Shown: piece by piece, positions 1 through 64,000 of the stretch
How the letters are laid out: each line of letters opens with the position of its first letter
Position numbering within the stretch: the first letter of the stretch is position 1
Origin: Streptomyces sp. Q6
GTDB lineage: Bacteria; Actinomycetota; Actinomycetes; Streptomycetales; Streptomycetaceae
DNA length: 64,000 nt
NCBI RefSeq assembly: GCF_036967205.1
Contig: NZ_CP146023.1
Coordinates: forward strand, 124,001-188,000
Direction of reading: 5' to 3'
The notes under the pieces: model-generated
Seen by the model: only the letters and a program-made list of their open reading frames with translations
Databases searched by the model: none
What the model was told of the DNA's origin: nothing
Program-made: the position numbers and the translations under genes

Positions 1-143
1 CGATGCAGCGCGGCCAGTTGGCTTCGGCTCCAGGGGCTGGCACCCATGCCTGTCTCCGAGCGAATGCGTCCGCGCAGACGGTCCATGGTACGGACGAGTT
101 CCAGGGCCAGATTTGCCGATGGGTTGTCATTCAGGGCCACCAC
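1..143 (-). CDS. MarR-family regulator, N-terminal fragment (runs off left edge)
   Basis: Read on the minus strand from a GTG at 143, 47 codons stay open to the window edge. They begin VALNDNPSANLALELVRTMD, continue with RLRGRIRSE and end PWSRSQLAALHR. This is the amphipathic first helix and the start of the winged-helix domain typical of actinobacterial MarR proteins. A second in-frame GTG at 140 and a TTG at 182 are alternative starts. A near-perfect palindrome lies just upstream, which fits autoregulation. Only the N-terminus is visible, so ligand and targets are unknown. Confidence 0.6.
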   Translation of the reverse strand, partial: MVALNDNPSANLALELVRTMDRLRGRIRSETGMGASPWSRSQLAALH

Positions 144-151
144 AAAATCGT

Positions 152-164
152 ACAGGTTACCTGT
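152..164. promoter_or_regulatory. Palindrome ACAGGTTACCTGT, possible MarR operator
   Basis: A 13-bp palindrome that is perfect except at its central base. It lies 9 bp upstream of the GTG start of the partial MarR gene. Its position suggests an autoregulatory operator; the role is inferred. Confidence 0.4.
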
Positions 165-421
165 GCATTTTTGAAGCGGCAACGCCCGGACCTGCCGAGC
201 CGGGGTGTTCCCGGACGGGGTCGAGACGGCGTAACGAAACGATCAAGAGCGCGCAGCACCCGGCGGCTTCACGAGTTCAACCTCAGCAACCCACGCGAGG
301 TGCGCCTCAGGACCGGGCGGTCACCAAGTACATGGGCGCCCTCATGCGGCGAGACCTGAACACGTATCTTCAGAGCCGCTCCCCCATACGTACACATGCG
401 GATTGTGTAATGTTCCGCGGC

Positions 422-459
422 CGGCCGCCGACGGGAGACGATCAACTCGTCGGCGGCCG
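422..459 (-). terminator. Hairpin downstream of the MFS gene
   Basis: A perfect 12-bp stem (CGGCCGCCGACG with its mirror) around a 14-nt loop, 13 bp past the MFS stop. There is no U-tract, as is usual for streptomycete terminators. It probably ends the marR-MFS transcript. Confidence 0.6.
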
Positions 460-472
460 TCGGCGGAGGTCA

Positions 473-2173
473 TCAGGCACTGTCCTGCCTACCGGTCGTG
501 CCGGCGGCTGTGTTCCCCGCGTCCGCTTCGACGGCCAGGGCCGTTTCCTGCGGATCACCGGCCGGGGCACCGGCGATCGCCGTCTCCTGGCCCGTCTGTG
601 CAAGGGCGCCGGCGGTGCGCAGCGGGACCTCCTTGATGAAGAGGGTCACCAGGAAGGAGATCAGGGCGATCGGCGCGACGTACATGAAGATGTTGCCGAT
701 GGCGTGGCCGTAGGCGCCCTCCAGCCAGGTGCGGACCGGGGTGGGGAGCAGGGCGAGGTCGGGCAGCCGGCCGCCACCGGAGGTCTTCGCGGCGGTCGCC
801 CGGTCCTGCGGGGCGAGTTGGGTGAGGGTCTCGCGCGCGTAGTGGCCGATCCGGGTGGTGAGGACGGAGCCGAGCACCGAGACGCCGACCGCGCCGCCGA
901 GGGAGCGGAAGAAGGTCACCGTGGAGGAGGCGGCGCCCAGGTCATCCGGGGACACCTGGTTCTGGGTGCACAGCACGAGGTTCTGCAGGGTCATGCCGAC
1001 GCCGAGGCCCATCAGCGCCATGCACAGCGCGATGAACAGGTACGAGGTGTCGTAGCGGAGCATGCCCAGCAGCGCCAGCCCGGCCGTCAGCAGCACACCG
1101 CCCGCCAGCAGCCAGCCCTTCCACTTCCCGGTGCGGGTGATGTACCGGCCGGAGACCGTGGAGGCGATGAACAGGCCGGCGATGAACGGGATCGTCATGA
1201 GGCCGGACTTGGTCGGGGAGTCGCCGCGGGCCAGTTGGAAGTACTGGCTGAAGAAGACGGTGCCCGCGAAGAGAGCGACGCCGGCGAACAGTGAGGCGAG
1301 CGAGGCGAGGGCGATGGTGCGGTTGCGGAACAGCCGCAGCGGGATGATCGGTTCGCTCGACTTCGTCTCGACGTACAGAAAAACAAGGCCGAGCACGAGC
1401 GAGGCGCCGACCAGCGTGTACGTCTGCCAGGACAACCAGGCGTACTTATCGTCGGCGAAGGTGACCCAGATCAGCAGGGTGCAGACGGCCGCGGTGACGA
1501 AGAACGCGCCCGCCCAGTCGACCTTGGCCTTCCGCTTGGTCACCGGGAGGTTCAGTGTCCGCTGGAGCACGACCAGGGCGACGATCGCGAAGGGGATGCC
1601 GACGAACAGGCACCACCGCCAGCCGAGCCAGCTGGTGTCGGTGATGACCCCGCCGAGGAGCGGGCCGCCGACGGTGGCGACGGCGAAGGTCGCGCCGAGG
1701 TAGCCGGAGTAGCGGCCGCGTTGCCGCGGGGCGATCATCGCCGCCAGGACGATCTGGGAGAGCGCGGACAGACCGCCGCCGCCGAGGCCCTGGATGACAC
1801 GTGCGGTGATCAGTGTCGCGGGGTTCGGCGCGAGACCGGCGACGAGCGACCCGACGGCGTAGATGGTCAGCGCCGACTGGACCAGGATCTTCTTGCTGAA
1901 CTGGTCGGCGAGTTTGCCCCACAGGGGCGTTGAGGCGGTGACCGCCAGCAGGGACGAGGTGACGACCCAGGTGTAGGCGCTCTGGCCGCCGCCGAGGTCG
2001 CCGATGATCCTGGGCAGCGCGTTGGTGACGACGGTCGAGGACAGGATGGCGGCGAACAGGCCGAGCAGCAGCCCGGAGAGCGCCCGCATGATCTGCGGGT
2101 GGGTCATCGGTACGGCGTTGTCCGCCGTCCGTGTCCGGTCGGCCGGTACGCCGGCCCTGGGGGTGGTGGTCAT
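473..2173 (-). CDS. MFS multidrug efflux transporter, DHA2 (EmrB/QacA) type
   Basis: A 566-residue proton-driven drug exporter of the 14-helix DHA2 subfamily. After a short cytoplasmic N-terminus, hydrophobic segments run to about residue 515 and include SSTVVTNALPRIIGDL in helix 1 and the antiporter-type GGPLLGGVI in helix 5. The last 50 residues are a low-complexity, alanine-rich tail. The ATG at 2173 was chosen because a longer open frame upstream overlaps the MarR gene and is not protein-like. The gene lies 14 bp downstream of a MarR gene on the same strand, a classic regulator-pump operon, so expression is probably induced when the MarR protein binds a toxic compound. The substrate cannot be predicted. 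Confidence 0.9.
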   Translation of the reverse strand: MTTTPRAGVPADRTRTADNAVPMTHPQIMRALSGLLLGLFAAILSSTVVTNALPRIIGDLGGGQSAYTWVVTSSLLAVTASTPLWGKLADQFSKKILVQSALTIYAVGSLVAGLAPNPATLITARVIQGLGGGGLSALSQIVLAAMIAPRQRGRYSGYLGATFAVATVGGPLLGGVITDTSWLGWRWCLFVGIPFAIVALVVLQRTLNLPVTKRKAKVDWAGAFFVTAAVCTLLIWVTFADDKYAWLSWQTYTLVGASLVLGLVFLYVETKSSEPIIPLRLFRNRTIALASLASLFAGVALFAGTVFFSQYFQLARGDSPTKSGLMTIPFIAGLFIASTVSGRYITRTGKWKGWLLAGGVLLTAGLALLGMLRYDTSYLFIALCMALMGLGVGMTLQNLVLCTQNQVSPDDLGAASSTVTFFRSLGGAVGVSVLGSVLTTRIGHYARETLTQLAPQDRATAAKTSGGGRLPDLALLPTPVRTWLEGAYGHAIGNIFMYVAPIALISFLVTLFIKEVPLRTAGALAQTGQETAIAGAPAGDPQETALAVEADAGNTAAGTTGRQDSA

Positions 2174-2187
2174 GGGGTTTCTCGTCC

Positions 2188-2643
2188 TTACAGGGTGAGT
2201 GCGGGGATACGGGTGGAGGCGTCGTCGAAGCTCGCCCGGAGCCGGGACAGCAGCGCCGTGAGCCGGCGTACGTCCGCCTCGCTCCAGTCGCTCAGCCGCA
2301 CGGCAAGCAACTCGGCGGCACGGTCGGACAGTTCGGCCAGCCGGTCCCGCCCCTCGGGGGTCAGGCGCAGGATGCGCGAGCGCCGGTCGGCGGGGTCGGG
2401 GCTGCGGTCGATCCAGCCCCGCTCGGCCAGGTGGGCCACGTGACGGCTGGTGACCGACATGTCGACGCCGAGCAGTTCGGCGAGCCTGCTGATGCACAGG
2501 TCGCCGTCGCGGCCGAGCAGCGCCAGCACCACGGCGGTGCCGCTGGAGCAACCGCCGGGTAGGGTCCGGTCCAGCTGTCGTCGTACGACGCCGACGGCGC
2601 TCAGCCGGCGGGTCAGCTCCTCGTACTGGGCTCTGTCGGCCAC
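2188..2643 (-). CDS. MarR-family transcriptional regulator of the efflux operon
   Basis: A 151-residue winged-helix repressor. The recognition region is CISRLAELLGVDMSVTSRHV at about residues 50-70, and the wing contains the MarR signature DPADRRSRILRLT. It starts with GTG at 2643, preceded by a good ribosome site (AGGAG) 6 nt upstream; an overlapping ATG is out of frame. It is the first gene of a two-gene operon with the MFS pump. An ATTGC/GCAAC inverted repeat upstream is the likely operator. The effector is unknown. Confidence 0.9.
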   Translation of the reverse strand: MADRAQYEELTRRLSAVGVVRRQLDRTLPGGCSSGTAVVLALLGRDGDLCISRLAELLGVDMSVTSRHVAHLAERGWIDRSPDPADRRSRILRLTPEGRDRLAELSDRAAELLAVRLSDWSEADVRRLTALLSRLRASFDDASTRIPALTL

Positions 2644-2673
2644 ATGTGTCTCCTGTTGCGTCTCGTCTATTTC

Positions 2674-2688
2674 ATTGCTTTAGGCAAC
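2674..2688. promoter_or_regulatory. Likely MarR operator ATTGCTTTAGGCAAC
   Basis: Inverted arms TTGC/GCAA separated by 5 bp, in an AT-rich patch 31 bp upstream of the MarR start. MarR proteins usually bind repeats of this size over their own promoters. The assignment rests on position and symmetry only. Confidence 0.5.
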
Positions 2689-2727
2689 CGTTTAATGGGG
2701 CTGCTCGGTCGCCCGAAGCAGCGCGTG

Positions 2728-4470
2728 TCAGCGCAGGATGCGGCGGGCCACGTTGGTGGTCACCAGGTCGAGCAGTTCCTCGCCGCGGCCGGAGAGGACG
2801 GTGCGGATCGCGTAGAGGGTGAAGCCCTTGGCCTGCTCCACCGAGACCGCGGGCGGCACGGACAACTCCTGGCGCGCCGTCATGACCTCGACCAACGCCG
2901 GACCCTCATGGGCGAACGCCTTCTTCAGCGCGTCCTCCAGATCGCCGGGCCGCTCAACCCGGCGGGCCCACAGCCCGACCGCGGTGGCGACCTCGGCGAG
3001 CTGCGGATTGTCCAGCTCGGTCGCGTAGTTGACGATGCCGGCGGCCTTCATCTCCAGCTCGACGAAATTGAGCGACCCGTTGTTGCAGACGACGATCTTG
3101 GCGGGCAGCCGGTTCTGCCGCAGCGTGAACAACTCACCGAGGAGCATGGTCAGTCCGCCGTCGCCGGACAACGAGACGACCTGACGGCCCGGATACGCCG
3201 CCTGCGCGCCGACAGCGTGCGGAAGGGCGTTGGCCATCGTGCCGTGGTTGAACGACCCGAGCAGCCGCCTGCGCCCGTTGAACGTCAGATAGCGGGCCGC
3301 CCACACCACCGGGGAACCGACGTCCACGGTGAAGACGGTGTCCTCGTTCGCGAGCCGGTCGATGGTCCGTGCGACGAACTGCGGGTGGATGGGGGTGCGT
3401 TCACGGTCGTTGACGGCGAGCGCGTCCAGTGACTTACGGGTGCGCGTGTAGTGGGCGCGGGCCTCATCGAGGTGGTCGCGGGCGGGCTTGGCGGTCTTGA
3501 CGGAGAGCAGGGGCAGCAGCGCGGGCAGGGTGTCCCGGACGCTGCCGACGAGCGGCAGGTCGACATGCGTACGGCGGCCGATCTGCTCGCCGCGCAGGTC
3601 GAGTTGGATCACCTTGGCGTCCCGCGGATAGAACTGCCGGTAGGGGAAATCGGTGCCCAGCATGAGCAGGGTGTCGGCCTCCTCGATCGCCTTGTAGCCG
3701 GAGGCGAAGCCGAGCAGGCCGGTCATGCCGACGTCGTACGGGTTGTCGTACTCGACGTACTCCTTGCCGCGCAGCGCATGCACGACCGGGGCCTTGAGGG
3801 TCTCGGCGAGCCGGACCAGGTCGTCGTGCGCACCGGCCGCGCCGGCGCCCGCGAGGATCGTGACCCGCTGGGCGGCGTTGAGCAGTTCGGCGGCCTCGGC
3901 GAGTGTCTCGTCGTCGGGGCGGACGACGGCCCGGGTCGGGCGTACGACGGTGGGGGCGAGGTCCCGGGCGGTCTTGGCGAGGAAGTTCTCGCCGGGCACG
4001 ACGACGACCGCCACTCCCCGGCGTTCCACGGCCGCGCGCATCGCCGTCTCCAGGATGCGCGGCCCGTTCTCGGGACTGGTGACGACCTCGGCGTAGACAC
4101 TGCACTCGGCGAACAGCTCCTGCGGGCGGGTCTCCTGGAAGTAGCCGGAGCCGATCTCGCTGCCGGGAATCTGGGCGGCGATGGCAAGGACCGGCACCCG
4201 GCTGCGTTGGGCGTCGAAGAGGCCGTTGATCAGGTGCAGATTGCCCGGTCCGCAGCTGCCGACGCAGACGCCGAGCTCGCCGGTCAGCCCAGCCTCGGCC
4301 GCCGCCGCGAGCGCGGCGCTCTCCTCGTGCCGCACATGGACCCAGTCGACGCCGTCCGCGCGGCGGATGGCGTCCGTCAGGCCGTTGAGCGAGTCGCCGG
4401 GCAGACCATAGAGACGGTGCACGCCGGATGCCTTGAGCGAGGCGATGACGTGGTCCGCGAGGGTGGGCAT
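2728..4470 (-). CDS. Thiamine-diphosphate enzyme, pyruvate dehydrogenase (quinone)/PoxB type
   Basis: A 580-residue protein of the pyruvate oxidase/acetolactate synthase superfamily, close to the usual PoxB length of about 570. The N-terminal Pyr domain has VHRLYGLPGDSLNGL and the catalytic glutamate in HVRHEES (about residue 50). The C-terminal PP domain has the ThDP/Mg motif GDGGLTMLLGEL ending in NNGSLN. PoxB-type enzymes decarboxylate pyruvate to acetate and pass electrons through FAD to quinone, so this is probably a peripheral membrane enzyme; acetolactate synthase activity is less likely without an ilvN neighbour. The ATG at 4470 aligns with the family start (MPTLADHVIASL). The gene stands alone. 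Confidence 0.85.
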   Translation of the reverse strand: MPTLADHVIASLKASGVHRLYGLPGDSLNGLTDAIRRADGVDWVHVRHEESAALAAAAEAGLTGELGVCVGSCGPGNLHLINGLFDAQRSRVPVLAIAAQIPGSEIGSGYFQETRPQELFAECSVYAEVVTSPENGPRILETAMRAAVERRGVAVVVVPGENFLAKTARDLAPTVVRPTRAVVRPDDETLAEAAELLNAAQRVTILAGAGAAGAHDDLVRLAETLKAPVVHALRGKEYVEYDNPYDVGMTGLLGFASGYKAIEEADTLLMLGTDFPYRQFYPRDAKVIQLDLRGEQIGRRTHVDLPLVGSVRDTLPALLPLLSVKTAKPARDHLDEARAHYTRTRKSLDALAVNDRERTPIHPQFVARTIDRLANEDTVFTVDVGSPVVWAARYLTFNGRRRLLGSFNHGTMANALPHAVGAQAAYPGRQVVSLSGDGGLTMLLGELFTLRQNRLPAKIVVCNNGSLNFVELEMKAAGIVNYATELDNPQLAEVATAVGLWARRVERPGDLEDALKKAFAHEGPALVEVMTARQELSVPPAVSVEQAKGFTLYAIRTVLSGRGEELLDLVTTNVARRILR

Positions 4471-4674
4471 GCGGGTTGCCTTTCGTCGGGTGTGAGCACG
4501 TACCTGATCAGTGTTCGGCAACGTGCACTCAGCACACATCCGTCGAATGACTGCGTGGGCGGGGCGGGGGCGGTAAGGGCTGCTGGGTCGTCCGACTGCC
4601 AGAAATGCCGAATTCACAGCGGGAAGCCCGCACCTTGTCGCGCAAGGGGCGGGCTCTGACGGGCTACGAGGGCT

Positions 4675-4869
4675 TTAGAGCCCCATGTCGAGGGCGAGAC
4701 ACGAGAAGGTGCGGTACGCGGCCGTCTCGTCGGGCGAGGTGTTCACTGCGCCGGTCGGCCCGGACTGCACCTCTTCCATCATGTCCTCGCGTCGGATGCG
4801 CTCGGGCAGCTTGCCGAAGCGTGCGCGCCTGACCGCTGCGGCGGTGTCCATGGTGGCTTCCTGGCTCAT
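4675..4869 (-). CDS. Small protein of unknown function (64 aa)
   Basis: A 64-residue soluble protein beginning MSQEATMDTAAAVRRARFGK and containing ERIRREDMMEEV. I do not recognise a function. The ATG at 4869 has a strong ribosome site (GGAGG, 7 nt upstream); a longer frame to 4989 has no such site and crosses the regulatory repeat. A 21-bp inverted repeat shared with eight other promoter regions lies 73 bp upstream, which supports a real, regulated gene. Confidence 0.55.
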   Translation of the reverse strand: MSQEATMDTAAAVRRARFGKLPERIRREDMMEEVQSGPTGAVNTSPDETAAYRTFSCLALDMGL

Positions 4870-4941
4870 GGCCAGCCTCCACTTCGTCGATCGTGAACGG
4901 GCCCGTCGGCCGGGACCACTGCCAGCCTGCGCCCGCATCGC

Positions 4942-4962
4942 GTCACCTGTCAAGCCGGTGAC
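4942..4962. promoter_or_regulatory. Dispersed 21-bp inverted repeat, copy 1
   Basis: Arms GTCACC and GGTGAC around the 9-nt centre TGTCAAGCC; this copy has perfect 6-bp arms. The minus strand contains TTGACA, a good -35 match, pointing to the 64-aa gene. It is one of nine sites in the window with the same length and layout. Confidence 0.65.
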
Positions 4963-5248
4963 GAAACGAGGGGCGTACTCCGGCATCACTCACCGTTCAC
5001 ATGTCATGGCGAACCTGCTGAACGTGCCGCGGCGCGAGAACTCGGCCTCGTCGCCTACGCCCACGGCGACGACGACCGCGCATACCGGGGGTCTGAAAGC
5101 CGAGTTCGAGGCGGGCGTCAGCCACTCGGCGCCGGAGTCGACGGCCCGCGCCGAGCGGGCGTGCAAGGGGCGGCATCCGGACGACCGCAGTCCCAGGCTC
5201 GTCATCGCCTTCCGCGTGGCTCCGCGGAACGCGCTGCGACAGCGGGAC

Positions 5249-6007
5249 TCAGGCTGACGACCGTCCTCCCCGCATCCTCCGGTCGCCATCCGCCAGCCGG
5301 TCGAGCCACTCCCCCAGCAGGGTCCGCTCGCCGGGGCTCAGGAGCGCGGTGGCGTCCTCGTCGAGCACGGTGCGCAGGGACATGGCGCGGCTCGGCAGGG
5401 CGGCGTCGCCCGGGTCCCTCGGCGCCGGGAGCGTGAGCGTGTCAATCACCATCTCGCGGGCGACCTCGGAGGTCCGCAGGTCCCGGACGTCCTCGGACAG
5501 GCTCAGCAGCGTGATGGTCGTGCCCACTCCGACGGAGTGCATGACCTCGGTGGCACATTCGACACTCATCCGCAGCCGACCGGCCGCGGCGACCCGGGTG
5601 ATCATGCCGCGCAGACCGGCGACGGCCCGCTGTCCGGCCCGCGGCAGATGGCCGGGGCGGACCTTCCCGTAGACGAGCCCGTAGTAACCGGGGTGTTCGA
5701 GCCCGAAGCGGATGTGCAGATCCCACGCGTCCCGCAGCGCCTGGACCGGGTCGTCGCCGGAGAGCAGTTCGGCCTTCACCTCCAGATAGCGCTTGAATCC
5801 GTGGTCCGCCACTTCCTCCAGCAACCCGTCCTTGTCACCGAAGAGCCGGAAGATCGACGGCGCCGGTACGTCGGCAGCGGTGGCGACGGCCCGGGTCGAC
5901 ACCGCCGCCAGGCCGTCCTCCTCCAGCAGCCTGGCGGCGGCCAGGATGATTCTCCGCCGCGCCGTGAGGCCGTGGTGTTCCATGTCCGCACGTGTCTCCG
6001 TCGTCAT
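5249..6007 (-). CDS. TetR-family transcriptional regulator
   Basis: A 252-residue TetR repressor. The N-terminal helix-turn-helix is STRAVATAADVPAPSIFRLF (about residues 41-60), followed by GDKDGLLEEVADHGFKRYLE. The C-terminal ligand domain is unassigned. It is divergent from a GMC oxidoreductase, with a strong inverted repeat between them, so it probably represses both itself and that enzyme. The start is uncertain: ATG 6007 has no clear ribosome site and may be leaderless, while ATG 5983 has a weak GGAG. Confidence 0.88.
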   Translation of the reverse strand: MTTETRADMEHHGLTARRRIILAAARLLEEDGLAAVSTRAVATAADVPAPSIFRLFGDKDGLLEEVADHGFKRYLEVKAELLSGDDPVQALRDAWDLHIRFGLEHPGYYGLVYGKVRPGHLPRAGQRAVAGLRGMITRVAAAGRLRMSVECATEVMHSVGVGTTITLLSLSEDVRDLRTSEVAREMVIDTLTLPAPRDPGDAALPSRAMSLRTVLDEDATALLSPGERTLLGEWLDRLADGDRRMRGGRSSA

Positions 6008-6028
6008 GAATCGACGGTATCAGTACAT

Positions 6029-6057
6029 ACGTATCACTGGTTCGATCGGTGATACGT
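6029..6057. promoter_or_regulatory. TetR operator between divergent tetR and GMC genes
   Basis: Perfect 9-bp arms ACGTATCAC and GTGATACGT separated by 11 bp, in the divergent promoter region. Size and symmetry suit a TetR-family dimer pair. Binding is inferred. Confidence 0.65.
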
Positions 6058-6119
6058 TTGATGGCGCATCGCCGACACGTCTAACTCGCATGTGGGTATA
6101 TCGAAGGAGCTTCACAGCC

Positions 6120-7706
6120 ATGGACCGTCAGCACTCAGCAAGTTCCCCGTCCGCTGCCGACCCGGAGTATGTCGCGAACCAGGCGTACGACGTGATCGTC
6201 GTCGGCGGTGGCTCGGCCGGCTGCGTCCTCGCCGCCCGACTCACCGAAGAGGCCGACGTCCGCGTCCTGCTCCTGGAAGCCGGCGCCGCCGCGGCCGACA
6301 TGCCGGAGTTCATGGCCCACCCGCCAGCCTGGCCCGCCCTGGGCGAAACGTCGGCCAACTGGGGCGACACCACCGTCCCCCAGCATTCCGGCTCCGCCCT
6401 CCACGAGCCCGGTCCCCGCGTCTTCCTCCCGCGCGGCAAGGGACTCGGGGGTTCCTCGTCGATCAACGCCATGGTCTTCGCCCGCGGCCACCACACCAGC
6501 TACGCCGACTGGAGCGCCCACGGCGCCAAGGGCTGGGCCTTCGACGACCTCCTGCCCTACTTCCAGCGCACTGAGACGGCAGTCAGCGGCGCCCCGGGGC
6601 GTGGCACCAGCGGCCCGCTGACCGTCGCCCCGATGGCAGCGCCCAACGAGGTCCTGCTCGCCTGCCTCGACGGCGCGGTCGAGACGGGACAGCGCCGGGC
6701 ACACGACATCAGCGGCGGCCTGGAGGAGGGCTTCGCCCCGGTCGACCTGAACATCGTCGACGGCCAGCGGCAGAGCGCCGCCGATGCCTACCTCACCCCC
6801 GCCCTCGGCCGCACCGGCCTGGACGTCGTCACGGGGGCGACAGCCCACCGGCTGCTGTTCGACGGCCGGCGCTGCACGGGCGTCGAATTCGGTGTCGACG
6901 GCCGTGTCTTCACCGTGCGAGCTGCAGGCGAGGTCGTCCTCGCCGCCGGCACCATCGGCTCCGCCCAGCTGCTGCTGCGCTCGGGCATCGGCCCCGCGTG
7001 GGAGTTGCGCAAGGCCGGTGTGGAGCTCTTCCACGAGCTGCCCGGCGTGGGTAGCAACCTGCACGACCACCCCCTCATCAACATCGTCCACAGCGCCAGC
7101 CGTACGGTGCCCGCGTCGCGCGGCAACCACGGCGAGATCATCGGTCTGCTGCGCAGCACGCCCGAACTCGACGGACCCGATCTGCAGATCATCTTCGTCG
7201 ACGTCCCCTTCCCGAACCCGGTGGCCCCCGTGGAGAACGGCTTCACCATCGGGGTCTCGCCGCTCAGGCCGTACAGCCGGGGCACCTTGCGGATCACCTC
7301 CGCCGACCCGTACGCGCGGCCGGTGCTCGACCCGGGCTACCTCACCGACGAGCGGGACGTCCGCGCCGTGCTGTCCGGGATCGGGACGGCGCGGACGATC
7401 GCCCGGTCCGCGGCGCTGTCTCCCTGGGGTGGCGAAGAGATCGCCCCGGGCCCGGACGTCACCGGTGCCGAGGCGCTCGCCTGGTACGCCCGCACCTCCG
7501 TGACGTCCTACTGCCATCCCGTCGGCACCTGCGCGCTGGGCGAGGACGAGGTGTCCGTGGTGGACTCCAGGCTGCGGGTGCGGGGGCTGGAGGGGCTGCG
7601 GGTGGCGGACGGTTCCGTCATCCCGTCGATCCCGTCCAATAACACCAACGCGACCGTGTACGCGATCGCGGAGCGCGCCGCGGAGTTCGTCCGCGACGCC
7701 GCGTGA
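6120..7706 (+). CDS. GMC-family FAD-dependent oxidoreductase (choline dehydrogenase-like)
   Basis: A 528-residue flavoenzyme that oxidises an alcohol. The FAD dinucleotide fold is at residues 22-35 (YDVIVVGGGSAGC) with the ribose-binding LLLEAG. The GMC signature GKGLGGSSSINAMVFARGH is near residue 110. The C-terminal catalytic His is in SYCHPVGTC, and the paired Asn in SNNTNATVYAIAERAAE. The ATG at 6120 follows a GAAGGAG ribosome site. The divergent TetR gene and shared operator suggest induction by the substrate or product. The substrate is unknown; membership of the family says only alcohol oxidation. Confidence 0.9.
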   Translation: MDRQHSASSPSAADPEYVANQAYDVIVVGGGSAGCVLAARLTEEADVRVLLLEAGAAAADMPEFMAHPPAWPALGETSANWGDTTVPQHSGSALHEPGPRVFLPRGKGLGGSSSINAMVFARGHHTSYADWSAHGAKGWAFDDLLPYFQRTETAVSGAPGRGTSGPLTVAPMAAPNEVLLACLDGAVETGQRRAHDISGGLEEGFAPVDLNIVDGQRQSAADAYLTPALGRTGLDVVTGATAHRLLFDGRRCTGVEFGVDGRVFTVRAAGEVVLAAGTIGSAQLLLRSGIGPAWELRKAGVELFHELPGVGSNLHDHPLINIVHSASRTVPASRGNHGEIIGLLRSTPELDGPDLQIIFVDVPFPNPVAPVENGFTIGVSPLRPYSRGTLRITSADPYARPVLDPGYLTDERDVRAVLSGIGTARTIARSAALSPWGGEEIAPGPDVTGAEALAWYARTSVTSYCHPVGTCALGEDEVSVVDSRLRVRGLEGLRVADGSVIPSIPSNNTNATVYAIAERAAEFVRDAA

Positions 7707-7722
7707 GGCTATCCTCGTTCAT

Positions 7723-7736
7723 ATGTGTTCACACAT
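7723..7736. promoter_or_regulatory. Palindrome ATGTGTTCACACAT upstream of the thioesterase
   Basis: Perfect arms ATGTGT/ACACAT with a 2-bp centre, 39 bp before the thioesterase start. It is a member of the CACATGTG-type palindromes seen in many promoters of this window. Confidence 0.45.
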
Positions 7737-7775
7737 GTCTGCCTACGGGTGAATGACACGACCTTAGGAGCAACG

Positions 7776-8255
7776 ATGAGCGCCACCTCCCATGTCACCG
7801 CCGACGCACCAGGTGCCGATGTCGGCGTTCTGATGCCTGTGGTCGTCCACTTCGACGACCTGGACCAGATGGGCCTGCTGCACAACGGTCACTACCAGGT
7901 GCTGGTCGAACGGGCGTGGGGGTGGCTCTGGCGGAGCAAGGGCGTGGGCGGCACGAGCGGAATCGAAGGGGACGGCTTCAACGCCGCCAAAACGTTCGAC
8001 ATCACCTACGACCGCCCCGTCGCCGGCGTCGGCGAGTATGCCGTACACCTGTGGATGCAGCGCCTGGGCACCACATCGGCCACCGCGGGCTACCGGGTGT
8101 GTTCAGCCGACGGAAAGGTGACATACGCCCACGGCAGCCGTACCGTCGTTCGCCTCGACAGCGCCACCATGAGGCCCACTCCGTGGTCGGGGCGAGTCCC
8201 GGAGATCGCCCGGACCCTCGGCCTGCCGGAGGGCGAGGACCACCATGCCGGATGA
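7776..8255 (+). CDS. Hotdog-fold acyl-CoA thioesterase (4HBT/YbgC-like)
   Basis: A 159-residue single hotdog domain. The catalytic region HFDDLDQMGLLHNGHYQVLVER matches the 4-hydroxybenzoyl-CoA thioesterase family, with the active Asp in the DxxG/H-N segment. It should hydrolyse acyl-CoA or a related thioester in the cytoplasm. AGGAG lies 6 nt before the ATG. The 3' end overlaps the next gene by 11 bp, implying translational coupling. The physiological substrate is unknown. Confidence 0.85.
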   Translation: MSATSHVTADAPGADVGVLMPVVVHFDDLDQMGLLHNGHYQVLVERAWGWLWRSKGVGGTSGIEGDGFNAAKTFDITYDRPVAGVGEYAVHLWMQRLGTTSATAGYRVCSADGKVTYAHGSRTVVRLDSATMRPTPWSGRVPEIARTLGLPEGEDHHAG

Positions 8256-8694
8256 GTCGACGAGCGCCTGGCTACGCGATCTGCTCGACCGCCACGGGGC
8301 CGTCGCCGGGACTGTCCACGTGGTGCGGGACGACGTGCTGCACATCTCGGCAGCGCACAACATCCCGCCCAAGGTCCAGAAGATCACGGCGCGCATACCG
8401 CTCGGCAAGGGCATGGCGGGCCTGGCCTGGGAGCAGGACCGGCCGATCCAGACCTGCAATCTCAAGGAGGACGACAGCGGCGTGGTCAAGCCGGGGGCCG
8501 GGGCCGTGGATGGCAAGGCCGCCGTCGCGCTGCCGGTGCGCGGCGCGGACGGCACGGTACGGGCCGTCGTCGGTCTCGCCTGGCTGGATGAACGCGAGCT
8601 GACCGAGGGCGAATTGACGGAGCTCGACGCCGAGGCGGAGTCGCTGCCCAACCCTGCGGTCTTCGTCCCGCGGCCCCGACAGTCAAACGACTGA
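8245..8694 (+). CDS. GAF-domain protein
   Basis: A 149-residue protein made of one GAF-like sensor domain: TVHVVRDDVLHISAAHNIPP, the central PLGKGMAGLAWEQDRPIQTC and the last strand VRAVVGLAWLDERELT. No output domain is attached, so it may sense a small molecule or redox state and act through a partner. It overlaps the thioesterase by 11 bp, and dps follows 67 bp later. Confidence 0.75.
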   Translation: MPDESTSAWLRDLLDRHGAVAGTVHVVRDDVLHISAAHNIPPKVQKITARIPLGKGMAGLAWEQDRPIQTCNLKEDDSGVVKPGAGAVDGKAAVALPVRGADGTVRAVVGLAWLDERELTEGELTELDAEAESLPNPAVFVPRPRQSND

Positions 8695-8761
8695 TCCCGG
8701 ACATGCCGGCGGCTTCCAGACTGATGGCACAGGCGACCATCAGGAAAGGAACCGCACACCC

Positions 8762-9235
8762 ATGACGGTCATCAACAGCCCATTGCCGGACCAGGATCGC
8801 GAGATCGCGGGCAGCGCCCTCCAGGCAACCCTGGTGGATCTGCTCGACCTGTCACTGGTGGCCAAGCAGGCGCACTGGAACCTGTACGGGCCGCGCTTCC
8901 GCTCCATTCATCTACAGCTCGACGAGGTAGTCACCACCGCGCGCGAGTACGCCGACACGGTGGCCGAGCGTGCCGCCGCGCTCGGCGTCAGCCCGGACGG
9001 TCGGGCCAGTACCGTCGCCGCCACCAGCGGGCTGCCCGCGTTCAAGGCAGGCTGGACGAAGGACGTCGATGCCGTGGAGGCCCTGGTCGAGGCGTTCTCC
9101 GCGGTCATCAAGCGGGTGCGGGAACGCATCGAGGCGACTGGCCCGGCGGACGCGGTCACGCAGGATCTGCTGATCGGCCTGACCGCCGCCCTGGAGAAGC
9201 AGAGCTGGATGTTCCAGGCCGAAAACCGGAACTGA
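8762..9235 (+). CDS. dps: Dps-family ferritin-like DNA-protection protein
   Basis: A 157-residue four-helix protein. The Dps ferroxidase pattern is present: KQAHWNLYGPRFRSIHLQLDE supplies the His and Asp/Glu ligands at the dimer interface. The last helix ends in LEKQSWMFQAE, as in other Dps proteins. These form dodecamers that oxidise and store iron with peroxide and can coat DNA under stress. The ATG follows AGGAA. A hairpin 28 bp beyond the stop separates it from the convergent CGNR gene. Confidence 0.88.
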   Translation: MTVINSPLPDQDREIAGSALQATLVDLLDLSLVAKQAHWNLYGPRFRSIHLQLDEVVTTAREYADTVAERAAALGVSPDGRASTVAATSGLPAFKAGWTKDVDAVEALVEAFSAVIKRVRERIEATGPADAVTQDLLIGLTAALEKQSWMFQAENRN

Positions 9236-9263
9236 GACAGGCCCGGTCCAGGATCGCGTAAGC

Positions 9264-9315
9264 GGGTGTGACACGTGTTCGGCGGGAACGGCGCCGTCGT
9301 GCACGTGTCACACCC
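9264..9315. terminator. Bidirectional hairpin between dps and the CGNR gene
   Basis: A perfect 14-bp stem GGGTGTGACACGTG with its mirror around a 24-nt loop, between convergent genes and overlapping the CGNR stop codon. Each arm carries a CACGTG/CACACC block of the palindrome family seen elsewhere, so it may double as a binding site. Confidence 0.65.
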
Positions 9316-9847
9316 GTCTGCGTGCCCGCAGGGCGGCTGCCTTGACGCGATTCCCGCAGGAACGCATCGCGCACCACTCCCGGCGGCGGCCCCGGGAACG
9401 GTCGAGGTAGACGTGGGTGCAGTCGGGGCGCCCGCACTCGCGCAGCAGCGTGGCTTCGTGCCCGGCGAGGATCTCGACGGCCTCGCGGGCGAGTTCGGTG
9501 AGAGCCTGGACGGCCTTCCCGAAACGGCTCATCCCCGCGGCGTCCAGGCGCATCACCACGGGCACCCCGGCGGCCTGCCGGTTCACCGCGATCACTGCCC
9601 AGACGGGCCGTGGGCGGCCGGTGAGCCGGGCATTGAGCAGCGCGTAGATCGCTTCTCGCAGTTCCAGCGCGGCGCGCAGGTCGGATCGGTCCGATCCAGG
9701 CCGCCGGTCGAGCAACCCGGCCTCGACGAACCAGGAGTCGAGCAGTGCGGGCGAGCCGATCCGCTCGATCGGGACCGGCGTTCGTCGCTCCTGCAGGGTG
9801 CCCACGAAGTCGAGAGCGGGCGTCCCGCAGGGAAACACATGTCTCAC
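9308..9847 (-). CDS. CGNR zinc-finger transcriptional regulator (ABATE domain), paralogue 1
   Basis: A 179-residue protein with an N-terminal ABATE domain (PCGTPALDFVGTL to about residue 125) and a C-terminal CGNR zinc finger: CGRPDCTHVYLDRSRGRR then WCAMRSCGNRVKAAALRARR. The four cysteines and the CGNR tetrad are intact. These are presumed DNA-binding regulators common in actinobacteria. The GTG at 9847 has GGAGG just upstream. A 21-bp inverted repeat lies 37 bp upstream and is nearly identical to the one abutting paralogue 2 at 34067, so autoregulation is likely. Confidence 0.88.
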   Translation of the reverse strand: MRHVFPCGTPALDFVGTLQERRTPVPIERIGSPALLDSWFVEAGLLDRRPGSDRSDLRAALELREAIYALLNARLTGRPRPVWAVIAVNRQAAGVPVVMRLDAAGMSRFGKAVQALTELAREAVEILAGHEATLLRECGRPDCTHVYLDRSRGRRREWCAMRSCGNRVKAAALRARRRV

Positions 9848-9883
9848 GTGACCCTCCTGGCTGGGACCTGACTACCTTTGAGA

Positions 9884-9904
9884 GTAACCATCTTGACAGG
9901 TGAC
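9884..9904. promoter_or_regulatory. Dispersed 21-bp inverted repeat, copy 2
   Basis: On the minus strand the arms are GTCACC and GGTTAC around TGTCAAGAT. It sits upstream of CGNR paralogue 1 and matches the copy at paralogue 2 except in the last arm. The plus strand reads TTGACA toward the SRPBCC gene. Confidence 0.7.
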
Positions 9905-9925
9905 GCACGCCTTTGGGAACCTCTC

Positions 9926-9946
9926 GTCACCGGCCAGAGCGGTTAC
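9926..9946. promoter_or_regulatory. Dispersed 21-bp inverted repeat, copy 3
   Basis: Arms GTCACC and GGTTAC around GGCCAGAGC. Its centre is 42 bp from copy 2, close to four helical turns, so the two could be bound on one DNA face. It lies 46 bp upstream of the SRPBCC gene. Confidence 0.6.
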
Positions 9947-9991
9947 TTTTGGTCACGTGCTTCCCGGTCCATTTCTCAGTGAGGACATCCC

Positions 9992-10420
9992 ATGGCAGTC
10001 GTACGCATCCACCTCGTCTCCCAGCTCGCCCCGAAGGACGTGCTCCAGGTACTGACCGACTTCAGCCCCGCGCGGGCCGAGGCCTGGCCCACGATCGACG
10101 CCACGCACTTCGAGGTCCACGACCTCGGTGACACCTGGGCCGAGGTCACCGAAGGGACCGCCGCGGCCTGGGAGCGGGCCCGCTACGAGTGGGAGCCGGC
10201 CGGTGACACCGTCACCATCACCACGCTCGACTCGAAGCTCTTCGGCGCCGGCGGCGGCTGGGTCTTCCGGATGACGCCGCAGGGCGCGGGCACCCGGGTC
10301 GACGTCGAACTGACGCGGCAGCCCAGCACAGTCAAGGGCAAGATGCTCGCCGCCCTGCTGCCGCTCGTCGCCCCCGGGTCGCTGCGCAAGTCCTTCGCGG
10401 GGCCGTTGCAGGCGAAGTGA
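9992..10420 (+). CDS. SRPBCC-superfamily protein (polyketide cyclase/dehydrase-like)
   Basis: A 142-residue START/Bet v1-like fold: a first strand VVRIHLVSQLAPKDVLQVL, alternating strands such as RYEWEPAGDTVTITTLD, and a final helix after GKMLAALLPLVAPGSLRKSF. Such proteins bind hydrophobic ligands in a cavity, and some are cyclases. No catalytic residues can be named. The ATG follows GTGAGGA. It is divergent from CGNR paralogue 1 with two copies of the 21-bp repeat between them, so it is a likely target of that regulator. Confidence 0.75.
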   Translation: MAVVRIHLVSQLAPKDVLQVLTDFSPARAEAWPTIDATHFEVHDLGDTWAEVTEGTAAAWERARYEWEPAGDTVTITTLDSKLFGAGGGWVFRMTPQGAGTRVDVELTRQPSTVKGKMLAALLPLVAPGSLRKSFAGPLQAK

Positions 10421-10431
10421 CCCGCCGTCGG

Positions 10432-11076
10432 TCACTTCGCCAGGTGGCTTGTGAAGAAGTCGGCGAGCTTGTCGACGGCGGGATCGATGAACTCGCGCTT
10501 GTCGTAGAGGTCGACGTGGCTGGCGCCGGGGATGCGGTGGAGCTCCTTGGGGCCGGTGGCGGCCTGGTGGGCTTCGGTAGCCATCCAGGCAGTGACCGCC
10601 CGCTCGCCGATGATCTGAAGGATCGGGCGGGGGCCGATGAGCGGGACCGAGCGGAAGACGTCGCTGGATGCCATCTTGTCGACGCTGTCCCAGGTGAGGA
10701 ACTTCGCGGAGCGCTCGTGATAGCCGCGGGCGCCGCAGTAGTACTCCCAGCCCTCAATGCCGTGCTCGCCCCCCAGGGCGCCCGCCTCCTCGGCGGTCTC
10801 GGGGAACATCGTCAGCACACCGGGGTCCTCGCCACGGGCGGCACGGCTGCGGGCCTGAGCGGCGGCGTCCAGGAGGGCCTGGAAGACCGCCGGGTCCTGA
10901 GAGCCGTCGGCACCGAAGCGAAACTGGCGGGCCGGCTCGGCGGTGGACACGGTGGCAACGGCGTTGACGCGGTGGTCCCCACCGGTGGCGGCCAGCGAGT
11001 AGCCGCCGGAAGCACAGACGCCGAGCAGGCCGATGCGGTCGAGGTCGACCTCTTCACGGGTGGTCAGGTAGGACAC
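10432..11076 (-). pseudogene. Alpha/beta hydrolase, C-terminal part, cut by the Tn3-family element
   Basis: The frame SYLTTREEVDLDRIGLLGVCASGGYSLAATG holds the nucleophile elbow of a YcjY/DLH-like hydrolase, and the catalytic His lies in PGASHVDLYD. The N-terminal part is at 21255-21534. Removing 11077-21254 and one copy of the 5-bp duplication GACAC joins ...EDFKAAVS to YLTTREEVD in frame. The catalytic Ser region is here Cys-Ala-Ser (GVCASGG). The gene is interrupted and cannot make the full enzyme. Confidence 0.9.
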
Positions 11077-11125
11077 CGGCCTCGGGGAACATCGGTACAG
11101 CGGTTATCGGTGAGAACGATCATGG
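11077..11125 (+). repeat. Left terminal inverted repeat of the Tn3-family element
   Basis: 49 bp, identical to the reverse complement of 21206-21254; ends in GAACGATCATGG. Preceded by target duplication GACAC at 11072-11076. Confidence 0.95.
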
Positions 11126-11163
11126 ATCTGACCTGGAGATAGCTCGGTGCGGGCCGGGGCCGG

Positions 11164-12252
11164 TCAGGCGTCTCTGTCGCGGGCCTGTGCGAGCAGCTGG
11201 GCCACTACGTCGTCGGAACGGTCCTGCGCCTGACGGGCCAGGTCGTCCAGCACGGTGTCGCCGCCGAGGACCTGCGCGGTGAGCCGTTCCATCAGCTCCA
11301 CGTCGGTGCCGCTGCCGGGCTCGGTGATGCGGGCGCGGACCGGGCGGCGGGGGCCGATGACCTGTGCGTCATCCGCCATGGTGTCGTCCTCGGCCTCGGC
11401 GAGGGCCCGGTACAGCGAGGCGACCGAGGGGTGGCGCCCAGCGTTCTTGCCCGTCTTGATCGTCAGCTTCTTCGCGATGTCGGGGACGGGGACGCCCTTG
11501 TTCTTCAGCGCGACGGCGAAGGTGAGCATGTCGTCGTCGATGACCTTGGGGCGTCCGCCGTGGTTGCCCTTGGCGGCGGCGGCCTGCTGGCCCTCCAGGG
11601 TCTTCTCGCGGATGTAGTTGCGGTCGAGCTGGGCGGCGACGGCGAGCACGGCGAAGAACATGGCGCCCATGCCGTTGGGGTCGTAGATGCCGGTGAGCGG
11701 GCCGGTGAGGAGTTCGAGCTGCACGCCGGCGTCTTGGAGCTGGCCGGAGAGAGTCATCAGCTCGGCGGCGTTGCGGGCCAGGCGCTTGAGCTCGTGGACG
11801 GTGAGGATGACCTCCTGGTCGGGGGCGGCCTCCTTGATGTCGTACGCCAGCTTGAGGGCCTTCTCCAGCTCGGGCCGGGTCTTGATCCGGGTGGAGATCT
11901 TCTCGGAGAAGATCCGCTTGCAGACCGGTTCGAGCGCGGCGCGCTGGGAGGCGAGTTCCTGGCTCGCGGTCGAGCAGCGGGCGTAGCCGATCCGGATCGG
12001 CTTGGCCGCCGCGGCGGCCGGCGCCGCCTCCACGGGCGGGCCCTGCTTCCAGGTGCGTCCCGGGCCGCGGTCCTCCGGCACGAGGACGTCGAGTTCCTCG
12101 CGGAGCGCGGGCACGAGGATGAAGCGGGCGGTGTGGTACTTCGTCGCGCACTTCCCACTGCGGGTCCGGCAGGCGCTGCCCGCCGGGACCTCACACTTCG
12201 GACAGTCGTTTCGTTCTACCGCGTTTGCGGCTTGATCGGGCGTCAGATCCAC
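11164..12252 (-). CDS. Serine recombinase (TnpR-like resolvase) with N-terminal zinc motif
   Basis: 362 residues, longer than the usual 185-residue resolvase. Residues 17-45 hold a zinc-binding pattern, CPKCEVPAGSAC followed by KYHTAR. The resolvase catalytic domain starts near residue 86 with IRIGYARCSTASQELASQRA (Ser in RCST) and includes HELKRLARNAAELMTLS and the E-helix QLDRNYIREKT. A helix-turn-helix follows (GRHPSVASLYRALAEAE), then a C-terminal extension of about 70 residues. It should resolve transposition cointegrates. The likely res site is the gap upstream at 12253-12390. Confidence 0.88.
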   Translation of the reverse strand: MDLTPDQAANAVERNDCPKCEVPAGSACRTRSGKCATKYHTARFILVPALREELDVLVPEDRGPGRTWKQGPPVEAAPAAAAAKPIRIGYARCSTASQELASQRAALEPVCKRIFSEKISTRIKTRPELEKALKLAYDIKEAAPDQEVILTVHELKRLARNAAELMTLSGQLQDAGVQLELLTGPLTGIYDPNGMGAMFFAVLAVAAQLDRNYIREKTLEGQQAAAAKGNHGGRPKVIDDDMLTFAVALKNKGVPVPDIAKKLTIKTGKNAGRHPSVASLYRALAEAEDDTMADDAQVIGPRRPVRARITEPGSGTDVELMERLTAQVLGGDTVLDDLARQAQDRSDDVVAQLLAQARDRDA

Positions 12253-12390
12253 CCGCGCAGTCTGTCAGAACTGTCTCGCACAACGCCTTGGTTTTGAGAG
12301 GGGTTCTGCGAATGGCGACCTGGGGATACGTGATCGACTCCGGGTCTCTCGCAGAACTCTCGCAACTGGTCGTTTGTGAGAGCGGGCGTG
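12253..12390. other. Putative res recombination site
   Basis: The gap between the recombinase and the merR remnant holds several related blocks in both orientations: CAGAACTGTCTCGCA, GTTCTGCGA, CTCTCGCAGAAC and CTCGCAACTGG. Resolution sites of Tn3 elements normally lie beside tnpR and consist of such subsite repeats. Exact subsites cannot be fixed by eye. Confidence 0.45.
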
Positions 12391-12616
12391 GTGCCGTCAG
12401 TGCGGCGAGAGGATGGTGCAGATTCCGTTCGAGCCGCAGGTTTCGGGGTCGGTCTGGGATGCCCGCTGGGCCAGTTCGCGCAGGGCGGCGCGGGTGGTGC
12501 GGAGTGCCGTCAGTGCGGCGAGAGGATGGTGCAGATTCCGTTCGAGCCGCAGGTGTCGGGGTCGGTCTGGGATGCCCGCTGGGCCAGTTCGCGCAGGGCG
12601 GCGCGGGTGGTGCGGA
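12391..12616. repeat. 113-bp tandem duplication at the 3' end of merR
   Basis: 12391-12503 and 12504-12616 differ at one visible position (CAGGTTTCGG against CAGGTGTCGG), with the first 10 bp of a third copy at 12617. The second copy encodes the last 36 codons of merR; the first lies beyond its stop. It looks like a recent slippage or unequal-crossover event. Confidence 0.9.
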
Positions 12617-12908
12617 GTGCCGTCAGGCGGCGTTCGATGTCGGCGAGGTGCTGGCCGATCAGTGCGGTGACGTGGCCGCAGGGGGATTCGCCGTCGTCGC
12701 GCAGGGCGAGGATGGAGCGGATCTCGGCGAGGGTGAGGCCGGCGCCCTAGGCGTCGCGGATGAAGGCGAGCCGGCCCGCTGCGTCGCCGTCGTAGTCGCG
12801 GTAACCGCCCGTGGTGCGGGGCGGCTCGGGCAGGAGTCCGGCCTGCTCGTAGAAGCGGATGGTCTTGGCGGTCAGTCCGCTGGCGGTCGCGAGGTCCCCG
12901 ATGCGCAT
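12510..12908 (-). pseudogene. merR: MerR-family mercury regulator with an internal amber codon
   Basis: From ATG 12908 the frame gives MRIGDLATASGLTAKTIRFY, EQAGLLPEPPR and GGYRDYDGDAAGRLAFIRDA, then TAG at 12747-12749 (codon 54). It continues GAGLTLAEIRSILALRDDGE, HVTALIGQHLADIERRL and CGSNGICTILSPH to a TGA. The family usually has Gln or Arg at the stop position, so a single C-to-T change (CAG to TAG) explains it. The Cys residues expected for metal sensing (SPCGHV and TCGSNGIC) lie after the stop. The truncated product would keep only the DNA-binding domain. It is divergent from merB with an intact operator. Confidence 0.85.
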
Positions 12909-12924
12909 GGCTCCAGGCTACGCC

Positions 12925-12956
12925 TTGACCTTCCAGTGCACTGGAAGGTCTAGCGT
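12925..12956 (+). promoter_or_regulatory. MerR-type promoter/operator of merB
   Basis: TTGACC (-35) and TAGCGT (-10) are separated by 20 bp, or 19 if read as CTAGCG. The overlong spacer is filled by a perfect 22-bp palindrome whose left arm is ACCTTCCAGTG. Overlong spacers with a central dyad are the hallmark of MerR-activated promoters. It lies between divergent merR and merB. Confidence 0.85.
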
Positions 12957-12989
12957 CGGGGCACAGACTCCGACCTGGAAGGACGCGCC

Positions 12990-13964
12990 ATGCGCATCAC
13001 CGTACTGACGGTTCCCGACTGCCCGAACGTGCCCCTCGCACAGGAGCGGATCGCTGCCGCGCTGGACGGCCGGGCGGCGGAGGTGGAACTGGTCGAGGTG
13101 TGTGACGAGGCCGAGGCCGCGCGCTGGGGCATGACCGGCTCGCCGACCGTCCTGCTCGACGGCGTGGATCCCTTCGCCCCGACCGGGGCAGCTCCGAGTG
13201 TGTCCTGCCGCCTGTACCGGGACGCGGACGGCACGGTGTCCGGGGCGCCGAGCGTGGCCGCCCTGCGCCAGGCCCTCTCTGGCGCAGACATGGCGCAGTC
13301 CGTCGTCGTGGGTGACTGCTGCGAGAGCGAAGGATTCGCTGTGGTCGGCCGGGGCGGCCGGGGGCGGCGGGCACCGGCGGAGCGGGGACTGCGTGCGGTG
13401 CACCAGGCTGTCCTGCGGCACTTCGCCGCCACCGGCATCGCTCCGGAGCCCGGCGAGCTGGCGACGGCCGCCGCCTCAACGGGCCGGACGGCCGGGCAGG
13501 TGCTGGAGGATCTGGCCCGCGAGGACTTCCTGACGCTGGACGAGCAGGGCCGTATCCGCGCCGCGTACCCGTTCTCCGCTGTACCGACCCGGCACCGGGT
13601 ACGGATCGAGGGAGGCGCCGAGGTGTGGTCGATGTGCGCGATCGACGCGCTCGGCATCCCGCCGATGCTCGGCCGGGACGCGGTGATCACCTCCCTCGAC
13701 CCGGTCACCGAAGAGGCGGTCACCGTCACCGCTGACGGCGGGCTGATGACCTGGGAGCCGGCGGACGCCGTGGTGTTCGTCGGACAGCGGCCCGGCGGCG
13801 GCCCGGCGGCCACCACCTGCTGCGACGCACTGAACTTCTTCACCAGCGACAACGCCGCCCGCACCTGGGCGAAGGAGCATCCCTCGGTTCCCGGCCGGAT
13901 CGTCGGCCAGCAGGACGCGGAGAAGCTTGCCGCGCAGACCTTCGGACCGCTGCTGGCCCCCTGA
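12990..13964 (+). CDS. merB: Organomercurial lyase with N-terminal thioredoxin-like extension
   Basis: 324 residues. Residues 1-95 resemble a small thioredoxin-fold module (MRITVLTVPDCPNVPLAQER, later GSPTVLLDG). From about residue 130 it is MerB: a winged-helix part (GLRAVHQAVLRHFAATGIAP) and the active site, with Cys and Asp in WSMCAIDALGIPPMLGRD and the second catalytic Cys in TTCCDALNFFTS. It should cleave carbon-mercury bonds. Typical MerB is about 210 residues, so the fusion is unusual. No merA lies in the element. It is driven by the MerR-type promoter, but the regulator gene is broken. Confidence 0.88.
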   Translation: MRITVLTVPDCPNVPLAQERIAAALDGRAAEVELVEVCDEAEAARWGMTGSPTVLLDGVDPFAPTGAAPSVSCRLYRDADGTVSGAPSVAALRQALSGADMAQSVVVGDCCESEGFAVVGRGGRGRRAPAERGLRAVHQAVLRHFAATGIAPEPGELATAAASTGRTAGQVLEDLAREDFLTLDEQGRIRAAYPFSAVPTRHRVRIEGGAEVWSMCAIDALGIPPMLGRDAVITSLDPVTEEAVTVTADGGLMTWEPADAVVFVGQRPGGGPAATTCCDALNFFTSDNAARTWAKEHPSVPGRIVGQQDAEKLAAQTFGPLLAP

Positions 13965-13993
13965 CTCCCGCCCATACGCTCCCCGGCGCGGTC

Positions 13994-14735
13994 CTACTCC
14001 CCGGCCTCCTCGTCGTCGTCGAGACCCGCCGCGTCCGGGTCGCGCAGCGGGCGCAGACCGCCGCCGGACGGGGTGGAGGCGGTGAAGCTGTACCTGCCCA
14101 ACAGGTTCAGGTTGCGGTGCTTGAGCGGGGAGAGGCGGGCGATGTCCTCGTCCCGGATCTCGTGGCCCTCGGCGCGGAGCTGGGCGACGGCGGCGTCGAT
14201 GTACTTCGTGGTCCACAGCACGATGGCGTTGAGGACCAGGCCGAGCGCGCCGAGCTGGTCCTCCATCCCGTCGCGGTACGCCTGGTGGATGGTGCCGCGC
14301 TTGCCGTGGCACACGTCCCTGGCCAGCTTGTGGCGGGACTCCTGCACGGTGAGCTGCCGGTTCATCTGGCGGCGGTAGGTGTCGTCCACCGGGTCGACCA
14401 CGCGCAGCAGGTGCTCGGTCTTGGCGATCCGCCCGTACTCGGCGAACGCCGCCCCGAGCGGGGTCGGGCGGCCGTCGCGGCCGAACATGCGCAGCAGGTC
14501 GTAGGCGCGGACCTGGTTGGTGACCAGGGAACCGGCGACCTTCAGCATGTCCGGCCAGTGCGTGATCACCTTGTTCAGGTTCACGCGGTTGCGGGCCAGG
14601 TCCTCCACCGCACCGTAGGTGCCAGTCTCGACGCCGGGCATCGTGGCCCGCCAGAACCGCTGGTCGTCCAGGTCGCGGAACCGCGGACTGAAGTTGTAGC
14701 CGAGGATCTTGAACAGGCCGAACACCATGTCGGAG
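13994..14735 (-). pseudogene. tnpA: Tn3-family transposase, C-terminal part
   Basis: 247 codons encoding SDMVFGLFKILGYNFSPRFR and ESRHKLARDVCHGKRG, the end of the Tn3 DDE domain with its final Glu. It joins in frame to the N-terminal part at 18735-21121 once 14736-18734 is removed, giving a 1,042-residue protein, the usual size for the family. It has no start of its own. Confidence 0.92.
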
Positions 14736-15011
14736 TTTATGTGGACAGTTCAAGTCGATCATCCTTCGGTTTGTCGTTTAGGGCGTCAGAGAGTCTGTTC
14801 AAGTCGACCAGTGGTTCACAGCTGGCCGCTGACTGTGACGGCCTGCGACTGAGCACTGGGCTGGGGCCACTGGGCACGTCAGACTGCATCCGGCTGTGCC
14901 AATGAACCTGTACCCCGACACGAAGGGCATCGGTTTCGCGGAAGTGCCGCCCAGGGCGGCGAGGGTTCGGGATACTCGCGCAGTCAGCGCACATACTTCT
15001 GGAGGCATCCC
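14736..15011. other. Non-coding left end of the Tn554-like element
   Basis: No gene seen. GTTCAAGTCGA occurs twice (14748-14758 and 14797-14807), and a related ATTCAAGTTGATCGA lies near 15409. These may be subterminal recombinase-binding repeats. Confidence 0.45.
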
Positions 15012-15380
15012 GTGGGACTCGTTGAGGGCCCGACCTTCGAGAGCCAGTTCAGCCCGAGCTGGGACTCCAACGCACTACCCGGTGCCATCGAGGCGACCAC
15101 TTCGCCGGCCGCTTATCTGATCGAACTCCTCCAGTTCGCCCAGACCAGGGGGGCTGCTGTTCAGGCCGATGCCAGTGCGCTGGCCGAGGGTGACCGGCCC
15201 AATCTGACTGGGATCGTGCTGCCGGACGACACCGCCTCCGATCCGGCAGCCGCCAAGGTTGTCGCGGACGGGATCCAGCTCATCCTGGACACGCCCGCAG
15301 CAGCTGAGCAGCTGGAGCCGGACGAGGTCTCGCACATGGGTGTGCTTCTGGAACAGGCACGGGAGCGAGCTGGGGAGTAA
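15012..15380 (+). CDS. 122-residue protein of unknown function in the Tn554-like element
   Basis: GTG start with a strong ribosome site (GGAGG, 7 nt upstream). The sequence begins MGLVEGPTFESQFSPSWDS and includes TTSPAAYLIELLQFAQ and RPNLTGIVLPDDTAS. I do not recognise a transposition function. The SPAAYLxxLLxF and RPxL blocks resemble the start of TcA/SpvA-type toxin subunits, but a whole toxin is absent and the C-terminus differs. It is convergent with the recombinase genes, 16 bp from the end of the second. It may be cargo or an accessory protein. Confidence 0.65.
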   Translation: MGLVEGPTFESQFSPSWDSNALPGAIEATTSPAAYLIELLQFAQTRGAAVQADASALAEGDRPNLTGIVLPDDTASDPAAAKVVADGIQLILDTPAAAEQLEPDEVSHMGVLLEQARERAGE

Positions 15381-15396
15381 TCGCTGAGGGCGGGGT

Positions 15397-17502
15397 CTAG
15401 AGAGAGGATTCAAGTTGATCGACCTCGGGTGCGTTCGGATCCTCGAAGGGTTCGTTGAGGTCGGCCAGCAGCTTCTCGATGCGCTGGCTGGTGCAGCGGT
15501 GTCGTTCGACTTCCCGGTCCCAGCCGCGCTGGGCTGCGTCCAGGGCGAGGGTCTGCTCGACTCGGCGGCGCGTCCGTAGCCGTGGTGCATAGTCGGGTGT
15601 GGTGACGAACTTGGCGCACGCCAGGTAGAGGTCGCACTCGCAGGGGCCCTCGGCAGGCAGACGTAGGCACCGGCCGAGTTCGAGCTCGGTCTTGAAGAAG
15701 TTGGTCTTGAGCCAGTCGATCGAGGTGTCCGGCAGCGCGCCCGTTCTCAGCTCCTCAGCGGCCGGCCCGGCGATTGTCGCGCCGGGGCCGAGGACCGCGC
15801 GGTAGTCACGCAGCACTTCCTGGTCGCTGACCTGCGCGTAGACGAGTGCCATGCTCACTGAGGTGTGCCCAAGCACCTTCATGATGGTGTGCAGCTTCGC
15901 ACCACGTTCAGAGAGTTGGGTCCCGACCGTGTGGCGGAACCGGTGGGCGGAGACGGTTCCGCGTCCGGTACCGCCGCGACCGCCCGGACGGACCAGTCCG
16001 GCAGCTCTGCAGGCGTCCTGGATCGGCGTCTCAAACAGGTAATAGGTCGACAGCAGCTTGCCGTGGCTCATGAACAGGTAGCGGATCTCCTCGCCGGTGC
16101 GCTCGTCGGTGAACGGACGCTCGGGCGCGTTCTTCCGCAGATCGATGACGGTCTGCAGGGCGGTGGCGGCGTCCTCGTGCAGCGGGACGACCCGCTCGCG
16201 GTAGGTCTTGCGTCCCGACAGCCGCAGCCGCGGGGTGCCGTCGGGGTAGCGGTCCAGGCAGTCGATCGGTAGGCGCTGGATCTCGGTGCGGCGGGCTCCG
16301 GACCAGCGGGCCACTAGTAGGGCGGCGCGTTGGAATGGGCAGTCGAGCGCCTCGATGGCCGGCATCAGCTTGTCGAGTTCGTGGTCGGGGATGAAGCGGG
16401 GCACCTTCTGGGGGTACTTGGGTGCGTCGCCCGCGCCGATGAGGGTGTGGCCGGGCACGTTGGCGTACTGCCAGACGGCGGTGTCGCGGAAGAACTGGGA
16501 GAGTCCGGAGATCCGCTGGATCCGCGACATCACGCCCAGCGGCTTACCGGTCCTCTCCGTCGGGGCCTGGGCGATGTGGCCGATCCAGCCGAGGCAGTGC
16601 TCCCTGGTGACATCGGCGAAGGTGGTGATCTCGGGATGGTTCTCGCCGAGCCAGACGCCGAACACGCGCACGGCGAGCTCCAGCTTGTCCACCGTCGACG
16701 GAGCGTCGGTCAGTTTGCGGGCCGCCAGCCATTTCTGGGCGACCGCCAGCATGCGCGGCGGCAGGTCCATCGGCGGCTTCCACGACGGCATCAGCTTGCG
16801 CGGCTGGGCGGCCACCTGGCCGCGGTGGAACAGCACGACCTGCAACTGGTGCAGATGGGTCACCCACTGCTTGGAGGCGTTGTCGCGGTAGCTCTGCGCC
16901 GACGGGTAGAAGCGGTGCAGGTCCTCGCGTTCGCTGAACAGCCGGACGCCTTCGAGCGCTTCGGCGATGTGCTCCTCGGTGATGTCCTCGGCGCGCGACA
17001 GGCCGGCGTGCAGGGCGATCCGGCTGACCGTCCAGTTCATCGCCTGCCTGGCCGAGCCTGCGGCGTATCCGAGCGCGATGGCTTCCTCGATCAGGGCGCC
17101 GGTGCCCAAGTCGATGCCCATCTCGGCGGCCGGGTCGATGACCCGCAGCTGCCCGGCGCCCAGCATCCACGGGTAGTCGAACGCGATGTGCCCACGCAGG
17201 GCGAGGAACAGCAGGTAGGGGCGGGCCCGGAAGGAGACCGGGAAGGACGGTGCCGTGTGCGGTTCGCCAGGCAGTCGGCCGACCCGTTCCACCAGTGGGG
17301 CGGCGAACCAGTCGGTCATGTTCGGCCAGCGCTGCATGAACACGCGGTAGTGCCGCAGCTTGGCGCCGCGGTAGCCCGGGTGGATGTCCTGCCCGTCCAC
17401 GAACGCGAGGTAGTCGGCCTCGGGGCAGTGCCTCGCCAGGCGCCAAACGCGCTGCGGGGGCACCGCGAGCTGGGCTGCGGTGGAGACTGTTCCGGCCCTC
17501 AC
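15397..17502 (-). CDS. Tyrosine recombinase, long type (TnpB-like of Tn554)
   Basis: 701 residues. The catalytic domain is in the second half: first Arg in WSGARRTEIQRLPIDC, HxxR in SAHRFRHTVGTQLSERG, and LGHTSVSMALVYAQ with the final His and nucleophilic Tyr. A C-terminal Cys-containing tail (CRLPAEGPCECDLYLACAKF) follows. The start is GTG 17502, which overlaps the stop of the shorter recombinase (GTGA), implying coupled translation; longer readings upstream are shadow sequence. It should act with the shorter recombinase in excision and integration. Confidence 0.88.
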   Translation of the reverse strand: MRAGTVSTAAQLAVPPQRVWRLARHCPEADYLAFVDGQDIHPGYRGAKLRHYRVFMQRWPNMTDWFAAPLVERVGRLPGEPHTAPSFPVSFRARPYLLFLALRGHIAFDYPWMLGAGQLRVIDPAAEMGIDLGTGALIEEAIALGYAAGSARQAMNWTVSRIALHAGLSRAEDITEEHIAEALEGVRLFSEREDLHRFYPSAQSYRDNASKQWVTHLHQLQVVLFHRGQVAAQPRKLMPSWKPPMDLPPRMLAVAQKWLAARKLTDAPSTVDKLELAVRVFGVWLGENHPEITTFADVTREHCLGWIGHIAQAPTERTGKPLGVMSRIQRISGLSQFFRDTAVWQYANVPGHTLIGAGDAPKYPQKVPRFIPDHELDKLMPAIEALDCPFQRAALLVARWSGARRTEIQRLPIDCLDRYPDGTPRLRLSGRKTYRERVVPLHEDAATALQTVIDLRKNAPERPFTDERTGEEIRYLFMSHGKLLSTYYLFETPIQDACRAAGLVRPGGRGGTGRGTVSAHRFRHTVGTQLSERGAKLHTIMKVLGHTSVSMALVYAQVSDQEVLRDYRAVLGPGATIAGPAAEELRTGALPDTSIDWLKTNFFKTELELGRCLRLPAEGPCECDLYLACAKFVTTPDYAPRLRTRRRVEQTLALDAAQRGWDREVERHRCTSQRIEKLLADLNEPFEDPNAPEVDQLESSL

Positions 17503-18650
17503 GTGTCGGCTCCGCCGCGGCCGAGCTGGTCGAGTGCCTTGTGGTAGTCGGTGACGACGGCCGGGTCGGAGACCCGGGTGTAGATACGTGTCGATTCGGG
17601 AGAGGCGTGACCGAGTCGCTTCTGCAGCGTCAGTTCCCGCATGCCGCCCTCCCACATGCTAGTCGCGTGGGTGTGGCGTAGGGCGTGCGGGGTCACCCAT
17701 GGCTCGCGGATCCCGGCCCGCGTGCAGGCCCGGGAGAACATCCGCACCAGGCCGTCGTAGCTCAACGCCTCCAGCCGGCTGGTGCCGCGCCCGCCGATCA
17801 GGAACACCAGCCGGCTGTCGGCGTCGGCGGGACGCTCTCCCATCACGTAGGCGCTGACCGTGGCCAGGGTCTCGGCCTCGTGCAGGTCGACGACCCGTTC
17901 GTAGCGCGACTTCGACCGGGCGCCCTTGGGATGGTCGTCACGGTGACGGACCGTCACCCGCCGTCGGCCGTAGGCCAGGTCGTCCAGGTGCAGGCTGAGG
18001 ACTTCGCCGGGCCGCAGGCCGCCATGGAGCATCAGCAGGACGATCGCCTTGTCACGCAGGCCCCGAAGCTGTGCAAGCAGGGCCTGGACCTGGTCATCAG
18101 ACAGGGGGCGGGGCACCCGCTGCACGGTCTTGACGCGCACGGCCCGGCGGACAGGTCGCTGGCGGCTGGCCCGGCCCATGAAAGGGCGGTGCCGCTCGGA
18201 GACCCGGGTGAGCGCCGGGTCCTGCCGCTTCTCCAAAGGGTTGGCCCGCTCCAGCAGCCCCGACAGGATCGCGTACTCATAGAACGAGGACACCGCCGCC
18301 AGGATCCGGTTCACCGTGCTCGCCGCGAGCTTGGTCGCCGGCCCGTCGGCGTCCACGGTCACCACCGACAGGGTCATCCGCCGACGCGGACGCCGGGACG
18401 GTACCGACCGCAGGTACTTCAGCAGCGCGATCGAGTCCGGAGGGCCGAAGCGCTCCCAGCTCAGCCCGCTGCCGGCGAAGAAGAGCCACAGGTGCCGCAG
18501 GTCGTAGGCGTAGGAGACCAGCGTGTTCGGCGAGCAGTCCCGCGCCGCAAGGAACCGCAGGAAGCCGCAGACCACTTCGACCGGCTCGCCGCTGTCGTCG
18601 AGCAACTCGACGCGCAGTGACCCATTCTCCCGGCCCTCGCGTACCCGCAT
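17499..18650 (-). CDS. Tyrosine recombinase, short type (TnpA-like of Tn554)
   Basis: 383 residues: an N-terminal SAM-like core-binding domain (FLRFLAARDCSPNTLVSYAY), then a catalytic domain with Arg in GGLRPGEVLSL, HxxR in HALRHTHATSM, and LGHASPESTRIYTR with His and the nucleophile Tyr. ATG 18650 was chosen because GGAGG lies 6 nt upstream. A longer frame to ATG 18725 begins only 9 bp from the element end and has no ribosome site. It is coupled to the longer recombinase by a 4-bp overlap. Confidence 0.88.
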   Translation of the reverse strand: MRVREGRENGSLRVELLDDSGEPVEVVCGFLRFLAARDCSPNTLVSYAYDLRHLWLFFAGSGLSWERFGPPDSIALLKYLRSVPSRRPRRRMTLSVVTVDADGPATKLAASTVNRILAAVSSFYEYAILSGLLERANPLEKRQDPALTRVSERHRPFMGRASRQRPVRRAVRVKTVQRVPRPLSDDQVQALLAQLRGLRDKAIVLLMLHGGLRPGEVLSLHLDDLAYGRRRVTVRHRDDHPKGARSKSRYERVVDLHEAETLATVSAYVMGERPADADSRLVFLIGGRGTSRLEALSYDGLVRMFSRACTRAGIREPWVTPHALRHTHATSMWEGGMRELTLQKRLGHASPESTRIYTRVSDPAVVTDYHKALDQLGRGGADT

Positions 18651-18734
18651 GGAAGCCTCCGCCGCCGTCGCACTCGACGGCCCAGCCGGCCGCCCCCGAC
18701 CCTCAACGAGAGGCGAGGTGTCCATGTAACTAAA

Positions 18735-21121
18735 TAGGAGGCGTTGTCGGTCGCCACCATCTCCGGCTTCACGCCGCCGTCCAGGTTCAGCAGGGCATCC
18801 AGGATGTGCAGGGAGTCGCGCGGGGTGCCGGGGACGACCATCTGCCCGATGCCCGCGACCTGGTCGTTGACGGCATTGAGCCAGGTGATGCCGCGCTTGA
18901 ACCCGAAGTACTTCGGCGACGGGGCGGCATTGATGGTGCGCACCGGCACCTGGAAGCGCAGCCCGTCCGCGGAGGCGAGCAGTCCGTCACCCCAGTAGCG
19001 CACGATCGGGATGTCGGCCTGGGCGGTGATCAGAGCTGCGTTCGCCGCGGCGATGGTGTCGGCGCGCAGGTAGTACTGGTCGACGTGCACGAGCCGGGCC
19101 CGGGTCAGGGCCTCGTAGCCGGGGTTCACCACCGGAGCCAGGCCGATGTTGCACGCCTCCGACACCAGCAGCGCGACCATCGAAGTGGGCAGGTCCTTCA
19201 TCCGGGTGGTGCCGTCGCCGAGGTGGACGAAGGCGTCGAGGAACCCGGTCCAGGCGTTCACCTCGAACAGCAGGTCCGGCAGGTCGATCTTCGGGAGCAT
19301 CTTCTCGACCCGCTGGCGCAGCCAGGTCAGGGACTTCGGCTCGCCGAGCGCGCCGAGCTTGTCGACGTTCAGCTTCACCCGACCGTCGTCCTGCACCTCG
19401 ATGGAGACCTTCGCCGCCGGCCCCGCCTCCTCCAGCCGTTCGGCGAGCTGCTTCCATCCGGCGTCCAGGCCCCGCACCAGCTCCGCCAGGTGCTCGGTGA
19501 CGGGCATGTCCAGGCTCAGGGCCGCCAGGACGTCCTCCTCGACCGCGTCCCAGTCGGGCCCGTCCAGCAGTCGGGCCCGCGGGTTGGACCAGCGGTGCGA
19601 GGGTGAGGCGAAGACGTCGCGGTTGTTCAGGGCCCGGTGCAGCTGCTCCAGCACGCACACCACGTACGCGTCCCGGTCCACCGCGCCCTGCGGCAGATCG
19701 GGGTTGGCGTACACCGCCTTGCGCCACGCGGGCGGCACCAGCTTGTCGTCCACCTCCCGCGGCAGCAGCGGCTTGATGCCCACCTTCCGCCGGGCCAGCG
19801 CCGGAAGACTCCGGACCCCGGCCAGGACCCGCTTCCCGGCGCTCGCCGCGTCCAGCGCCTTCGACTCGCCCAGCAACGCGAGGAACGGCCGCACCGTGGC
19901 GTACCGGTTCGCCAGCGCGGCCCGCATGGCGACCTCGGCCGAGTTCTCGTCCTCGGGCACCAGCGAGACCACCGTGGCCGCCGCGGTCATCACGGCGGCG
20001 CGCGGGGCGACCTCCTCCACCGCCGCCCACAGCGCGGCCACGTCCAGGTCCGCCTCCTGCTCTTCGACGAGCTCCAGCTCCTCGAAGAGCACCTTCGCCG
20101 CCCGCGCGAGCACCCGTGACGCCTTCTCCAGCTGCGGCAGCGTGGACAGCCGCTCCTTCTCCGTCTTGCGCTTCGCCGTGTTCAGTAGCCGGGTGGCCAT
20201 GAGGACCTGGAACAGGTCCAGGGCCTCGTCGATCGCCTTCGCCTCCAGGTGCCGCATCACCGCGGTGAGCATCGCCGTGCGCTTGGGCTCCGCCGCCCGC
20301 TCCAGCAGCGGCGCCTTCGACCCCAGCGCGTACCGGGCCAGCGCCGCCATCCGGTTCGGCGGGATCTGCGACAACCTCAGCCGCCCGAGCCGGTACGCGC
20401 CGATCTCGTCCACCCGCTCCAGCGCGCGGGCGAACGCCGTGCCCGTCGTCCGCGTCGGCGGCCGGCGCAGCCGCTCCAGCTCCGAGAACCGCGAGCCCTC
20501 CGGCGTCTTCAGCGTCGCCACCAGATCCCCGGGCAGCGCCGGGTCCGCGCGGCGGGCAGCTCCCGCGACGGTGGCGTGCAGCCGCTTCTCCGCGACCGTC
20601 CGCGCCTCCGCCACCTGCCGGGCCAGCACGGACACCCCGGGCAGCAGGACCCGGTGACGGCGCAGCCAGCCCACCGCGTGGTCGAACAGCGCCTTCGGGC
20701 CCTCGGCGTGCGTCCACGCCCGCCCGTGCAGGAACGTACGGAACCGCCGGCCCCACTCGGCGTCCTCGTAGGGGTGGTAGCCGTAGGCGTCTCGGATCTC
20801 CCACGCGTGGTCGTACAGCGTCTGGCGCCGCTCCGTGTACCGCTTGACCACCGACGCATCCTCGACGCCGAGCTGCACGGCCAGGTGCTCGACCACTGGC
20901 CACGGCACCGCGAGCGGGTCCTCCAGGAACAGGCCGACGTACCGAACCGTGCACATCTGGAGCGCGAAGCCGAGCCGGTGATGCTCCGTCCGTCGCAGGG
21001 CGATCAGATCCCGGTCCACGTCGTCCAGAAAGAAGAACCGCTCCAGCTCGGGCCTCGTCGGCTCCTCGGCGAACGTCCCGTACGCCTCGGCCTGCTCATC
21101 GCTCAAAAATTCCACCGGCAC
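18735..21121 (-). pseudogene. tnpA: Tn3-family transposase, N-terminal part
   Basis: 796 codons from GTG 21121 (PVEFLSDEQAEAYGTFAEEP) through the DDE domain start (YWGDGLLASADGLRFQVP, then KPEMVATDNASY), where the Tn554-like element cuts it. Downstream of the cut the frame reads into unrelated element sequence. The second catalytic Asp (ATDN) is just before the break and the Glu is in the distant C-terminal part, so no active transposase can form. Confidence 0.93.
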
Positions 21122-21205
21122 GAGCCGGACCGTAGCCAGCCCCAGACCAGGCCCAGCGGCGTTTCACCGAACCCCAGCGGCAAAGTGGATCACTGTGCTA
21201 GACGG

Positions 21206-21254
21206 CCATGATCGTTCTCACCGATAACCGCTGTACCGATGTTCCCCGAGGCCG
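21206..21254 (-). repeat. Right terminal inverted repeat of the Tn3-family element
   Basis: 49-bp perfect inverted match to 11077-11125, followed by the target duplication GACAC at 21255-21259. Confidence 0.95.
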
Positions 21255-21534
21255 GACACGGCCGCCTTGAAGTCCTCGATGCGCTGGGCGGGGTCCTCCA
21301 GACCTCGCGGCAGACCGCCCGACTCGCCCTGGTGGGCGGCGTCGAAAGCGAGGGTGACGAACCCGCGATCGGCCAGCAGCTGCGCGTAGGTGCCGGAAGT
21401 CTGTTCCTTCACACCGGTGCCGGGGTGACCGACCACCAGCGCCGGACGCGGGGCCGACGCCTCAGCTCGGGGAGGTAGAGGTGCGCCGCGATGTCGATAC
21501 CGGCGCTGTCGAAGCTGACACGGGTCCTGGACAT
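21255..21534 (-). pseudogene. Alpha/beta hydrolase, N-terminal part (frameshifted and cut by Tn3)
   Basis: From ATG 21534 the frame gives [23 protein letters not shown] one-base shift near 21470-21480 moves the homology to another frame: [40 protein letters not shown] and EDFKAAVS, which meets the Tn3 end. The C-terminal part is at 10432-11076. So besides the transposon there is an independent frameshift, and the gene was either dead before or decayed after insertion. Confidence 0.8.
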
Positions 21535-21693
21535 GAGAACAACTCCATCTGGGAGGCGGGGAATCCGTTCGTTCTGAACGTGTCTCCAGACTCGGTCACC
21601 CGGCTCGAACCCGGTAGAGACAGGTTTCTGCCTGGGAGAAGCCTTTCCCCCTTACATGTGATGCGCGCCACTTGAACCACGAGGTTTCTCTCT

Positions 21694-21717
21694 CCCGTTC
21701 TTTGAACGGGGAGCACC
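21694..21717. promoter_or_regulatory. Leader hairpin upstream of glnA-type gene
   Basis: CTCCCGTTC and GAACGGGGAG pair with one bulge around a TTT loop, about 35 bp before the glutamine synthetase start, in a 215-bp leader. It may attenuate or stabilise the transcript; role inferred. Confidence 0.35.
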
Positions 21718-21749
21718 CCCGCACAAGAAGACCCGGGAGAGACACCGAC

Positions 21750-22769
21750 ATGGCTTTCAAGGCCGAGTACATCTGGATCGACGGCACCGAGCCGACGGCC
21801 AAGCTCCGTTCGAAGACCAAGATCCTCGCCGACGGCGCCCGGCCGCCCGTCTGGGGCTTCGACGGATCCTCCACGAATCAGGCGGAGGGGCACAGCTCGG
21901 ACTGCGTCCTGAAGCCCGTCGCCGTCTACGCCGACCCGATCCGCGGCGACGACGACGTGCTCGTGCTCTGCGAGGTCTTCAACCCGGACGACACCCCGCA
22001 TCCCTCCAACACCCGCGCCGCGCTGCGCCCTGTCGCGGAGCGGCACGCCCCGCAGGAAGCGCTGTTCGGCATCGAGCAGGAGTACACGTTCTTCAAGGAC
22101 GGCTATCCGCTGGGCTTCCCCGCCGGCGGCTTCCCGGCCCCGCAGGGCGGCTACTACTGCGGTGTCGGCGCCGACGAGATCTTCGGCCGTGACGTCGTCG
22201 AGGCCCACCTGTCCAACTGTCTGGCGGCGGGCCTGTCACTCTCCGGCATCAACGCCGAGGTGATGCCTGGACAGTGGGAGTTCCAGGTCGGCCCGCTGTC
22301 CCCGCTGGACGTCGCGGACCAGCTGTGGGTGGCCCGCTGGCTGCTCTACCGCACCGCCGAGGACTTCGGCGTATCCGCGACGCTCGACCCCAAGCCGGTC
22401 AAGGGCGACTGGAACGGCGCGGGCGCGCACACCAACTTCTCCACCAAGGCGATGCGTGAGGGCTACGACGCGATCATCACCGCGTGCGAGGCGCTCGGCC
22501 ACGGTGACAAGCCCGCCGAGCACATCCGCCAGTACGGCTCAGGCGTCGAGCACCGGCTGACCGGGCTGCACGAGACCGCGCACTTCAGCGAGTTCAGCTA
22601 CGGCGTGTCCGACCGGGGTGCCTCCGTGCGCATCCCCTTCCAGGTCGAGATCGACAAGAAGGGCTACATCGAGGACCGGCGCCCCAACGCCAACGTCGAC
22701 CCGTACGTCGTCACTCGGCTGATGGTCGACACCTGCTGCTCGGCCCTGGCCGACGCCAGCCTCGTCTGA
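21750..22769 (+). CDS. glnII: Glutamine synthetase type II
   Basis: 339 residues, the eukaryote-like GSII length. It begins MAFKAEYIWIDGTEPTAKLR. It has the beta-grasp signature WGFDGSSTNQAEGHSSDC, the metal site LFGIEQEYTFF, the ATP region DWNGAGAHTNFSTKAMR and the late segment DRGASVRIPFQVEIDKKG. It condenses ammonia and glutamate to glutamine with ATP in the cytoplasm. GSII is normally a heat-labile second synthetase beside GlnA in Streptomyces. ATG 21750 follows GGGAGAGA. It is convergent with the dienelactone hydrolase gene. Confidence 0.93.
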   Translation: MAFKAEYIWIDGTEPTAKLRSKTKILADGARPPVWGFDGSSTNQAEGHSSDCVLKPVAVYADPIRGDDDVLVLCEVFNPDDTPHPSNTRAALRPVAERHAPQEALFGIEQEYTFFKDGYPLGFPAGGFPAPQGGYYCGVGADEIFGRDVVEAHLSNCLAAGLSLSGINAEVMPGQWEFQVGPLSPLDVADQLWVARWLLYRTAEDFGVSATLDPKPVKGDWNGAGAHTNFSTKAMREGYDAIITACEALGHGDKPAEHIRQYGSGVEHRLTGLHETAHFSEFSYGVSDRGASVRIPFQVEIDKKGYIEDRRPNANVDPYVVTRLMVDTCCSALADASLV

Positions 22770-22789
22770 CCGGCGCCCACAAGGAGTTT

Positions 22790-22824
22790 CCTCTGAGCAG
22801 CCTCGCGCAGGGGCCGCTCAGAGG
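22790..22824. terminator. Bidirectional hairpin between glnII and the dienelactone hydrolase gene
   Basis: A perfect 9-bp stem CCTCTGAGC/GCTCAGAGG with a 17-nt loop between convergent genes, overlapping the stop of the hydrolase. Confidence 0.55.
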
Positions 22825-23573
22825 ACGCGGCCGAACAGGGCCAGCAGCTCCGTCCAGTGCCGTTCGGCCGCCGCCGGGTTGTACGCGGCGGTGTCGGACT
22901 GGGTGTAGCCGTGATGCGCGCCCGCGTAGACCTCGCACCGGTGCTTGACGCCCGCGTCGGACAGCGCCTTCTCCAGCCTGTGGACCTGCTCCTGCGGCAT
23001 TGAGGGGTCCTCGTCGGCGTGCGCGAAGTACAGCTCGGCAGTGATCTGGTCGGCCAGCAGATGCGGGCTGTCCGGGGCCTCGCTCGCCAGCCAGCCGCCG
23101 TGGAACCCGGCTGCCGCGGCGACCCGGTCGGGGTGGGTGCCGGCCGTGTACAGCGCGAGCCGCGCCCCCATGCAGTACCCGGTGATACCCACCGGGCCGT
23201 CGGTGACCACCGGCGAATGCGCGAACCACCCCAGGTAGGCTTCGGCGTCACGCTCCGTCAGCTCGGGGGTGAGCGCCTCCATCAGCGGGACGACCTTCTC
23301 CACGATGTCCGGGCGCGCCTCCATGTCGATGAACTCGGGCAGCTCCACGACCGGGCTGCGCCCGTGCCGGTAGAAGACGTTCGGGACGAGCACCGTATAG
23401 CCGGCGGCCGCCAGCCGGTCGGCCATGGCCGTCAGATGCGGACGCACTCCGAACGCGTCCTGGTACAGGAGCACACCTGGGTGGGCCCGCCCGTCGTCCG
23501 GGTGCGCGAGATAGGCGTCGGCGATGCCGTCGGCGGTGGTGATGTCCACGAAGGTTCCGGTCACAGTGGTCAT
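22818..23573 (-). CDS. Dienelactone hydrolase family protein
   Basis: 251 residues. The alpha/beta-hydrolase triad is visible: Cys in GITGYCMGARLALYTAG, Asp in FAHADEDPSMPQ and His in YAGAHHGYTQSDT, matching the Cys-Asp-His triad of dienelactone hydrolases. The family opens lactones in chlorocatechol breakdown, but many members have other esters as substrates, and no catechol genes are nearby. ATG 23573 has GAGAGG 7 nt upstream. The 0.5-kb upstream gap carries several CACATG-type motifs. Confidence 0.87.
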   Translation of the reverse strand: MTTVTGTFVDITTADGIADAYLAHPDDGRAHPGVLLYQDAFGVRPHLTAMADRLAAAGYTVLVPNVFYRHGRSPVVELPEFIDMEARPDIVEKVVPLMEALTPELTERDAEAYLGWFAHSPVVTDGPVGITGYCMGARLALYTAGTHPDRVAAAAGFHGGWLASEAPDSPHLLADQITAELYFAHADEDPSMPQEQVHRLEKALSDAGVKHRCEVYAGAHHGYTQSDTAAYNPAAAERHWTELLALFGRVL

Positions 23574-24107
23574 AGGTGGGCCTCTCCGGGCTGGGTTCTG
23601 ACTCACATGTCACCAACACTTGTGTCCCATTCCCGATTCCCGACGAGGGCGGGAAATTTGACACGTGTGCATTTCGTTCCAGCTCACATGCGCCATTTCA
23701 CCTGTGCGGATGGCGGCCGGTTCCGGCACACTCACATGCGACCGTCGCCCCCGCAGGAGCGTGACGGTGCGCCGAGCTCTCCGGGCGGCGGCTCTCCCCC
23801 GACGGCTTGGGCGAGGCCGTCGTGGTGGTCGACGCGCCCCTGCACGAGGACGGCGCCGGCTCCTCCGAGGGCGACGCGGCGGTGGAGCCACGGATGACCG
23901 ACTCCCGCGGCCTACCGTTGTGGCGCCCCGCGACCTGGGCGGAGGTCTGCGTGACTTACGTCAGGCTCGCCATAGGCCGCGAGACACCTCCTGGCGCTCT
24001 CCCCTCGGTGACGCCTGCGTCACCGTCAACTGACCGATGTGCGGCCCCCACCGTCCGGCGAAGAGTGGTGAACGCACACTTCGTCCCACGAAGGGGGAAC
24101 TCCTGTC
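23574..24107. other. Intergenic region with repeated CACATG/CACGTG motifs
   Basis: No convincing gene. ACTCACATGTCACC (23601), ACACGTGTGC (23661), CTCACATGCGCC (about 23690) and CTCACATGCGACC (about 23732) cluster before the hydrolase gene. A plus-strand stretch near 23800-23960 (AVVVVDAPLHEDGAGSSE) is open in one frame but has no start or ribosome site and may be a gene remnant. Confidence 0.4.
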
Positions 24108-24575
24108 ATGCACCGTGATCCGTCACCCCCGCAGGCGCGCTCGGCGCCCGAACTCGTGCCCTCGCTGTATCTGGATCTCGACCAGATGATCGATGAGTTC
24201 ACCCGACAACCGATCACCGCGACATTCCGGTTCGACCCGGACATGCCGGCGGTGATCGCGGTCGAGTTCGTGACGGAACGTGGCCCGGGGCTTGTCTGGC
24301 GCATCGGCCGCGGTCTGCTCCATCGCGGTCTGACGGCTATGAGCGGTTGCGGCGACGTCCGGATGTGGCCGATGGCGCCCGGCGAGCGGCGCTCGGCCTG
24401 GCTGCTGCTGGAATCGACGGAGGAGGAGGCCCTGTTAGAAGTGCCCATCCCGCCGTTGGCCGACTGGCTCGACGCGACGTACCGAATCGTCTCGGCCGAG
24501 AGGGAGATGGCCGGTCTGGACTGGGACGGCTTTCTCATGGAGCTGCTCGACGGTCCGGAGACCGCTGCCGGGTGA
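24108..24575 (+). CDS. SsgA-like (SALP) sporulation and cell-division regulator
   Basis: 155 residues with the SsgA/SsgB fold: ITATFRFDPDMPAVIAVEF, WRIGRGLLHRGLTAMSGCGD, VRMWPMAPGE and LLLESTEEEALLEVPIPPLA. Members of this actinomycete family steer septum placement and spore-wall remodelling and contain no catalytic site. ATG 24108 follows GGGGGAA. The gene stands alone, so which SALP subgroup it belongs to cannot be told. Confidence 0.85.
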   Translation: MHRDPSPPQARSAPELVPSLYLDLDQMIDEFTRQPITATFRFDPDMPAVIAVEFVTERGPGLVWRIGRGLLHRGLTAMSGCGDVRMWPMAPGERRSAWLLLESTEEEALLEVPIPPLADWLDATYRIVSAEREMAGLDWDGFLMELLDGPETAAG

Positions 24576-24638
24576 CCGTGACCGGATCCGTATACGGATG
24601 ACACACGGTTGGCACACGGATAGCTCGCCTCCCATTTC

Positions 24639-24659
24639 GTCACCTGCCAGAGTGGTGAT
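24639..24659. promoter_or_regulatory. Dispersed 21-bp inverted repeat, copy 4
   Basis: Arms GTCACC and GGTGAT around TGCCAGAGT, 92 bp upstream of the Bax-inhibitor remnant. The palindromes CACACCTGTG and GCACGTGTGC follow at about 24704-24731. Confidence 0.6.
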
Positions 24660-24751
24660 GCATAGGATTCCCGTCGCCCCGACGACACGCCTGCTGGGGC
24701 GACACACCTGTGCCACGGGCCGCACGTGTGCGGTGGACGAGGAGGACCGAA

Positions 24752-25010
24752 GTGAGGACCAGCAACCCATTCCTGTTCCGCTGGGACGGCGCCGATGACA
24801 CCGGTCGGACAGCCGCACGCACGGGCCGACCGGTAGGCGCCACGGTAGGCGGCGGGCCGGCGGACGACTACATCACCAACCCCTACGCCCTGGGCGCGGA
24901 CGCATCCCTGGGGGCCGGCAAGATCGCCGTCACCCTGGACGACGTCGTCGTCCGCACTGCGACGACGCTCGGCACCGTGGTCCTGACGGCCGTCCTGTCC
25001 ACCGGCGCCG
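24752..25010 (+). pseudogene. N-terminal remnant of a Bax-inhibitor-1/YccA-type membrane protein
   Basis: GTG 24752 has a good ribosome site (GGAGGA). The product begins MRTSNPFLFRWDG, has a disordered Gly/Pro-rich stretch with NPYALGAD, then VTLDDVVVRTATTLGTVVLT, which is the start of the first helix of actinobacterial YccA proteins. It then changes abruptly to cytochrome P450 sequence and stays open to 25279. All later membrane helices are missing, so this is a promoter plus truncated gene. Confidence 0.65.
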
Positions 25011-26203
25011 AAGGCGGAGAAGAGCAGGTCGGCGCCAGGGTCGTCATCGACCCGGCCTTCAAGAGCGGACGCTCCCGCGCGCTACGCCCGCCTGCGCGAG
25101 CTCGGCCCCCTTCACCCGGCCGAGTTTCACCTCGGCCTCAAGGGCTGGGGGTCGTCGGTCACGACCTGGCCCGCGAGGCACTCCCCCACCCTGCCCTGCT
25201 CAAGGACTCCGCCCCGGCCGCCGGGGCGCTGGCCGCCGCCGCACTCAACAAACCCTCCGTGGGCTCGGCGCGCAGATGATGGAGGCCGACCCGCCCGAGC
25301 ACACTCGCCTGCGACGGTTGGCCTCAGCCGGGTTCGCCCCCTACGGCCGAACTGGCGCCCCGCATCGAGCAGATCGCCCACGCCCTGATCGACGCCCTGC
25401 CGCCGACGGGCGAGGTGGGTTTCGTGGAAGCCTTCAACGCCCCGCTCCCGGGCACGGTCATCGCCGACCTCGTCGGCATCCCGACGAGCACCGCCTGAAC
25501 TTCCGCCGCTGATCGTCCCAGGCACTCCGGGTGTCCTCCCCCGAACACCGCGCGGCGCCGAGCGGTCTGCACAGCCTGCTGGCCGATCTCCTCGCGGACA
25601 AGCGCCGCAGCGCCGGGGACGATCTACTGTCGGTCCTCGTCGCCGTCCGGGACGAGGAGGACGGGGGCGCCTCTCGGAAGAGGAACTCGTCAGCACGACG
25701 CTGATGGTGGTCGTCGCCGGCCACGAGAGCACCGTGAACGTGCTCGGCAATGCCGTCCTGGCGCTGCTTCAACACCCGGACCAGCTGCGGCAGTTGCGTG
25801 AACGCCCCGAGCTGATGCCCGGCGCGGTGGGGGGAGTTCCTGCGATATGACCCCTCAGTCGAGCCGCTCCACCAGCCGCTACGCGGCCGAGGACCTCGAA
25901 CTCGCCGGGCGCCGATCCCCTGGGGCAGCGTGGTCGTTGTCGTCCTCGGCGCGGCCGGACGCGACGCCCCGCAGGCCGAGGACGCCGACCCCGCCCGGCC
26001 GCCCGGCACCTGGCCTTCGGCCACGGCATTCCACTACTGCCTGGGCGCCCCGCTGACCCGCCTGGAGGCACCATCGCCCTGCGGGTCCTGCTCACCTGCC
26101 CCCCCAAGCTCGAACTCGCCGTACGGGCGAGGAAGTTGGAGTGGACCGGTCCCGGCATCATCCGCGGGGTGCTGGCCCTGCCGGTGCGCTACCGCGTCGG
26201 CTG
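25011..26203 (+). pseudogene. Cytochrome P450 pseudogene
   Basis: P450 blocks appear in order but in changing frames: ADPPEHTRLRRLASAGFAP, IEQIAHALIDALPPTGEVGF, the I-helix AGHESTVNVLGNAVLALLQH, then FGHGI and HYCLGAPLTRLE around the heme Cys, and CPPKLELAVRARKLEW to a final stop. An extra C at 26031-26032 splits the heme loop, and several other small indels break the frame. The enzyme cannot be made. Confidence 0.88.
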
Positions 26204-26638
26204 AGCGCGCAGATGGCGGCTGACATCCCCCACCAGATGGATGAGGACCCGGCGCTCGGTGAACCGCCAGCGCCCGTCCGCGCGCTCGAAGCGGTCGCTG
26301 TATCGGCCCGCGGCCACCGGCTGGAGCGGGAAGTCGGGCAGGGCCTGGAACACCGTGACGTACGAACGCGCGGCGGCGGTTCCCGCCTCCTCGTCGATGT
26401 CGACGGCGATGTTGGTCGTGACGTGCTGGGTGCGCGGCGTCCCGTCCTCGTAGAGGATGACGCCGTCCTTGAGCATCTTCGCCACTCCACCGTCCCGGCC
26501 GGGAACGGGTGCGCCGCTGCCGATGAACACGGCGTCGGCGAACAGTTCGCCGACGCCGGCGAAGTCGCCGGTGTCGACCAGCTCCGCGTACCGTGCAATC
26601 AAGTTGGTGATGGGCGTGATGTCCGCAGTCGCACTCAT
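26189..26638 (-). CDS. SnoaL-like/NTF2-fold protein
   Basis: 149 residues of the NTF2-like fold: ITNLIARYAELVDTGDFAGV, ELFADAVFIG, TQHVTTNIAVDIDEEAGTAA and ADGRWRFTERRVLIHLVGD. SnoaL_4-type proteins bind hydrophobic ligands, and some are cyclases or dehydratases; no specific reaction can be assigned. ATG 26638 follows AGGCAGGT. The end overlaps the end of the P450 remnant by 15 bp on the opposite strand. A near-palindrome lies 12 bp upstream of the start. Confidence 0.8.
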   Translation of the reverse strand: MSATADITPITNLIARYAELVDTGDFAGVGELFADAVFIGSGAPVPGRDGGVAKMLKDGVILYEDGTPRTQHVTTNIAVDIDEEAGTAAARSYVTVFQALPDFPLQPVAAGRYSDRFERADGRWRFTERRVLIHLVGDVSRHLRAQPTR

Positions 26639-26649
26639 GGCGTGAAAGT

Positions 26650-26664
26650 ACCTGCCTGGTAGGT
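26650..26664. promoter_or_regulatory. Near-palindrome ACCTGCCTGGTAGGT
   Basis: A 15-bp dyad just upstream of the SnoaL-like gene. The possible operator is inferred from symmetry; no regulator gene is adjacent. Confidence 0.35.
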
Positions 26665-26732
26665 CGTGGTCGGGCAACGTTTCGACCCGCGGTCCGGTAG
26701 GGCCGCGGGTCGAGGGGTGGGGTGTGAGCGAG

Positions 26733-27314
26733 TCACACGGTCCGGGTGCGCAGCTGGCGGGACTTCCAGCCCAGCAGCAGGGCCTGGAGGATGAACCACA
26801 CGCCGCCGCCCGTCGCGTACACCGAGAGGACGTCGAGCGAGGGATTGTCGCCCGCGGCCTGGATGTTGTAGGTGATGCCGACGAGGAAGGACAGTCCGCC
26901 AGAGATGAGCGTCGGCCACTGCTTGCCCAGTTCGGGGCCGCGACGCCGTATTCCGACGATCACCTGGGCGGCACCGGAGACGATGGCCCAGACCCCGAAC
27001 ACATGGAGCACGGACGCCTCGTCACCGGCGCCGGCGATGCCGATCGCGAGGGCGGCCAGTGTGCTGAGCACGCCGTTGAACGCGGTGACCCGGCGTTCGG
27101 TGCCGTTCGGGGTGGCCCGGTAGTCGATCAGCGAGGACACCGCGTCGATCAGCGGGTAGACAACAAGCAGCGTGATCGCCACTGTGTCGAGGTTGTCGTG
27201 TGCTCCGGCGAAGACCAGGGCCCATGCCACGGCCAGGACACCGCGGCCGAGGTACAGCCGCAGCAGGGAGTCGCGTTCGCCTGTGACCGTCGGCGTCGAT
27301 GTCTGGGTGCTCAT
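26733..27314 (-). CDS. DUF308/HdeD-like integral membrane protein
   Basis: 193 residues with about six hydrophobic segments: LGRGVLAVAWALVFAGA, AITLLVVYPLIDAVSSLI, FNGVLSTLAALAIGIAGA, LHVFGVWAIVSGAAQVIVGI, LISGGLSFLVGITYNI and GGGVWFILQALLLGW. The repeated pairs separated by short polar loops fit the HdeD/DUF308 family, whose members are linked to acid resistance in enterobacteria; the role here is unknown. It follows the tannase gene on the same strand. Confidence 0.7.
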   Translation of the reverse strand: MSTQTSTPTVTGERDSLLRLYLGRGVLAVAWALVFAGAHDNLDTVAITLLVVYPLIDAVSSLIDYRATPNGTERRVTAFNGVLSTLAALAIGIAGAGDEASVLHVFGVWAIVSGAAQVIVGIRRRGPELGKQWPTLISGGLSFLVGITYNIQAAGDNPSLDVLSVYATGGGVWFILQALLLGWKSRQLRTRTV

Positions 27315-27355
27315 GGTGGTTCGGCCTCTCTCAGGTCAGGGGGTCGGGGGCCCGG

Positions 27356-28954
27356 TCAGTGCCGGGACGGGAGAACGCACTTGAAGCTGGAGGCGAGGGC
27401 CGGGTCACCGTGGCCCGTGTAGCGCAGGACGCGCGGGTAGTTGCACAGGTCACGGGCGACGCTCTGCCCATCGGCGTTGATCAGGGTCGCGGGCAGCGTC
27501 TTGGGCGCGTTGCCGTGCTCGACCCAGGCGGTCAGCGCTCCGAGGGCATCGGTCGTGCCGTCACCCTGGTTGAGGCCGCAGTGGACCGTGCCCGGGGCGA
27601 GGAAGAGGCGGTAGAAGTCGTCGACCTTCTTGGCGCTGCCGAGCTCCCGCTCGACCCGCTCACGGTACTGCGCGGTGCCCTGCGCGGGGATGTACTGGTC
27701 GGCGTCGCCCTGCCAAGTCAGCAGCTTGCCACCAGACTTGCGGAAGGCCGACAGGTCCGGGTCGTCGGTGCCGATGACCTTGTCGTACTCGGCCTGGGAC
27801 TGCTTGAACAGCTCCGTGAACCGGCTGTACGTGATCGTCGACAGGTCGAGGGAGGGGTCCTTGGCGACCCACAGCTTGGTCCAGGCGGCGGGCACCGGGA
27901 ACGGGTCGGCTCCGGCCAGCGCGTTGATGTCGGCGCCGATCGGGACGCCGTACCAGAGCTTCTTGCCCGAGGGTGTGCGCGGTCCGTCCCAGATCTTGCG
28001 TACGACGGCCGCGTCGGCCGCCGTGATGGTCAGCTCCTTGCCCTCGCAAACGACCTTGGTGCCGATCAGCCGACGCGGGTCGAAGTCGCACCGGGACGGG
28101 TCGTTGACCAGCCCGTCCTTGACGCCGTCGAGCTTGTCGCAGGCCTTGACGGCGGCTGCGGTGAAGGCGCTGAACTCGCAGGAGGACGGGTGCGTCTTCT
28201 CGTTGTTCATGACCACCTGCGGCCACAGCGTGGCGACCTCGAACTCGTCCCAGTTCACGGCGGGCGCGTTGGCAAGGATACCGTCGTAGTCGTCGGGATA
28301 ACGCTGGGCCTCCATGTAGCCCTGTCTTCCACCGGTGGAGCAGCCGATGAAGTAGGAGTACGCCGGGCGCTTGCCGTAGACCCCGTCGACGACCTCCTTG
28401 CCGACGACCGAAGCTTCGTGCTGGGAGCGGGAGGCGAAGTTCTTCAACAGCGCGGTGTTGACCTGGCCCTGGCTGTTCAGCGCCCAGCTGGTGTCGAGGG
28501 CGTCGCCGACCCCGGCGTCGGTGGTGACGGCTGCGTAGCCGTTCTTGACGGCGGTGGCCAGGCCCGGGTTGTTGTCACCGGCCAGGTAGGCGGAGCCGCC
28601 GAGGCCCTGGAAGCGGCCGTTCCAGCCGCTGACGGGCAGCCAGGTACGTACCTTGGCGTGGTCGTCGGCGCCCGGATGGGTGAGCGTGACGGTGACCTCG
28701 CAGTAGGCCGGGACGTCGGTGACCGCCCCCTGGAGGATGCCGGTGCCCTGGACGGTGCCGCCAGGCTGACTGACCGCGGTCACGGACTCCACCTCGGTGC
28801 CGGCGGGGGCCTTCACGGAGGGCGCCGCGCAGTTGAAGGGCGTGGAGGTGGTCCGGGGCTCGGCAGAGGCGGAGGCAGAGGCGGAGGCGGAGGGCAGATA
28901 CACCGCCGCGGCGAGCGGCACACCCGCCGCGAGGACAGTCAGTATTCGTCTCAT
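27356..28954 (-). CDS. Secreted tannase/feruloyl esterase family protein
   Basis: 532 residues with a Sec signal peptide (MRRILTVLAAGVPLAAAVYL, cleavage after ASASA). The serine hydrolase motif is GCSTGGRQGYMEAQ (nucleophile Ser), followed by ILANAPAVNWDEF; the acid lies in GDADQYIPAQG and the His in LAPGTVHCGLNQG. Paired cysteines suggest disulfides, as in fungal tannases. It should hydrolyse esters of gallic or ferulic acid outside the cell. The nearby palindrome ACACATGTGC at 28995 may regulate it. Confidence 0.9.
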   Translation of the reverse strand: MRRILTVLAAGVPLAAAVYLPSASASASASAEPRTTSTPFNCAAPSVKAPAGTEVESVTAVSQPGGTVQGTGILQGAVTDVPAYCEVTVTLTHPGADDHAKVRTWLPVSGWNGRFQGLGGSAYLAGDNNPGLATAVKNGYAAVTTDAGVGDALDTSWALNSQGQVNTALLKNFASRSQHEASVVGKEVVDGVYGKRPAYSYFIGCSTGGRQGYMEAQRYPDDYDGILANAPAVNWDEFEVATLWPQVVMNNEKTHPSSCEFSAFTAAAVKACDKLDGVKDGLVNDPSRCDFDPRRLIGTKVVCEGKELTITAADAAVVRKIWDGPRTPSGKKLWYGVPIGADINALAGADPFPVPAAWTKLWVAKDPSLDLSTITYSRFTELFKQSQAEYDKVIGTDDPDLSAFRKSGGKLLTWQGDADQYIPAQGTAQYRERVERELGSAKKVDDFYRLFLAPGTVHCGLNQGDGTTDALGALTAWVEHGNAPKTLPATLINADGQSVARDLCNYPRVLRYTGHGDPALASSFKCVLPSRH

Positions 28955-29052
28955 GGGTCATCCATCCGATAAGTAGGTGTGCGCCGCGGCAGCGACACAT
29001 GTGCACTCTGGCCGTGTGCCGCACAGCGCGGCTACAGTCATTCGACGGTCTG

Positions 29053-29703
29053 TCACTCGTCCCGCAGCCACCGCGAGTGACGGAGCTCCGCCCACGACCG
29101 ACTTACGTATCCGGTACGCATCCCCAGCCGCGCCTCGGGGTCCTCCAAGGCTTTGCGCATGTGTCCGAGCAGGACGAAGGTGATGGCCCAGGCCAGGATG
29201 TCGTGGACGAAGATCGCGCTGGTGCGGGAGAGGAAGGGCAGCAGGCCCATGAACCACATCAGCAGACCGGTGAACATCATCACCAGCACCGCTCCGGCGA
29301 TCCAGCCCGCATAGAGCTTCTGGCCCGCGTTGAACTTGCCCGCCGGGCGGGCCTCGGGTGCCGTGCGGCGCCGGCGCACGGCCCGCAGCCACTGGCGGTC
29401 GTACACCGCGAAGCGGTTCAGGCGGCGCAGGTCGGCGCGGAAGGCGGGTGAGAAAAGGCCCAGCAGAAAGGGCAGGGGCAGCAGGATGCCGGACCACTCG
29501 TGGACCGTGACCATCAGGTGCCGCCGGCCGACGAGCAGGGCGAGCGGCCCGATGTAGAGACAGGCGGCGGTGACCAGGCACAGCAGCATCAGACAGCCGG
29601 TGGCCCGGTGGACCATGCGCTCGGCGCTGGTGAAGCGGCGTACCTGGCCCTCGTGTTCAGGCCGCGTTCCGGTCGGCGCCGTCGAGCCAGCCGTCGACCG
29701 CAT
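29053..29703 (-). CDS. Cytochrome b/b6-type membrane subunit
   Basis: 216 residues with four hydrophobic helices and the His pattern of b-type cytochromes: RMVHRATGCLMLLCLVTAA, RRHLMVTVHEWSGILLPLPF, MMFTGLLMWFMGLLPF and IFVHDILAWAITFVLLGHM. It resembles formate-dehydrogenase gamma/cytochrome b561 subunits. It overlaps the Mo-oxidoreductase gene by 47 bp if ATG 29703 is used; a later start is possible. Together they could form a membrane-bound electron chain, with the heme subunit feeding the periplasmic-type Mo enzyme. Confidence 0.8.
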   Translation of the reverse strand: MRSTAGSTAPTGTRPEHEGQVRRFTSAERMVHRATGCLMLLCLVTAACLYIGPLALLVGRRHLMVTVHEWSGILLPLPFLLGLFSPAFRADLRRLNRFAVYDRQWLRAVRRRRTAPEARPAGKFNAGQKLYAGWIAGAVLVMMFTGLLMWFMGLLPFLSRTSAIFVHDILAWAITFVLLGHMRKALEDPEARLGMRTGYVSRSWAELRHSRWLRDE

Positions 29704-30373
29704 ATCCGCGCTCCTCCCAGTAGCCGGGGACGACCTTGTCGGTGACCGAGATACCGGACAGCCACTTGGCCGACTTGTAGAAGTACATGGGCGCCACATA
29801 GAGGCGGACGGGGCCGCCGTGGGCGTGGGTGATGGGCTTGTCCTGCAACCTCAGCGCCACCAGGACGTCCGAGCGGCGGGCCTGTTCCAGCGTGAGGCTC
29901 TCGGAGTAGGCGCCGTCGAAGCAGGTGAACCGGATCGCCGCGCCCGAGGAACGCACGCCGGCGTCGTCGAGAATGTCCGCCAGCTTCACCCCGCTCCAGG
30001 GCGTGTCGTCCACCCGCCAGCCGTCGGTGCACACGGCGTCACCGACTACCCGGGTCTGCGGCATCGCGTGCAGTTGCTCGAGTGTGTAGGTCTTCGGACG
30101 GTCGACCAGACCGCTGACCGTCAGGGCGTAGTTCGTCGCGTCCTTGTGCGGCACCGAGCCGACGACGCTGTAGTACCGGAAGCCGCCCGGGTTGGGCAGC
30201 AGCCCGGTCAGGCCTGTGGCGTCGGCCTCGGATGCCTTGGCGAGGAATCCCTCCCAGCCCTGCTGGAGGTAGGGCGCGGCGGCGAGCCCGGCTGCGCCCG
30301 CGCCGAGCATGCCGAGCATCGCCCGTCGGCCGACGGGTGCGCCGCCGGTCCTGGGCTTCGGCTTTTCTGCCAT
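29657..30373 (-). CDS. Molybdopterin-dependent oxidoreductase (YedY/MsrP-like)
   Basis: 238 residues, sulfite-oxidase fold without heme. The N-terminus has a Tat-like motif (GRRAMLGMLGAGAAGLAAAP). The Mo-ligand Cys is in VVGDAVCTDGWRVDDTPWSG, and the pterin-binding segments include THAHGGPVRLYVAPMYFYKS. MsrP-type enzymes repair methionine sulfoxide and pair with a membrane heme protein; here a cytochrome b gene overlaps downstream. The 21-bp inverted repeat and ACACGTGTGA lie upstream. The substrate is unproven. Confidence 0.85.
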   Translation of the reverse strand: MAEKPKPRTGGAPVGRRAMLGMLGAGAAGLAAAPYLQQGWEGFLAKASEADATGLTGLLPNPGGFRYYSVVGSVPHKDATNYALTVSGLVDRPKTYTLEQLHAMPQTRVVGDAVCTDGWRVDDTPWSGVKLADILDDAGVRSSGAAIRFTCFDGAYSESLTLEQARRSDVLVALRLQDKPITHAHGGPVRLYVAPMYFYKSAKWLSGISVTDKVVPGYWEERGYAVDGWLDGADRNAA

Positions 30374-30426
30374 GGTGTGCGCTCCTTGGGACACGTGTGA
30401 GCTGGGGCGACGCCCCGCAAGCCATC

Positions 30427-30447
30427 GTCACCGGTTTAACTGGTGAC
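30427..30447. promoter_or_regulatory. Dispersed 21-bp inverted repeat, copy 5
   Basis: Perfect arms GTCACC/GGTGAC around GGTTTAACT, 54 bp upstream of the Mo-oxidoreductase gene. Confidence 0.65.
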
Positions 30448-30662
30448 CATGCTGGCATGGGGGTGTCGGAGCTGTCAACCGCAAACGTATGAAGCGACGG
30501 CTGCTAGGCTGGAAGCGATGCTGGCCGTGTATCGAGGAGTTACAGACGTGGTGGGTGAAGACGACATCTCCGGGTGAGACCCGGATCTGACGGCCACCGG
30601 CCGGCGCTCAGGAGCGCTGCCGAGGTGGTCTGTCTTGTCGTACCCCTTTCCCGCATCTGACC

Positions 30663-30687
30663 AGGGCAGAAGTCTGATCTCTGCCCT
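30663..30687 (+). promoter_or_regulatory. Leader hairpin before the first ABC-F gene
   Basis: AGGGCAGA and TCTGCCCT form an 8-bp stem with a 9-nt loop, 22 bp before the start. An in-frame TTG at 30635 and a short frame near 30547 (GTG GTG GGT GAA ... TGA) lie in the leader. ABC-F resistance genes are often controlled by ribosome-mediated attenuation, so this may be such a leader. Confidence 0.4.
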
Positions 30688-30709
30688 CGATCCACCCCGA
30701 GGTCATTCC

Positions 30710-32341
30710 ATGTCCGACGCGTCCATCGTCTGCTCGAACCTCTCCTTCGCCTGGCCCGACGACACCCCGGTGTTCCAGGACCTGTCCTTCTCCGTGCCCC
30801 TCGGCCGCACCGGCCTGGTCGCCCCCAACGGCTCCGGCAAGTCCACCCTGCTCAAGCTGATCGCCGGTGAACTCAAGCCCGCTACCGGCTCGGTGTCCGT
30901 GGGCGGCAGCCTCGGCTACCTCCCGCAGAGCCTCCCCCTGGCCGGTGCCCTCACGGTCGCCGAGGTCCTCGGTGTCGCCTCGGTCATCCGTGCACTGGAC
31001 GCGGTGGAGTCCGGCGATGTGGCCGAGGAGCACTTCGCCACCATCGGCGACGACTGGGACATCGAGGAGCGCACCCGCGCCCAGCTCGACCGCCTCGGCC
31101 TCGCTGAACTCACCCTGGACCGCAGCCTGAGCACCCTCAGCGGCGGCCAGGTCGTCTCGCTCGGCCTCGCCGCCCAGCTCCTCAAGCGCCCCGACGTCCT
31201 CCTCCTCGACGAGCCGACGAACAACCTCGACGTCGAGGCCCGGCACAAGATCTACGACGTGCTGTCGGACTTCACCGGCACCCTCCTGGTCAGTCACGAC
31301 CGCGCCCTGCTGAACCGCATGGACCGCATCGCGGAACTCGGCAGTGACGAACTGCGCCTGTACGGCGGCAACTTCACCGAGTACGAGGAGGCCGTGCGTG
31401 CGGAGCAGGAGGTTGCGGAGAAGAACGTCCGCAACGCCGAGCAGGAGCTCAAGCGCGAGAAGCGGGAGATGCAGCAGGCCCGCGAACGTGCCGAGCGGCG
31501 GATGAGCAACGCTTCCAAGAACCTCAAGAACGCCGGTCTGCCCAAGATCTTCGCGGGCAACATGAAGCGCGGCGCGCAGGAGGCCGCAGGCAAGTCCGGC
31601 ACCATGCACGCCTCCCGGGTCACCGAGGCCAAGGCCCGCCTCGACGAGGCCGGCCGCGCCCTGCGCGACGAGCAGCGCCTGACTCTGGAACTGCCCGACA
31701 CCCAGGTCCCCGCGGGCCGCAACCTCTTCCTCGGCGAAGGCATGCAGGTGCGCCTCGGCGACCGTGACGTGTTCGCCCCCGGCGGCGTGGACCTGACCGT
31801 CCGTGGCCCCGAACGCATCGCGCTGACCGGCCCCAACGGCGCCGGCAAGACCACCCTCATGCGCCTGATCACCGGCGAACTCGCCCCGGCGGGCGGGGAG
31901 ATCAAGCGCAACGACGGCCGGATCGCCTACCTCTCCCAGCGCCTGGATCTGCTGGACCTGGATTGCACGGTCGCCGAGAACTTCGCGAAGTTCGCCCCCG
32001 AGCGGCCCGAGGCGGAGCGTATGAACCTGCTCGCCCGCTTCCTCTTCCGCGGCGCCCGCGCCCACCTCCCGGTAGGCGTCTTGTCCGGTGGCGAACGCCT
32101 ACGCGCCACCCTCGCCTGCATCCTGTGTGCCGAACCGGCCCCCCACCTGCTGCTGCTCGACGAGCCGACCAACAACCTCGACCTGGTCAGCGCGGGCCAG
32201 CTGGAGAGCGCGCTCAACTCTTACCAGGGCGCCTTCATAGTGGTCAGCCACGACGAACGGTTCCTCGCCGAGATCGGTGTGAACCGCTGGCTGCGCCTGG
32301 CGGACGGCACGCTCAAGGAGACGGGGGCACCCGAGGTGTGA
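30710..32341 (+). CDS. ABC-F family ATPase (ribosome-associated), protein 1
   Basis: 543 residues, two ABC domains and no membrane segments. Domain 1: Walker A APNGSGKST, signature LSGGQ, Walker B LLLDEPTNNLD, switch SHD. The linker (about residues 230-300) is charged and helical. Domain 2: GPNGAGKTT, LSGGERLR, LLLDEPTNNLD and SHDE. ABC-F proteins bind the ribosomal E site and can dislodge antibiotics or rescue stalls. ATG 30710 has CCGAGG upstream; an in-frame TTG at 30635 would add 25 residues. A second ABC-F gene follows 81 bp later. Confidence 0.88.
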   Translation: MSDASIVCSNLSFAWPDDTPVFQDLSFSVPLGRTGLVAPNGSGKSTLLKLIAGELKPATGSVSVGGSLGYLPQSLPLAGALTVAEVLGVASVIRALDAVESGDVAEEHFATIGDDWDIEERTRAQLDRLGLAELTLDRSLSTLSGGQVVSLGLAAQLLKRPDVLLLDEPTNNLDVEARHKIYDVLSDFTGTLLVSHDRALLNRMDRIAELGSDELRLYGGNFTEYEEAVRAEQEVAEKNVRNAEQELKREKREMQQARERAERRMSNASKNLKNAGLPKIFAGNMKRGAQEAAGKSGTMHASRVTEAKARLDEAGRALRDEQRLTLELPDTQVPAGRNLFLGEGMQVRLGDRDVFAPGGVDLTVRGPERIALTGPNGAGKTTLMRLITGELAPAGGEIKRNDGRIAYLSQRLDLLDLDCTVAENFAKFAPERPEAERMNLLARFLFRGARAHLPVGVLSGGERLRATLACILCAEPAPHLLLLDEPTNNLDLVSAGQLESALNSYQGAFIVVSHDERFLAEIGVNRWLRLADGTLKETGAPEV

Positions 32342-32422
32342 GCCGGTGACGTGTGACCTGGCCCGCGTCCGAGGCGTCGTGCGCCCGGCGGGCCGACGAC
32401 GCCTCACCTCTGGGGGACACCT

Positions 32423-34024
32423 GTGTCCGCATTGATCGCCCACGACCTGGTCCGCAACCTGGGCGGCCATCGCATCCTCGACGGCATCTCCCTGACCGCC
32501 TCCCCTGGCCACCGCATCGGCCTCATCGGGGAGAACGGCGTCGGCAAGTCCACCCTTCTGCGCCTCCTCGCGGGCACGGACGACCCCGACACCGGAACCA
32601 TCACGCGCCCCGCCGGCCTGGGCTTTCTCCACCAGGAGATGCCGTACGACGCCGAGGCCACCATCGCCGCAGTCCTGGACGAGGCGCTGCGTGAGGCCCG
32701 CGAGGACCTCGCAGAACTGGACCGTCTCGGCGAGGAACTGGCCCGCACTCCGGAGGACCAGGACCTCCTCGACACCTATGGCAGGCGTCTGGAACTGGCC
32801 CAGCACCGGGAGTCCTGGGACGCCGACCGGCGCGCGGCCCTGGTCCTGGACGGCCTGGGCCTCGGCGCGTTCGGCCACGACCGTACCCTTGGCTCACTCT
32901 CCGGCGGCCAGCGCGGCCGGCTCGCCCTGACCGCCCTCCTCGTACGCCGCCCTTCCGCCCTGCTCCTCGACGAGCCGACCAACCACCTCGACGACAACGC
33001 CGCCGCCTTCCTGGAGGAACAGCTCCGCGCCCTGCCCGGCACGGTCGTCGTCGCCAGCCATGACCGGGCGTTCCTCGACGCCGTCTGCACCGACCTGGTC
33101 GACCTCGACCCGGCGGTGGACGGCCCGGTCCGCTACGGCGGCAACTACTCCGCCTACCTGGCAGAGAAGCGGGCCGAGCGCGAGCGCTGGGAGCGGCGGT
33201 TCGCCGAGGAGCAGGAGGAGTTGGAGGAACTGCGAGAGTCCGCGGGGGTGACCGCGCACCGGGTCGCGCCGGACCGTGGCCGTACGGACAACGAGAAGAT
33301 GGGGTACGGCCACCGGGCGGGCAGGGTGCAAAGCCAGATCTCCCGGCGGGTCCGCAACGCCACCCGGCGCCTGGAGGAGCTGAAGCGCACCCGGGTGGCC
33401 GAGCCGCCCCGCCCGCTGCGGTTCGCGGCCGGGGAACTGGTGGCGCGCAGCGAGGAGGGCCCTCAGCCTTTGGTGTCGCTGAGCGGGGTGCGGGTACCGG
33501 GGCGGCTCGCGCCTGCCGACCTAGAGGTGTCGCCGACCGACCGGCTGCTGGTCACGGGCGGCAACGGGGCGGGCAAGTCGACGCTGCTCGCCGTACTCGC
33601 CGGACAGTTGCCGGCGGAGGGCGAGCTGGTTCGGCGGCGCAGGCTGACGGTCGGGCTTCTCACGCAGGACACGACCTTCGAGCGGTACGACCGCACGGTC
33701 CGCGACACCTACGAGCAGGCGCTCGGAGTGCGGCAGGCGGAGAAGGTGCCCCTGGACTCGCTCGGCCTCATGCACCAGACGGACCTGGACAAGCCGGTAG
33801 GACACCTCTCCGTTGGCCAGCGTCGGCGTCTGGCCCTGGCCCTTCTGGTGGCCCGCCCGCCGCAGCTCCTCCTGCTCGACGAGCCCACCAACCACCTCTC
33901 CCCCGTCCTGTGCGACGAACTGGAGGCCGCCCTGGGTCCGGGCCCCGGCGCGATCGTCGTCGCCAGCCACGACCGCTGGCTGCGTCGGCGCTGGCAGGGC
34001 CGGGAGCACCACTTGGGACGGTGA
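32423..34024 (+). CDS. ABC-F family ATPase, antibiotic-resistance-like, protein 2
   Basis: 533 residues: Walker A GENGVGKST, LSGGQRGR, LLLDEPTNHLD and SHDR in domain 1; GGNGAGKST, LSVGQRRR, LLLDEPTNHLS and SHDR in domain 2. The long charged linker (KRAERERWERRFAEEQEELE and onward to about residue 330) resembles macrolide-producer self-resistance proteins of the TlrC/OleB kind. The start is GTG 32423 within GACACCTGTGTC, itself a palindrome. Function by ribosome protection is inferred; the drug is unknown. Confidence 0.86.
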   Translation: MSALIAHDLVRNLGGHRILDGISLTASPGHRIGLIGENGVGKSTLLRLLAGTDDPDTGTITRPAGLGFLHQEMPYDAEATIAAVLDEALREAREDLAELDRLGEELARTPEDQDLLDTYGRRLELAQHRESWDADRRAALVLDGLGLGAFGHDRTLGSLSGGQRGRLALTALLVRRPSALLLDEPTNHLDDNAAAFLEEQLRALPGTVVVASHDRAFLDAVCTDLVDLDPAVDGPVRYGGNYSAYLAEKRAERERWERRFAEEQEELEELRESAGVTAHRVAPDRGRTDNEKMGYGHRAGRVQSQISRRVRNATRRLEELKRTRVAEPPRPLRFAAGELVARSEEGPQPLVSLSGVRVPGRLAPADLEVSPTDRLLVTGGNGAGKSTLLAVLAGQLPAEGELVRRRRLTVGLLTQDTTFERYDRTVRDTYEQALGVRQAEKVPLDSLGLMHQTDLDKPVGHLSVGQRRRLALALLVARPPQLLLLDEPTNHLSPVLCDELEAALGPGPGAIVVASHDRWLRRRWQGREHHLGR

Positions 34025-34045
34025 CGCTTCTTGCGCCCGATCGTA

Positions 34046-34066
34046 GTCACCTGTCAAGATGGTGAT
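34046..34066. promoter_or_regulatory. Dispersed 21-bp inverted repeat, copy 6
   Basis: Arms GTCACC/GGTGAT around TGTCAAGAT. It ends immediately before the GTG start of CGNR paralogue 2, so the mRNA may be leaderless or the site may overlap the transcription start. Confidence 0.7.
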
Positions 34067-34630
34067 GTGAATCTTGACCATGTCTTCGTCTGCGGGCACC
34101 CGGCTCTCGACTTCGCGGCCACCCTGCGGGCCCGGCGGTCGACCCGGTTCGAGATGTTCGTGACGCCGGAGCGGCTGAACGCCTGGTACCTGGAGTCCGG
34201 CCTGGTGGACACGATCGCCGAGGGCCAGGAAGACGACGTACGGGAGGCCACGGCCGTACGCGAGGCCATCTACCGGCTCGTGACCGACCGCCGCCTGGGC
34301 GAGGAGTTCGACCCGGAGGCGCTCGACACGGTCAACGCCGCCGCGCGCAAGACTCCTGTCACGCCTCAGCTCACCGCGACCGGGCGGCTCATCGACGCCA
34401 CCCCCGAGCAGGCGCTGGCGACACTCGCCCGGCAGGCGGTGGAGCTGCTGAGCGGCCCGGACGTGCCGTTGATAAAGGAGTGCGGGAACCCCGAGTGCAC
34501 CCGCGTCTACATCGACCGCTCCCGAGGCATGCGGCGCCAGTGGTGCGGCATGGAGTCCTGCGGCAACAAGATCAAGGCTGCCGCGTACCGGGCCCGCAAG
34601 AAGTCCGCGCCCGCCGCGGCCGCGCGCTGA
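34067..34630 (+). CDS. CGNR zinc-finger transcriptional regulator, paralogue 2
   Basis: 187 residues: ABATE domain (FVCGHPALDFAATLRARRST to about residue 130) and the finger CGNPECTRVYIDRSRGMRR, WCGMESCGNKIKAAAYRARK. The fourth residue of the CGNR tetrad is Lys here (CGNK). The start is set at GTG 34067, where the homology begins; the longer open frame crosses the regulatory repeat. There is no ribosome site because the repeat abuts the start, consistent with leaderless translation. It resembles the regulator at 9308-9847. Confidence 0.87.
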   Translation: MNLDHVFVCGHPALDFAATLRARRSTRFEMFVTPERLNAWYLESGLVDTIAEGQEDDVREATAVREAIYRLVTDRRLGEEFDPEALDTVNAAARKTPVTPQLTATGRLIDATPEQALATLARQAVELLSGPDVPLIKECGNPECTRVYIDRSRGMRRQWCGMESCGNKIKAAAYRARKKSAPAAAAR

Positions 34631-34841
34631 GCCCCTGCCCGGTCGCCGGGGCCGGCCGGCCGCACGATCCCTGAGAGGCCTGCGGAACCGGTCCATCAGC
34701 GCCGCCCGGATTCCTTGCGGAGCTTCCGGATATTCCCCTGAGCGCCTGTCGGTGAGCGCGCCGGTGGTCCAAGGGGAGACTCGGACCACCGGTGAGGTTC
34801 ACCACCACAGGGGCGGCACATCGCCCGGCCGGCGACACACC

Positions 34842-35417
34842 TCAGAGATACATGGCCAGGTGGCTGCGGAAGCCGAAGGTGTCGCCCGAGCTGAGGATGG
34901 TCACGATCTCCTCGCAGAAGCGCCGGTACTCCCGCTCGCGGCCGGCCGGCAGGGTCACACAACCGGCGGCATCCTGGGACACCTTCAGCAGCAGGGCGTT
35001 CAGCAGGTCCGGCGGGGCCGGGAGCAGCAGCACCTCCATGACCCGGCGGAAGATCTCGGCGAACCCCTCCTCCCGGTAGGCGCTGCCTGCCCCGGCGAAC
35101 AGGTCGAGACCGGCCGTCAGGTGTCCGAGGTCAACCGGGGCCACGTCGATCGGGTAGAGGCTCGTCAGCTGGTCGCCACCCGCGCCGTACAGGGTGTATC
35201 GGGGCGGACCGGCGGGTGTGTCCTCGGTGTGCCAGCGCGCCCACAGCGGCAGTTTGAGCAGGACCTGCACCCAGCTGTCGTAGGCGTCCGCGACGACCCG
35301 TTCGTCGTCCGAGGCCGCGCCCGAGCGATGCAGGCCGTAGAGGTGGCGCAGCAGCGGCTCCTCCAGGCTCTGGAACTTCGCGTAGAACACGGGGTCGTCG
35401 GGGACCAGAACGTACAA
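34842..35417 (-). CDS. Protein of unknown function (191 aa)
   Basis: A soluble, mostly helical protein: FYAKFQSLEEPLLRHLYGLH, DAYDSWVQVLLKLPLWARWH, FAEIFRRVMEVLLLPAPPD, CEEIVTILSSGDTFGFRSH. I do not recognise the family. The start is TTG 35417, chosen because AGGAGG lies 6 nt upstream. It is divergent from the SARP-type regulator, with two copies of the 21-bp inverted repeat in between. Its regulation may therefore belong to the CGNR-linked set. Confidence 0.75.
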   Translation of the reverse strand: MYVLVPDDPVFYAKFQSLEEPLLRHLYGLHRSGAASDDERVVADAYDSWVQVLLKLPLWARWHTEDTPAGPPRYTLYGAGGDQLTSLYPIDVAPVDLGHLTAGLDLFAGAGSAYREEGFAEIFRRVMEVLLLPAPPDLLNALLLKVSQDAAGCVTLPAGREREYRRFCEEIVTILSSGDTFGFRSHLAMYL

Positions 35418-35486
35418 GGAGCACCTCCTGTGAATTCAACGCAGTGAGCCTCTGCGAGGTTCACAGGTTTCGCCCACCTCCACCCA

Positions 35487-35507
35487 GCAACCGCCTTGAC
35501 AGGTGAC
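35487..35507. promoter_or_regulatory. Dispersed 21-bp inverted repeat, copy 7
   Basis: On the minus strand the arms are GTCACC and GGTTGC around TGTCAAGGC. The plus strand contains TTGACA, with GAATAT 17 bp later, a possible promoter toward the SARP gene. Confidence 0.6.
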
Positions 35508-35525
35508 GTATCGCGCGAGAATATC

Positions 35526-35546
35526 GTTACCAGTTGAAACGGTTAC
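35526..35546. promoter_or_regulatory. Dispersed 21-bp inverted repeat, copy 8
   Basis: Arms GTTACC and GGTTAC around AGTTGAAAC. Its centre is 39 bp from copy 7. The rest of 35418-35788 holds CACACATGTCACGG near 35640 and no gene. Confidence 0.55.
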
Positions 35547-35788
35547 CCTCTCGCGGGGTGCTCAGTCGCATGACCGACCCACCGAGCGACACGCGCTGCC
35601 AAACTCGACACATCACACCGCCGCGACGCCTCCGGCCGCACACACATGTCACGGAACGCGGCTACACTTCGCGGTCTTGGCCACACGCCCCGCCCGCGGA
35701 GAGGGCGTGAGACCCCCGCCGACGTGGTGACCACGGACCCGATGGCCGACCAGCAGACCACTGGAGAAACAGCGAGGCCAGCCGCGAG

Positions 35789-37912
35789 ATGGATGCGACA
35801 GTGCACTATTCAGTCCTCGGCACCGTACGGGCGACACGCGGGGACACCGAGATCCACGTGGGCCCCCCGAAACGACTGGCCCTGCTCGCCCTGCTGCTGC
35901 TCCGCGCCCCCGGGCCGCTCACCCTGGGCGAAGCCGTGGACATCCTGTGGGACGACGACCCGCCGCCCAGCGCCGTCAACGTGGTGCACCGGCACATCGG
36001 CGCCCTGCGCAGAACGCTCGAACCCGAACTGCGCAGCCGCAGCAACGCCGAACACCTCGTCCGTGCCGCCGACGGCTACCGGCTCCTGGTCGACACCTCC
36101 AGCTCGGATCTGCTGCGCTTCCGCGACCTGCGCACCAAGGCGCAGCTCGCGCTCCGCGACGGCGCTCCCGCCGAAGCCGCGCAGGACTTCGTCGAGGCCC
36201 TTCGGCTGTGGCGCGGCCCCGTCGTCGCGGCGGGCACCTCGGTGGCCCGACACCCGGTCTTCACCTCCGTCGGTCACGAATTCGTCGCCACGGTGAAGGA
36301 AGCCGCCGACGCCGTCCTGACCGCGGCGCCCGCGCTGACCGAGGAAGCCCTCACCGTGCTGCGCATCGCCCTGGATAACCACCCCTTCGACGAGGCCCTC
36401 CACACCCGGGTGATAGCAGCCCTGGCCGCCACCGGCCGACAGGCCGAAGCCCTACGGCAGTTCGAGGCCATCCGCGACGCACTCGCCGAGGAACTGGGCG
36501 TCGAGCCCGGCGCCGAACTGCGTGCCGCCCAGCAGCACTTGCTCCAGCGCCGGGCCTCGCGGCTGCCGGACACCCCCGCGTCCCCGCCCGCGCAAGCCGG
36601 GCGACCCTCCCAACTCCCCGCAGACTGCACCTCCTTCGCCGGCCGGCGCGAGCCCTTGAGCCAGTGTCTGGAGTTACTGCCGATCGAGGGCGAGAGCCGC
36701 CCGCCCACGATGACCGCGGCCATCTGCGGCATGGCGGGGGTCGGCAAAACGACGCTGGCCGTGCACTGGGCCCACCGGGTCGCCGACCACTTCCCCGACG
36801 GGCAGATCCACATCGATCTCCAGGGCCACCACCCCTCCCGGCCCCCGCTCGACCCCGCCGAGGCCATCAGCGAGATCCTCGGCGCGCTGGGCGTCGAGCA
36901 CGACCGCGCCCACACCGGCGTCGCCGCACTCGCCGCCCTCTACCGAAGTGCCCTCAGCGGACGCCGACTGCTCCTCGTCCTGGACGACGCGGAGAACTGT
37001 GAACAGGTACGCCCCCTGCTCCCCGCCACACCTGGGTGTGTCGCCGTCGTCACGAGTCGGCGGCGGCTGGAGGGCCTGGCGGTGACGGACGACGCCCGCA
37101 TCATCACACTGCAGCCCATGACTCGCGCGGAGGGTTTGGAACTCCTCGACCGGCGCCTGGGCACCGACCGGATCCGGGCCGAGCACACCACCGCAGAGGA
37201 GATCGTCGAACTGTGCGGCGGACTGCCGCTGGCCCTGGCCGTCACCGGCGCACAGGCCCTGGCACAGTCGAGGTTTCCGCTGGTGTCGCTCGCGGCCAGG
37301 CTGCAGGACGCCGACGACTGCCTGGACACCCTGTCCTGCCACGACGAGCGCACCGACATCCGCGCCTCGTTCCACCGCTCCTACGAGGCACTGAGCAGCA
37401 GCGCCGCGCGGCTGTTCCGGCTGCTGAGCCTGCATCCCGCGCGGGACATCGCCCTGCCGGCCGCCGCCGGCCTCGCCGGCACTGAGCCGCGCAGAACCCG
37501 GCAGGACGTGGCGGAGCTGATGGATCATCACCTGCTGGCCGAACTGACCGCGGGGCGCTACACCTGCCACGAACTGCTCCGTACCCACGCCAGAGAACTC
37601 AGCGCGGTCCTCGACTCCCCCACCGTACGCTCCGAGGCCCTGGCCAGGATGTTCGAGTACTACCTGTACAGCGCCGACGCCGCCACGGCACATCTCGCGC
37701 CGCATCGCGGCCCAGTACTCCTGCCGCCCCCGCGTCCCGGCGTCCGTCCTCAGCGGTTCAACGGACGCGCGGACGCCGCCGAGTGGATCGTGGCCGAGCA
37801 GTATTTGCTGCCGGAACTCGTCCGCTCCATCGAGAACCGCCCGCAGGACGAGGCCCTCCACCGCAGACTGACCTCGGCTCTGAAGATGTGCTTCGAGCCC
37901 GACAACTCCTAG
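35789..37912 (+). CDS. SARP/AfsR-type transcriptional regulator with NB-ARC ATPase
   Basis: 707 residues. Residues 1-95 form an OmpR-like winged helix (VHYSVLGTVRATRGDTEI, RHIGALRRTLEPEL); residues 100-260 form the bacterial transcriptional activator domain (ALDNHPFDEALHTRVIAALA, EELGVEPGAELRAAQQHLL). The NB-ARC ATPase starts near residue 280 with P-loop CGMAGVGKTTLAVHWAHR, then LLLVLDDAENCEQVRPLLP and CGGLPLALAVTGA. No TPR repeats follow, unlike full AfsR. Such proteins usually switch on antibiotic clusters or respond to stress. No biosynthetic cluster is adjacent. Confidence 0.88.
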   Translation: MDATVHYSVLGTVRATRGDTEIHVGPPKRLALLALLLLRAPGPLTLGEAVDILWDDDPPPSAVNVVHRHIGALRRTLEPELRSRSNAEHLVRAADGYRLLVDTSSSDLLRFRDLRTKAQLALRDGAPAEAAQDFVEALRLWRGPVVAAGTSVARHPVFTSVGHEFVATVKEAADAVLTAAPALTEEALTVLRIALDNHPFDEALHTRVIAALAATGRQAEALRQFEAIRDALAEELGVEPGAELRAAQQHLLQRRASRLPDTPASPPAQAGRPSQLPADCTSFAGRREPLSQCLELLPIEGESRPPTMTAAICGMAGVGKTTLAVHWAHRVADHFPDGQIHIDLQGHHPSRPPLDPAEAISEILGALGVEHDRAHTGVAALAALYRSALSGRRLLLVLDDAENCEQVRPLLPATPGCVAVVTSRRRLEGLAVTDDARIITLQPMTRAEGLELLDRRLGTDRIRAEHTTAEEIVELCGGLPLALAVTGAQALAQSRFPLVSLAARLQDADDCLDTLSCHDERTDIRASFHRSYEALSSSAARLFRLLSLHPARDIALPAAAGLAGTEPRRTRQDVAELMDHHLLAELTAGRYTCHELLRTHARELSAVLDSPTVRSEALARMFEYYLYSADAATAHLAPHRGPVLLPPPRPGVRPQRFNGRADAAEWIVAEQYLLPELVRSIENRPQDEALHRRLTSALKMCFEPDNS

Positions 37913-38059
37913 CCGCCCTCGGCCAGGGCCTGTCCGTGAAGTGCCGGTGAGTTCTCTCGGCGTGCCAAGCACAAGGCCTTGTACAGGACGCACTTGACGT
38001 TGCGCCCGGTGCGGCGAGGGCGCCTGCCTGGCGTCGCAGCAGGGACTTTGCGGACACGA

Positions 38060-38578
38060 CTAGGCGGCCTCCGGCCGCACCGTCCCCCGCAGCTTGCGCA
38101 GGGCGTTGTGGTGACGGCTCTTGACCGTGCCGGCCGGGACTCCGAGGATGCCGGCCGTCTCCTGGATGCTGCGGTCGCACAGGTAGATGTGCACCAGCAC
38201 CGCGCGGTGCTCGGCGGACAGCCGCTGGAGCAGCGGCCTGGCCACCATGACGTCGTGCACCGCCGCGGTGGCGTCGGTGCGGGACACGGGGTCGTTGTAG
38301 GTGACCCCGACGACCTCTCGGCGCGCGTGGGGCTTGCGCACCCAGTCGATGACAAGGTGCCGGGTCACGGTGAAGAGCCAGCCACGGACCGACCCGTCCA
38401 TCCCGAGCAGACGGTCGATGTTGCGCCAGGCCCGGATGATTGCCTCCTGGGCGATGTCCTCGGCCAGTCCGTGGTCTCCGAGCATCTTCTCGGCGTACGA
38501 GACAAGGCTTTCCCGGTGTTCCCTCATGATCGTGCCGAGCAGTTCGGACCGGGATGGAGCCGTGGGGGGCGTAGCCAT
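38060..38578 (-). CDS. ECF-family RNA polymerase sigma factor
   Basis: 172 residues. Region 2: YAEKMLGDHGLAEDIAQEAI then RAWRNIDRLLGMDGSVRGWL and VTRHLVIDWVRK. Region 4: LPLLQRLSAEHRAVLVHIYL and QETAGILGVPAGTVKSRHHN. No anti-sigma gene is adjacent. The ECF subgroup cannot be fixed. Upstream (38587-38601) is the dyad GAACCGCCTCGGTTC, and GACATGTGTC lies at 38659. Confidence 0.9.
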   Translation of the reverse strand: MATPPTAPSRSELLGTIMREHRESLVSYAEKMLGDHGLAEDIAQEAIIRAWRNIDRLLGMDGSVRGWLFTVTRHLVIDWVRKPHARREVVGVTYNDPVSRTDATAAVHDVMVARPLLQRLSAEHRAVLVHIYLCDRSIQETAGILGVPAGTVKSRHHNALRKLRGTVRPEAA

Positions 38579-38947
38579 GGTGTTCTGAACCGCCTCGGTT
38601 CTCTGTGGTGCGGCGACCGGAGGCTGGATTTAACCTCCGCAGTCGCACTGTAGGCAGCGACATGTGTCAGAAGAATGCTGTGTTTGTGCCGTCCAGCTGC
38701 CGCACCCGCGCCCAATGAACACGTATGCCTGACCGGCCCCGCCAGAAAGCCTCATTCATCAGGGCTTTTGTCATCCCGGCCGCCGAGTCACCGCCCTTAC
38801 GGATTCCTGACAATCGACGCACATGAGGTGTATATCACGCGCAGTCGCGCCGCCTTGACCGCAGCGCAACGTATGCATCAGCCCGCCGCGCGGGACACAT
38901 GTGTGAGACTGCCGGACCGAGAGAGTCACCTGAAAGGTGTGAACGCC
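38579..38947. other. Divergent promoter region between ECF sigma and secreted cupin genes
   Basis: No gene. It contains GAACCGCCTCGGTTC at 38587-38601, GACATGTGTC at 38659-38668 and the perfect palindrome ACACATGTGT at 38895-38904. Confidence 0.5.
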
Positions 38948-39385
38948 ATGCGTGAGAACCTGCTGCGGCTGGGCGTGACCCTGGCCGCCGCCGTCGGCCT
39001 GTCCCTGGGCGCGGGCACCGCGTTCGCCACCCCGGCCGGACCGGGTGTGAGCGGAAAGATCATCTCCCAGACCACCATCGGAGGCACGGACTACATCCTG
39101 CGCCAGATCACCATCCCCGCGGGCCAGAGCACGGGCTGGCACTACCACGACGGAACCCTCTACGGCTTCGCCCAGCACGGCACGCTCAGCCACTTCGACT
39201 CCGACTGCCGGGCCGACGGTGCCTACAAGGCTGGCAAGTCCCTGACCGAGCCGTCCGGCGCGGACCACGTGCACATCGGCCGCAACCTCGGCAAGACCGA
39301 CGTCGTCCTCGACGTCCTGTACGTCCTGCCGCACGGCGCTCCGCTGTCGGAGGACGCCCCCAACCCGGGCTGCGACTTCCAGTAA
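38948..39385 (+). CDS. Secreted cupin-domain protein
   Basis: 145 residues. A Sec signal peptide (RLGVTLAAAVGLSLGAGTAF, cleavage after AFA) precedes one cupin barrel: QITIPAGQSTGWHYHDGTLYG with the His pair of metal-binding motif 1, and DHVHIGRNLGKTDVVLDVLY for motif 2. No reaction can be assigned. ATG 38948 has AAAGG about 10 nt upstream; a GTG at 38939 is possible. The perfect palindrome ACACATGTGT lies 44 bp upstream. Confidence 0.82.
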   Translation: MRENLLRLGVTLAAAVGLSLGAGTAFATPAGPGVSGKIISQTTIGGTDYILRQITIPAGQSTGWHYHDGTLYGFAQHGTLSHFDSDCRADGAYKAGKSLTEPSGADHVHIGRNLGKTDVVLDVLYVLPHGAPLSEDAPNPGCDFQ

Positions 39386-39465
39386 CCCGCCACTGCGCAC
39401 GCACTAGCCCGCCGCGGCATCCGGCCGGGGCGGGCCCGTCGCACACCGGGCCGTGACAGCAGGTC

Positions 39466-39932
39466 TCAGCCCTTCGCGGGTGACCAGGAGCGGAACACCG
39501 CGGCCTGCCCATGGAGGCTCCCGTCGGCGTCCATCAGGTCCCACATCGTCACGTCCTCTATCCAGAAGGGCCGGCCGGTCCTGCCGACTCGTATCCCCCG
39601 GTAGCCGGTGGCGTAGTGATCCACCGTCACGGCGCGCACGAAGGCGTCCCGGTCCTCCTGGGCGTCGGGCCGCGCCGACAGCCGCGACGGCAGGCCGACG
39701 AACTCGTCCCAGGAGTAGCCGAAGCAGCGCTGCGCCGTGCCGTTGGCGTAGACGAAGCGCGGGTCGGCGGACGTGTCGTGCGCCAGCAGCCCGAACGGGG
39801 CCCGCTCGTACAACCAGCGCGCGGCGTCCTGCCCGGTCCCCCACGCGGCAGGGCACAGCGGCCGCCCACCAGGCGCAGATGGCTGGAGAGCAGCAGTTCG
39901 GCGAAGTCGCCATCAAGGGGTGTCGTTGTCAT
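39466..39932 (-). pseudogene. MEKHLA/PAS-domain protein with a frameshift
   Basis: From ATG 39932 the frame gives MTTTPLDGDFAELLLSSHLR-LVGGR. After a one-base loss near 39858-39866 the homology continues in another frame: LCPAAWGTGQDAARWLYERA, PFGLLAHDTSADPRFVYANG, CFGYSWDEFVGLPSRLSA and RTGRPFWIEDVTMWDLMDAD. This is a MEKHLA domain of about 155 residues. Either a recent pseudogene or a sequencing error; the two halves are otherwise intact. Confidence 0.75.
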
Positions 39933-40115
39933 CACTGTTCACATGCTTCTTTGCCCGGGACGGCTGTGGGTGCTCCGCGAGTTTCTTCTTCGTCAAGAGC
40001 CTTGACAGGAAAGTGTCCGTACCAACAGCCTATGGCAACGTTGTCAGGACGCGTCGGCGTGCCCGACAGAACACACGCCACCGCTCGCTCACACCTTGTG
40101 ATGGGACGATCACAC

Positions 40116-43100
40116 ATGGCCGACCAGCCGGGCCCTTCGCGGCGCAGCGCCCCGCACACCTCCCGACGTGCCGTCGTCGCGGCCGGCTCGACCCTGCTGG
40201 CCGGGTTCGGCCTCGGCACGGTGTTCGCGCCGGCGACCGAGGCCGCCGGCGCGACCGACACGGACTCCGCCTCCGTGCCGGGTGAGATCGCCGCGTACCG
40301 CCCAGTCCGTGCCTCCTCGCAGGCCTACGCGCCCACCCCCGCCGGGTTCGTGGTGGACGCGCTCCCCGTCCAGGGCGTACGCGGAACGGGCTGGCGTGCC
40401 GAGGCGGGCGACCCGCAGTGGATCGAGGTCGACCTCCAGGCGGACTGCCGCGTCGACCGCGTACGGCTGACCTTCGAGGCCGACGCGAGCGACCCGGTCT
40501 TCACCCCGCCTGCCGGCGGAAACCCACGCAAGGACACCACCGGCAAGGAACTGCTCTCCAGCTACGCCCGTGAGTTCGTAGTGGCGACGTCCCGCGACCA
40601 CGCATCCTGGACCAGCGTTCACCGCGACACGGCCGGCACCGGCGGCGTGGTGGACATCCCGCTGCCGAAGCCCGCGACGGCCCGCTGGGTCCGTCTGACG
40701 GTCCGCCTGCGCTCCGGCCCCCACCCCCTGGGCCTGAACGGCTTCGAGGTCTACGGCACCGCGCCCGCCCACCGCCCGACGGCCACCGGCTGGACGGACT
40801 GGGGCACCCACCACGCCGACACGCCGCCCCTGGCAGTGGCCGCCGACGGCACGGTCCCGCTGGAGTCGGGCTGGACGCTCACCCTGGACGACTGGGCGGA
40901 CGGGGATGGTACGACCCTGTCGGCGACCGGCGTCGACACCACCCGCTGGCTGCCCGCGACCGTTCCCGGCACCGTCCTCGCCTCCCTCGTCGACCAGGGC
41001 AGGCTGCCCGACCCCGTCGCCGGCCTGAACAACCTGCGCATCCCCGAGGCCCTGTCCCGCCACTCCTGGTGGTACCGGCGCGCCTTCGACCTGCCCAACG
41101 GCTTGCGCACCGGCCAGGGGCGGCGCATATGGCTGGAGTTCGACGGCGTCAACCACAAGGCCGAGATCTGGCTCAACGGACACACAGTGGGTGAGGTGAC
41201 CTTCCCCTTCGCCCGCTCCGCCCACGACATCACCCAGCTGCTCAGGAAGGACGGCAACGCGCTCGCCGTACGCATCTCCCCGATGCCGTTGCCCGGAAGC
41301 CCCGGCGACAAGGGGCCGGCGGGCGAGGCGTGGGTGGACGCCGGAGCCGACACGATGAACCGCAACTCACCGACGTACCTGGCCTCCTCGGGCTGGGACT
41401 GGATGCCCGCGGTCCGTGACCGCGCGGCCGGCATCTGGAACCACGTACGCCTGAGATCGACCGGCCACATCGTCCTCGGCGATCCGCGCGTCGACACCGT
41501 GCTGCCCGGGCTGCCGGACCTGTCGGTCGCCGAGCTCACCCTGACCGTCCCAGTCCGCAACGCCGACTCCGCCGCCCACGAGGCCACCGTCACCGCCGAG
41601 TTCGGCGACGTCCGCGTCTCGCGCACGGTCACCGTCCCGGCGGGCGATGACATCGATGTCAGCTTCACGCGGGACGCGTTCGCCGCGCTGCGCGTACGCG
41701 ACCCCGGGCTGTGGTGGCCGAACGGCCTGGGCGAGCCCACCCTCCACGACCTCACCCTCACCGCGCGTACCGGCGGCGCCGAGAGCGACCGGCGCACCAC
41801 CCGTTTCGGCATACGGCAGTTCGGCTACGCGTGCGACACCCCGCTGAAGTTCACCCCTTCCTCCGACGCGTACACCCAGACCGTCGTGCTCGGCCCCCAG
41901 CGGGCCCGCCACGTCCGCGTCCGCTGTCTCACCCGGGCCACCGACTGGGGCAGTTCCCTGTGGACCCTGTCGGTGTACGACAGCACCCGCCCCGGCACCG
42001 ACCTCGCCCTGCGCGCTCCGGCCGATGCCTCCAGCACCGACGAGGACGGGCACGCGGCGGCGAACGTCACCGACGGCGACCCGGCCACCCGCTGGTCCTC
42101 CGCCTTCACCGACGACCAGTGGATACGCGTCGACCTCGGCGCGACGCAGACCTTCGACCGGGTCGACCTGGTGTGGGAGCAGGCCTACGCGCGCACCTTC
42201 GTCGTGCAGGTCTCCGAGGACGGCGAGCAGTGGACGGAGGCCGCGTCCATCGACAACACGGCCGTCCCCCTCCCCTTCAACAGCGGCGACGCGAGCCTGC
42301 GCATCACCGACTTCGAGGCCCGTACGGCCCGTTACGTCCGCCTGTCCTGCGGCATCCGCAACACCAGCTGGGGCACCTCGCTGTGGTCCCTCGCCGTCAT
42401 CGACAGCGCCGAGCCCGGCACCGATCTCGCGCTACGCCGCGAGGCCACCGCCTCCAGCGCGGAGGACGGCCATCCGGCCGCGCACGCCACCGACGGCGAC
42501 GCCGGCACCCGCTGGTCGTCCGCCTACGAGGACCACCAGTGGCTCCAGGTCGACCTCGGCACCTCCCGGCGCTTCGACCGGGTCGCGGTCGTCTGGGAGC
42601 AGGCGTACCCGAAGACGTACACCGTGCAGGTCTCCGACGACGGCGACACCTGGACCGATGTCACGACCGTCTCCAACACCCCCGACCCTCTGAAGATCAG
42701 TGTCAACGGCGTACGGGTGCTGGTGCGCGGCGGCAACTGGGGCTGGGACGAGTTGCTGCGCCGGATGCCCGCCGAGCGCATGGACGCGGCGGTGCGCATG
42801 CACCAGGCCATGAACTTCACGATGATCCGCAACTGGGTCGGCAGCAGCAACCGCGAGGAGTTCTACGCCGCCTGCGACGCGCACGGCATCCTCGTGTGGA
42901 ACGACTTCCCCAACGCCTGGGCCATGGACCCGCCGGACCACGAAGCGTTCCTCGCCACGGCCCGCGACACCGTCCTGCGCTATCGCAGCCACCCGAGCAT
43001 CGCGGTGTGGTGCGGCGCCAACGAGGGCAACCCGCCCGCCGCGGTCGACGAGGGCATGCGCGAGGCCGTCGAGAGCCAGGCGCCGGGCCTGCTCTACCAG

Positions 43101-44207
43101 AGCAACTCCGCCGGCGGTGTCGTCACCGGCGGCGGCCCGTACGGCTGGGTCGAGCCGGAGAAGTACTTCGACCCCGCCACCTACGGCAACCAGGACTTCG
43201 GCTTCCACACCGAGATCGGCATGCCCGTCGTCTCCACCGCCGCCAGCACCCGCGCCCTGCTCGGCGACGACGGACCGGAGTGGCCGATCGGCGGCGCCTG
43301 GTACCACCACGACTGGAGCGAACACGGCAACCAGGCCCCGCAGAACTATAAGGCCGCCATCGAGACCCGCCTCGGCACGGCCCGCGACCTCGACGACTTC
43401 ACACGCAAGGCACAGTTCGTCAACTACGAGAACTTCCGCGCCATGTTCGAGGCCTGGAACGCCCATCTGTGGGACAACGCCAGCGGGTTGATGCTGTGGA
43501 TGTCCCACCCCGCCTGGCACAGCACGGTCTGGCAGACCTACGACTACGACTTCGACGTCAACGGCGCCTACTTCGGCTGCCGCACCGCCTGCGAGCCCCT
43601 GCACGTCCAGGCCGACCCGGTGAAGTGGCAGGTCATCGCCGTCAACCACACCCGCGAGGCACTGAAGCGGGCGACGGTCACGGCGCGAACGTACGACCTG
43701 TCGGGCCGCCGCGTGGCCGACACCCGGCAAACCCACGTGGACGTGGAACCGGCCGCGACGGCACGGGCGTTCACCGCGGCCCCCACCGCCGACCTGCCGA
43801 ACCTGCACCTGCTCCGGCTGACCCTCGAGGACGCCGACGGCAGGCTGCTGTCCCGCAACACCTACTGGCGCTGCCGCACCCCCGATGCGCTGCGCGCGCT
43901 CGACCGGGCCCCGCAGGCCAGGCTGTCGGCCTCTGTCACCCGGGTGTCCCGGGAGGGGGAGCGCCGTTCGACGACCGCCACCGTCCGCAACCGTGGGTCG
44001 ATGGTCGCCGCCATGGTTCGGCTCTCCCTGCTGGCGGAGGACGGCACCCGCGTCCTGCCGACCCTCTACGACGACAACTACCTGTGGCTGCTGCCCGGCG
44101 AGACGCGCACGGTGAGGTTGTCATGGCCCGCGTCCGCGCTGTCTTCGGGCCGGCCGAGGCTGCGGGTCGAGGGGTACAACACTCCCCCGGTCACCGTACG
44201 TGGCTGA
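40116..44207 (+). CDS. Secreted glycoside hydrolase family 2 enzyme with inserted discoidin segments
   Basis: 1,363 residues. A twin-arginine signal (TSRRAVVAAGSTLLAGFG, residues 15-32) is followed by a discoidin-like domain (55-215), the GH2 sugar-binding domain (about 260-440) and an Ig-like domain ending FGIRQFGYACDTPLK near 578. A 282-residue in-frame insert of discoidin halves follows, then the TIM barrel from VNGVRVLVRGGNWGWDE (about 861). The acid/base Glu is in WCGANEGNPP (about 967) and the likely nucleophile in HTEIGMPVVS (about 1030). It resembles exo-beta-glucosaminidases or mannosidases. ATG 40116 was chosen because the longer frame upstream is shadow sequence opposite the MEKHLA gene. 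Confidence 0.9.
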   Translation: MADQPGPSRRSAPHTSRRAVVAAGSTLLAGFGLGTVFAPATEAAGATDTDSASVPGEIAAYRPVRASSQAYAPTPAGFVVDALPVQGVRGTGWRAEAGDPQWIEVDLQADCRVDRVRLTFEADASDPVFTPPAGGNPRKDTTGKELLSSYAREFVVATSRDHASWTSVHRDTAGTGGVVDIPLPKPATARWVRLTVRLRSGPHPLGLNGFEVYGTAPAHRPTATGWTDWGTHHADTPPLAVAADGTVPLESGWTLTLDDWADGDGTTLSATGVDTTRWLPATVPGTVLASLVDQGRLPDPVAGLNNLRIPEALSRHSWWYRRAFDLPNGLRTGQGRRIWLEFDGVNHKAEIWLNGHTVGEVTFPFARSAHDITQLLRKDGNALAVRISPMPLPGSPGDKGPAGEAWVDAGADTMNRNSPTYLASSGWDWMPAVRDRAAGIWNHVRLRSTGHIVLGDPRVDTVLPGLPDLSVAELTLTVPVRNADSAAHEATVTAEFGDVRVSRTVTVPAGDDIDVSFTRDAFAALRVRDPGLWWPNGLGEPTLHDLTLTARTGGAESDRRTTRFGIRQFGYACDTPLKFTPSSDAYTQTVVLGPQRARHVRVRCLTRATDWGSSLWTLSVYDSTRPGTDLALRAPADASSTDEDGHAAANVTDGDPATRWSSAFTDDQWIRVDLGATQTFDRVDLVWEQAYARTFVVQVSEDGEQWTEAASIDNTAVPLPFNSGDASLRITDFEARTARYVRLSCGIRNTSWGTSLWSLAVIDSAEPGTDLALRREATASSAEDGHPAAHATDGDAGTRWSSAYEDHQWLQVDLGTSRRFDRVAVVWEQAYPKTYTVQVSDDGDTWTDVTTVSNTPDPLKISVNGVRVLVRGGNWGWDELLRRMPAERMDAAVRMHQAMNFTMIRNWVGSSNREEFYAACDAHGILVWNDFPNAWAMDPPDHEAFLATARDTVLRYRSHPSIAVWCGANEGNPPAAVDEGMREAVESQAPGLLYQSNSAGGVVTGGGPYGWVEPEKYFDPATYGNQDFGFHTEIGMPVVSTAASTRALLGDDGPEWPIGGAWYHHDWSEHGNQAPQNYKAAIETRLGTARDLDDFTRKAQFVNYENFRAMFEAWNAHLWDNASGLMLWMSHPAWHSTVWQTYDYDFDVNGAYFGCRTACEPLHVQADPVKWQVIAVNHTREALKRATVTARTYDLSGRRVADTRQTHVDVEPAATARAFTAAPTADLPNLHLLRLTLEDADGRLLSRNTYWRCRTPDALRALDRAPQARLSASVTRVSREGERRSTTATVRNRGSMVAAMVRLSLLAEDGTRVLPTLYDDNYLWLLPGETRTVRLSWPASALSSGRPRLRVEGYNTPPVTVRG

Positions 44208-44343
44208 ACAAGGGTACTCCACGTGAGGTGTGCGCTCGTCGGCGAACGCATCGCGGACGCGTGTGTGAGTTCATGTGTGAACCAAATGTGAGATCCTCTC
44301 GTGTCCTTGGTGTGTCGGCCGACCGCACCGGCAGAGGAGGACC

Positions 44344-44799
44344 ATGGAAACACCACCGGTGAGACGCCTGGAGTACGCCCTTGCCGACTTCGCCGAGCGG
44401 TACGCGGCTCTGGCCAGGGCGCGGGAGCAGATACGGGCAGTGTCGGTGACGGCCTGTTCCAGGGACGACGTCGTAGAGGTCACCGTGGGTGCTGACGGTC
44501 GGCCGGCAAGTATCCGGTTCATCGACGAGCGGTTCAGACAGATGCCCGCCGCCCAGCTCGGCGACAGCGTCCTGGAGGCTCTGAGCACGGCACGCGCCGA
44601 GGTCGCAGCCCGGTTCAGCGCCACGATGAGCGGCCCGGGGCTGCCGGTTCAGGCCACCCGGGAAACGGGTGTGCCCCGACCGCAGGGGCCGTTGTGGGGC
44701 CGTAGGACCGCTTCGTCCCCCACCCTTTTGCCGCCGGACCTGCAAGCGGCGGTGGCCGCATTGACGGACTCGGTGTGCGACGCCGTCAGGTGGGACTGA
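44344..44799 (+). CDS. YbaB/EbfC-family DNA-binding protein
   Basis: 151 residues. An N-terminal helix (LEYALADFAERYAALARARE), a beta sheet (VVEVTVGADGRPASIRFIDE) and a C-terminal helix (LGDSVLEALSTARAEVAARF) match the YbaB nucleoid-associated fold, with a proline-rich tail. These proteins form dimers that bind DNA weakly. GAGGAGG precedes the ATG. The upstream TGTGTGAGTTCATGTGTGAAC carries the CATGTG motif. Confidence 0.75.
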   Translation: METPPVRRLEYALADFAERYAALARAREQIRAVSVTACSRDDVVEVTVGADGRPASIRFIDERFRQMPAAQLGDSVLEALSTARAEVAARFSATMSGPGLPVQATRETGVPRPQGPLWGRRTASSPTLLPPDLQAAVAALTDSVCDAVRWD

Positions 44800-45188
44800 G
44801 GCCGGACGGCCGACCCGCACACCCCGCGTTCGCTGTACACATACTCCTGTCATGTCATGACCCATGTGGTTGGCGGCGCTCAGGCACACGGCCCGGTGAT
44901 CGGTAACCTCTCCCGGCTCCCTCCCCCGGTCGGCGCAATCTGATGGCCGGTGGTTCAACCACATACCTGGCGGGCAGTGCATACGGGGGGTTGCCTCGTG
45001 CGAGTGACAGCGTCGGTGCCCGAGGGACACCAAGGACCGCCCACACTTCCTCTCTGCGCGGGCACATCAGCGCCTATCGTGAAGAGTGAGCATGTCGGAG
45101 GAACCATCTGGCGTTGACACTTATCCACACGGAGCCCACGGCGTGGGTACCATGCGCAACATCATTCATATCGAGGGAGTGAACGGTT
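44800..45188. other. Gene-free interval
   Basis: No gene or clear structure beyond short CATGTCATGAC and ACACATACTC motifs near 44840. It includes the promoter of the 190-residue regulator. Confidence 0.5.
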
Positions 45189-45761
45189 GTGACCAGCCAA
45201 TCAGCCGCCACGCTCCGGTCGCGGTACGTAGAACAAGCCGCGTCGGACTTGGAGGAGAACCGTCGGCGACAGCAGGAGCTGGCGGAGAGGATCACCGTGT
45301 TGAAGCAGGAGGAAGCCCTCCTCGCGGACATCCTCGACCTCGCCGAGCGGTACGAGGGTTTCGCCGATGCGTCCCGGCTTCCTGAGCAGTTGCAGGACGA
45401 GCCGGTCGTCGCGAAGGCGAAGAAGACGTCCACCGGAGCCCGCGCCCGACGCTCGACGTCGGCCAAGAGCGCTCAGACCGGCAGGACGGCGAAGGCCGGC
45501 GCGCAGGGGAAGTCGCGTCAGCCTCTGCTCGGTGATCTGCTCGCGGACCTGCTCGGCCGGTACGAGGAACCGCGTCTGGCGAAGGAACTGCGCGACGAGC
45601 TCCTTGAGAAGCACCCGGACCGCAACCCCACTCCTCAGGTGGTGCGGAACACCCTCGAGTCCCTGGTCGCCAAGGGCCGTATCCGGCGCCACAAGCAGCA
45701 GCGCTCCGTCATGTACACCCTGGTCAAGACAGGTGCGGCGGACAGCGGCAGCTCCGACTGA
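45189..45761 (+). CDS. Putative regulator: coiled coil plus winged-helix domain
   Basis: 190 residues. Residues 5-60 are a coiled coil (YVEQAASDLEENRRRQQELA, ERITVLKQEEALLADILDL). A basic Ser/Thr/Ala-rich linker (about 75-108) follows, then a winged helix (LLADLLGRYEEPRLAKELRD, TPQVVRNTLESLVAKGRIRR). This architecture suits a DNA-binding regulator found in actinomycetes. GTG 45189 has a weak GGGAG upstream. It stands alone. Confidence 0.7.
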   Translation: MTSQSAATLRSRYVEQAASDLEENRRRQQELAERITVLKQEEALLADILDLAERYEGFADASRLPEQLQDEPVVAKAKKTSTGARARRSTSAKSAQTGRTAKAGAQGKSRQPLLGDLLADLLGRYEEPRLAKELRDELLEKHPDRNPTPQVVRNTLESLVAKGRIRRHKQQRSVMYTLVKTGAADSGSSD

Positions 45762-45928
45762 GGTGTCTGCTTGTCCCGCGGGCGGTGATCCACAGCCGGA
45801 CCGCTGCGCACCAGGTGCGCGACACATCCCGCCTCGCGGGACGGGCGAGACGTCTCGACGGACCCGGCGAACCGGGAGAGGCACGTATCTCATCCCGGAC
45901 AACGGCCGCCGCCCGGGCACAGCGGCGT

Positions 45929-46525
45929 TTACCAGCCGCGCCACACGTTGTCGAACGCGGCATTCTCGATGTCCCGCCGAAGTCGTACGGTCTCCAGCTG
46001 CATCACCGCGTCGCCCACGGCAGCCAGTACGGTCGTGACGGCGTCGTCGAGGAGGCTGTCGTCGGCTTCGGACGGCTGTCCCAAGGCCGCCAGCAGAGCG
46101 GCGAGGACGGGCTCGCCGGAGGCCCTGCGTTCCTCCGCCTCGCGGCGCTTCTGCGAATCGGTCAGTACGGCCTTCCCGGACAGCAGCCGGAGCCCATGGC
46201 CATGCGGACGGATGACCTGCCCGGCCCGCTCCAGGGCGTCCGCGTAGGCCGGCACGAGGGTCTCGGCGCGGCGCCACAGCCAGTCGTCGAGGGTCTCGTA
46301 GGGCTCCTGCCGGACGAGTGAGGCGCCCGCCTGGTCCAGCAGCAAGTCCCCGGACAGCGTCTGCGGGCCGGGCACCAAACGGTCGCGGTCCAGGCGCAGC
46401 GCCCCGTTGTGCAGCAGGTCGATCGCCTCGGCCCCGGCGAGTGCGAGCGACAGTTCTCCCTGGCCTGTGAGTTCCCCGGGCGACATGGTCAGCGCGATGA
46501 GCACGAGGTCGCGTGCGGTGGTCAT
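45929..46525 (-). CDS. GPP34 (Golgi phosphoprotein 3)-family protein
   Basis: 198 residues matching bacterial GPP34: ARDLVLIALTMSPGELTGQG, LSLALAGAEAIDLLHNGALR, DRLVPGPQTLSGDLLLDQAG and GLRLLSGKAVLTDSQKRREA. Eukaryotic homologues bind phosphatidylinositol-4-phosphate; bacterial roles are unclear. Its ATG overlaps the stop of the flavoprotein gene by 4 bp (ATGA), so the two are translated together. Confidence 0.87.
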   Translation of the reverse strand: MTTARDLVLIALTMSPGELTGQGELSLALAGAEAIDLLHNGALRLDRDRLVPGPQTLSGDLLLDQAGASLVRQEPYETLDDWLWRRAETLVPAYADALERAGQVIRPHGHGLRLLSGKAVLTDSQKRREAEERRASGEPVLAALLAALGQPSEADDSLLDDAVTTVLAAVGDAVMQLETVRLRRDIENAAFDNVWRGW

Positions 46526-47964
46526 GAGTTGCTCCTGGTCTCCAGCAGGCGCAGCCACACCTCGCTGATGGTGGGGAAGGCGGGTACGGCGTGCCAGAGG
46601 CGTTCGACCGGCACTTCGCCGGTGAGGGCGACGGTGGCCGAGTGCACCAGCTCTTCCACGCCCGGCCCGACGAACGTGGCGCCGACGACCACCTGCCGGT
46701 CCCGGTCGATGAGGATGCGGGCCCTGCCCCGGTAGTCGGGGCGGTACTGGACGGCGCCCGCGAGGTGGCCGATCTCGTAGTCGACGACCTCGACGTCCCG
46801 GCCGAGGCGCTCCGCGTCCCGTGCGGTCAGGCCGACGCTCGCGACCGTGGGATCGGTGAAGACGACGCCGGGGACGGCTTCGATGTCGGCCGTGCTGCTG
46901 TGCGGTGCCCAGCGGCCCGTGTCCAGTTGCTCGCCCCGTGCCCGGGCGGCGATCACCGCACCGGCGACGCGAGCCTGGTATTTGCCCTGGTGGGTGAACA
47001 GGGCCCGCCGGTTGACGTCGCCGACGGCGTACAGCCACTCCCCCGGGACGGCGGTGACGGTGAGGCTGTCGTCGACGGTCAGCCAGTCCCCCGGCGTCAG
47101 TCCGACGCTGTCGAGTCCGATGTCCGTCGAACGCGGGGCACGGCCAGTTGCGAACAGGATCTCGTCAGCGGTGAGTTCGGAGCCGTCCGACAGCCGGATC
47201 CGGACCTCGCCTGCGCCATCCGCTCGCTTCGCGTCCGTGACGGAGACACCGAACCGCACGTCCGCGCCGGCCTCCCGAAGCCGCTCGGTGACCAACTCCC
47301 CGGCGAAGGGCTCCATCCGGGGCAGCAGTACGTCCTCACGAGCCAACAGGGTCACGCTGCTGCCCAGGGCCTGCCAGGCGGTGGCCATCTCGACGCCCAC
47401 CACACCGGCGCCGACGATGACGAGACGCTCCGGCGCCTGGTGGGCGCTGGTGGCCTCCCGGTTGGTCCAGGGGCGCAGTTCCTCGATGCGAGGCAGCGGA
47501 GGCAGGGCCGCGCGGCTGCCCGTGCAGACGGCGACCGCGTGCCGGGCCCGCAGCCGGACGGCGTCGCCGTCCGGCGTCTCCACCGTGACCTGACGTTCTC
47601 CCGCCAACCGGCCGTGGCCGCGCAGCAGATCGATACCGGCCGACTTGATCCACTCGACCTGGCCGTCGTCCTTCCAGTGGGCGGACATGCGGTCGCGGTG
47701 CGCGAGGACGGCGTCGACGTCCAGCGGTCCCGCGACGGCCGAGGCAAGCCCCGGGATGTGTGCGGCGTCGGCCCGGAACAGGGCTGGCCGCAACAGGGCC
47801 TTGCTGGGTTCGCAGGCCCAGTACGAGCACTCGCCACCGGCCAGTTCGCTCTCGACGACGACGGTGCTCAGGCCGGCGGCGGTGGTCCGGTCCGCGACGT
47901 TCTCCCCGACCGGGCCGGCGCCGATGACGATGACGTCGTACGTGCGGATGTTCTCGGTCGTCAT
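46522..47964 (-). CDS. Pyridine-nucleotide disulfide oxidoreductase (mercuric reductase/lipoamide dehydrogenase-like)
   Basis: 480 residues. FAD site YDVIVIGAGPVGENVADRT, redox-active pair in GGECSYWACEPSKALLRP (Cys-x4-Cys, as in the family), NAD site LVIVGAGVVGVEMATAWQAL, second FAD site YAVGDVNRRALFTHQGKYQA and C-terminal dimer domain with the His in LWHAVPAFPTISEVWLRLL. No N-terminal metal-binding domain and no C-terminal Cys pair for Hg(II), so a mercuric reductase is unlikely. Probably a cytoplasmic thiol or quinone reductase. It is the first gene of a pair with GPP34. Confidence 0.88.
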   Translation of the reverse strand: MTTENIRTYDVIVIGAGPVGENVADRTTAAGLSTVVVESELAGGECSYWACEPSKALLRPALFRADAAHIPGLASAVAGPLDVDAVLAHRDRMSAHWKDDGQVEWIKSAGIDLLRGHGRLAGERQVTVETPDGDAVRLRARHAVAVCTGSRAALPPLPRIEELRPWTNREATSAHQAPERLVIVGAGVVGVEMATAWQALGSSVTLLAREDVLLPRMEPFAGELVTERLREAGADVRFGVSVTDAKRADGAGEVRIRLSDGSELTADEILFATGRAPRSTDIGLDSVGLTPGDWLTVDDSLTVTAVPGEWLYAVGDVNRRALFTHQGKYQARVAGAVIAARARGEQLDTGRWAPHSSTADIEAVPGVVFTDPTVASVGLTARDAERLGRDVEVVDYEIGHLAGAVQYRPDYRGRARILIDRDRQVVVGATFVGPGVEELVHSATVALTGEVPVERLWHAVPAFPTISEVWLRLLETRSNS

Positions 47965-48022
47965 GTGTCCTCCGGTGACTGTGTGCCGGGCGGATGGATG
48001 AGTGGGCAAGGTCGGGCGCCTG

Positions 48023-48469
48023 TCAGCGGCCGGGGGCGCGCTCGGTGACCTCCTGGAGGAACCACTCGTTGCCGTCCAGGTCCTTGAAGGCGGCGAAGGT
48101 GCCGTAGCTGGCCCGCTCCGGATGCAGGCCCAGCACCCGTTGTGTGTCACCGGCGTGGTGGAAGGCGCCCGTCTTGTCGCGGAACGGGCCGTGGACCTCC
48201 ACGCCGCAGGAGGTCAGCTCCTCCTGGGCCTTGAGGATGTCGGTGACGGTCAGCTGAAGGCCGTGGAGCGTGCCCGGTTCCTGCCGGGTGAGCCCCTCCC
48301 CGAAGATGATCGAGCACTCGGAGCCGGGCGGGGTCACCTGCACGATCCGGTAGCCGTCGTTGATCGGGAAGTCGGCGTCGAGGCGCCAGCCGAGCTGCTC
48401 GACGTAGAAGCCCTTGGCCCGGTCCACGTCGGAGACGGGCAGGATGACGACTTCGAGCTTCATATCCAT
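48023..48469 (-). CDS. VOC-family (glyoxalase/bleomycin-resistance fold) protein
   Basis: 148 residues, two beta-alpha-beta-beta-beta modules: KLEVVILPVSDVDRAKGFYV, GWRLDADFPINDGYRIVQVT, LHGLQLTVTDILKAQEELTS and FAAFKDLDGNEWFLQEVT. The metal-site Glu at the end (NEWFLQE) is present. Members isomerise, cleave or bind small molecules; none can be assigned. ATG at 48469, with a second in-frame ATG at 48463. Confidence 0.85.
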   Translation of the reverse strand: MDMKLEVVILPVSDVDRAKGFYVEQLGWRLDADFPINDGYRIVQVTPPGSECSIIFGEGLTRQEPGTLHGLQLTVTDILKAQEELTSCGVEVHGPFRDKTGAFHHAGDTQRVLGLHPERASYGTFAAFKDLDGNEWFLQEVTERAPGR

Positions 48470-49240
48470 GGCTGTGTTCTCGCTTCCGGTGGTGTGGGGC
48501 CTGCGCAGGCGGCGCAGTGCGCTCAGTGTCGGCCGCGGCCGACATGTGCGGCCTCAGTCAACTGACGGTGAATCGCGGGTACGTCTTCGGCCCATTCGTC
48601 ACCGACGTCACCCGGGCCCGCGGTCACAGAAGGCTCGCGGGCCCGGGGCCTGCCCCGACAGCACTGCGCCGACCGCCCGGCCACAGACCTGCTCGCCCGA
48701 GAGCCGGTCAGGGCGGCACTCGGACCTGGCGGGGCCGGATCGAGACGCGTGCTCATCGGAAACATGTTCAGCCGGGGCGCGCCGGGCATGCGCGCGGTGC
48801 TTTCGGCGGCATTCACACGTATACGCGTCGCCGAAGGGTTCGCGCGTGCACAAGGTCTCTGCACGCCCGCCGACCAGGACCTTCACCATGTCACCGGTGG
48901 AGGCGGTAACGCCATCATGACGGTCATTCGCGTCACCCGTCAAGCAGGTGACTTCCGCTCACTGGTGCGGTCAGCTCCCCACTGGCCACACCGTGTGCGT
49001 GGTAGTGATCCCATGGGCCGCTCACGCTCGGCGTTGCCCTGGGCGGTATCGCTGGTGGGGCGTACGCGCTTGCCCAAGGACAGACGAGGCCGCCCATGAT
49101 CACTGCGGGCGTTGCACTCGTCCTTGCCCTTGCGTCCCCCGCATTGGCATGACAGCGCCGCCGACACGGGGCCCATGCCCGATCCTTGGCGGTCATCCCT
49201 CCAGAAGAGCCACCCCCTTCCCCGTTCTCCGGAAGGGGGC
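48470..49240. other. Gene-poor interval with one 21-bp repeat
   Basis: No supported gene. A plus-strand frame at about 49015-49152 encodes a membrane-like stretch (LTLGVALGGIAGGAYALAQG) ending in LASPALA and a stop, but has no start codon; it may be a remnant. GACATGTGCGG is at 48540. The region separates the accessory block from the plasmid-like block. Confidence 0.45.
48932..48952. promoter_or_regulatory. Dispersed 21-bp inverted repeat, copy 9
   Basis: Perfect arms GTCACC/GGTGAC around CGTCAAGCA. No intact gene follows closely on either strand, so this may be an orphan site. Confidence 0.55.
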
Positions 49241-49816
49241 TCAGGCGGCGAAACCGATGTTCATGACGTACTCATAGGCGCCGTAGTCGGAGCCGAGGTC
49301 GGCGGTGATGTCGCTGAACCAGGCGTCGTCCATGGCTTCGTCGTCGCCGGCCGCCCATGCCTCGACCATTCGGTCCCAGTGGCGCACGTTCAGCGTGCGG
49401 AAGGACACCTCCCGTACGTGAGGACGGGAAACCTGGGACTGGTTGAGGGGGTGGAACTCCACCCGGGTACCGCGGCCGTCCTGGTTGAGGCGTTGCAGCA
49501 GGTGGCGGGCGACGTTCTGGCGGCGCACCTGCCGGTAGGCGCCCTCCAGTTGGGCCAGGCTCTTCCTCGACGGTGCCGCTTTGCCGTCGGCCCAGCGCTT
49601 GAGGGTACGGTCCGTGACGGTCAGGCCGGCTGCACGGGCGGCGGCTTTGGCGTGTTCGGTGCGGGTGAGGTAGTTCAGGCGGGCCAGCATGCCGCGGCGC
49701 TGAGTGACGGGGGTGGCGATGAACTCGACCAGGTTGTCGAGCTGGCGGGCGGCGGCCTCGTAGCCCTTGACCCCCCGGGCGCCGAACTTGCCGAACTCGT
49801 GGTTTCTGTCCGGCAT
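49241..49816 (-). CDS. Helix-turn-helix protein, terminal-protein (Tpg)-like layout
   Basis: 191 residues. An HTH lies near residues 63-95 (AARAAGLTVTDRTLKRWADG then RKSLAQLEGAYRQVRRQNVA). The C-terminal half (HWDRMVEAWAAGDDEAMDDA, DLGSDYGAYEYVMNI) is acidic. The order of an HTH followed by a basic helix and an acidic tail recalls Tpg, the protein bound to linear replicon ends in Streptomyces, but no strong motif proves it. Its ATG directly follows the TAA of a 74-residue gene. It is more safely called a plasmid-type DNA-binding protein. Confidence 0.6.
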   Translation of the reverse strand: MPDRNHEFGKFGARGVKGYEAAARQLDNLVEFIATPVTQRRGMLARLNYLTRTEHAKAAARAAGLTVTDRTLKRWADGKAAPSRKSLAQLEGAYRQVRRQNVARHLLQRLNQDGRGTRVEFHPLNQSQVSRPHVREVSFRTLNVRHWDRMVEAWAAGDDEAMDDAWFSDITADLGSDYGAYEYVMNIGFAA

Positions 49817-50041
49817 TTACGCCTCCCCGGTGTGGGGCACCGCGTCCTGGGTGCCCACCGTGCAGATGTCCTTGATCCTGACTTCGGTAACGCCGCGACC
49901 TTCGGGGAAGAAACGCCGCCACTCCCCGATGACGTGGAGTTCGTCGGTGCCCTTGGCGCGGACGACGGTCAGATCCGCATCGTGCGCCGTGAGCGCTTTC
50001 CTGCACAGGTTACTGAAGGCCTGGGATCGGATCAGGTGCAT
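49817..50041 (-). CDS. Small protein (74 aa) coupled to the HTH gene
   Basis: Sequence ADLTVVRAKGTDELHVIGEW then RRFFPEGRGVTEVRIKDICT. I do not recognise it. The stop TAA and the ATG of the HTH gene are directly adjacent, so the two genes are probably co-translated. The upstream toxin gene ends 48 bp before it on the same strand. Confidence 0.5.
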   Translation of the reverse strand: MHLIRSQAFSNLCRKALTAHDADLTVVRAKGTDELHVIGEWRRFFPEGRGVTEVRIKDICTVGTQDAVPHTGEA

Positions 50042-50089
50042 CCCGTCCGGGCGGTACAGCGCGCGGGGGTGTGCCGGGTTCCGTGCTGC

Positions 50090-50464
50090 TCAGGTCCGCC
50101 AGGAGCGCAGGCGGTCGGCGATGTCGTAGACGGTGAGCCGCAGGGCCCGGATGTCGGTGATGAGGTCCCGCCACGGCTCATAGGAGTGGTCGACGCTCTC
50201 GCCGCAAGCTTCGATGTAGGCGATGGCGACGCCGTAGCCGAAGTACTCGTTGCGCGCGGGCAGCGGGCGCAGCAGCACGATCTGCTCCAGCAGGGCCGCG
50301 GCCCGCCAGTAGGCGTCGGGCGAACTCTCGTCCAGCTGAGGGGTGTTGACCCGGTGGCGGGCCACCGCGGCGACCAGGGCCGAGTAGTCGAGTACGGCGA
50401 GGTCTTTGCCGAGGAGGTCCTCCTGGCGGTCAAGCAGCCACCGGATGTCGATCGTCAGGTCCAA
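50090..50464 (-). CDS. Fic/Doc-like toxin of a type II toxin-antitoxin pair
   Basis: 124 residues matching the streptomycete Fic-family toxin component: LTIDIRWLLDRQEDLLGK, YSALVAAVARHRVNTPQL, AAALLEQIVLLRPLPARNEY and FGYGVAIAYIEACGE. The canonical HPFxxGNKR motif is degenerate: the His is missing (RPLPARNEY), so AMP-transferase activity may be lost or altered. It follows the antitoxin gene by 3 bp. Confidence 0.75.
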   Translation of the reverse strand: MDLTIDIRWLLDRQEDLLGKDLAVLDYSALVAAVARHRVNTPQLDESSPDAYWRAAALLEQIVLLRPLPARNEYFGYGVAIAYIEACGESVDHSYEPWRDLITDIRALRLTVYDIADRLRSWRT

Positions 50465-50467
50465 GGG

Positions 50468-50710
50468 TCAGGCCGCCTGCCGCGCCGCGCGCGTCGGCAG
50501 TCCGCCGAAGTCGCGGTCGAATGCCTCCGCGATGCCTGGCTGCGACACGGCGTCCCGGAAGGAGGCCGTGGCCCGCCCGAGCTTGAGCTGGTTCTCCTGC
50601 TCGATGGCCAGCTCGGTGATGTAGGAGCGCATGCTCTGGCCGTGCTCCGCGGCGAGAGCGGCCAGCCGGTCCCGGGTCTCTGTGTCGATCTTGAGGGTGG
50701 TGTCAGCCAT
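50468..50710 (-). CDS. Ribbon-helix-helix antitoxin
   Basis: 80 residues. N-terminal RHH: ADTTLKIDTETRDRLAALAA, EHGQSMRSYITELAIEQ; the C-terminal part (ASFRDAVSQPGIAEAFDRDF) would wrap the toxin. ATG 50710; longer frames have no ribosome site. It precedes the Fic-like toxin by 3 bp, the standard antitoxin-first order. Confidence 0.75.
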   Translation of the reverse strand: MADTTLKIDTETRDRLAALAAEHGQSMRSYITELAIEQENQLKLGRATASFRDAVSQPGIAEAFDRDFGGLPTRAARQAA

Positions 50711-50729
50711 GACTTGAGCATACTGGAGC

Positions 50730-50751
50730 GAATACCTCTGTGAATACCTCT
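50730..50751. promoter_or_regulatory. Direct repeats upstream of the antitoxin, likely operator
   Basis: GAATACCTCT occurs twice 12 bp apart (50730-50739 and 50742-50751), 20 bp upstream of the antitoxin ATG. RHH antitoxins usually bind spaced direct or inverted repeats over their own promoter. Confidence 0.55.
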
Positions 50752-53700
50752 CGGGAGAATGAGACCGAGCGCTTGGCTCCTGCCGGTCAGGGGCGGGCGG
50801 CGCAACCACGGCGGAGCCGCTCAAGGGCATCGCCGAGGCCAGGACCCGCCGAATTTCATTGAACACTCAATGACTTCTGTCAGAGCCATCGAGAGCGCGA
50901 ACCCCGGAGCACCGATTTCCCGGAATCAGCCCCTACAGAGGTCAGGTCCGAGGCGAACCGTCCGGACCCCTCCCCCACGTCACGCTCGCGAACCGAGCCC
51001 GTTTCCGGTCCCGCCGCCCCCAGGCCCAAAAGGGGAGCCCAAGCGGGACCACTCCCCCGCCGCCCCCACATCCGCATGCGGGACAGCGGGCCACGGCGGC
51101 GGGTCAACACCCGGAGGGCACGAACATTCCCCCGGCCGCCCGGTCTCAACTCTCCGCGCATGGAGCGTGCCCCTGGCGCGTCAGTCCCGGACGTCCGTGC
51201 CGGTTGGCGCCGAAGGGGGTCGCCCCTCGGAAAGCCGCGGCCCCGGGCGTAGTCGTCCTGCGATCGGTCACCATCGTGACCAGCCTCGGGCCCCCGGCCG
51301 TCGCACACCCCGGAATGTCGCGGCACGAAACAGCCAACGGCAGACGCAGAAAACACGCCGACGACGGTCCTGCCCTCTCCGGACGAGCTGCGGCAGCGAA
51401 GCACAGTTTTGGAGGCACCGGCGAGCAGGAGGCGAGCGAAACGTCTGAACGTCTGGCGGCGGACACGGTCGCGCGGTCTTGGGTATCGGCTGCTGAGCCC
51501 CGGGCCGTGCACGCTTCCCAGCACGCACAGTTGATGCACGCGCTGCCGTACGGTCCTCCTCAGCTAATCAGCACCGCCGAAGGACGCCGGGTGAAGCCTG
51601 TCGGCCGCAGCGGCCACGGCTCCCCATCACGGTGGCCGGACTCTGCCGCGAATGCGAACCCTCGCAGCCGAGGACGGCCACAGGACGCGCCGTGCTCGGA
51701 CTTGTCACAGATGACGAACCACAGATCGACCTGGCCACGGCCCTTCACGGACCGACAAGTCCGCGACCGGCACTCCCCCACTGGTTCTTGCTCCTGCCCT
51801 CAGCGACTTGTCGCACAACACGCCTTGAGCACGCGTCAGCAGCGCACGCCCACCACGCAATCATCTGGAGCGGCAGCTCGCAGGCCAGCGTGCCAGACAC
51901 CCTGCAGGACCGTCGCTGCCCGCGGCAATCGACCGTCGATCCGACGCCAACAGGGGCGACTGCTCACCTGCCTCCCGGCTTCCTGATCCGCACCGCGACA
52001 TACACGACCGTCACGGCCGGAGGGCACAAGTCGCGGACCAATCCACAGCAGAACTGTGCTTGCTCCAACAGGCTCAGTAAGCCGGCGAGAGACCTCAGCC
52101 CGGTAATGACCGTGCGCGACCCCGCGGCCTGATCCAGCGTCGTTCCACCCCGCATGGCAGGTTCAGATCGTCCGAACGCCTGCGCAGGCTGAAGGAGCAT
52201 CACGATCGAGGCGTACGAGCTGACCACCCGGCTTTGGAGAACTCTCGGCTGGAGCACCTCGGAATTTCCTGGTCTATCAGCCCCCTTCAGCACCCTTACC
52301 GACCCGCCCTAGGGGCTTGAGGATCAGGGCGCGGAGGACGCCCATGGACCAACGCACCCGGCATCCGAGGCCCTTGACTCATGACAGCGTTTCAATCTCT
52401 TCAACCCGCTGACATCACCACCACCTTGGCGACTCTTAGCATCGCCAATACACAGCCTCACGATCAGTTACGATGGCTCAAGTTGAGGTTAGAAACACCC
52501 TCTGACCTGCGGAAACAAACAATCCTGCAAACATCGCCACCCATTGACGAGCAAACATGGAAGGAGGGGTTGTGACACACACTGGGTTCCACCTTGAAGC
52601 CTGTCGCTGGCAAGGCCACAGGATCAACGTAACCACATGTGAATCTCAAGGCGTGAGCAATCGTGCAGAGTTGAGCTTTGAGGCACCCCACTGCAACCAC
52701 CTCTCCATGGGCATTGCCGTTAGCCAGTTTGCGAGTACACCAGGGGGCTGCTGTGCCGGTTGGCATCCAGGCAGAAGGGCAGACCTGCCTATAAGTGCGC
52801 ACGGTAACCAGGAAGCGGGCTGGCATGTCCACCTGCGTCAAGGGTTCGTGGGCTGCACGTACGTCGACCGGCCCAACTGCGCGTACGTCACCCTGAATAC
52901 ACGCAGGCGGACGGGCACGCCGATCGGTCGGTCGGAGGGTTGGCCGGGGTACCGACATCGAGGCACGCCCGCTCGCCCGGTTGCAGGCAGGACGAAGGGC
53001 GGGCAGACGCACCGGTGCAGCCGCCTGCTTCCCAGCAGGCACGTTTGCCGGTCTGCGCACAGGAACACAGGCTGGCCACACCACCTGCCTCACCACCGCA
53101 CTGCAACGATGACTCCACATCAACCCACATGCAGGAACGCCTCTCTGTCTCGGCACAGGCCCGCATCCGTGTTCCCTGATGCGTCTGCAACTCGGCCGGT
53201 CAACCCATACGTCTGCAGGGGAGGACACGAAATCGCAAGTACAGGGAAAGGCCTGAGTGCTTGCACGCCTCCCTGCCCACCCGTCGCCAACCCGGCAAGT
53301 ACGTCTGAAGACAGGCACTTTGACCGGCCCGCCCACCCAATCGTCGGCTGGTCACCGGATCCGAATCCTGGCAGGCCGTGCGGCAGGACGACCGCCCGGT
53401 TCCCCCACCGGGTCACGAGCTCGCGAACCTCCAGGTCCGGCAGTCGGCCGCACAGCTGATACGGCGATACCCCGGAGAGTGAGCCACAAGGCATGAAGGA
53501 CGGTCGGCTCCCCACCAGACGAAGCAGTGGAACGGGCCGCACGATCGGGTGCAGGCTCGCATACCCCTCGGAATCCTTGCCCGGAAGCCGGTCTGACGGC
53601 GTGTCCGGTCACACGGTGCTCCATATCCCTGGTAGCGTGATCACCGCTTTGTGGCACAACTGCTCTGGAGGTGAATGTTCTTGTGGAAGCGTCAGCTGAT

Positions 53701-53820
53701 TCCCACGTGGTGCGATCACTTGCCTTCACCGCATGTCGACAAGCGGGGCCAGGAGCGGGGTCGTCAGCTTGTGCTCACGCGATCAAGTCCATGGTTCCGC
53801 CGTCTCGCACAGCGGGCCTG
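50752..53820. other. 3-kb gene-free region before the partition genes
   Basis: Many open frames exist but none shows a ribosome site with a protein-like sequence; the longest after 52400 are Cys/Arg/Pro-rich and lack streptomycete codon bias. From about 52380 to 53720 the DNA is visibly less GC-rich than the rest. Short words such as GGCAGGACG, GCAGGCACG, CAAGTACGTCTG and ATACGTCTGCAGG recur. It may contain an origin, centromere or degraded foreign DNA. Confidence 0.45.
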
Positions 53821-53833
53821 AGCTGGTACGACA

Positions 53834-53985
53834 GCGTTCCTGAAGCGTTCTTACGGGTTCTGGGGACGGGTTCGGGCCCTCCTGGACCCTGTTCCGGAGC
53901 CCTTCGGAGCGCAGGATCGTTCTGAGCGAAGTTTTGACCATCCGAACCAGAACAAATGGGGCATAACGAACCCCGTTCTCAGGTC
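53834..53985. other. Putative centromere (parS-like) repeats upstream of parA
   Basis: GCGTTC at 53834 and 53845, GGGTTC at 53855 and 53868, then GAACC/GAACCCCGTTC blocks on the opposite strand near 53950-53982. The cluster lies directly before parA-parB, the usual place for a plasmid centromere. The repeats are short, so this is tentative. Confidence 0.4.
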
Positions 53986-54006
53986 TGAAGCAGAGTGAGA
54001 GGACCC

Positions 54007-54933
54007 ATGGCCAGTCCCTTTGAAGCACCTGACATCCAAACGCAGCTACCCGGCATCCCCTGGGAGTCGCTGTCGCACATCTTCATGTTCGGCAACGGCA
54101 AGGGAGGCGTCGGCAAGTCGTCCGTCTCGGCGAACGCCGCGGGCAAGGCCGCGCGCAGCGGGCTGCGGACGCTCATCATCGACTGCAACGCGCAGGGCAA
54201 CATCGCGCGCGAGCTCGGGTACAAGCGAGCGGAGTGGAACGACGGGGGAGCGGGGCTGCTCGAGGCGCTCAGGACCGGTGCACCGCTGACGCCACGGGAG
54301 AACGTCCGGGAGAACCTGGACGTGGTCATGGGCGGTCCGGCCCTCGGTGACGAGTTCGGGATCTTCTTCCACACGCTGCTCGCGAAGGAAGGCCCGCACG
54401 CGTACCTGCGGCTGCTGATGTGCCTGCTGCCGATCGCGCACAACTACCAGATCATCATCCTCGACACGCCGCCGGAGAACCCCTCTCTGCAGCGGCTCGC
54501 GCTCTCCGCCGCGCGCTGGCTGATCATCCCGGTCAAGAGCGACGGCGGCGCGGAGGACGGACTGGCCCAGATCGGCCTCGAGTTCTCGTACGTCAAGTTC
54601 GTCAGCCAGATCAACCCGTACGTCTCGCTGCTCGGGGTGCTGCTGTTCGACACCGGCCGTACGTACACGGGCATCCACGCCGACGTACGGCGCCAGGTAC
54701 AGAAGGTGCTGGGCGAAGAAGCCCACATGTTCAAGCATCTGATCGGGCACACCGAGTCGGTAGCGCGCCTCGTGCGCAAGCGCGGACTGCTCGTCCAGGA
54801 GCTGGCCGAGCGGCGAGCGGCGGGGGAGCGAGGCATCCCGGAGACCGCCGAGGGACTCGCAGCGGACTACGAGGGATTCACTGAAGAGATGTTCGCCAGG
54901 GCACTCGAACTGAGGAAGGAAGCCGCGGCATGA
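54007..54933 (+). CDS. parA: ParA-family partition ATPase
   Basis: 308 residues with the deviant Walker A motif GNGKGGVGKSSVSANAAGKA, the Walker A' strand TLIIDCNAQGNIARELG and Walker B-like YQIIILDTPPENPS. Plasmid and chromosome ParA proteins move ParB-bound DNA along the nucleoid. ATG 54007 follows GAGAGGA. It overlaps the next gene by 4 bp (ATGA). This pair, away from rRNA or gid genes, suggests a plasmid partition system. Confidence 0.88.
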   Translation: MASPFEAPDIQTQLPGIPWESLSHIFMFGNGKGGVGKSSVSANAAGKAARSGLRTLIIDCNAQGNIARELGYKRAEWNDGGAGLLEALRTGAPLTPRENVRENLDVVMGGPALGDEFGIFFHTLLAKEGPHAYLRLLMCLLPIAHNYQIIILDTPPENPSLQRLALSAARWLIIPVKSDGGAEDGLAQIGLEFSYVKFVSQINPYVSLLGVLLFDTGRTYTGIHADVRRQVQKVLGEEAHMFKHLIGHTESVARLVRKRGLLVQELAERRAAGERGIPETAEGLAADYEGFTEEMFARALELRKEAAA

Positions 54934-55568
54934 CCCCGCCGAAGAACAAGAAGACCCACGCCGACGAGGACGAGCAGAGCATGTCGGACGAGGGTGTCGG
55001 CAACCTGTTCAGCGGGGGAGGAGCGCCCTCCGGAGCGCTCGCCGGGTGGGCCACTTCGCAGACGTCCGCCCCGGCCGCCCAGCCGGCCGCCACGCCCGCT
55101 CAGCCTGCCCCCGTGACTGCGGCGCCGCGCCCGATGGCCGTGGTGCCGCAGCCGACGCGTACGGTCGCCGAGGAGCCCGCAGCACCCGCGAACGACGCGG
55201 ACACCGCCAGGGCGGTCGGCTTCTACGTTTCGACCAATGTCGCCAACCGCTTCCGCAAGTACCGCAAGCAGACCGATCTGACGCACACGCAGATCGTGTT
55301 CCTCGCCATCGAGGCCGCCATCGACAAGGGGCTCACGGAGGTCGTCGAGGACGCGCGGCGCGCACCCAAGTTCCAGTCCAAGCTGTTCGCCGTGGCACCG
55401 GACAACTCGGATCTGCGGGGCCTGGGCCCGGTGCAGTTGCAGTACAAGCCGACACGGGCGCAGTACGGGATCATCGACGGTCTTGTCGCCGAGTCCGGGC
55501 TGCCCGACCACACCAAGTTCCTCGCGGTGGTGCTCGACCAGTTCCTGCCGGGGCGCCGGGACGCGTGA
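54930..55568 (+). CDS. ParB-like small DNA-binding partner
   Basis: 212 residues. Residues 1-85 are low-complexity Ala/Pro/Gln-rich and probably disordered; then a ribbon-helix-helix-like part (GFYVSTNVANRFRKYRKQTD, LTHTQIVFLAIEAAIDKGL) and a C-terminal PVQLQYKPTRAQYGIIDGLV segment. Not the classical ParB/Spo0J fold but the expected position and coupling for a centromere-binding partner. It overlaps parA by 4 bp. Confidence 0.7.
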   Translation: MTPPKNKKTHADEDEQSMSDEGVGNLFSGGGAPSGALAGWATSQTSAPAAQPAATPAQPAPVTAAPRPMAVVPQPTRTVAEEPAAPANDADTARAVGFYVSTNVANRFRKYRKQTDLTHTQIVFLAIEAAIDKGLTEVVEDARRAPKFQSKLFAVAPDNSDLRGLGPVQLQYKPTRAQYGIIDGLVAESGLPDHTKFLAVVLDQFLPGRRDA

Positions 55569-55720
55569 GCCGGGAACGGGGTCACGACTCACCCGCCGGT
55601 TGTCAGGTGGTCCCTGCACGGCTTTGACCACCTGAGTTCGCAAAACAGCGCAGGCGCTCTCATCCGGCACACGGTCCGGCACACTGCCGGGGCGCATGCG
55701 GCACCAAGTCGCCGCTGCCG

Positions 55721-55763
55721 GCCACGCGCGCGCCCGGCCGGATCGGATGGGCGCGCGCGTGGC
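55721..55763 (+). terminator. Strong hairpin after the par operon
   Basis: A perfect 15-bp stem GCCACGCGCGCGCCC with its mirror, 13-nt loop, 152 bp past the parB-like stop and ahead of the convergent 286-residue gene. The alternating CG tract makes it unusually stable. Confidence 0.6.
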
Positions 55764-55863
55764 ATCGGGGCTGACTCCCGACGCCTGCCCGGGACTGGTA
55801 AGCCCGCATGTTCTCGGACGGTTTCGCCCTTGACCACCCTGAGTAGTCGGTGGTGCCTGCTGG

Positions 55864-56724
55864 TCACTCTGCGCCGTGGTCACCGGGCTCGTAGGGCGGG
55901 ATCGTCCAGCGCATCGTTGCCTGGCCCGTGGGGCCAGGCTGAAGGGTCACGGGATAGACCTGTCCGAAGCTGCGTTGGCCGCGATGTCTCATCGAGTGGT
56001 CGCCGCTGGCCCAGTTGATTCCCAGCACTGGGCAGTCGGCGACCTCGACGGCGCCGATCCGAAGCGGGTGCGTCCAGCTCGCCCGGTTGAAGCGGTGGAA
56101 GTCGGTGTGCTCGTCGACTGCGACCATGACGCCCCGGCCCTGTTCGTCGCCTTCCCAGCCGTTGAGGGCGTCGCCGAGCTTCTTGGCGTCATCGAGCGGG
56201 AGGTCCAGCCACCCTCGCACTTGGCTGCCATGTCGCGAGACCATGTCTCCGCCGAACTGACGATGGGCGGCCTCCGCGTGGGCTCCCCAGTAGGCGACGT
56301 CGGCAAGGCCGTCGGTTGAGGGGTGGCCGTCTCCGGTCCAGGAGTCCAGGGCCAGTGCGTCACCGAGCACCATGCCGCAACGGTCGACCGGTAGGTCGCC
56401 AAGGATGATCGGCTCGTCCCCGGCGGTGCCTGTCCAGAGCAGACCGAGATCGATCTCAAGGACTGCGATGGTTGGCCCTCCGTCGAAGGGCGACGGCGCC
56501 ATGCCAGCCCGCACCATCAACGGCTTGTCACTGACGGCGCGAACTGCGGCCATCTCACACATCCAGTCGTGGACGTGTCCGCCGCCGACCGATGCCGCGG
56601 CACTTGCGCGTACGGACAGCGGTTGGCCCAGCTGCGGCCAGTAGTCGATCCACGACGCCATCCCCAACACAAGGACTCCCGACGGCGCTGTCACGATTCC
56701 CAGGTCAATGTCACTCTCAGCCAT
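55864..56724 (-). CDS. Protein of unknown function (286 aa)
   Basis: Predicted soluble protein: IDLGIVTAPSGVLVLGMASW, IDYWPQLGQPLSVRASAAAS, VLEIDLGLLWTGTAGDEPII and RSFGQVYPVTLQPGPTGQAT. I do not recognise the family. ATG 56724 was chosen because homology-like content begins there and a longer frame to 56934 runs into a transposable element end. The 2.9-kb element begins 50 bp upstream of this start and probably disturbs its promoter. Confidence 0.65.
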   Translation of the reverse strand: MAESDIDLGIVTAPSGVLVLGMASWIDYWPQLGQPLSVRASAAASVGGGHVHDWMCEMAAVRAVSDKPLMVRAGMAPSPFDGGPTIAVLEIDLGLLWTGTAGDEPIILGDLPVDRCGMVLGDALALDSWTGDGHPSTDGLADVAYWGAHAEAAHRQFGGDMVSRHGSQVRGWLDLPLDDAKKLGDALNGWEGDEQGRGVMVAVDEHTDFHRFNRASWTHPLRIGAVEVADCPVLGINWASGDHSMRHRGQRSFGQVYPVTLQPGPTGQATMRWTIPPYEPGDHGAE

Positions 56725-56773
56725 CCGGCGATGGAACCTTCCTCTTGCTCTCAGGATCAAGGTCCGCTGGGTC

Positions 56774-56782
56774 AACGCCTTT
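56774..56782. repeat. 9-bp target duplication AACGCCTTT, left
   Basis: Identical to 59693-59701, directly outside the two terminal inverted repeats of the 2.9-kb element. Confidence 0.85.
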
Positions 56783-56948
56783 GGGTGCGGTTCCTTTGAA
56801 GTGACGATCGGGATCATGCGGCGAGGCCGCTCAAAGAAGGAACGGACGGTGGGTGGGCCGGGACGGCCGCCTGGTGGTCGCGGGTCACCATTAACCGATT
56901 GTTTACTTTGCCCTGGTTTCCGCGTGCGGATCATGTCGTTGGCCGGGT

Positions 56949-57043
56949 ATGACGATCAACATGAGCTGGCAGGTCCAGGACGGTCCGCGGCGCGCGCTTC
57001 GTTCGCAGGCGCTCACCGGGATCCTCTTCCGGGACGGCGATTC
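56949..57043 (+). pseudogene. Acyl-CoA oxidase-like gene, N-terminal part
   Basis: ATG 56949 gives MTINMSWQVQDGPRRALRSQ, then ALTGILFRDGD and the IS insertion. Excising 57044-57914 and one TC restores GAT TCG GGG CCC GAC in frame (DSGPD), joining it to the main part. AT-rich DNA before the start (CATTAACCGATTGTTTACTT near 56890) is a possible promoter. Confidence 0.85.
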
Positions 57044-57914
57044 AAGCGTGTTGCACAAGGCGGTGTTCGGGCAGGTCAGGGTTAGTGAGGGCAGTCCTCT
57101 GGTCATGAGGCGAGGGCGAGGTTGTGCATCTGGGCGACGGCTTGGACGGCGTGGTGAAGGCCGTCGCCGTGCTGCCGGCAGTCGCGGAGGATCTTGTAGT
57201 TCTTCATCCGGCCGATCACATGCTCCACCCGGGCCCGCACCGTGCGATGGGCGGCGTTGTCGGCCTCCTCGCCCGCCAGCAGCTCGCGTCGGGGGCGTTT
57301 GCGGTGCGGGGTGACCATCCCGCAGTTGAGGTAGGCACCGTCGGCCAGCATGGTCACGCCCTGGCAGTGCTGGGCCAGGCCGGAGGCCCGCCAGGCGTGC
57401 GCGTCCGCGGTGGTGCCCGGCACCGGCCGGGCCGCGGCGATCACGAGACGGGTGTCGGCATCCACAATGACCTGCACGTTTGCGGAGAACCGGTAGTTGC
57501 GTGAGGAGGAGCCGACGTGCCGGTCGCGGACCGGGATGAGGGTGCCGTCCACGATCCACAACCGGTCCGCCGCGTCGGCCGGACGGGCCACCGGCTCCAG
57601 CGCGAGCAGCGGGCCGAGCTTCTGGATCACCCGGCACACGGTCGAGGAAGAGGTCCCGAACAGCGGCCCGAGCTGCCGCATGGTCAGGTTGGTGCGGTAG
57701 TACACGGCCACGATCAAGACCCGTTCGGCCAGCGGCAGACACCACGGACGGCCCCGCAGCGTGCCGTTGCCGCCTCGGTCACGGACCACCCTCAGCAGCC
57801 GCCCGAACTGCTCCATCGACAGCCCCGTGAACGTCTCCACCCACACCCGTTCAGCCCTCAACACCCCAGCCATACACCGGATATGCCCAGTTCACGGCCT
57901 TGTGCAACACGCTT
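57044..57914. mobile_element. IS5-family insertion sequence
   Basis: 871 bp with terminal inverted repeats whose first 18 bases are identical (AAGCGTGTTGCACAAGGC) and extend imperfectly. It is flanked by a 2-bp duplication TC (57042-57043 and 57915-57916). It encodes one DDE transposase on the minus strand. It splits the acyl-CoA oxidase gene. Confidence 0.92.
57103..57873 (-). CDS. IS5-family DDE transposase
   Basis: 256 residues. N-terminal HTH region (LTMRQLGPLFGTSSSTVCRV), then DDE_Tnp_4-like catalytic core: Asp in LWIVDGTLIPVRDRHVG, Asp in GVTMLADGAYLNCGM and Glu in ARVEHVIGRMKNYKIL. ATG 57873; stop 57103. It appears intact, so the IS may be active. Confidence 0.93.
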   Translation of the reverse strand: MAGVLRAERVWVETFTGLSMEQFGRLLRVVRDRGGNGTLRGRPWCLPLAERVLIVAVYYRTNLTMRQLGPLFGTSSSTVCRVIQKLGPLLALEPVARPADAADRLWIVDGTLIPVRDRHVGSSSRNYRFSANVQVIVDADTRLVIAAARPVPGTTADAHAWRASGLAQHCQGVTMLADGAYLNCGMVTPHRKRPRRELLAGEEADNAAHRTVRARVEHVIGRMKNYKILRDCRQHGDGLHHAVQAVAQMHNLALAS

Positions 57915-59648
57915 TCGGGGCCCGACCTCCATGCGGCGTGGCGCAAGGCGATTTCGACGGACCTGTTCCGCCACCGTACCGACCTGTATGTCGAGGAGCG
58001 ATGGCAACAGTCGTATGACCGGCTGCGGGCCCTGAACGAGGAAGTGCTGTGCGTGCAGGATCTGGCCCGGGACCCGCGCGCGCTGGCCGCCCTGCACGAG
58101 TGGGCTTCGGTGGTGGACGGGGCCACGGCGACGGTGGCGGGCATCCACTACAACCTCTTCCTCGGCAGCCTCCTCGACGACGACGTGTCCCCCGCCCGCA
58201 ACTTGGCCGAGTTCACCGCACTGGCGGCCACCGGGACCTTCCTGTGCACCGAGCACGCGCATGGCAACGATGCGGCGGCGCTGGAGACCATCGCTCGCTA
58301 CGACCGTGAGCGGGACGGGTTCGTGCTGCACACCCCGCACGAGGGCGCGCGGAAGTACATGCCCAACACCAGCCCCGCGGGCGGACCGAAGACCGCGGTG
58401 GTCGCGGCGCGGCTGGTGGTCGACGACCGGGACGAGGGCGTCTTCCTCTTCCTCACCCCGCTCAGCGACCAGCGCGGAACCCTGCCGGGCGTGACAGTGA
58501 CGATGCTGCCGGACCGGATCGGCAGCCCGGTGGACCACTGTGTCACCAGCTTCGACCACGTGCGCCTGCCCCGAACCGCACTGCTCCAGGGCGCGCACGG
58601 ACGGCTCACGGACGAGGGCATCTTCACCAGCGCCTTGGGCAGTCCGCGCAAACGGTTCCTGCATGCCATCCGCCGGGTGACGGTCGGCAAGCTGTGTATG
58701 AGTGCGAGCACTCTGGGCGGCAGCCGTGCGGCGCTGGCGATCGCGGTGCGTTACGCGTACCTGCGTCACATCTCTGGGCCGGTGGCCGGAGAGCGCGTCC
58801 AACTGGCGGCACACCGCAGCCACCATGCCCGTCTCCTGTCCTGCGCGGCCACCGTCTACGCCATGACCTTCCTGCACCGGGTCGTCACCGAACGCTGGAT
58901 CACCCACGGCCCCGAGGACGAGGCGGAAGCAGCCCGGCTGGTGGCGATGGCCAAGGGCTGGATCACCTGGCAGGCCCGCGACATCACCACGGAGGCCCGC
59001 GAACGGTGCGGCGCCCGCGCGCTGTTCCCTGTGAACGGCCTCGCCGAATTCACCGCGAACGCCGATGGCGCCATCACCGCAGAGGGCGACAACCTGGCTA
59101 TCTGGTGCAAAGCGGGAGCCGAGATGATCTTCGGGCACGCAGCCGCCCCGGAACCGGAGACGGCGGCGACCGGTCAGGAGTCCCTGACCGACCCCGCCTT
59201 CCTGCGCCGCGCGTTGGCCGCCGCCGAACGCTACTGGCACCTGACCGCGCGCCGCGACGTCCGAGGCGGTACAGGCGATGCGCTCGGGCGCTGGAACCAT
59301 GCCTCCGCCGCGGCCCTCGCCCTGGTCGAGACCTACACGCTGGGCCAGGCCGCCGACGCCTTCGCCTCGGCTTGCTCCCAGGTCACCGACCCCGATACCC
59401 GCGCCGCCCTGGAAGATCTGCGCACCCTGTTCCTGCTCGACCGGCTGGCCCCGATCAGCGGACTCCTGCTGGCCGAGGGCGTCCTTAGCGCCGATCAGGT
59501 CCGCTCCCTCCCCGACACGGTGCGCAACCTGACAGTGAGGCTTGCGCCGCATCTGACGGCCCTGACGGAGGCATTCGACGTGCCCGAGGAGCACTTGGCG
59601 TCGCTGCCGATGCTGACTGAGAGGACCTCGCCCCGACGCGAATCATGA
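57915..59648 (+). pseudogene. Acyl-CoA oxidase-like gene, main part (interrupted)
   Basis: 577 codons of acyl-CoA dehydrogenase/oxidase sequence: YDRLRALNEEVLCVQDLAR, GIHYNLFLGSLLDDDVSPAR, FLCTEHAHGNDAAALETIAR, KYMPNTSPAGGPKTAVVAAR, DHCVTSFDHVRLPRTALLQG, HISGPVAGERVQLAAHRSHH and ARERCGARALFPVNGLAEF. It resembles acyl-CoA oxidases such as Aco of the avenolide pathway in Streptomyces, but other acyl-CoA oxidases cannot be excluded. A chance TTG at 57900 inside the IS end could start translation of a shortened protein. Confidence 0.85.
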
Positions 59649-59692
59649 CTGACCCACGCCGTCCCGACGGTCACTTCAAAGGATCCACACCC

Positions 59693-59701
59693 AACGCCTT
59701 T
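59693..59701. repeat. 9-bp target duplication AACGCCTTT, right
   Basis: Second copy of the duplication seen at 56774-56782. Confidence 0.85.
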
Positions 59702-59937
59702 TGGTCACCTGGGGCGTATCGGCTCCAGGCGTCCGCCAAGCGATCTACGACTGATCCTGAAGCTCTTCGGGGCCGCCATGGGTAAGACGTCGTTGTGATG
59801 CCCGGTGGCGGCCATCCCTCCACGTCCTCCGTGAATCAGCCCTCCGCCCGGGGCAGGCACATCCAGTGGGGCAGTGCGGTCATGGCTTCGCTGTGGCGGT
59901 GTGTCGGGTCCGGAAGGCGGCGCGCGGCGGTGCTGTC

Positions 59938-61107
59938 CTACTCGGCCGGCAGACGGAGCATCGGTTCGAAGGCCGCGTCCTCTTCGCCCTCGACCGAAGG
60001 GAGGAAGCCGTCCGGGACGGTGCGGGCGGCCGTGGTGAGGAGGCGGGCCAGGACATCGGGCTCGGTGGCCGGGGGGAGTCGGAGGGCGGCGAGGAGGCGG
60101 TCGCGGACCTCGGAGTGGTCCGGGTTGTCCTCAAGGTAGTCGGCGTTGAGTGCGGGGGGACGGAAGCCGGCCAGGGCGTCGTGCCAGGAGGGGAGGACGA
60201 TGGCCAGGGTCAGGGCCTCGGCTAGGGACTCCGCGATGAGGGAAGCCTGGCCCTCGGAGTCGGTGTAGAGGACGGGGCGGACGCGGTCGGAGCCAGCCGG
60301 GGCGCAGAGGTAGTGGGTGCCTCCCGCGTTGCAGCCGGCCACGGGTTCCACCGGGAGACCGGCTGGCAGGGCGATCGACTCGATGGGGTCGGTCCGCGTG
60401 AGGTCGAACTCGCCGTCGCAGGCGAGGTACGCCTCGACCTCGGGGTCAGCGGCGATCCGGCGAAGCAGGGCCTCGTCGGCGAGGGCGGCCGGGTTGAGCC
60501 CGCGGGCGCCTTCGGGGGTCAGGGGGTGGCCCGCAAGGACGTGGCGGACGGTGTCGAGGGGGACGGGCCGCCCGTAGTCCTCCTCGAAGTGCGCCTGGAC
60601 GGCCTCGGGGGAGCGGTCGGTGAGGAGGCGGAAGAGGCGCCCGGAGCCGTCCGGGTCCGGGTTGCCCGAGGGGAACTCGATGCCCGAGCCGGTGCGCCAG
60701 GTGCTGCCACCAATCTCCCACCACAGGCAGGCGGTGACCCGCGGGACGCCGATGCCCTCGTCGACGAAGGCCGGGTCGTCCAGGAGCGGGCGCAGCGCGG
60801 CGGGCACCTCGTCGATGACACCGGGCCAGACCTGTTCATCGTCCGCGGCGTACGGGCTCATCTCCGACTCGTGGTCGAAGCCTCGGACGAGCACACCGGC
60901 CGAGGGGAAGAGGACGGAGAAGTCGTCACCCGAGCCGTTGTCCATCAGGGCCGCCTCCGTCCCAGGCCCCCAGGCGGTGAAGAAGGAGTAGCGGGAGAAC
61001 CGCGGGTCGCGGCAGATGGCCTGGTCCAGCACGGCCAGCGCACGCAGGTACCCGTGGAGCTCGGCGGGGTCCGGGAGAAGGGCGGCGGTCGTGTGCACGG
61101 TGTCCAT
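59938..61107 (-). CDS. Protein of unknown function (389 aa)
   Basis: Acidic, soluble protein: LHGYLRALAVLDQAICRDPR, EMSPYAADDEQVWPGVIDEV, ACLWWEIGGSTWRTGSGIEF and HFEEDYGRPVPLDTVRHVLA. I do not recognise a conserved family. ATG 61107 was chosen as the first protein-like start; a longer frame to 61197 adds non-conserved-looking sequence, and neither start has a strong ribosome site. The iteron region begins about 130 bp upstream. Confidence 0.65.
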   Translation of the reverse strand: MDTVHTTAALLPDPAELHGYLRALAVLDQAICRDPRFSRYSFFTAWGPGTEAALMDNGSGDDFSVLFPSAGVLVRGFDHESEMSPYAADDEQVWPGVIDEVPAALRPLLDDPAFVDEGIGVPRVTACLWWEIGGSTWRTGSGIEFPSGNPDPDGSGRLFRLLTDRSPEAVQAHFEEDYGRPVPLDTVRHVLAGHPLTPEGARGLNPAALADEALLRRIAADPEVEAYLACDGEFDLTRTDPIESIALPAGLPVEPVAGCNAGGTHYLCAPAGSDRVRPVLYTDSEGQASLIAESLAEALTLAIVLPSWHDALAGFRPPALNADYLEDNPDHSEVRDRLLAALRLPPATEPDVLARLLTTAARTVPDGFLPSVEGEEDAAFEPMLRLPAE

Positions 61108-61233
61108 GGGCTCATGCAAGCAGCCGGCACTGACATCCAGGGCGGAGGCGCGGTCACGCCCGCTCGCTCCCACAGGGAACCATGGTCCAACGGTCACCGC
61201 GGCTGCCCTGACGGCGCCGACAAGGTGCGCTGC

Positions 61234-61774
61234 TGAGTCCCGTGGGCTGAGTCCCGTTGCTCAGTCCCGTTGCTAAAAGCCCAGGTCAGAGCCGCTCACA
61301 CCGTGGGGCACGGGACTGACGGGACTCAGTCCTGTAGTTATCAGCTACATAGAACACAGTCTCGTACGCGCGTACGCATGCATGAAGAGGATGTGTTTAC
61401 ACAGCAGATAACTACAGGGTTCGGTCCCGTCAGTCCCGTGACGGGAGAGCAAAGCACCGCTGACCAGGGGTTTTATTCCACGGGACCGAAGTGGCTGAGT
61501 GGCTGACGGGACTCAAGACGTCGGCGAGACGCCCTGGGGGAACACCCAGAGGGACCCCCACCTGCGGGCTGCGTGCGTCTACCCCCGGGGGGGGGCCGGG
61601 TCCCGTTGATGAGTCCTGTTACTAAAAGTCCAGGTCAGTGGCCCATCACCCCCTCTTGCACGGGACTGACGGGACCGAACTTTCGCGACACGCCCCGCCC
61701 TGCTCACGGATTGCCTCCCCTTGTGGGCTACGCTCGGTGCCGCAAAGTTGAAACCTCAGTCCCTTCAGTCCCGT
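61234..61774. other. Putative replication origin: iteron array
   Basis: About 15 copies, on both strands, of a 9-bp core CAGTCCCGT or a one- to two-base variant (for example at 61235, 61249, 61262, 61310, 61319, 61423, 61431, 61480, 61506, 61598, 61660, 61669, 61756 and 61765). A 34-bp imperfect inverted repeat (61309-61342 and 61407-61440) ends in CCTGTAGTTATC/GATAACTACAGG around an AT-richer centre with the palindrome CGTACGCGCGTACG. A roughly 80-bp block is repeated about 349 bp apart. It lies directly before the primase and helicase genes. Confidence 0.7.
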
Positions 61775-61860
61775 TGGGCCCGCGCAGTCGCCTCTTACAA
61801 GGGGAGACAAGGGATTTTTCGACGACGACAGCATCGCCTCAACCATGACAAGGACCGTAG

Positions 61861-62916
61861 GTGCCCCGCGAGACCGCGACTTCTGCCGTGCATGCCGTGC
61901 ACGAGGTGGCCCGCTGGTGCGCCCGGGCAGGTTGGCCAGTCCACCCCCTGGCCCCCCGCCAGAAAGTCCCCCCGGCCAACTGCGGCGCCTGCAAGGCGGA
62001 CCGGCACGCGCCGGCCGACTGTCCGTGTCGCACGCAGGGCCGCTGGTGCCACGGGTTCCACGCCGCGACCACGGATCCCGCTCTGATCGACGCTTGGTGG
62101 GGCGCTCAGCCCCGCTTCGGGGTCGGTGTCTCCTGCGGTCCGGCCGACCTCGTGGTTCTCGACGTCGACGCGCATGCCGCGCAGGTCCCCGACCGCTCGC
62201 GCCTGCTGCCCGGGATCCCGATCGGCCCCCAGGTCGATCTGGCGGGCCTGGCCACCGGTTTTGACACGCTCGCCCTGCTTGCCGCGCTGCGAGGACAGCC
62301 CAGCCCCGCAGAGGACGAGACCACTCTGAGAGTGCGTACTCCCTCGGGCGGGGTGCACGTCTGGTACACCAACCCCGATCCGCGCATCCGCTATCGCTCT
62401 TCCACCGGCTCCAGCCCGAAGACCGCGCTGGCCTGGCAGGTCGATGTCCGGGCCGACAACGGCTACATCGTTGCGCCTGCCACCCGCACCACCGCCGGGA
62501 GCTACCGCCCCCTGGGCACCGCCCGCACCCCGGCCTTGCTGCCCGACTGGCTTGCCGCGGAGCTCGTGCGCACCGGCCATGTCCCGCCCTCGCCCGCAGC
62601 CGCACCGGTGCCGGTACCGCGGCGCAGCCGGCCGGGCAAGGGCGCCGACCGGCTGCTCGCTCCGCTTCTCGCCGAAGTCGCCGCATGCGCCGCCGTACCG
62701 GAAGGCGCGAGCTTCTCCGAGAAGCTCAACCGTGCCGCCTACACCGTCGGCGGACTGACCGCGGGTGGGTATCTCACGGAGGCCGAGGGCCTGGCCCTGC
62801 TGTGGGACGTGGCGCGCACCGCCCGCCCCGGCCAGGAACGCCGCAGCCGCACGATCATCGAGTCCGCTCTGTCCGCCGGCGCCCAGCGCCCGCTCCATCC
62901 CCGAGGACGCTCATGA
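61861..62916 (+). CDS. Bifunctional primase-polymerase (prim-pol) domain protein
   Basis: 351 residues. A prim-pol domain: VARWCARAGWPVHPLAPRQK, AWWGAQPRFGVGVSCGPADL, VVLDVDAHA (catalytic acids), RTPSGGVHVWYTNPDP (His) and AWQVDVRADNGYIVAPATRT. Cys-rich NCGACKADRHAPADCPC is a likely zinc site. Typical replication protein of actinomycete plasmids and integrative elements. GTG 61861 follows AAGGA. It overlaps the helicase gene by 4 bp. Confidence 0.88.
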   Translation: MPRETATSAVHAVHEVARWCARAGWPVHPLAPRQKVPPANCGACKADRHAPADCPCRTQGRWCHGFHAATTDPALIDAWWGAQPRFGVGVSCGPADLVVLDVDAHAAQVPDRSRLLPGIPIGPQVDLAGLATGFDTLALLAALRGQPSPAEDETTLRVRTPSGGVHVWYTNPDPRIRYRSSTGSSPKTALAWQVDVRADNGYIVAPATRTTAGSYRPLGTARTPALLPDWLAAELVRTGHVPPSPAAAPVPVPRRSRPGKGADRLLAPLLAEVAACAAVPEGASFSEKLNRAAYTVGGLTAGGYLTEAEGLALLWDVARTARPGQERRSRTIIESALSAGAQRPLHPRGRS

Positions 62917-64000
62917 GCGCCGAACCGCCCGCCCGCTTCGACGCGGAAGCCGCAGCAGCGCAGATCAACCAGCAGGCCCTCGACTTCCCCCTGCCGGCGC
63001 CGCATCATCCCCAACTGCCCGCGCAGCAGCGCGACCAGAGCCCCGTTTCCGAAACGTCCCAGCCAGGTTTCGTACCGGACTCTCTCACCGACCGGGGCAA
63101 CGCCAAGCTCTTCGCCCGGCTCTACTCCGACCAGTTCCGCTATGTGCTCGGGATGGGCTGGCACACCTGGGACACCTACCGCTGGAAACTCACCGGGGGA
63201 GAGGAAGCCGCCGTTTGGGCGGCGGGGGAGATGGCCGAGCAAATCGGCGACCGCGACCCCTCCGGCCGCTTCACCGACCGTCAGGTCGCTGCCCACCGCC
63301 GCCACTCCGAGTCGACCTCCGGGGTCAAGGCCATGCTTTACCAGGCGCAGGCGGCCCCGGCGCTGCGGCTGGACCCCGACCTGCTCGACGGCGACAACTA
63401 CGCCCTGTGCACCCCGTCCGGCGTCGTCGACTTGCGCACCGGGGTGTTGCGCAAGCCGAACCCGCTGACCGACATGCACTCGCGGGCCACCACCGTCGCA
63501 CCACAGAAGATGCCGGTCCCGCGCTGGCACAACTTCCTGGCCGACACTTTCGGCGACGACTCCCGGGGCGAGGAGACCATCCGGTTCCTGCACCTGCTCC
63601 TCGGCTACTCCATCACCGGAGACGTCGGCGCCCAGGTCCTGCCTTTTTTGTACGGGTCCGGGGCCAACGGCAAGTCCGTCCTGCTGGAAGTCACCATGCA
63701 GATCCTCGGCGACTACGCCAATGCCGCGCCGCCTGGATTCCTCATGGAGAAGGGCAAGTTCACCGAGCACTCGACGGAATTGACCGAGCTGCACGGGCGC
63801 CGCATCGTGGTGTGCTCCGAACTCAAGCCCAATGACAAGTTCAACGAGGCTCGTGTCAAACTGCTCACGGGCGGCGACACCATCACAGCCCGCCGCATGC
63901 GGCAGAACTTCTTCACATTCACGCCCACGCACAAGCTGTGGCTGCTCGGCAATCATCGCCCGGAGGTCGGTACCGGCGGGCACGCGTTCTGGCGCCGTAT
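62913..64000 (+). CDS. P4/D5-type replicative helicase, N-terminal part (runs off right edge)
   Basis: The frame starts at ATG 62913, overlapping the prim-pol stop (ATGA), and stays open to the edge. Visible parts: D5_N-like domain (NYALCTPSGVVDLRTGVLRK, HNFLADTFGDDSRGEETIRF), Walker A LYGSGANGKSVLLEVT and the later VVCSELKPNDKFNEARVKLL and TARRMRQNFFTFTPTHKLWL. It is an SF3-type plasmid or phage helicase that should unwind the adjacent origin. Confidence 0.9.
   Translation, partial: MSAEPPARFDAEAAAAQINQQALDFPLPAPHHPQLPAQQRDQSPVSETSQPGFVPDSLTDRGNAKLFARLYSDQFRYVLGMGWHTWDTYRWKLTGGEEAAVWAAGEMAEQIGDRDPSGRFTDRQVAAHRRHSESTSGVKAMLYQAQAAPALRLDPDLLDGDNYALCTPSGVVDLRTGVLRKPNPLTDMHSRATTVAPQKMPVPRWHNFLADTFGDDSRGEETIRFLHLLLGYSITGDVGAQVLPFLYGSGANGKSVLLEVTMQILGDYANAAPPGFLMEKGKFTEHSTELTELHGRRIVVCSELKPNDKFNEARVKLLTGGDTITARRMRQNFFTFTPTHKLWLLGNHRPEVGTGGHAFWRR

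Follow-up and report, generated by a model that had tools for sequence, protein, structure and literature searches.

A transposase-free element with ISKra4-like ends around an interrupted acyl-CoA oxidase gene on a putative Streptomyces plasmid

The window, i.e. the whole stretch of 64,000 nucleotides analysed here, is part of replicon C2 (385,579 bp) within a Streptomyces genome of 8.95 Mb. The presence of ParA-like and primase genes in the window, and the matches of its flanks to Streptomyces plasmids, are the reasons for regarding C2 as a plasmid. The element that concerns us spans 2,910 bp (56783-59692), a later insertion included (Table 1). Of the 31 positions of its terminal inverted repeats 27 are identical, and the 9-bp sequence AACGCCTTT adjoins both of them on the outer side as a perfect direct repeat. 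The original prediction, which was made from the sequence alone, had described inverted repeats at 56783 and 59670 with 21 of 23 matches and a perfect 9-bp repeat around them. Both kinds of repeat are found as placed, and the 21 matches are correct for those 23 bp, but the true length of the inverted repeats is 31 bp. In the whole window, one place combines a perfect 9-bp repeat with inverted repeats next to it that match at 19 or more of 23 positions; when the window was resampled 60 times with a first-order Markov model, no such arrangement arose at a threshold of 18 of 23. With a loose threshold (15 of 23), 33 chance arrangements were counted in 20 resamples versus 3 in the real window. The evidence for a real element is the long repeat together with the empty sites described below.

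Table 1. Coordinates of the element, its cargo and the adjacent host gene in the window.
Feature	Position	Strand	Basis or remark
Hypothetical host gene beside the insertion	55864..56724	-	L046 CDS 3060-3920
Left copy of the 9-bp target duplication AACGCCTTT	56774..56782		Sequence and empty sites in relatives
Left terminal inverted repeat, ISKra4 (ISSri1-like) type, 31 bp	56783..56813	+	Agrees with the transposase-3' ends of nine autonomous elements at 20 to 29 of 31 positions
14 bp past the left repeat, alignable to ISKra4 transposase-3' subterminal DNA	56814..56827	+	
Acyl-CoA oxidase-like gene, 5' piece of about 31 codons	56949..57043	+	Weak tblastn match; DNA match to L085
Later IS5-type element, 871 bp	57044..57914	-	Transposase ORF 57103-57873 (-)
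Acyl-CoA oxidase-like gene, 3' piece, open to the stop codon	57915..59648	+	
Right terminal inverted repeat, 31 bp	59662..59692	-	
Right copy of the 9-bp target duplication AACGCCTTT	59693..59701		

In two related plasmids the same locus lacks the insert and has the target once, so the element is a real insertion that was accompanied by a 9-bp duplication; empty sites of this kind had been named in the original prediction as something to look for. In plasmid NZ_CP108566.1 of Streptomyces sp. NBC_01201 (L046) the left flank is 92% identical as far as the junction, where the right flank follows directly (83% over 47 bp). The single target copy there, AGCGCCTGT, has 2 differences from AACGCCTTT, and there is one base fewer just after the target. 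Plasmid NZ_CP120989.1 (L047) has the same empty site by inspection, its right flank being below the blastn reporting threshold used. The element is located about 50-60 bp upstream of the start codon of a hypothetical host gene, the start being that of the annotation of the relative L046, in which it is about 50 bp away from the site. Promoter targeting has been reported for ISKra4 insertions (PMC3942029). A sigma-70 promoter scan of positions 56650-57060 gave no match, the sigma-70 consensus being a poor guide in Streptomyces.

The two primase genes of the window (61909-62913 and 62910-63998, the second of which runs past the window edge) are about 2.2 kb away from the cassette. We note that a replication module of Prim-Pol, P4-type primase and DUF6009 genes often adjoins butenolide-type aco-ScbR-CYP clusters; both primase genes were seen in 8 of the 14 cluster loci with at least about 9 kb of sequence (L098, L099, L100, L164-L167 and L185). 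No matches to ScbR or DUF6009 were found in the window.

The cargo of the element is an acyl-CoA oxidase-like gene, in which the domains PF22924 and PF01756 score above their cutoffs. The oxidases of the related loci L085, L086 and L087 align on both sides of the IS5-type element in the same frame. On the 5' side the match is weak (56955-57041, frame +3, E 0.011 to 0.17), and the three matches listed for the oxidase of L088 include none of this kind; at the DNA level positions 56936-57037 match L085 (70%, E 3e-5). The 3' piece keeps all of the 94 alignment columns that are invariant in 50 relatives (L066, L202 and L203 left out), which suggests that the gene was probably under selection until recently. 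The gene is not intact, because the IS5-type element sits inside the coding sequence near codon 31. In other words, the original prediction was right about the identity of the cargo and about its being a single gene, and did not take into account that a later IS splits it. The transposase of the inserted element matches DDE_Tnp_4 above the Pfam cutoff and the NCBIfam IS5 model with 90.3 bits, which is below the cutoff of 140. There are five copies of this element in the genome, about 100% identical to each other, with an apparent 2-bp duplication that is TC here and TA at the other four copies. DNA homology to seven orphan oxidase loci stays inside the ends of the cassette, extending at most from 56936 to 59617 and starting later than 56936 in all loci except L085; little beyond the coding region therefore seems to have been carried.

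The family of the ends was investigated by searching 392 genomes of the genus. A first search with a 19-bp pattern and 3 mismatches was too loose, since 287 of the 392 genomes matched; among ten regions from this search, ends led by GGGTGCGG are present in L036-L041 and absent from L042-L045. The end search proper found end-like sequences in 58 genomes, some of which may be chance matches, because a reversed control pattern matched in 14 genomes. Partner ends were looked for at 35 loci, namely the window, L083, L036 and 32 regions that represent part of all matches. By the first rule, 9 of the 35 loci have a pair of ends with a perfect 9-bp duplication, and further elements with a perfect duplication are L156 (by a laxer rule), L040 and, on plasmids, L213, L214, L215 and L217. 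At the remaining loci of the 35, the best-scoring partner ends were unconvincing or had no matching duplication. Elements with two ends and no matching duplication occur as well (e.g. L083, L134, L143, L152 and L216), so not every pair of ends marks a clean insertion. Moreover, a scan of genome contigs with the exact pattern gave eight loci, all in Streptomyces. Six of these (L176, L177, L179, L180, L182 and L183) were taken as falling in genomes already examined, and the further two (L178 and L181) both have ISKra4 transposase sequence, with no partner end that has a matching duplication.

Counting the window element, 15 elements thus combine ends of this type with a perfect 9-bp duplication. 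ISKra4 transposase sequence is present in 13 of the 15, all or nearly full length in 12 and split in L215; the window element and L036 are the two exceptions. Autonomous elements with the same ends, for which the original prediction had proposed a search, thus exist among these 13 transposase-bearing elements. With the ISKra4 model NF033572 (cutoff 205), the transposase of L038 reaches 347.6 bits and that of L040 341.3 bits, and L213 (pPZG101, NZ_MZ502219.1) is annotated as ISSri1, an ISKra4-like element. The inverted repeats of p-MULT elements are described as 18-39 bp long with a conserved terminal cytosine, and insertion of the ISKra4 family (p-MULT 4) as generating a direct repeat of 8 or 9 bp (PMC3942029). 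The window element has repeats of 31 bp of the form GGG...CCC, and a perfect 9-bp direct repeat together with the empty sites. On the basis of sequence similarity we assign its ends to the ISKra4 family of insertion sequences, and within it to the ISSri1 group.

Two further features of this group were seen. Upstream of their transposase, ISSri1-type elements have another, short ORF of about 175-186 aa (L040:4186-4746, L083:3700-4227, L213:5640-6167), for which there was no Pfam match. The ISKra4 element of L215 (L215:6001-10684, NZ_CP108116.1) is 4,684 bp long with the duplication GACTCACTT, and a reverse-transcriptase gene interrupts its transposase at codon 212/213, an arrangement that a group II intron could have produced.

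A tblastn search for ISKra4 transposase in the window element gave no match, and the only transposase inside it is that of the later IS5-type element. The element is therefore not an autonomous ISKra4 element but a derivative with ISKra4 ends, which bears out the prediction of a non-autonomous element that has one cargo gene and no transposase of its own. It consists of two IS-like inverted repeats within a target-site duplication, and a passenger gene takes the place of the transposase. A second cassette, L036 (in genome G057), is 2,156 bp long with the duplication ATTCGCGCT; its cargo is a cold-shock protein gene (PF00313), the transposase is represented by short relics only (residues 488-507 and 462-477), and it has likewise been invaded, in this case by an IS3-family element. 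Judged by their sequence anatomy, both elements are mobile insertion cassettes (MICs). For the window element, we consider the explanation as an ISKra4-type MIC highly probable. The steps would be that two ISKra4/ISSri1-like ends with no transposase came to enclose an orphan acyl-CoA oxidase gene, of a kind known on Streptomyces chromosomes, and that an ISKra4-family transposase acting in trans moved this cassette into the plasmid site, producing the 9-bp duplication. The IS5-type element inserted later, into a gene that may until then have been working.

Other copies of the cassette, whose existence the original prediction had raised, did not come to light. There is no second copy of the oxidase cassette in its own genome, and the plasmid matches to the oxidase stretch have at most 72.5% DNA identity among the best 40 of 245 records, from which records of the own genome were possibly left out. 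No end-like sequence with fewer than 10 mismatches in 31 was seen in the 17 oxidase loci L085-L101. As for a helper, there are four matches with ISKra4 transposase sequence in the own genome, all of them on C2. In the longest copy (50059-52918) the transposase is spread over two frames and a matching duplication is absent, and the other copy is partial and also in two pieces.

The types of the two ends give an indication of the route of capture. Compared with nine autonomous elements, the left end of the window element agrees with transposase-3' ends at 25.9 of 31 positions on average and the right end at 25.7, the corresponding values for 5' ends being 21.0 and 20.8. The same tendency is seen in L036, where each end scores 27.8 against transposase-3' ends and 21.8 against 5' ends; moreover, its right end keeps 79 bp of transposase-3' DNA (85% identical). 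The 3'-end similarity and this retained stretch mean that both ends of L036 come from the same IS end, and the sequence comparison firmly points to two copies of the transposase-3' end, as would be left after loss of the body in two inverted copies. For the window element the comparison is suggestive of two such copies.

The cassette may accordingly be the remnant of a composite transposon, i.e. two inverted ISKra4 copies would have flanked the gene and moved it by their outer 3' ends, after which their bodies were lost. The 3'-like character of both window ends speaks for this route, and so do the 79 bp and the transposase residues 488-507 and 462-477 left in L036. However, the homology of the window element past the repeats is limited to 14 bp on the left (a 45-bp match from 56783, 91% to L137 and 84% to L038), with none on the right, and the 5' end of the autonomous element L133 matches the window at 26 of 31 positions, which is nearly as similar as the 3' ends and leaves room for an ordinary two-ended ISKra4 derivative. 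We consider the chances of the composite route to be slightly below even; it is in any case a route to a cassette and not a different end state. A related piece of 412 bp (L135:6083-6494) has inverted transposase-3' relics at both ends, no cargo and no matching 9-bp duplication.

Whichever route was taken, the reading of the window element as an ISKra4-type MIC stays the same. A more general and rather tentative idea is that ISKra4 elements of the ISSri1 group repeatedly make single-gene cassettes bounded by two inverted transposase-3' ends in Streptomyces. The oxidase cassette and the cold-shock cassette of L036 fit it, with L135 as a cargo-free piece that has two 3' ends. If true, this would provide a route by which one gene at a time is captured between chromosomes and plasmids. 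The possible two-3'-end architecture is for us the most interesting point and is worth following.

According to the original prediction, the oxidase could act like Aco in butenolide (avenolide) signalling, in which case the element would be a mobile single-gene signalling cargo; such a cassette would spread the synthesis of a signal. The relationships of the oxidase were investigated with a tree of 54 rows, i.e. 49 from genomes (29 of the 30 top loci, the window's own locus being excluded, and 20 chosen further down the list), four plasmid loci and the window. The cluster rows of this tree stand for Aco by gene neighbourhood, characterised Aco being absent by name. It is conspicuous that the window oxidase falls into a 14-row orphan clade (support 100/100), i.e. 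outside the neighbouring receptor-linked group, in which an ScbR-like gene is present in 25 of 26 rows; for the remaining row, L072, the sequence covered was about 1.5 kb per side. The orphan clade is apparently sister to the oxidases of butenolide-type clusters, a position that is moderately supported (89/92 and 93/97) and depends on midpoint rooting. This sister position, the mean identity of 57.5% between the window oxidase and 25 oxidases located beside ScbR-like receptors, and the occurrence of aco-ScbR-CYP clusters on linear plasmids are what can be said in favour of signalling. On the other hand, an ScbR-like gene is absent in all 13 clade mates (12-19 kb examined, L087 and L095 being less than 1 kb from a contig end), no receptor or P450 gene was found in the window at E 1e-8, and one ScbR query detected distant TetR matches only, and no close ScbR, in the host genome (the best with 45% over 56 residues, E 1.4e-8).

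The upstream region tells the same story. The aco-receptor intergenic regions share a motif, a putative autoregulator-binding site; its leave-one-out score is at least 16.4 in 24 of the 25 cluster rows (-13.0 in one) and 4.7 at most in the 28 rows without ScbR. The cluster motif is absent from the window, where the score is 1.7, within that of its shuffles (95th percentile 5.8), for a stretch of 261 bp versus up to 450 bp in the others. Moreover, the gene is split by an IS. Neighbourhood, tree and upstream motif all led us to reject a butenolide-signalling cargo as unsupported; a mobile signalling gene is very unlikely, and the oxidase does not group with the receptor-linked oxidases.

That the repeats are regulator-binding sites or chance similarities rather than transposon ends can be dismissed with near certainty: repeats of lower quality are indeed common in the GC-rich DNA of the window, but this reading is contradicted by the empty sites in two relatives and by the closely similar ends of transposase-bearing elements with perfect duplications.

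We return to the reading of the window element as an ISKra4-type MIC and compare it with known systems. ISSri1 and related ISKra4-family insertion sequences of Streptomyces have closely similar ends and a 9-bp duplication as in the window; they also have a transposase and a small second ORF, and the window element has neither. No literature was found on ISSri1, and no published ISKra4 cassette was found by title or abstract opening in a search whose scope left most subscription journals outside. Passenger genes are not new in the ISKra4 group, because PMC3942029 reports that four ISKra4 elements have, next to their transposase, further genes whose function is unknown. As far as described there, those elements keep their transposase, whereas the window element and L036 do not. 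On the side of the cargo, Aco and ScyA1 of butenolide-type systems (PMC7670052) belong to the acyl-CoA oxidase family like the window oxidase, which differs from them in belonging to an orphan clade without receptor neighbours. The closest parallels in anatomy are MIC231 of Bacillus cereus and the qnrD mic element (PMC3913671), which resemble the window element in having IS-type repeats, a duplication, a passenger and no transposase. The original prediction did not know a mobile single-gene signalling cargo to be described; the general idea of a mobile cassette with a single gene is already on record as the MIC. MIC231 has IS231 ends, and MIC231A1 is reported in that source to be mobilised in trans by the IS231A transposase, whereas here the ends are of ISKra4 type, the cargo is an acyl-CoA oxidase gene and mobilisation in trans is a proposal. 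In the present case a single metabolic gene entered a Streptomyces plasmid as one unit by means of ISKra4-family ends, and it can be compared with empty sites and with a second cassette; it thus extends the MIC idea to the ISKra4 family.
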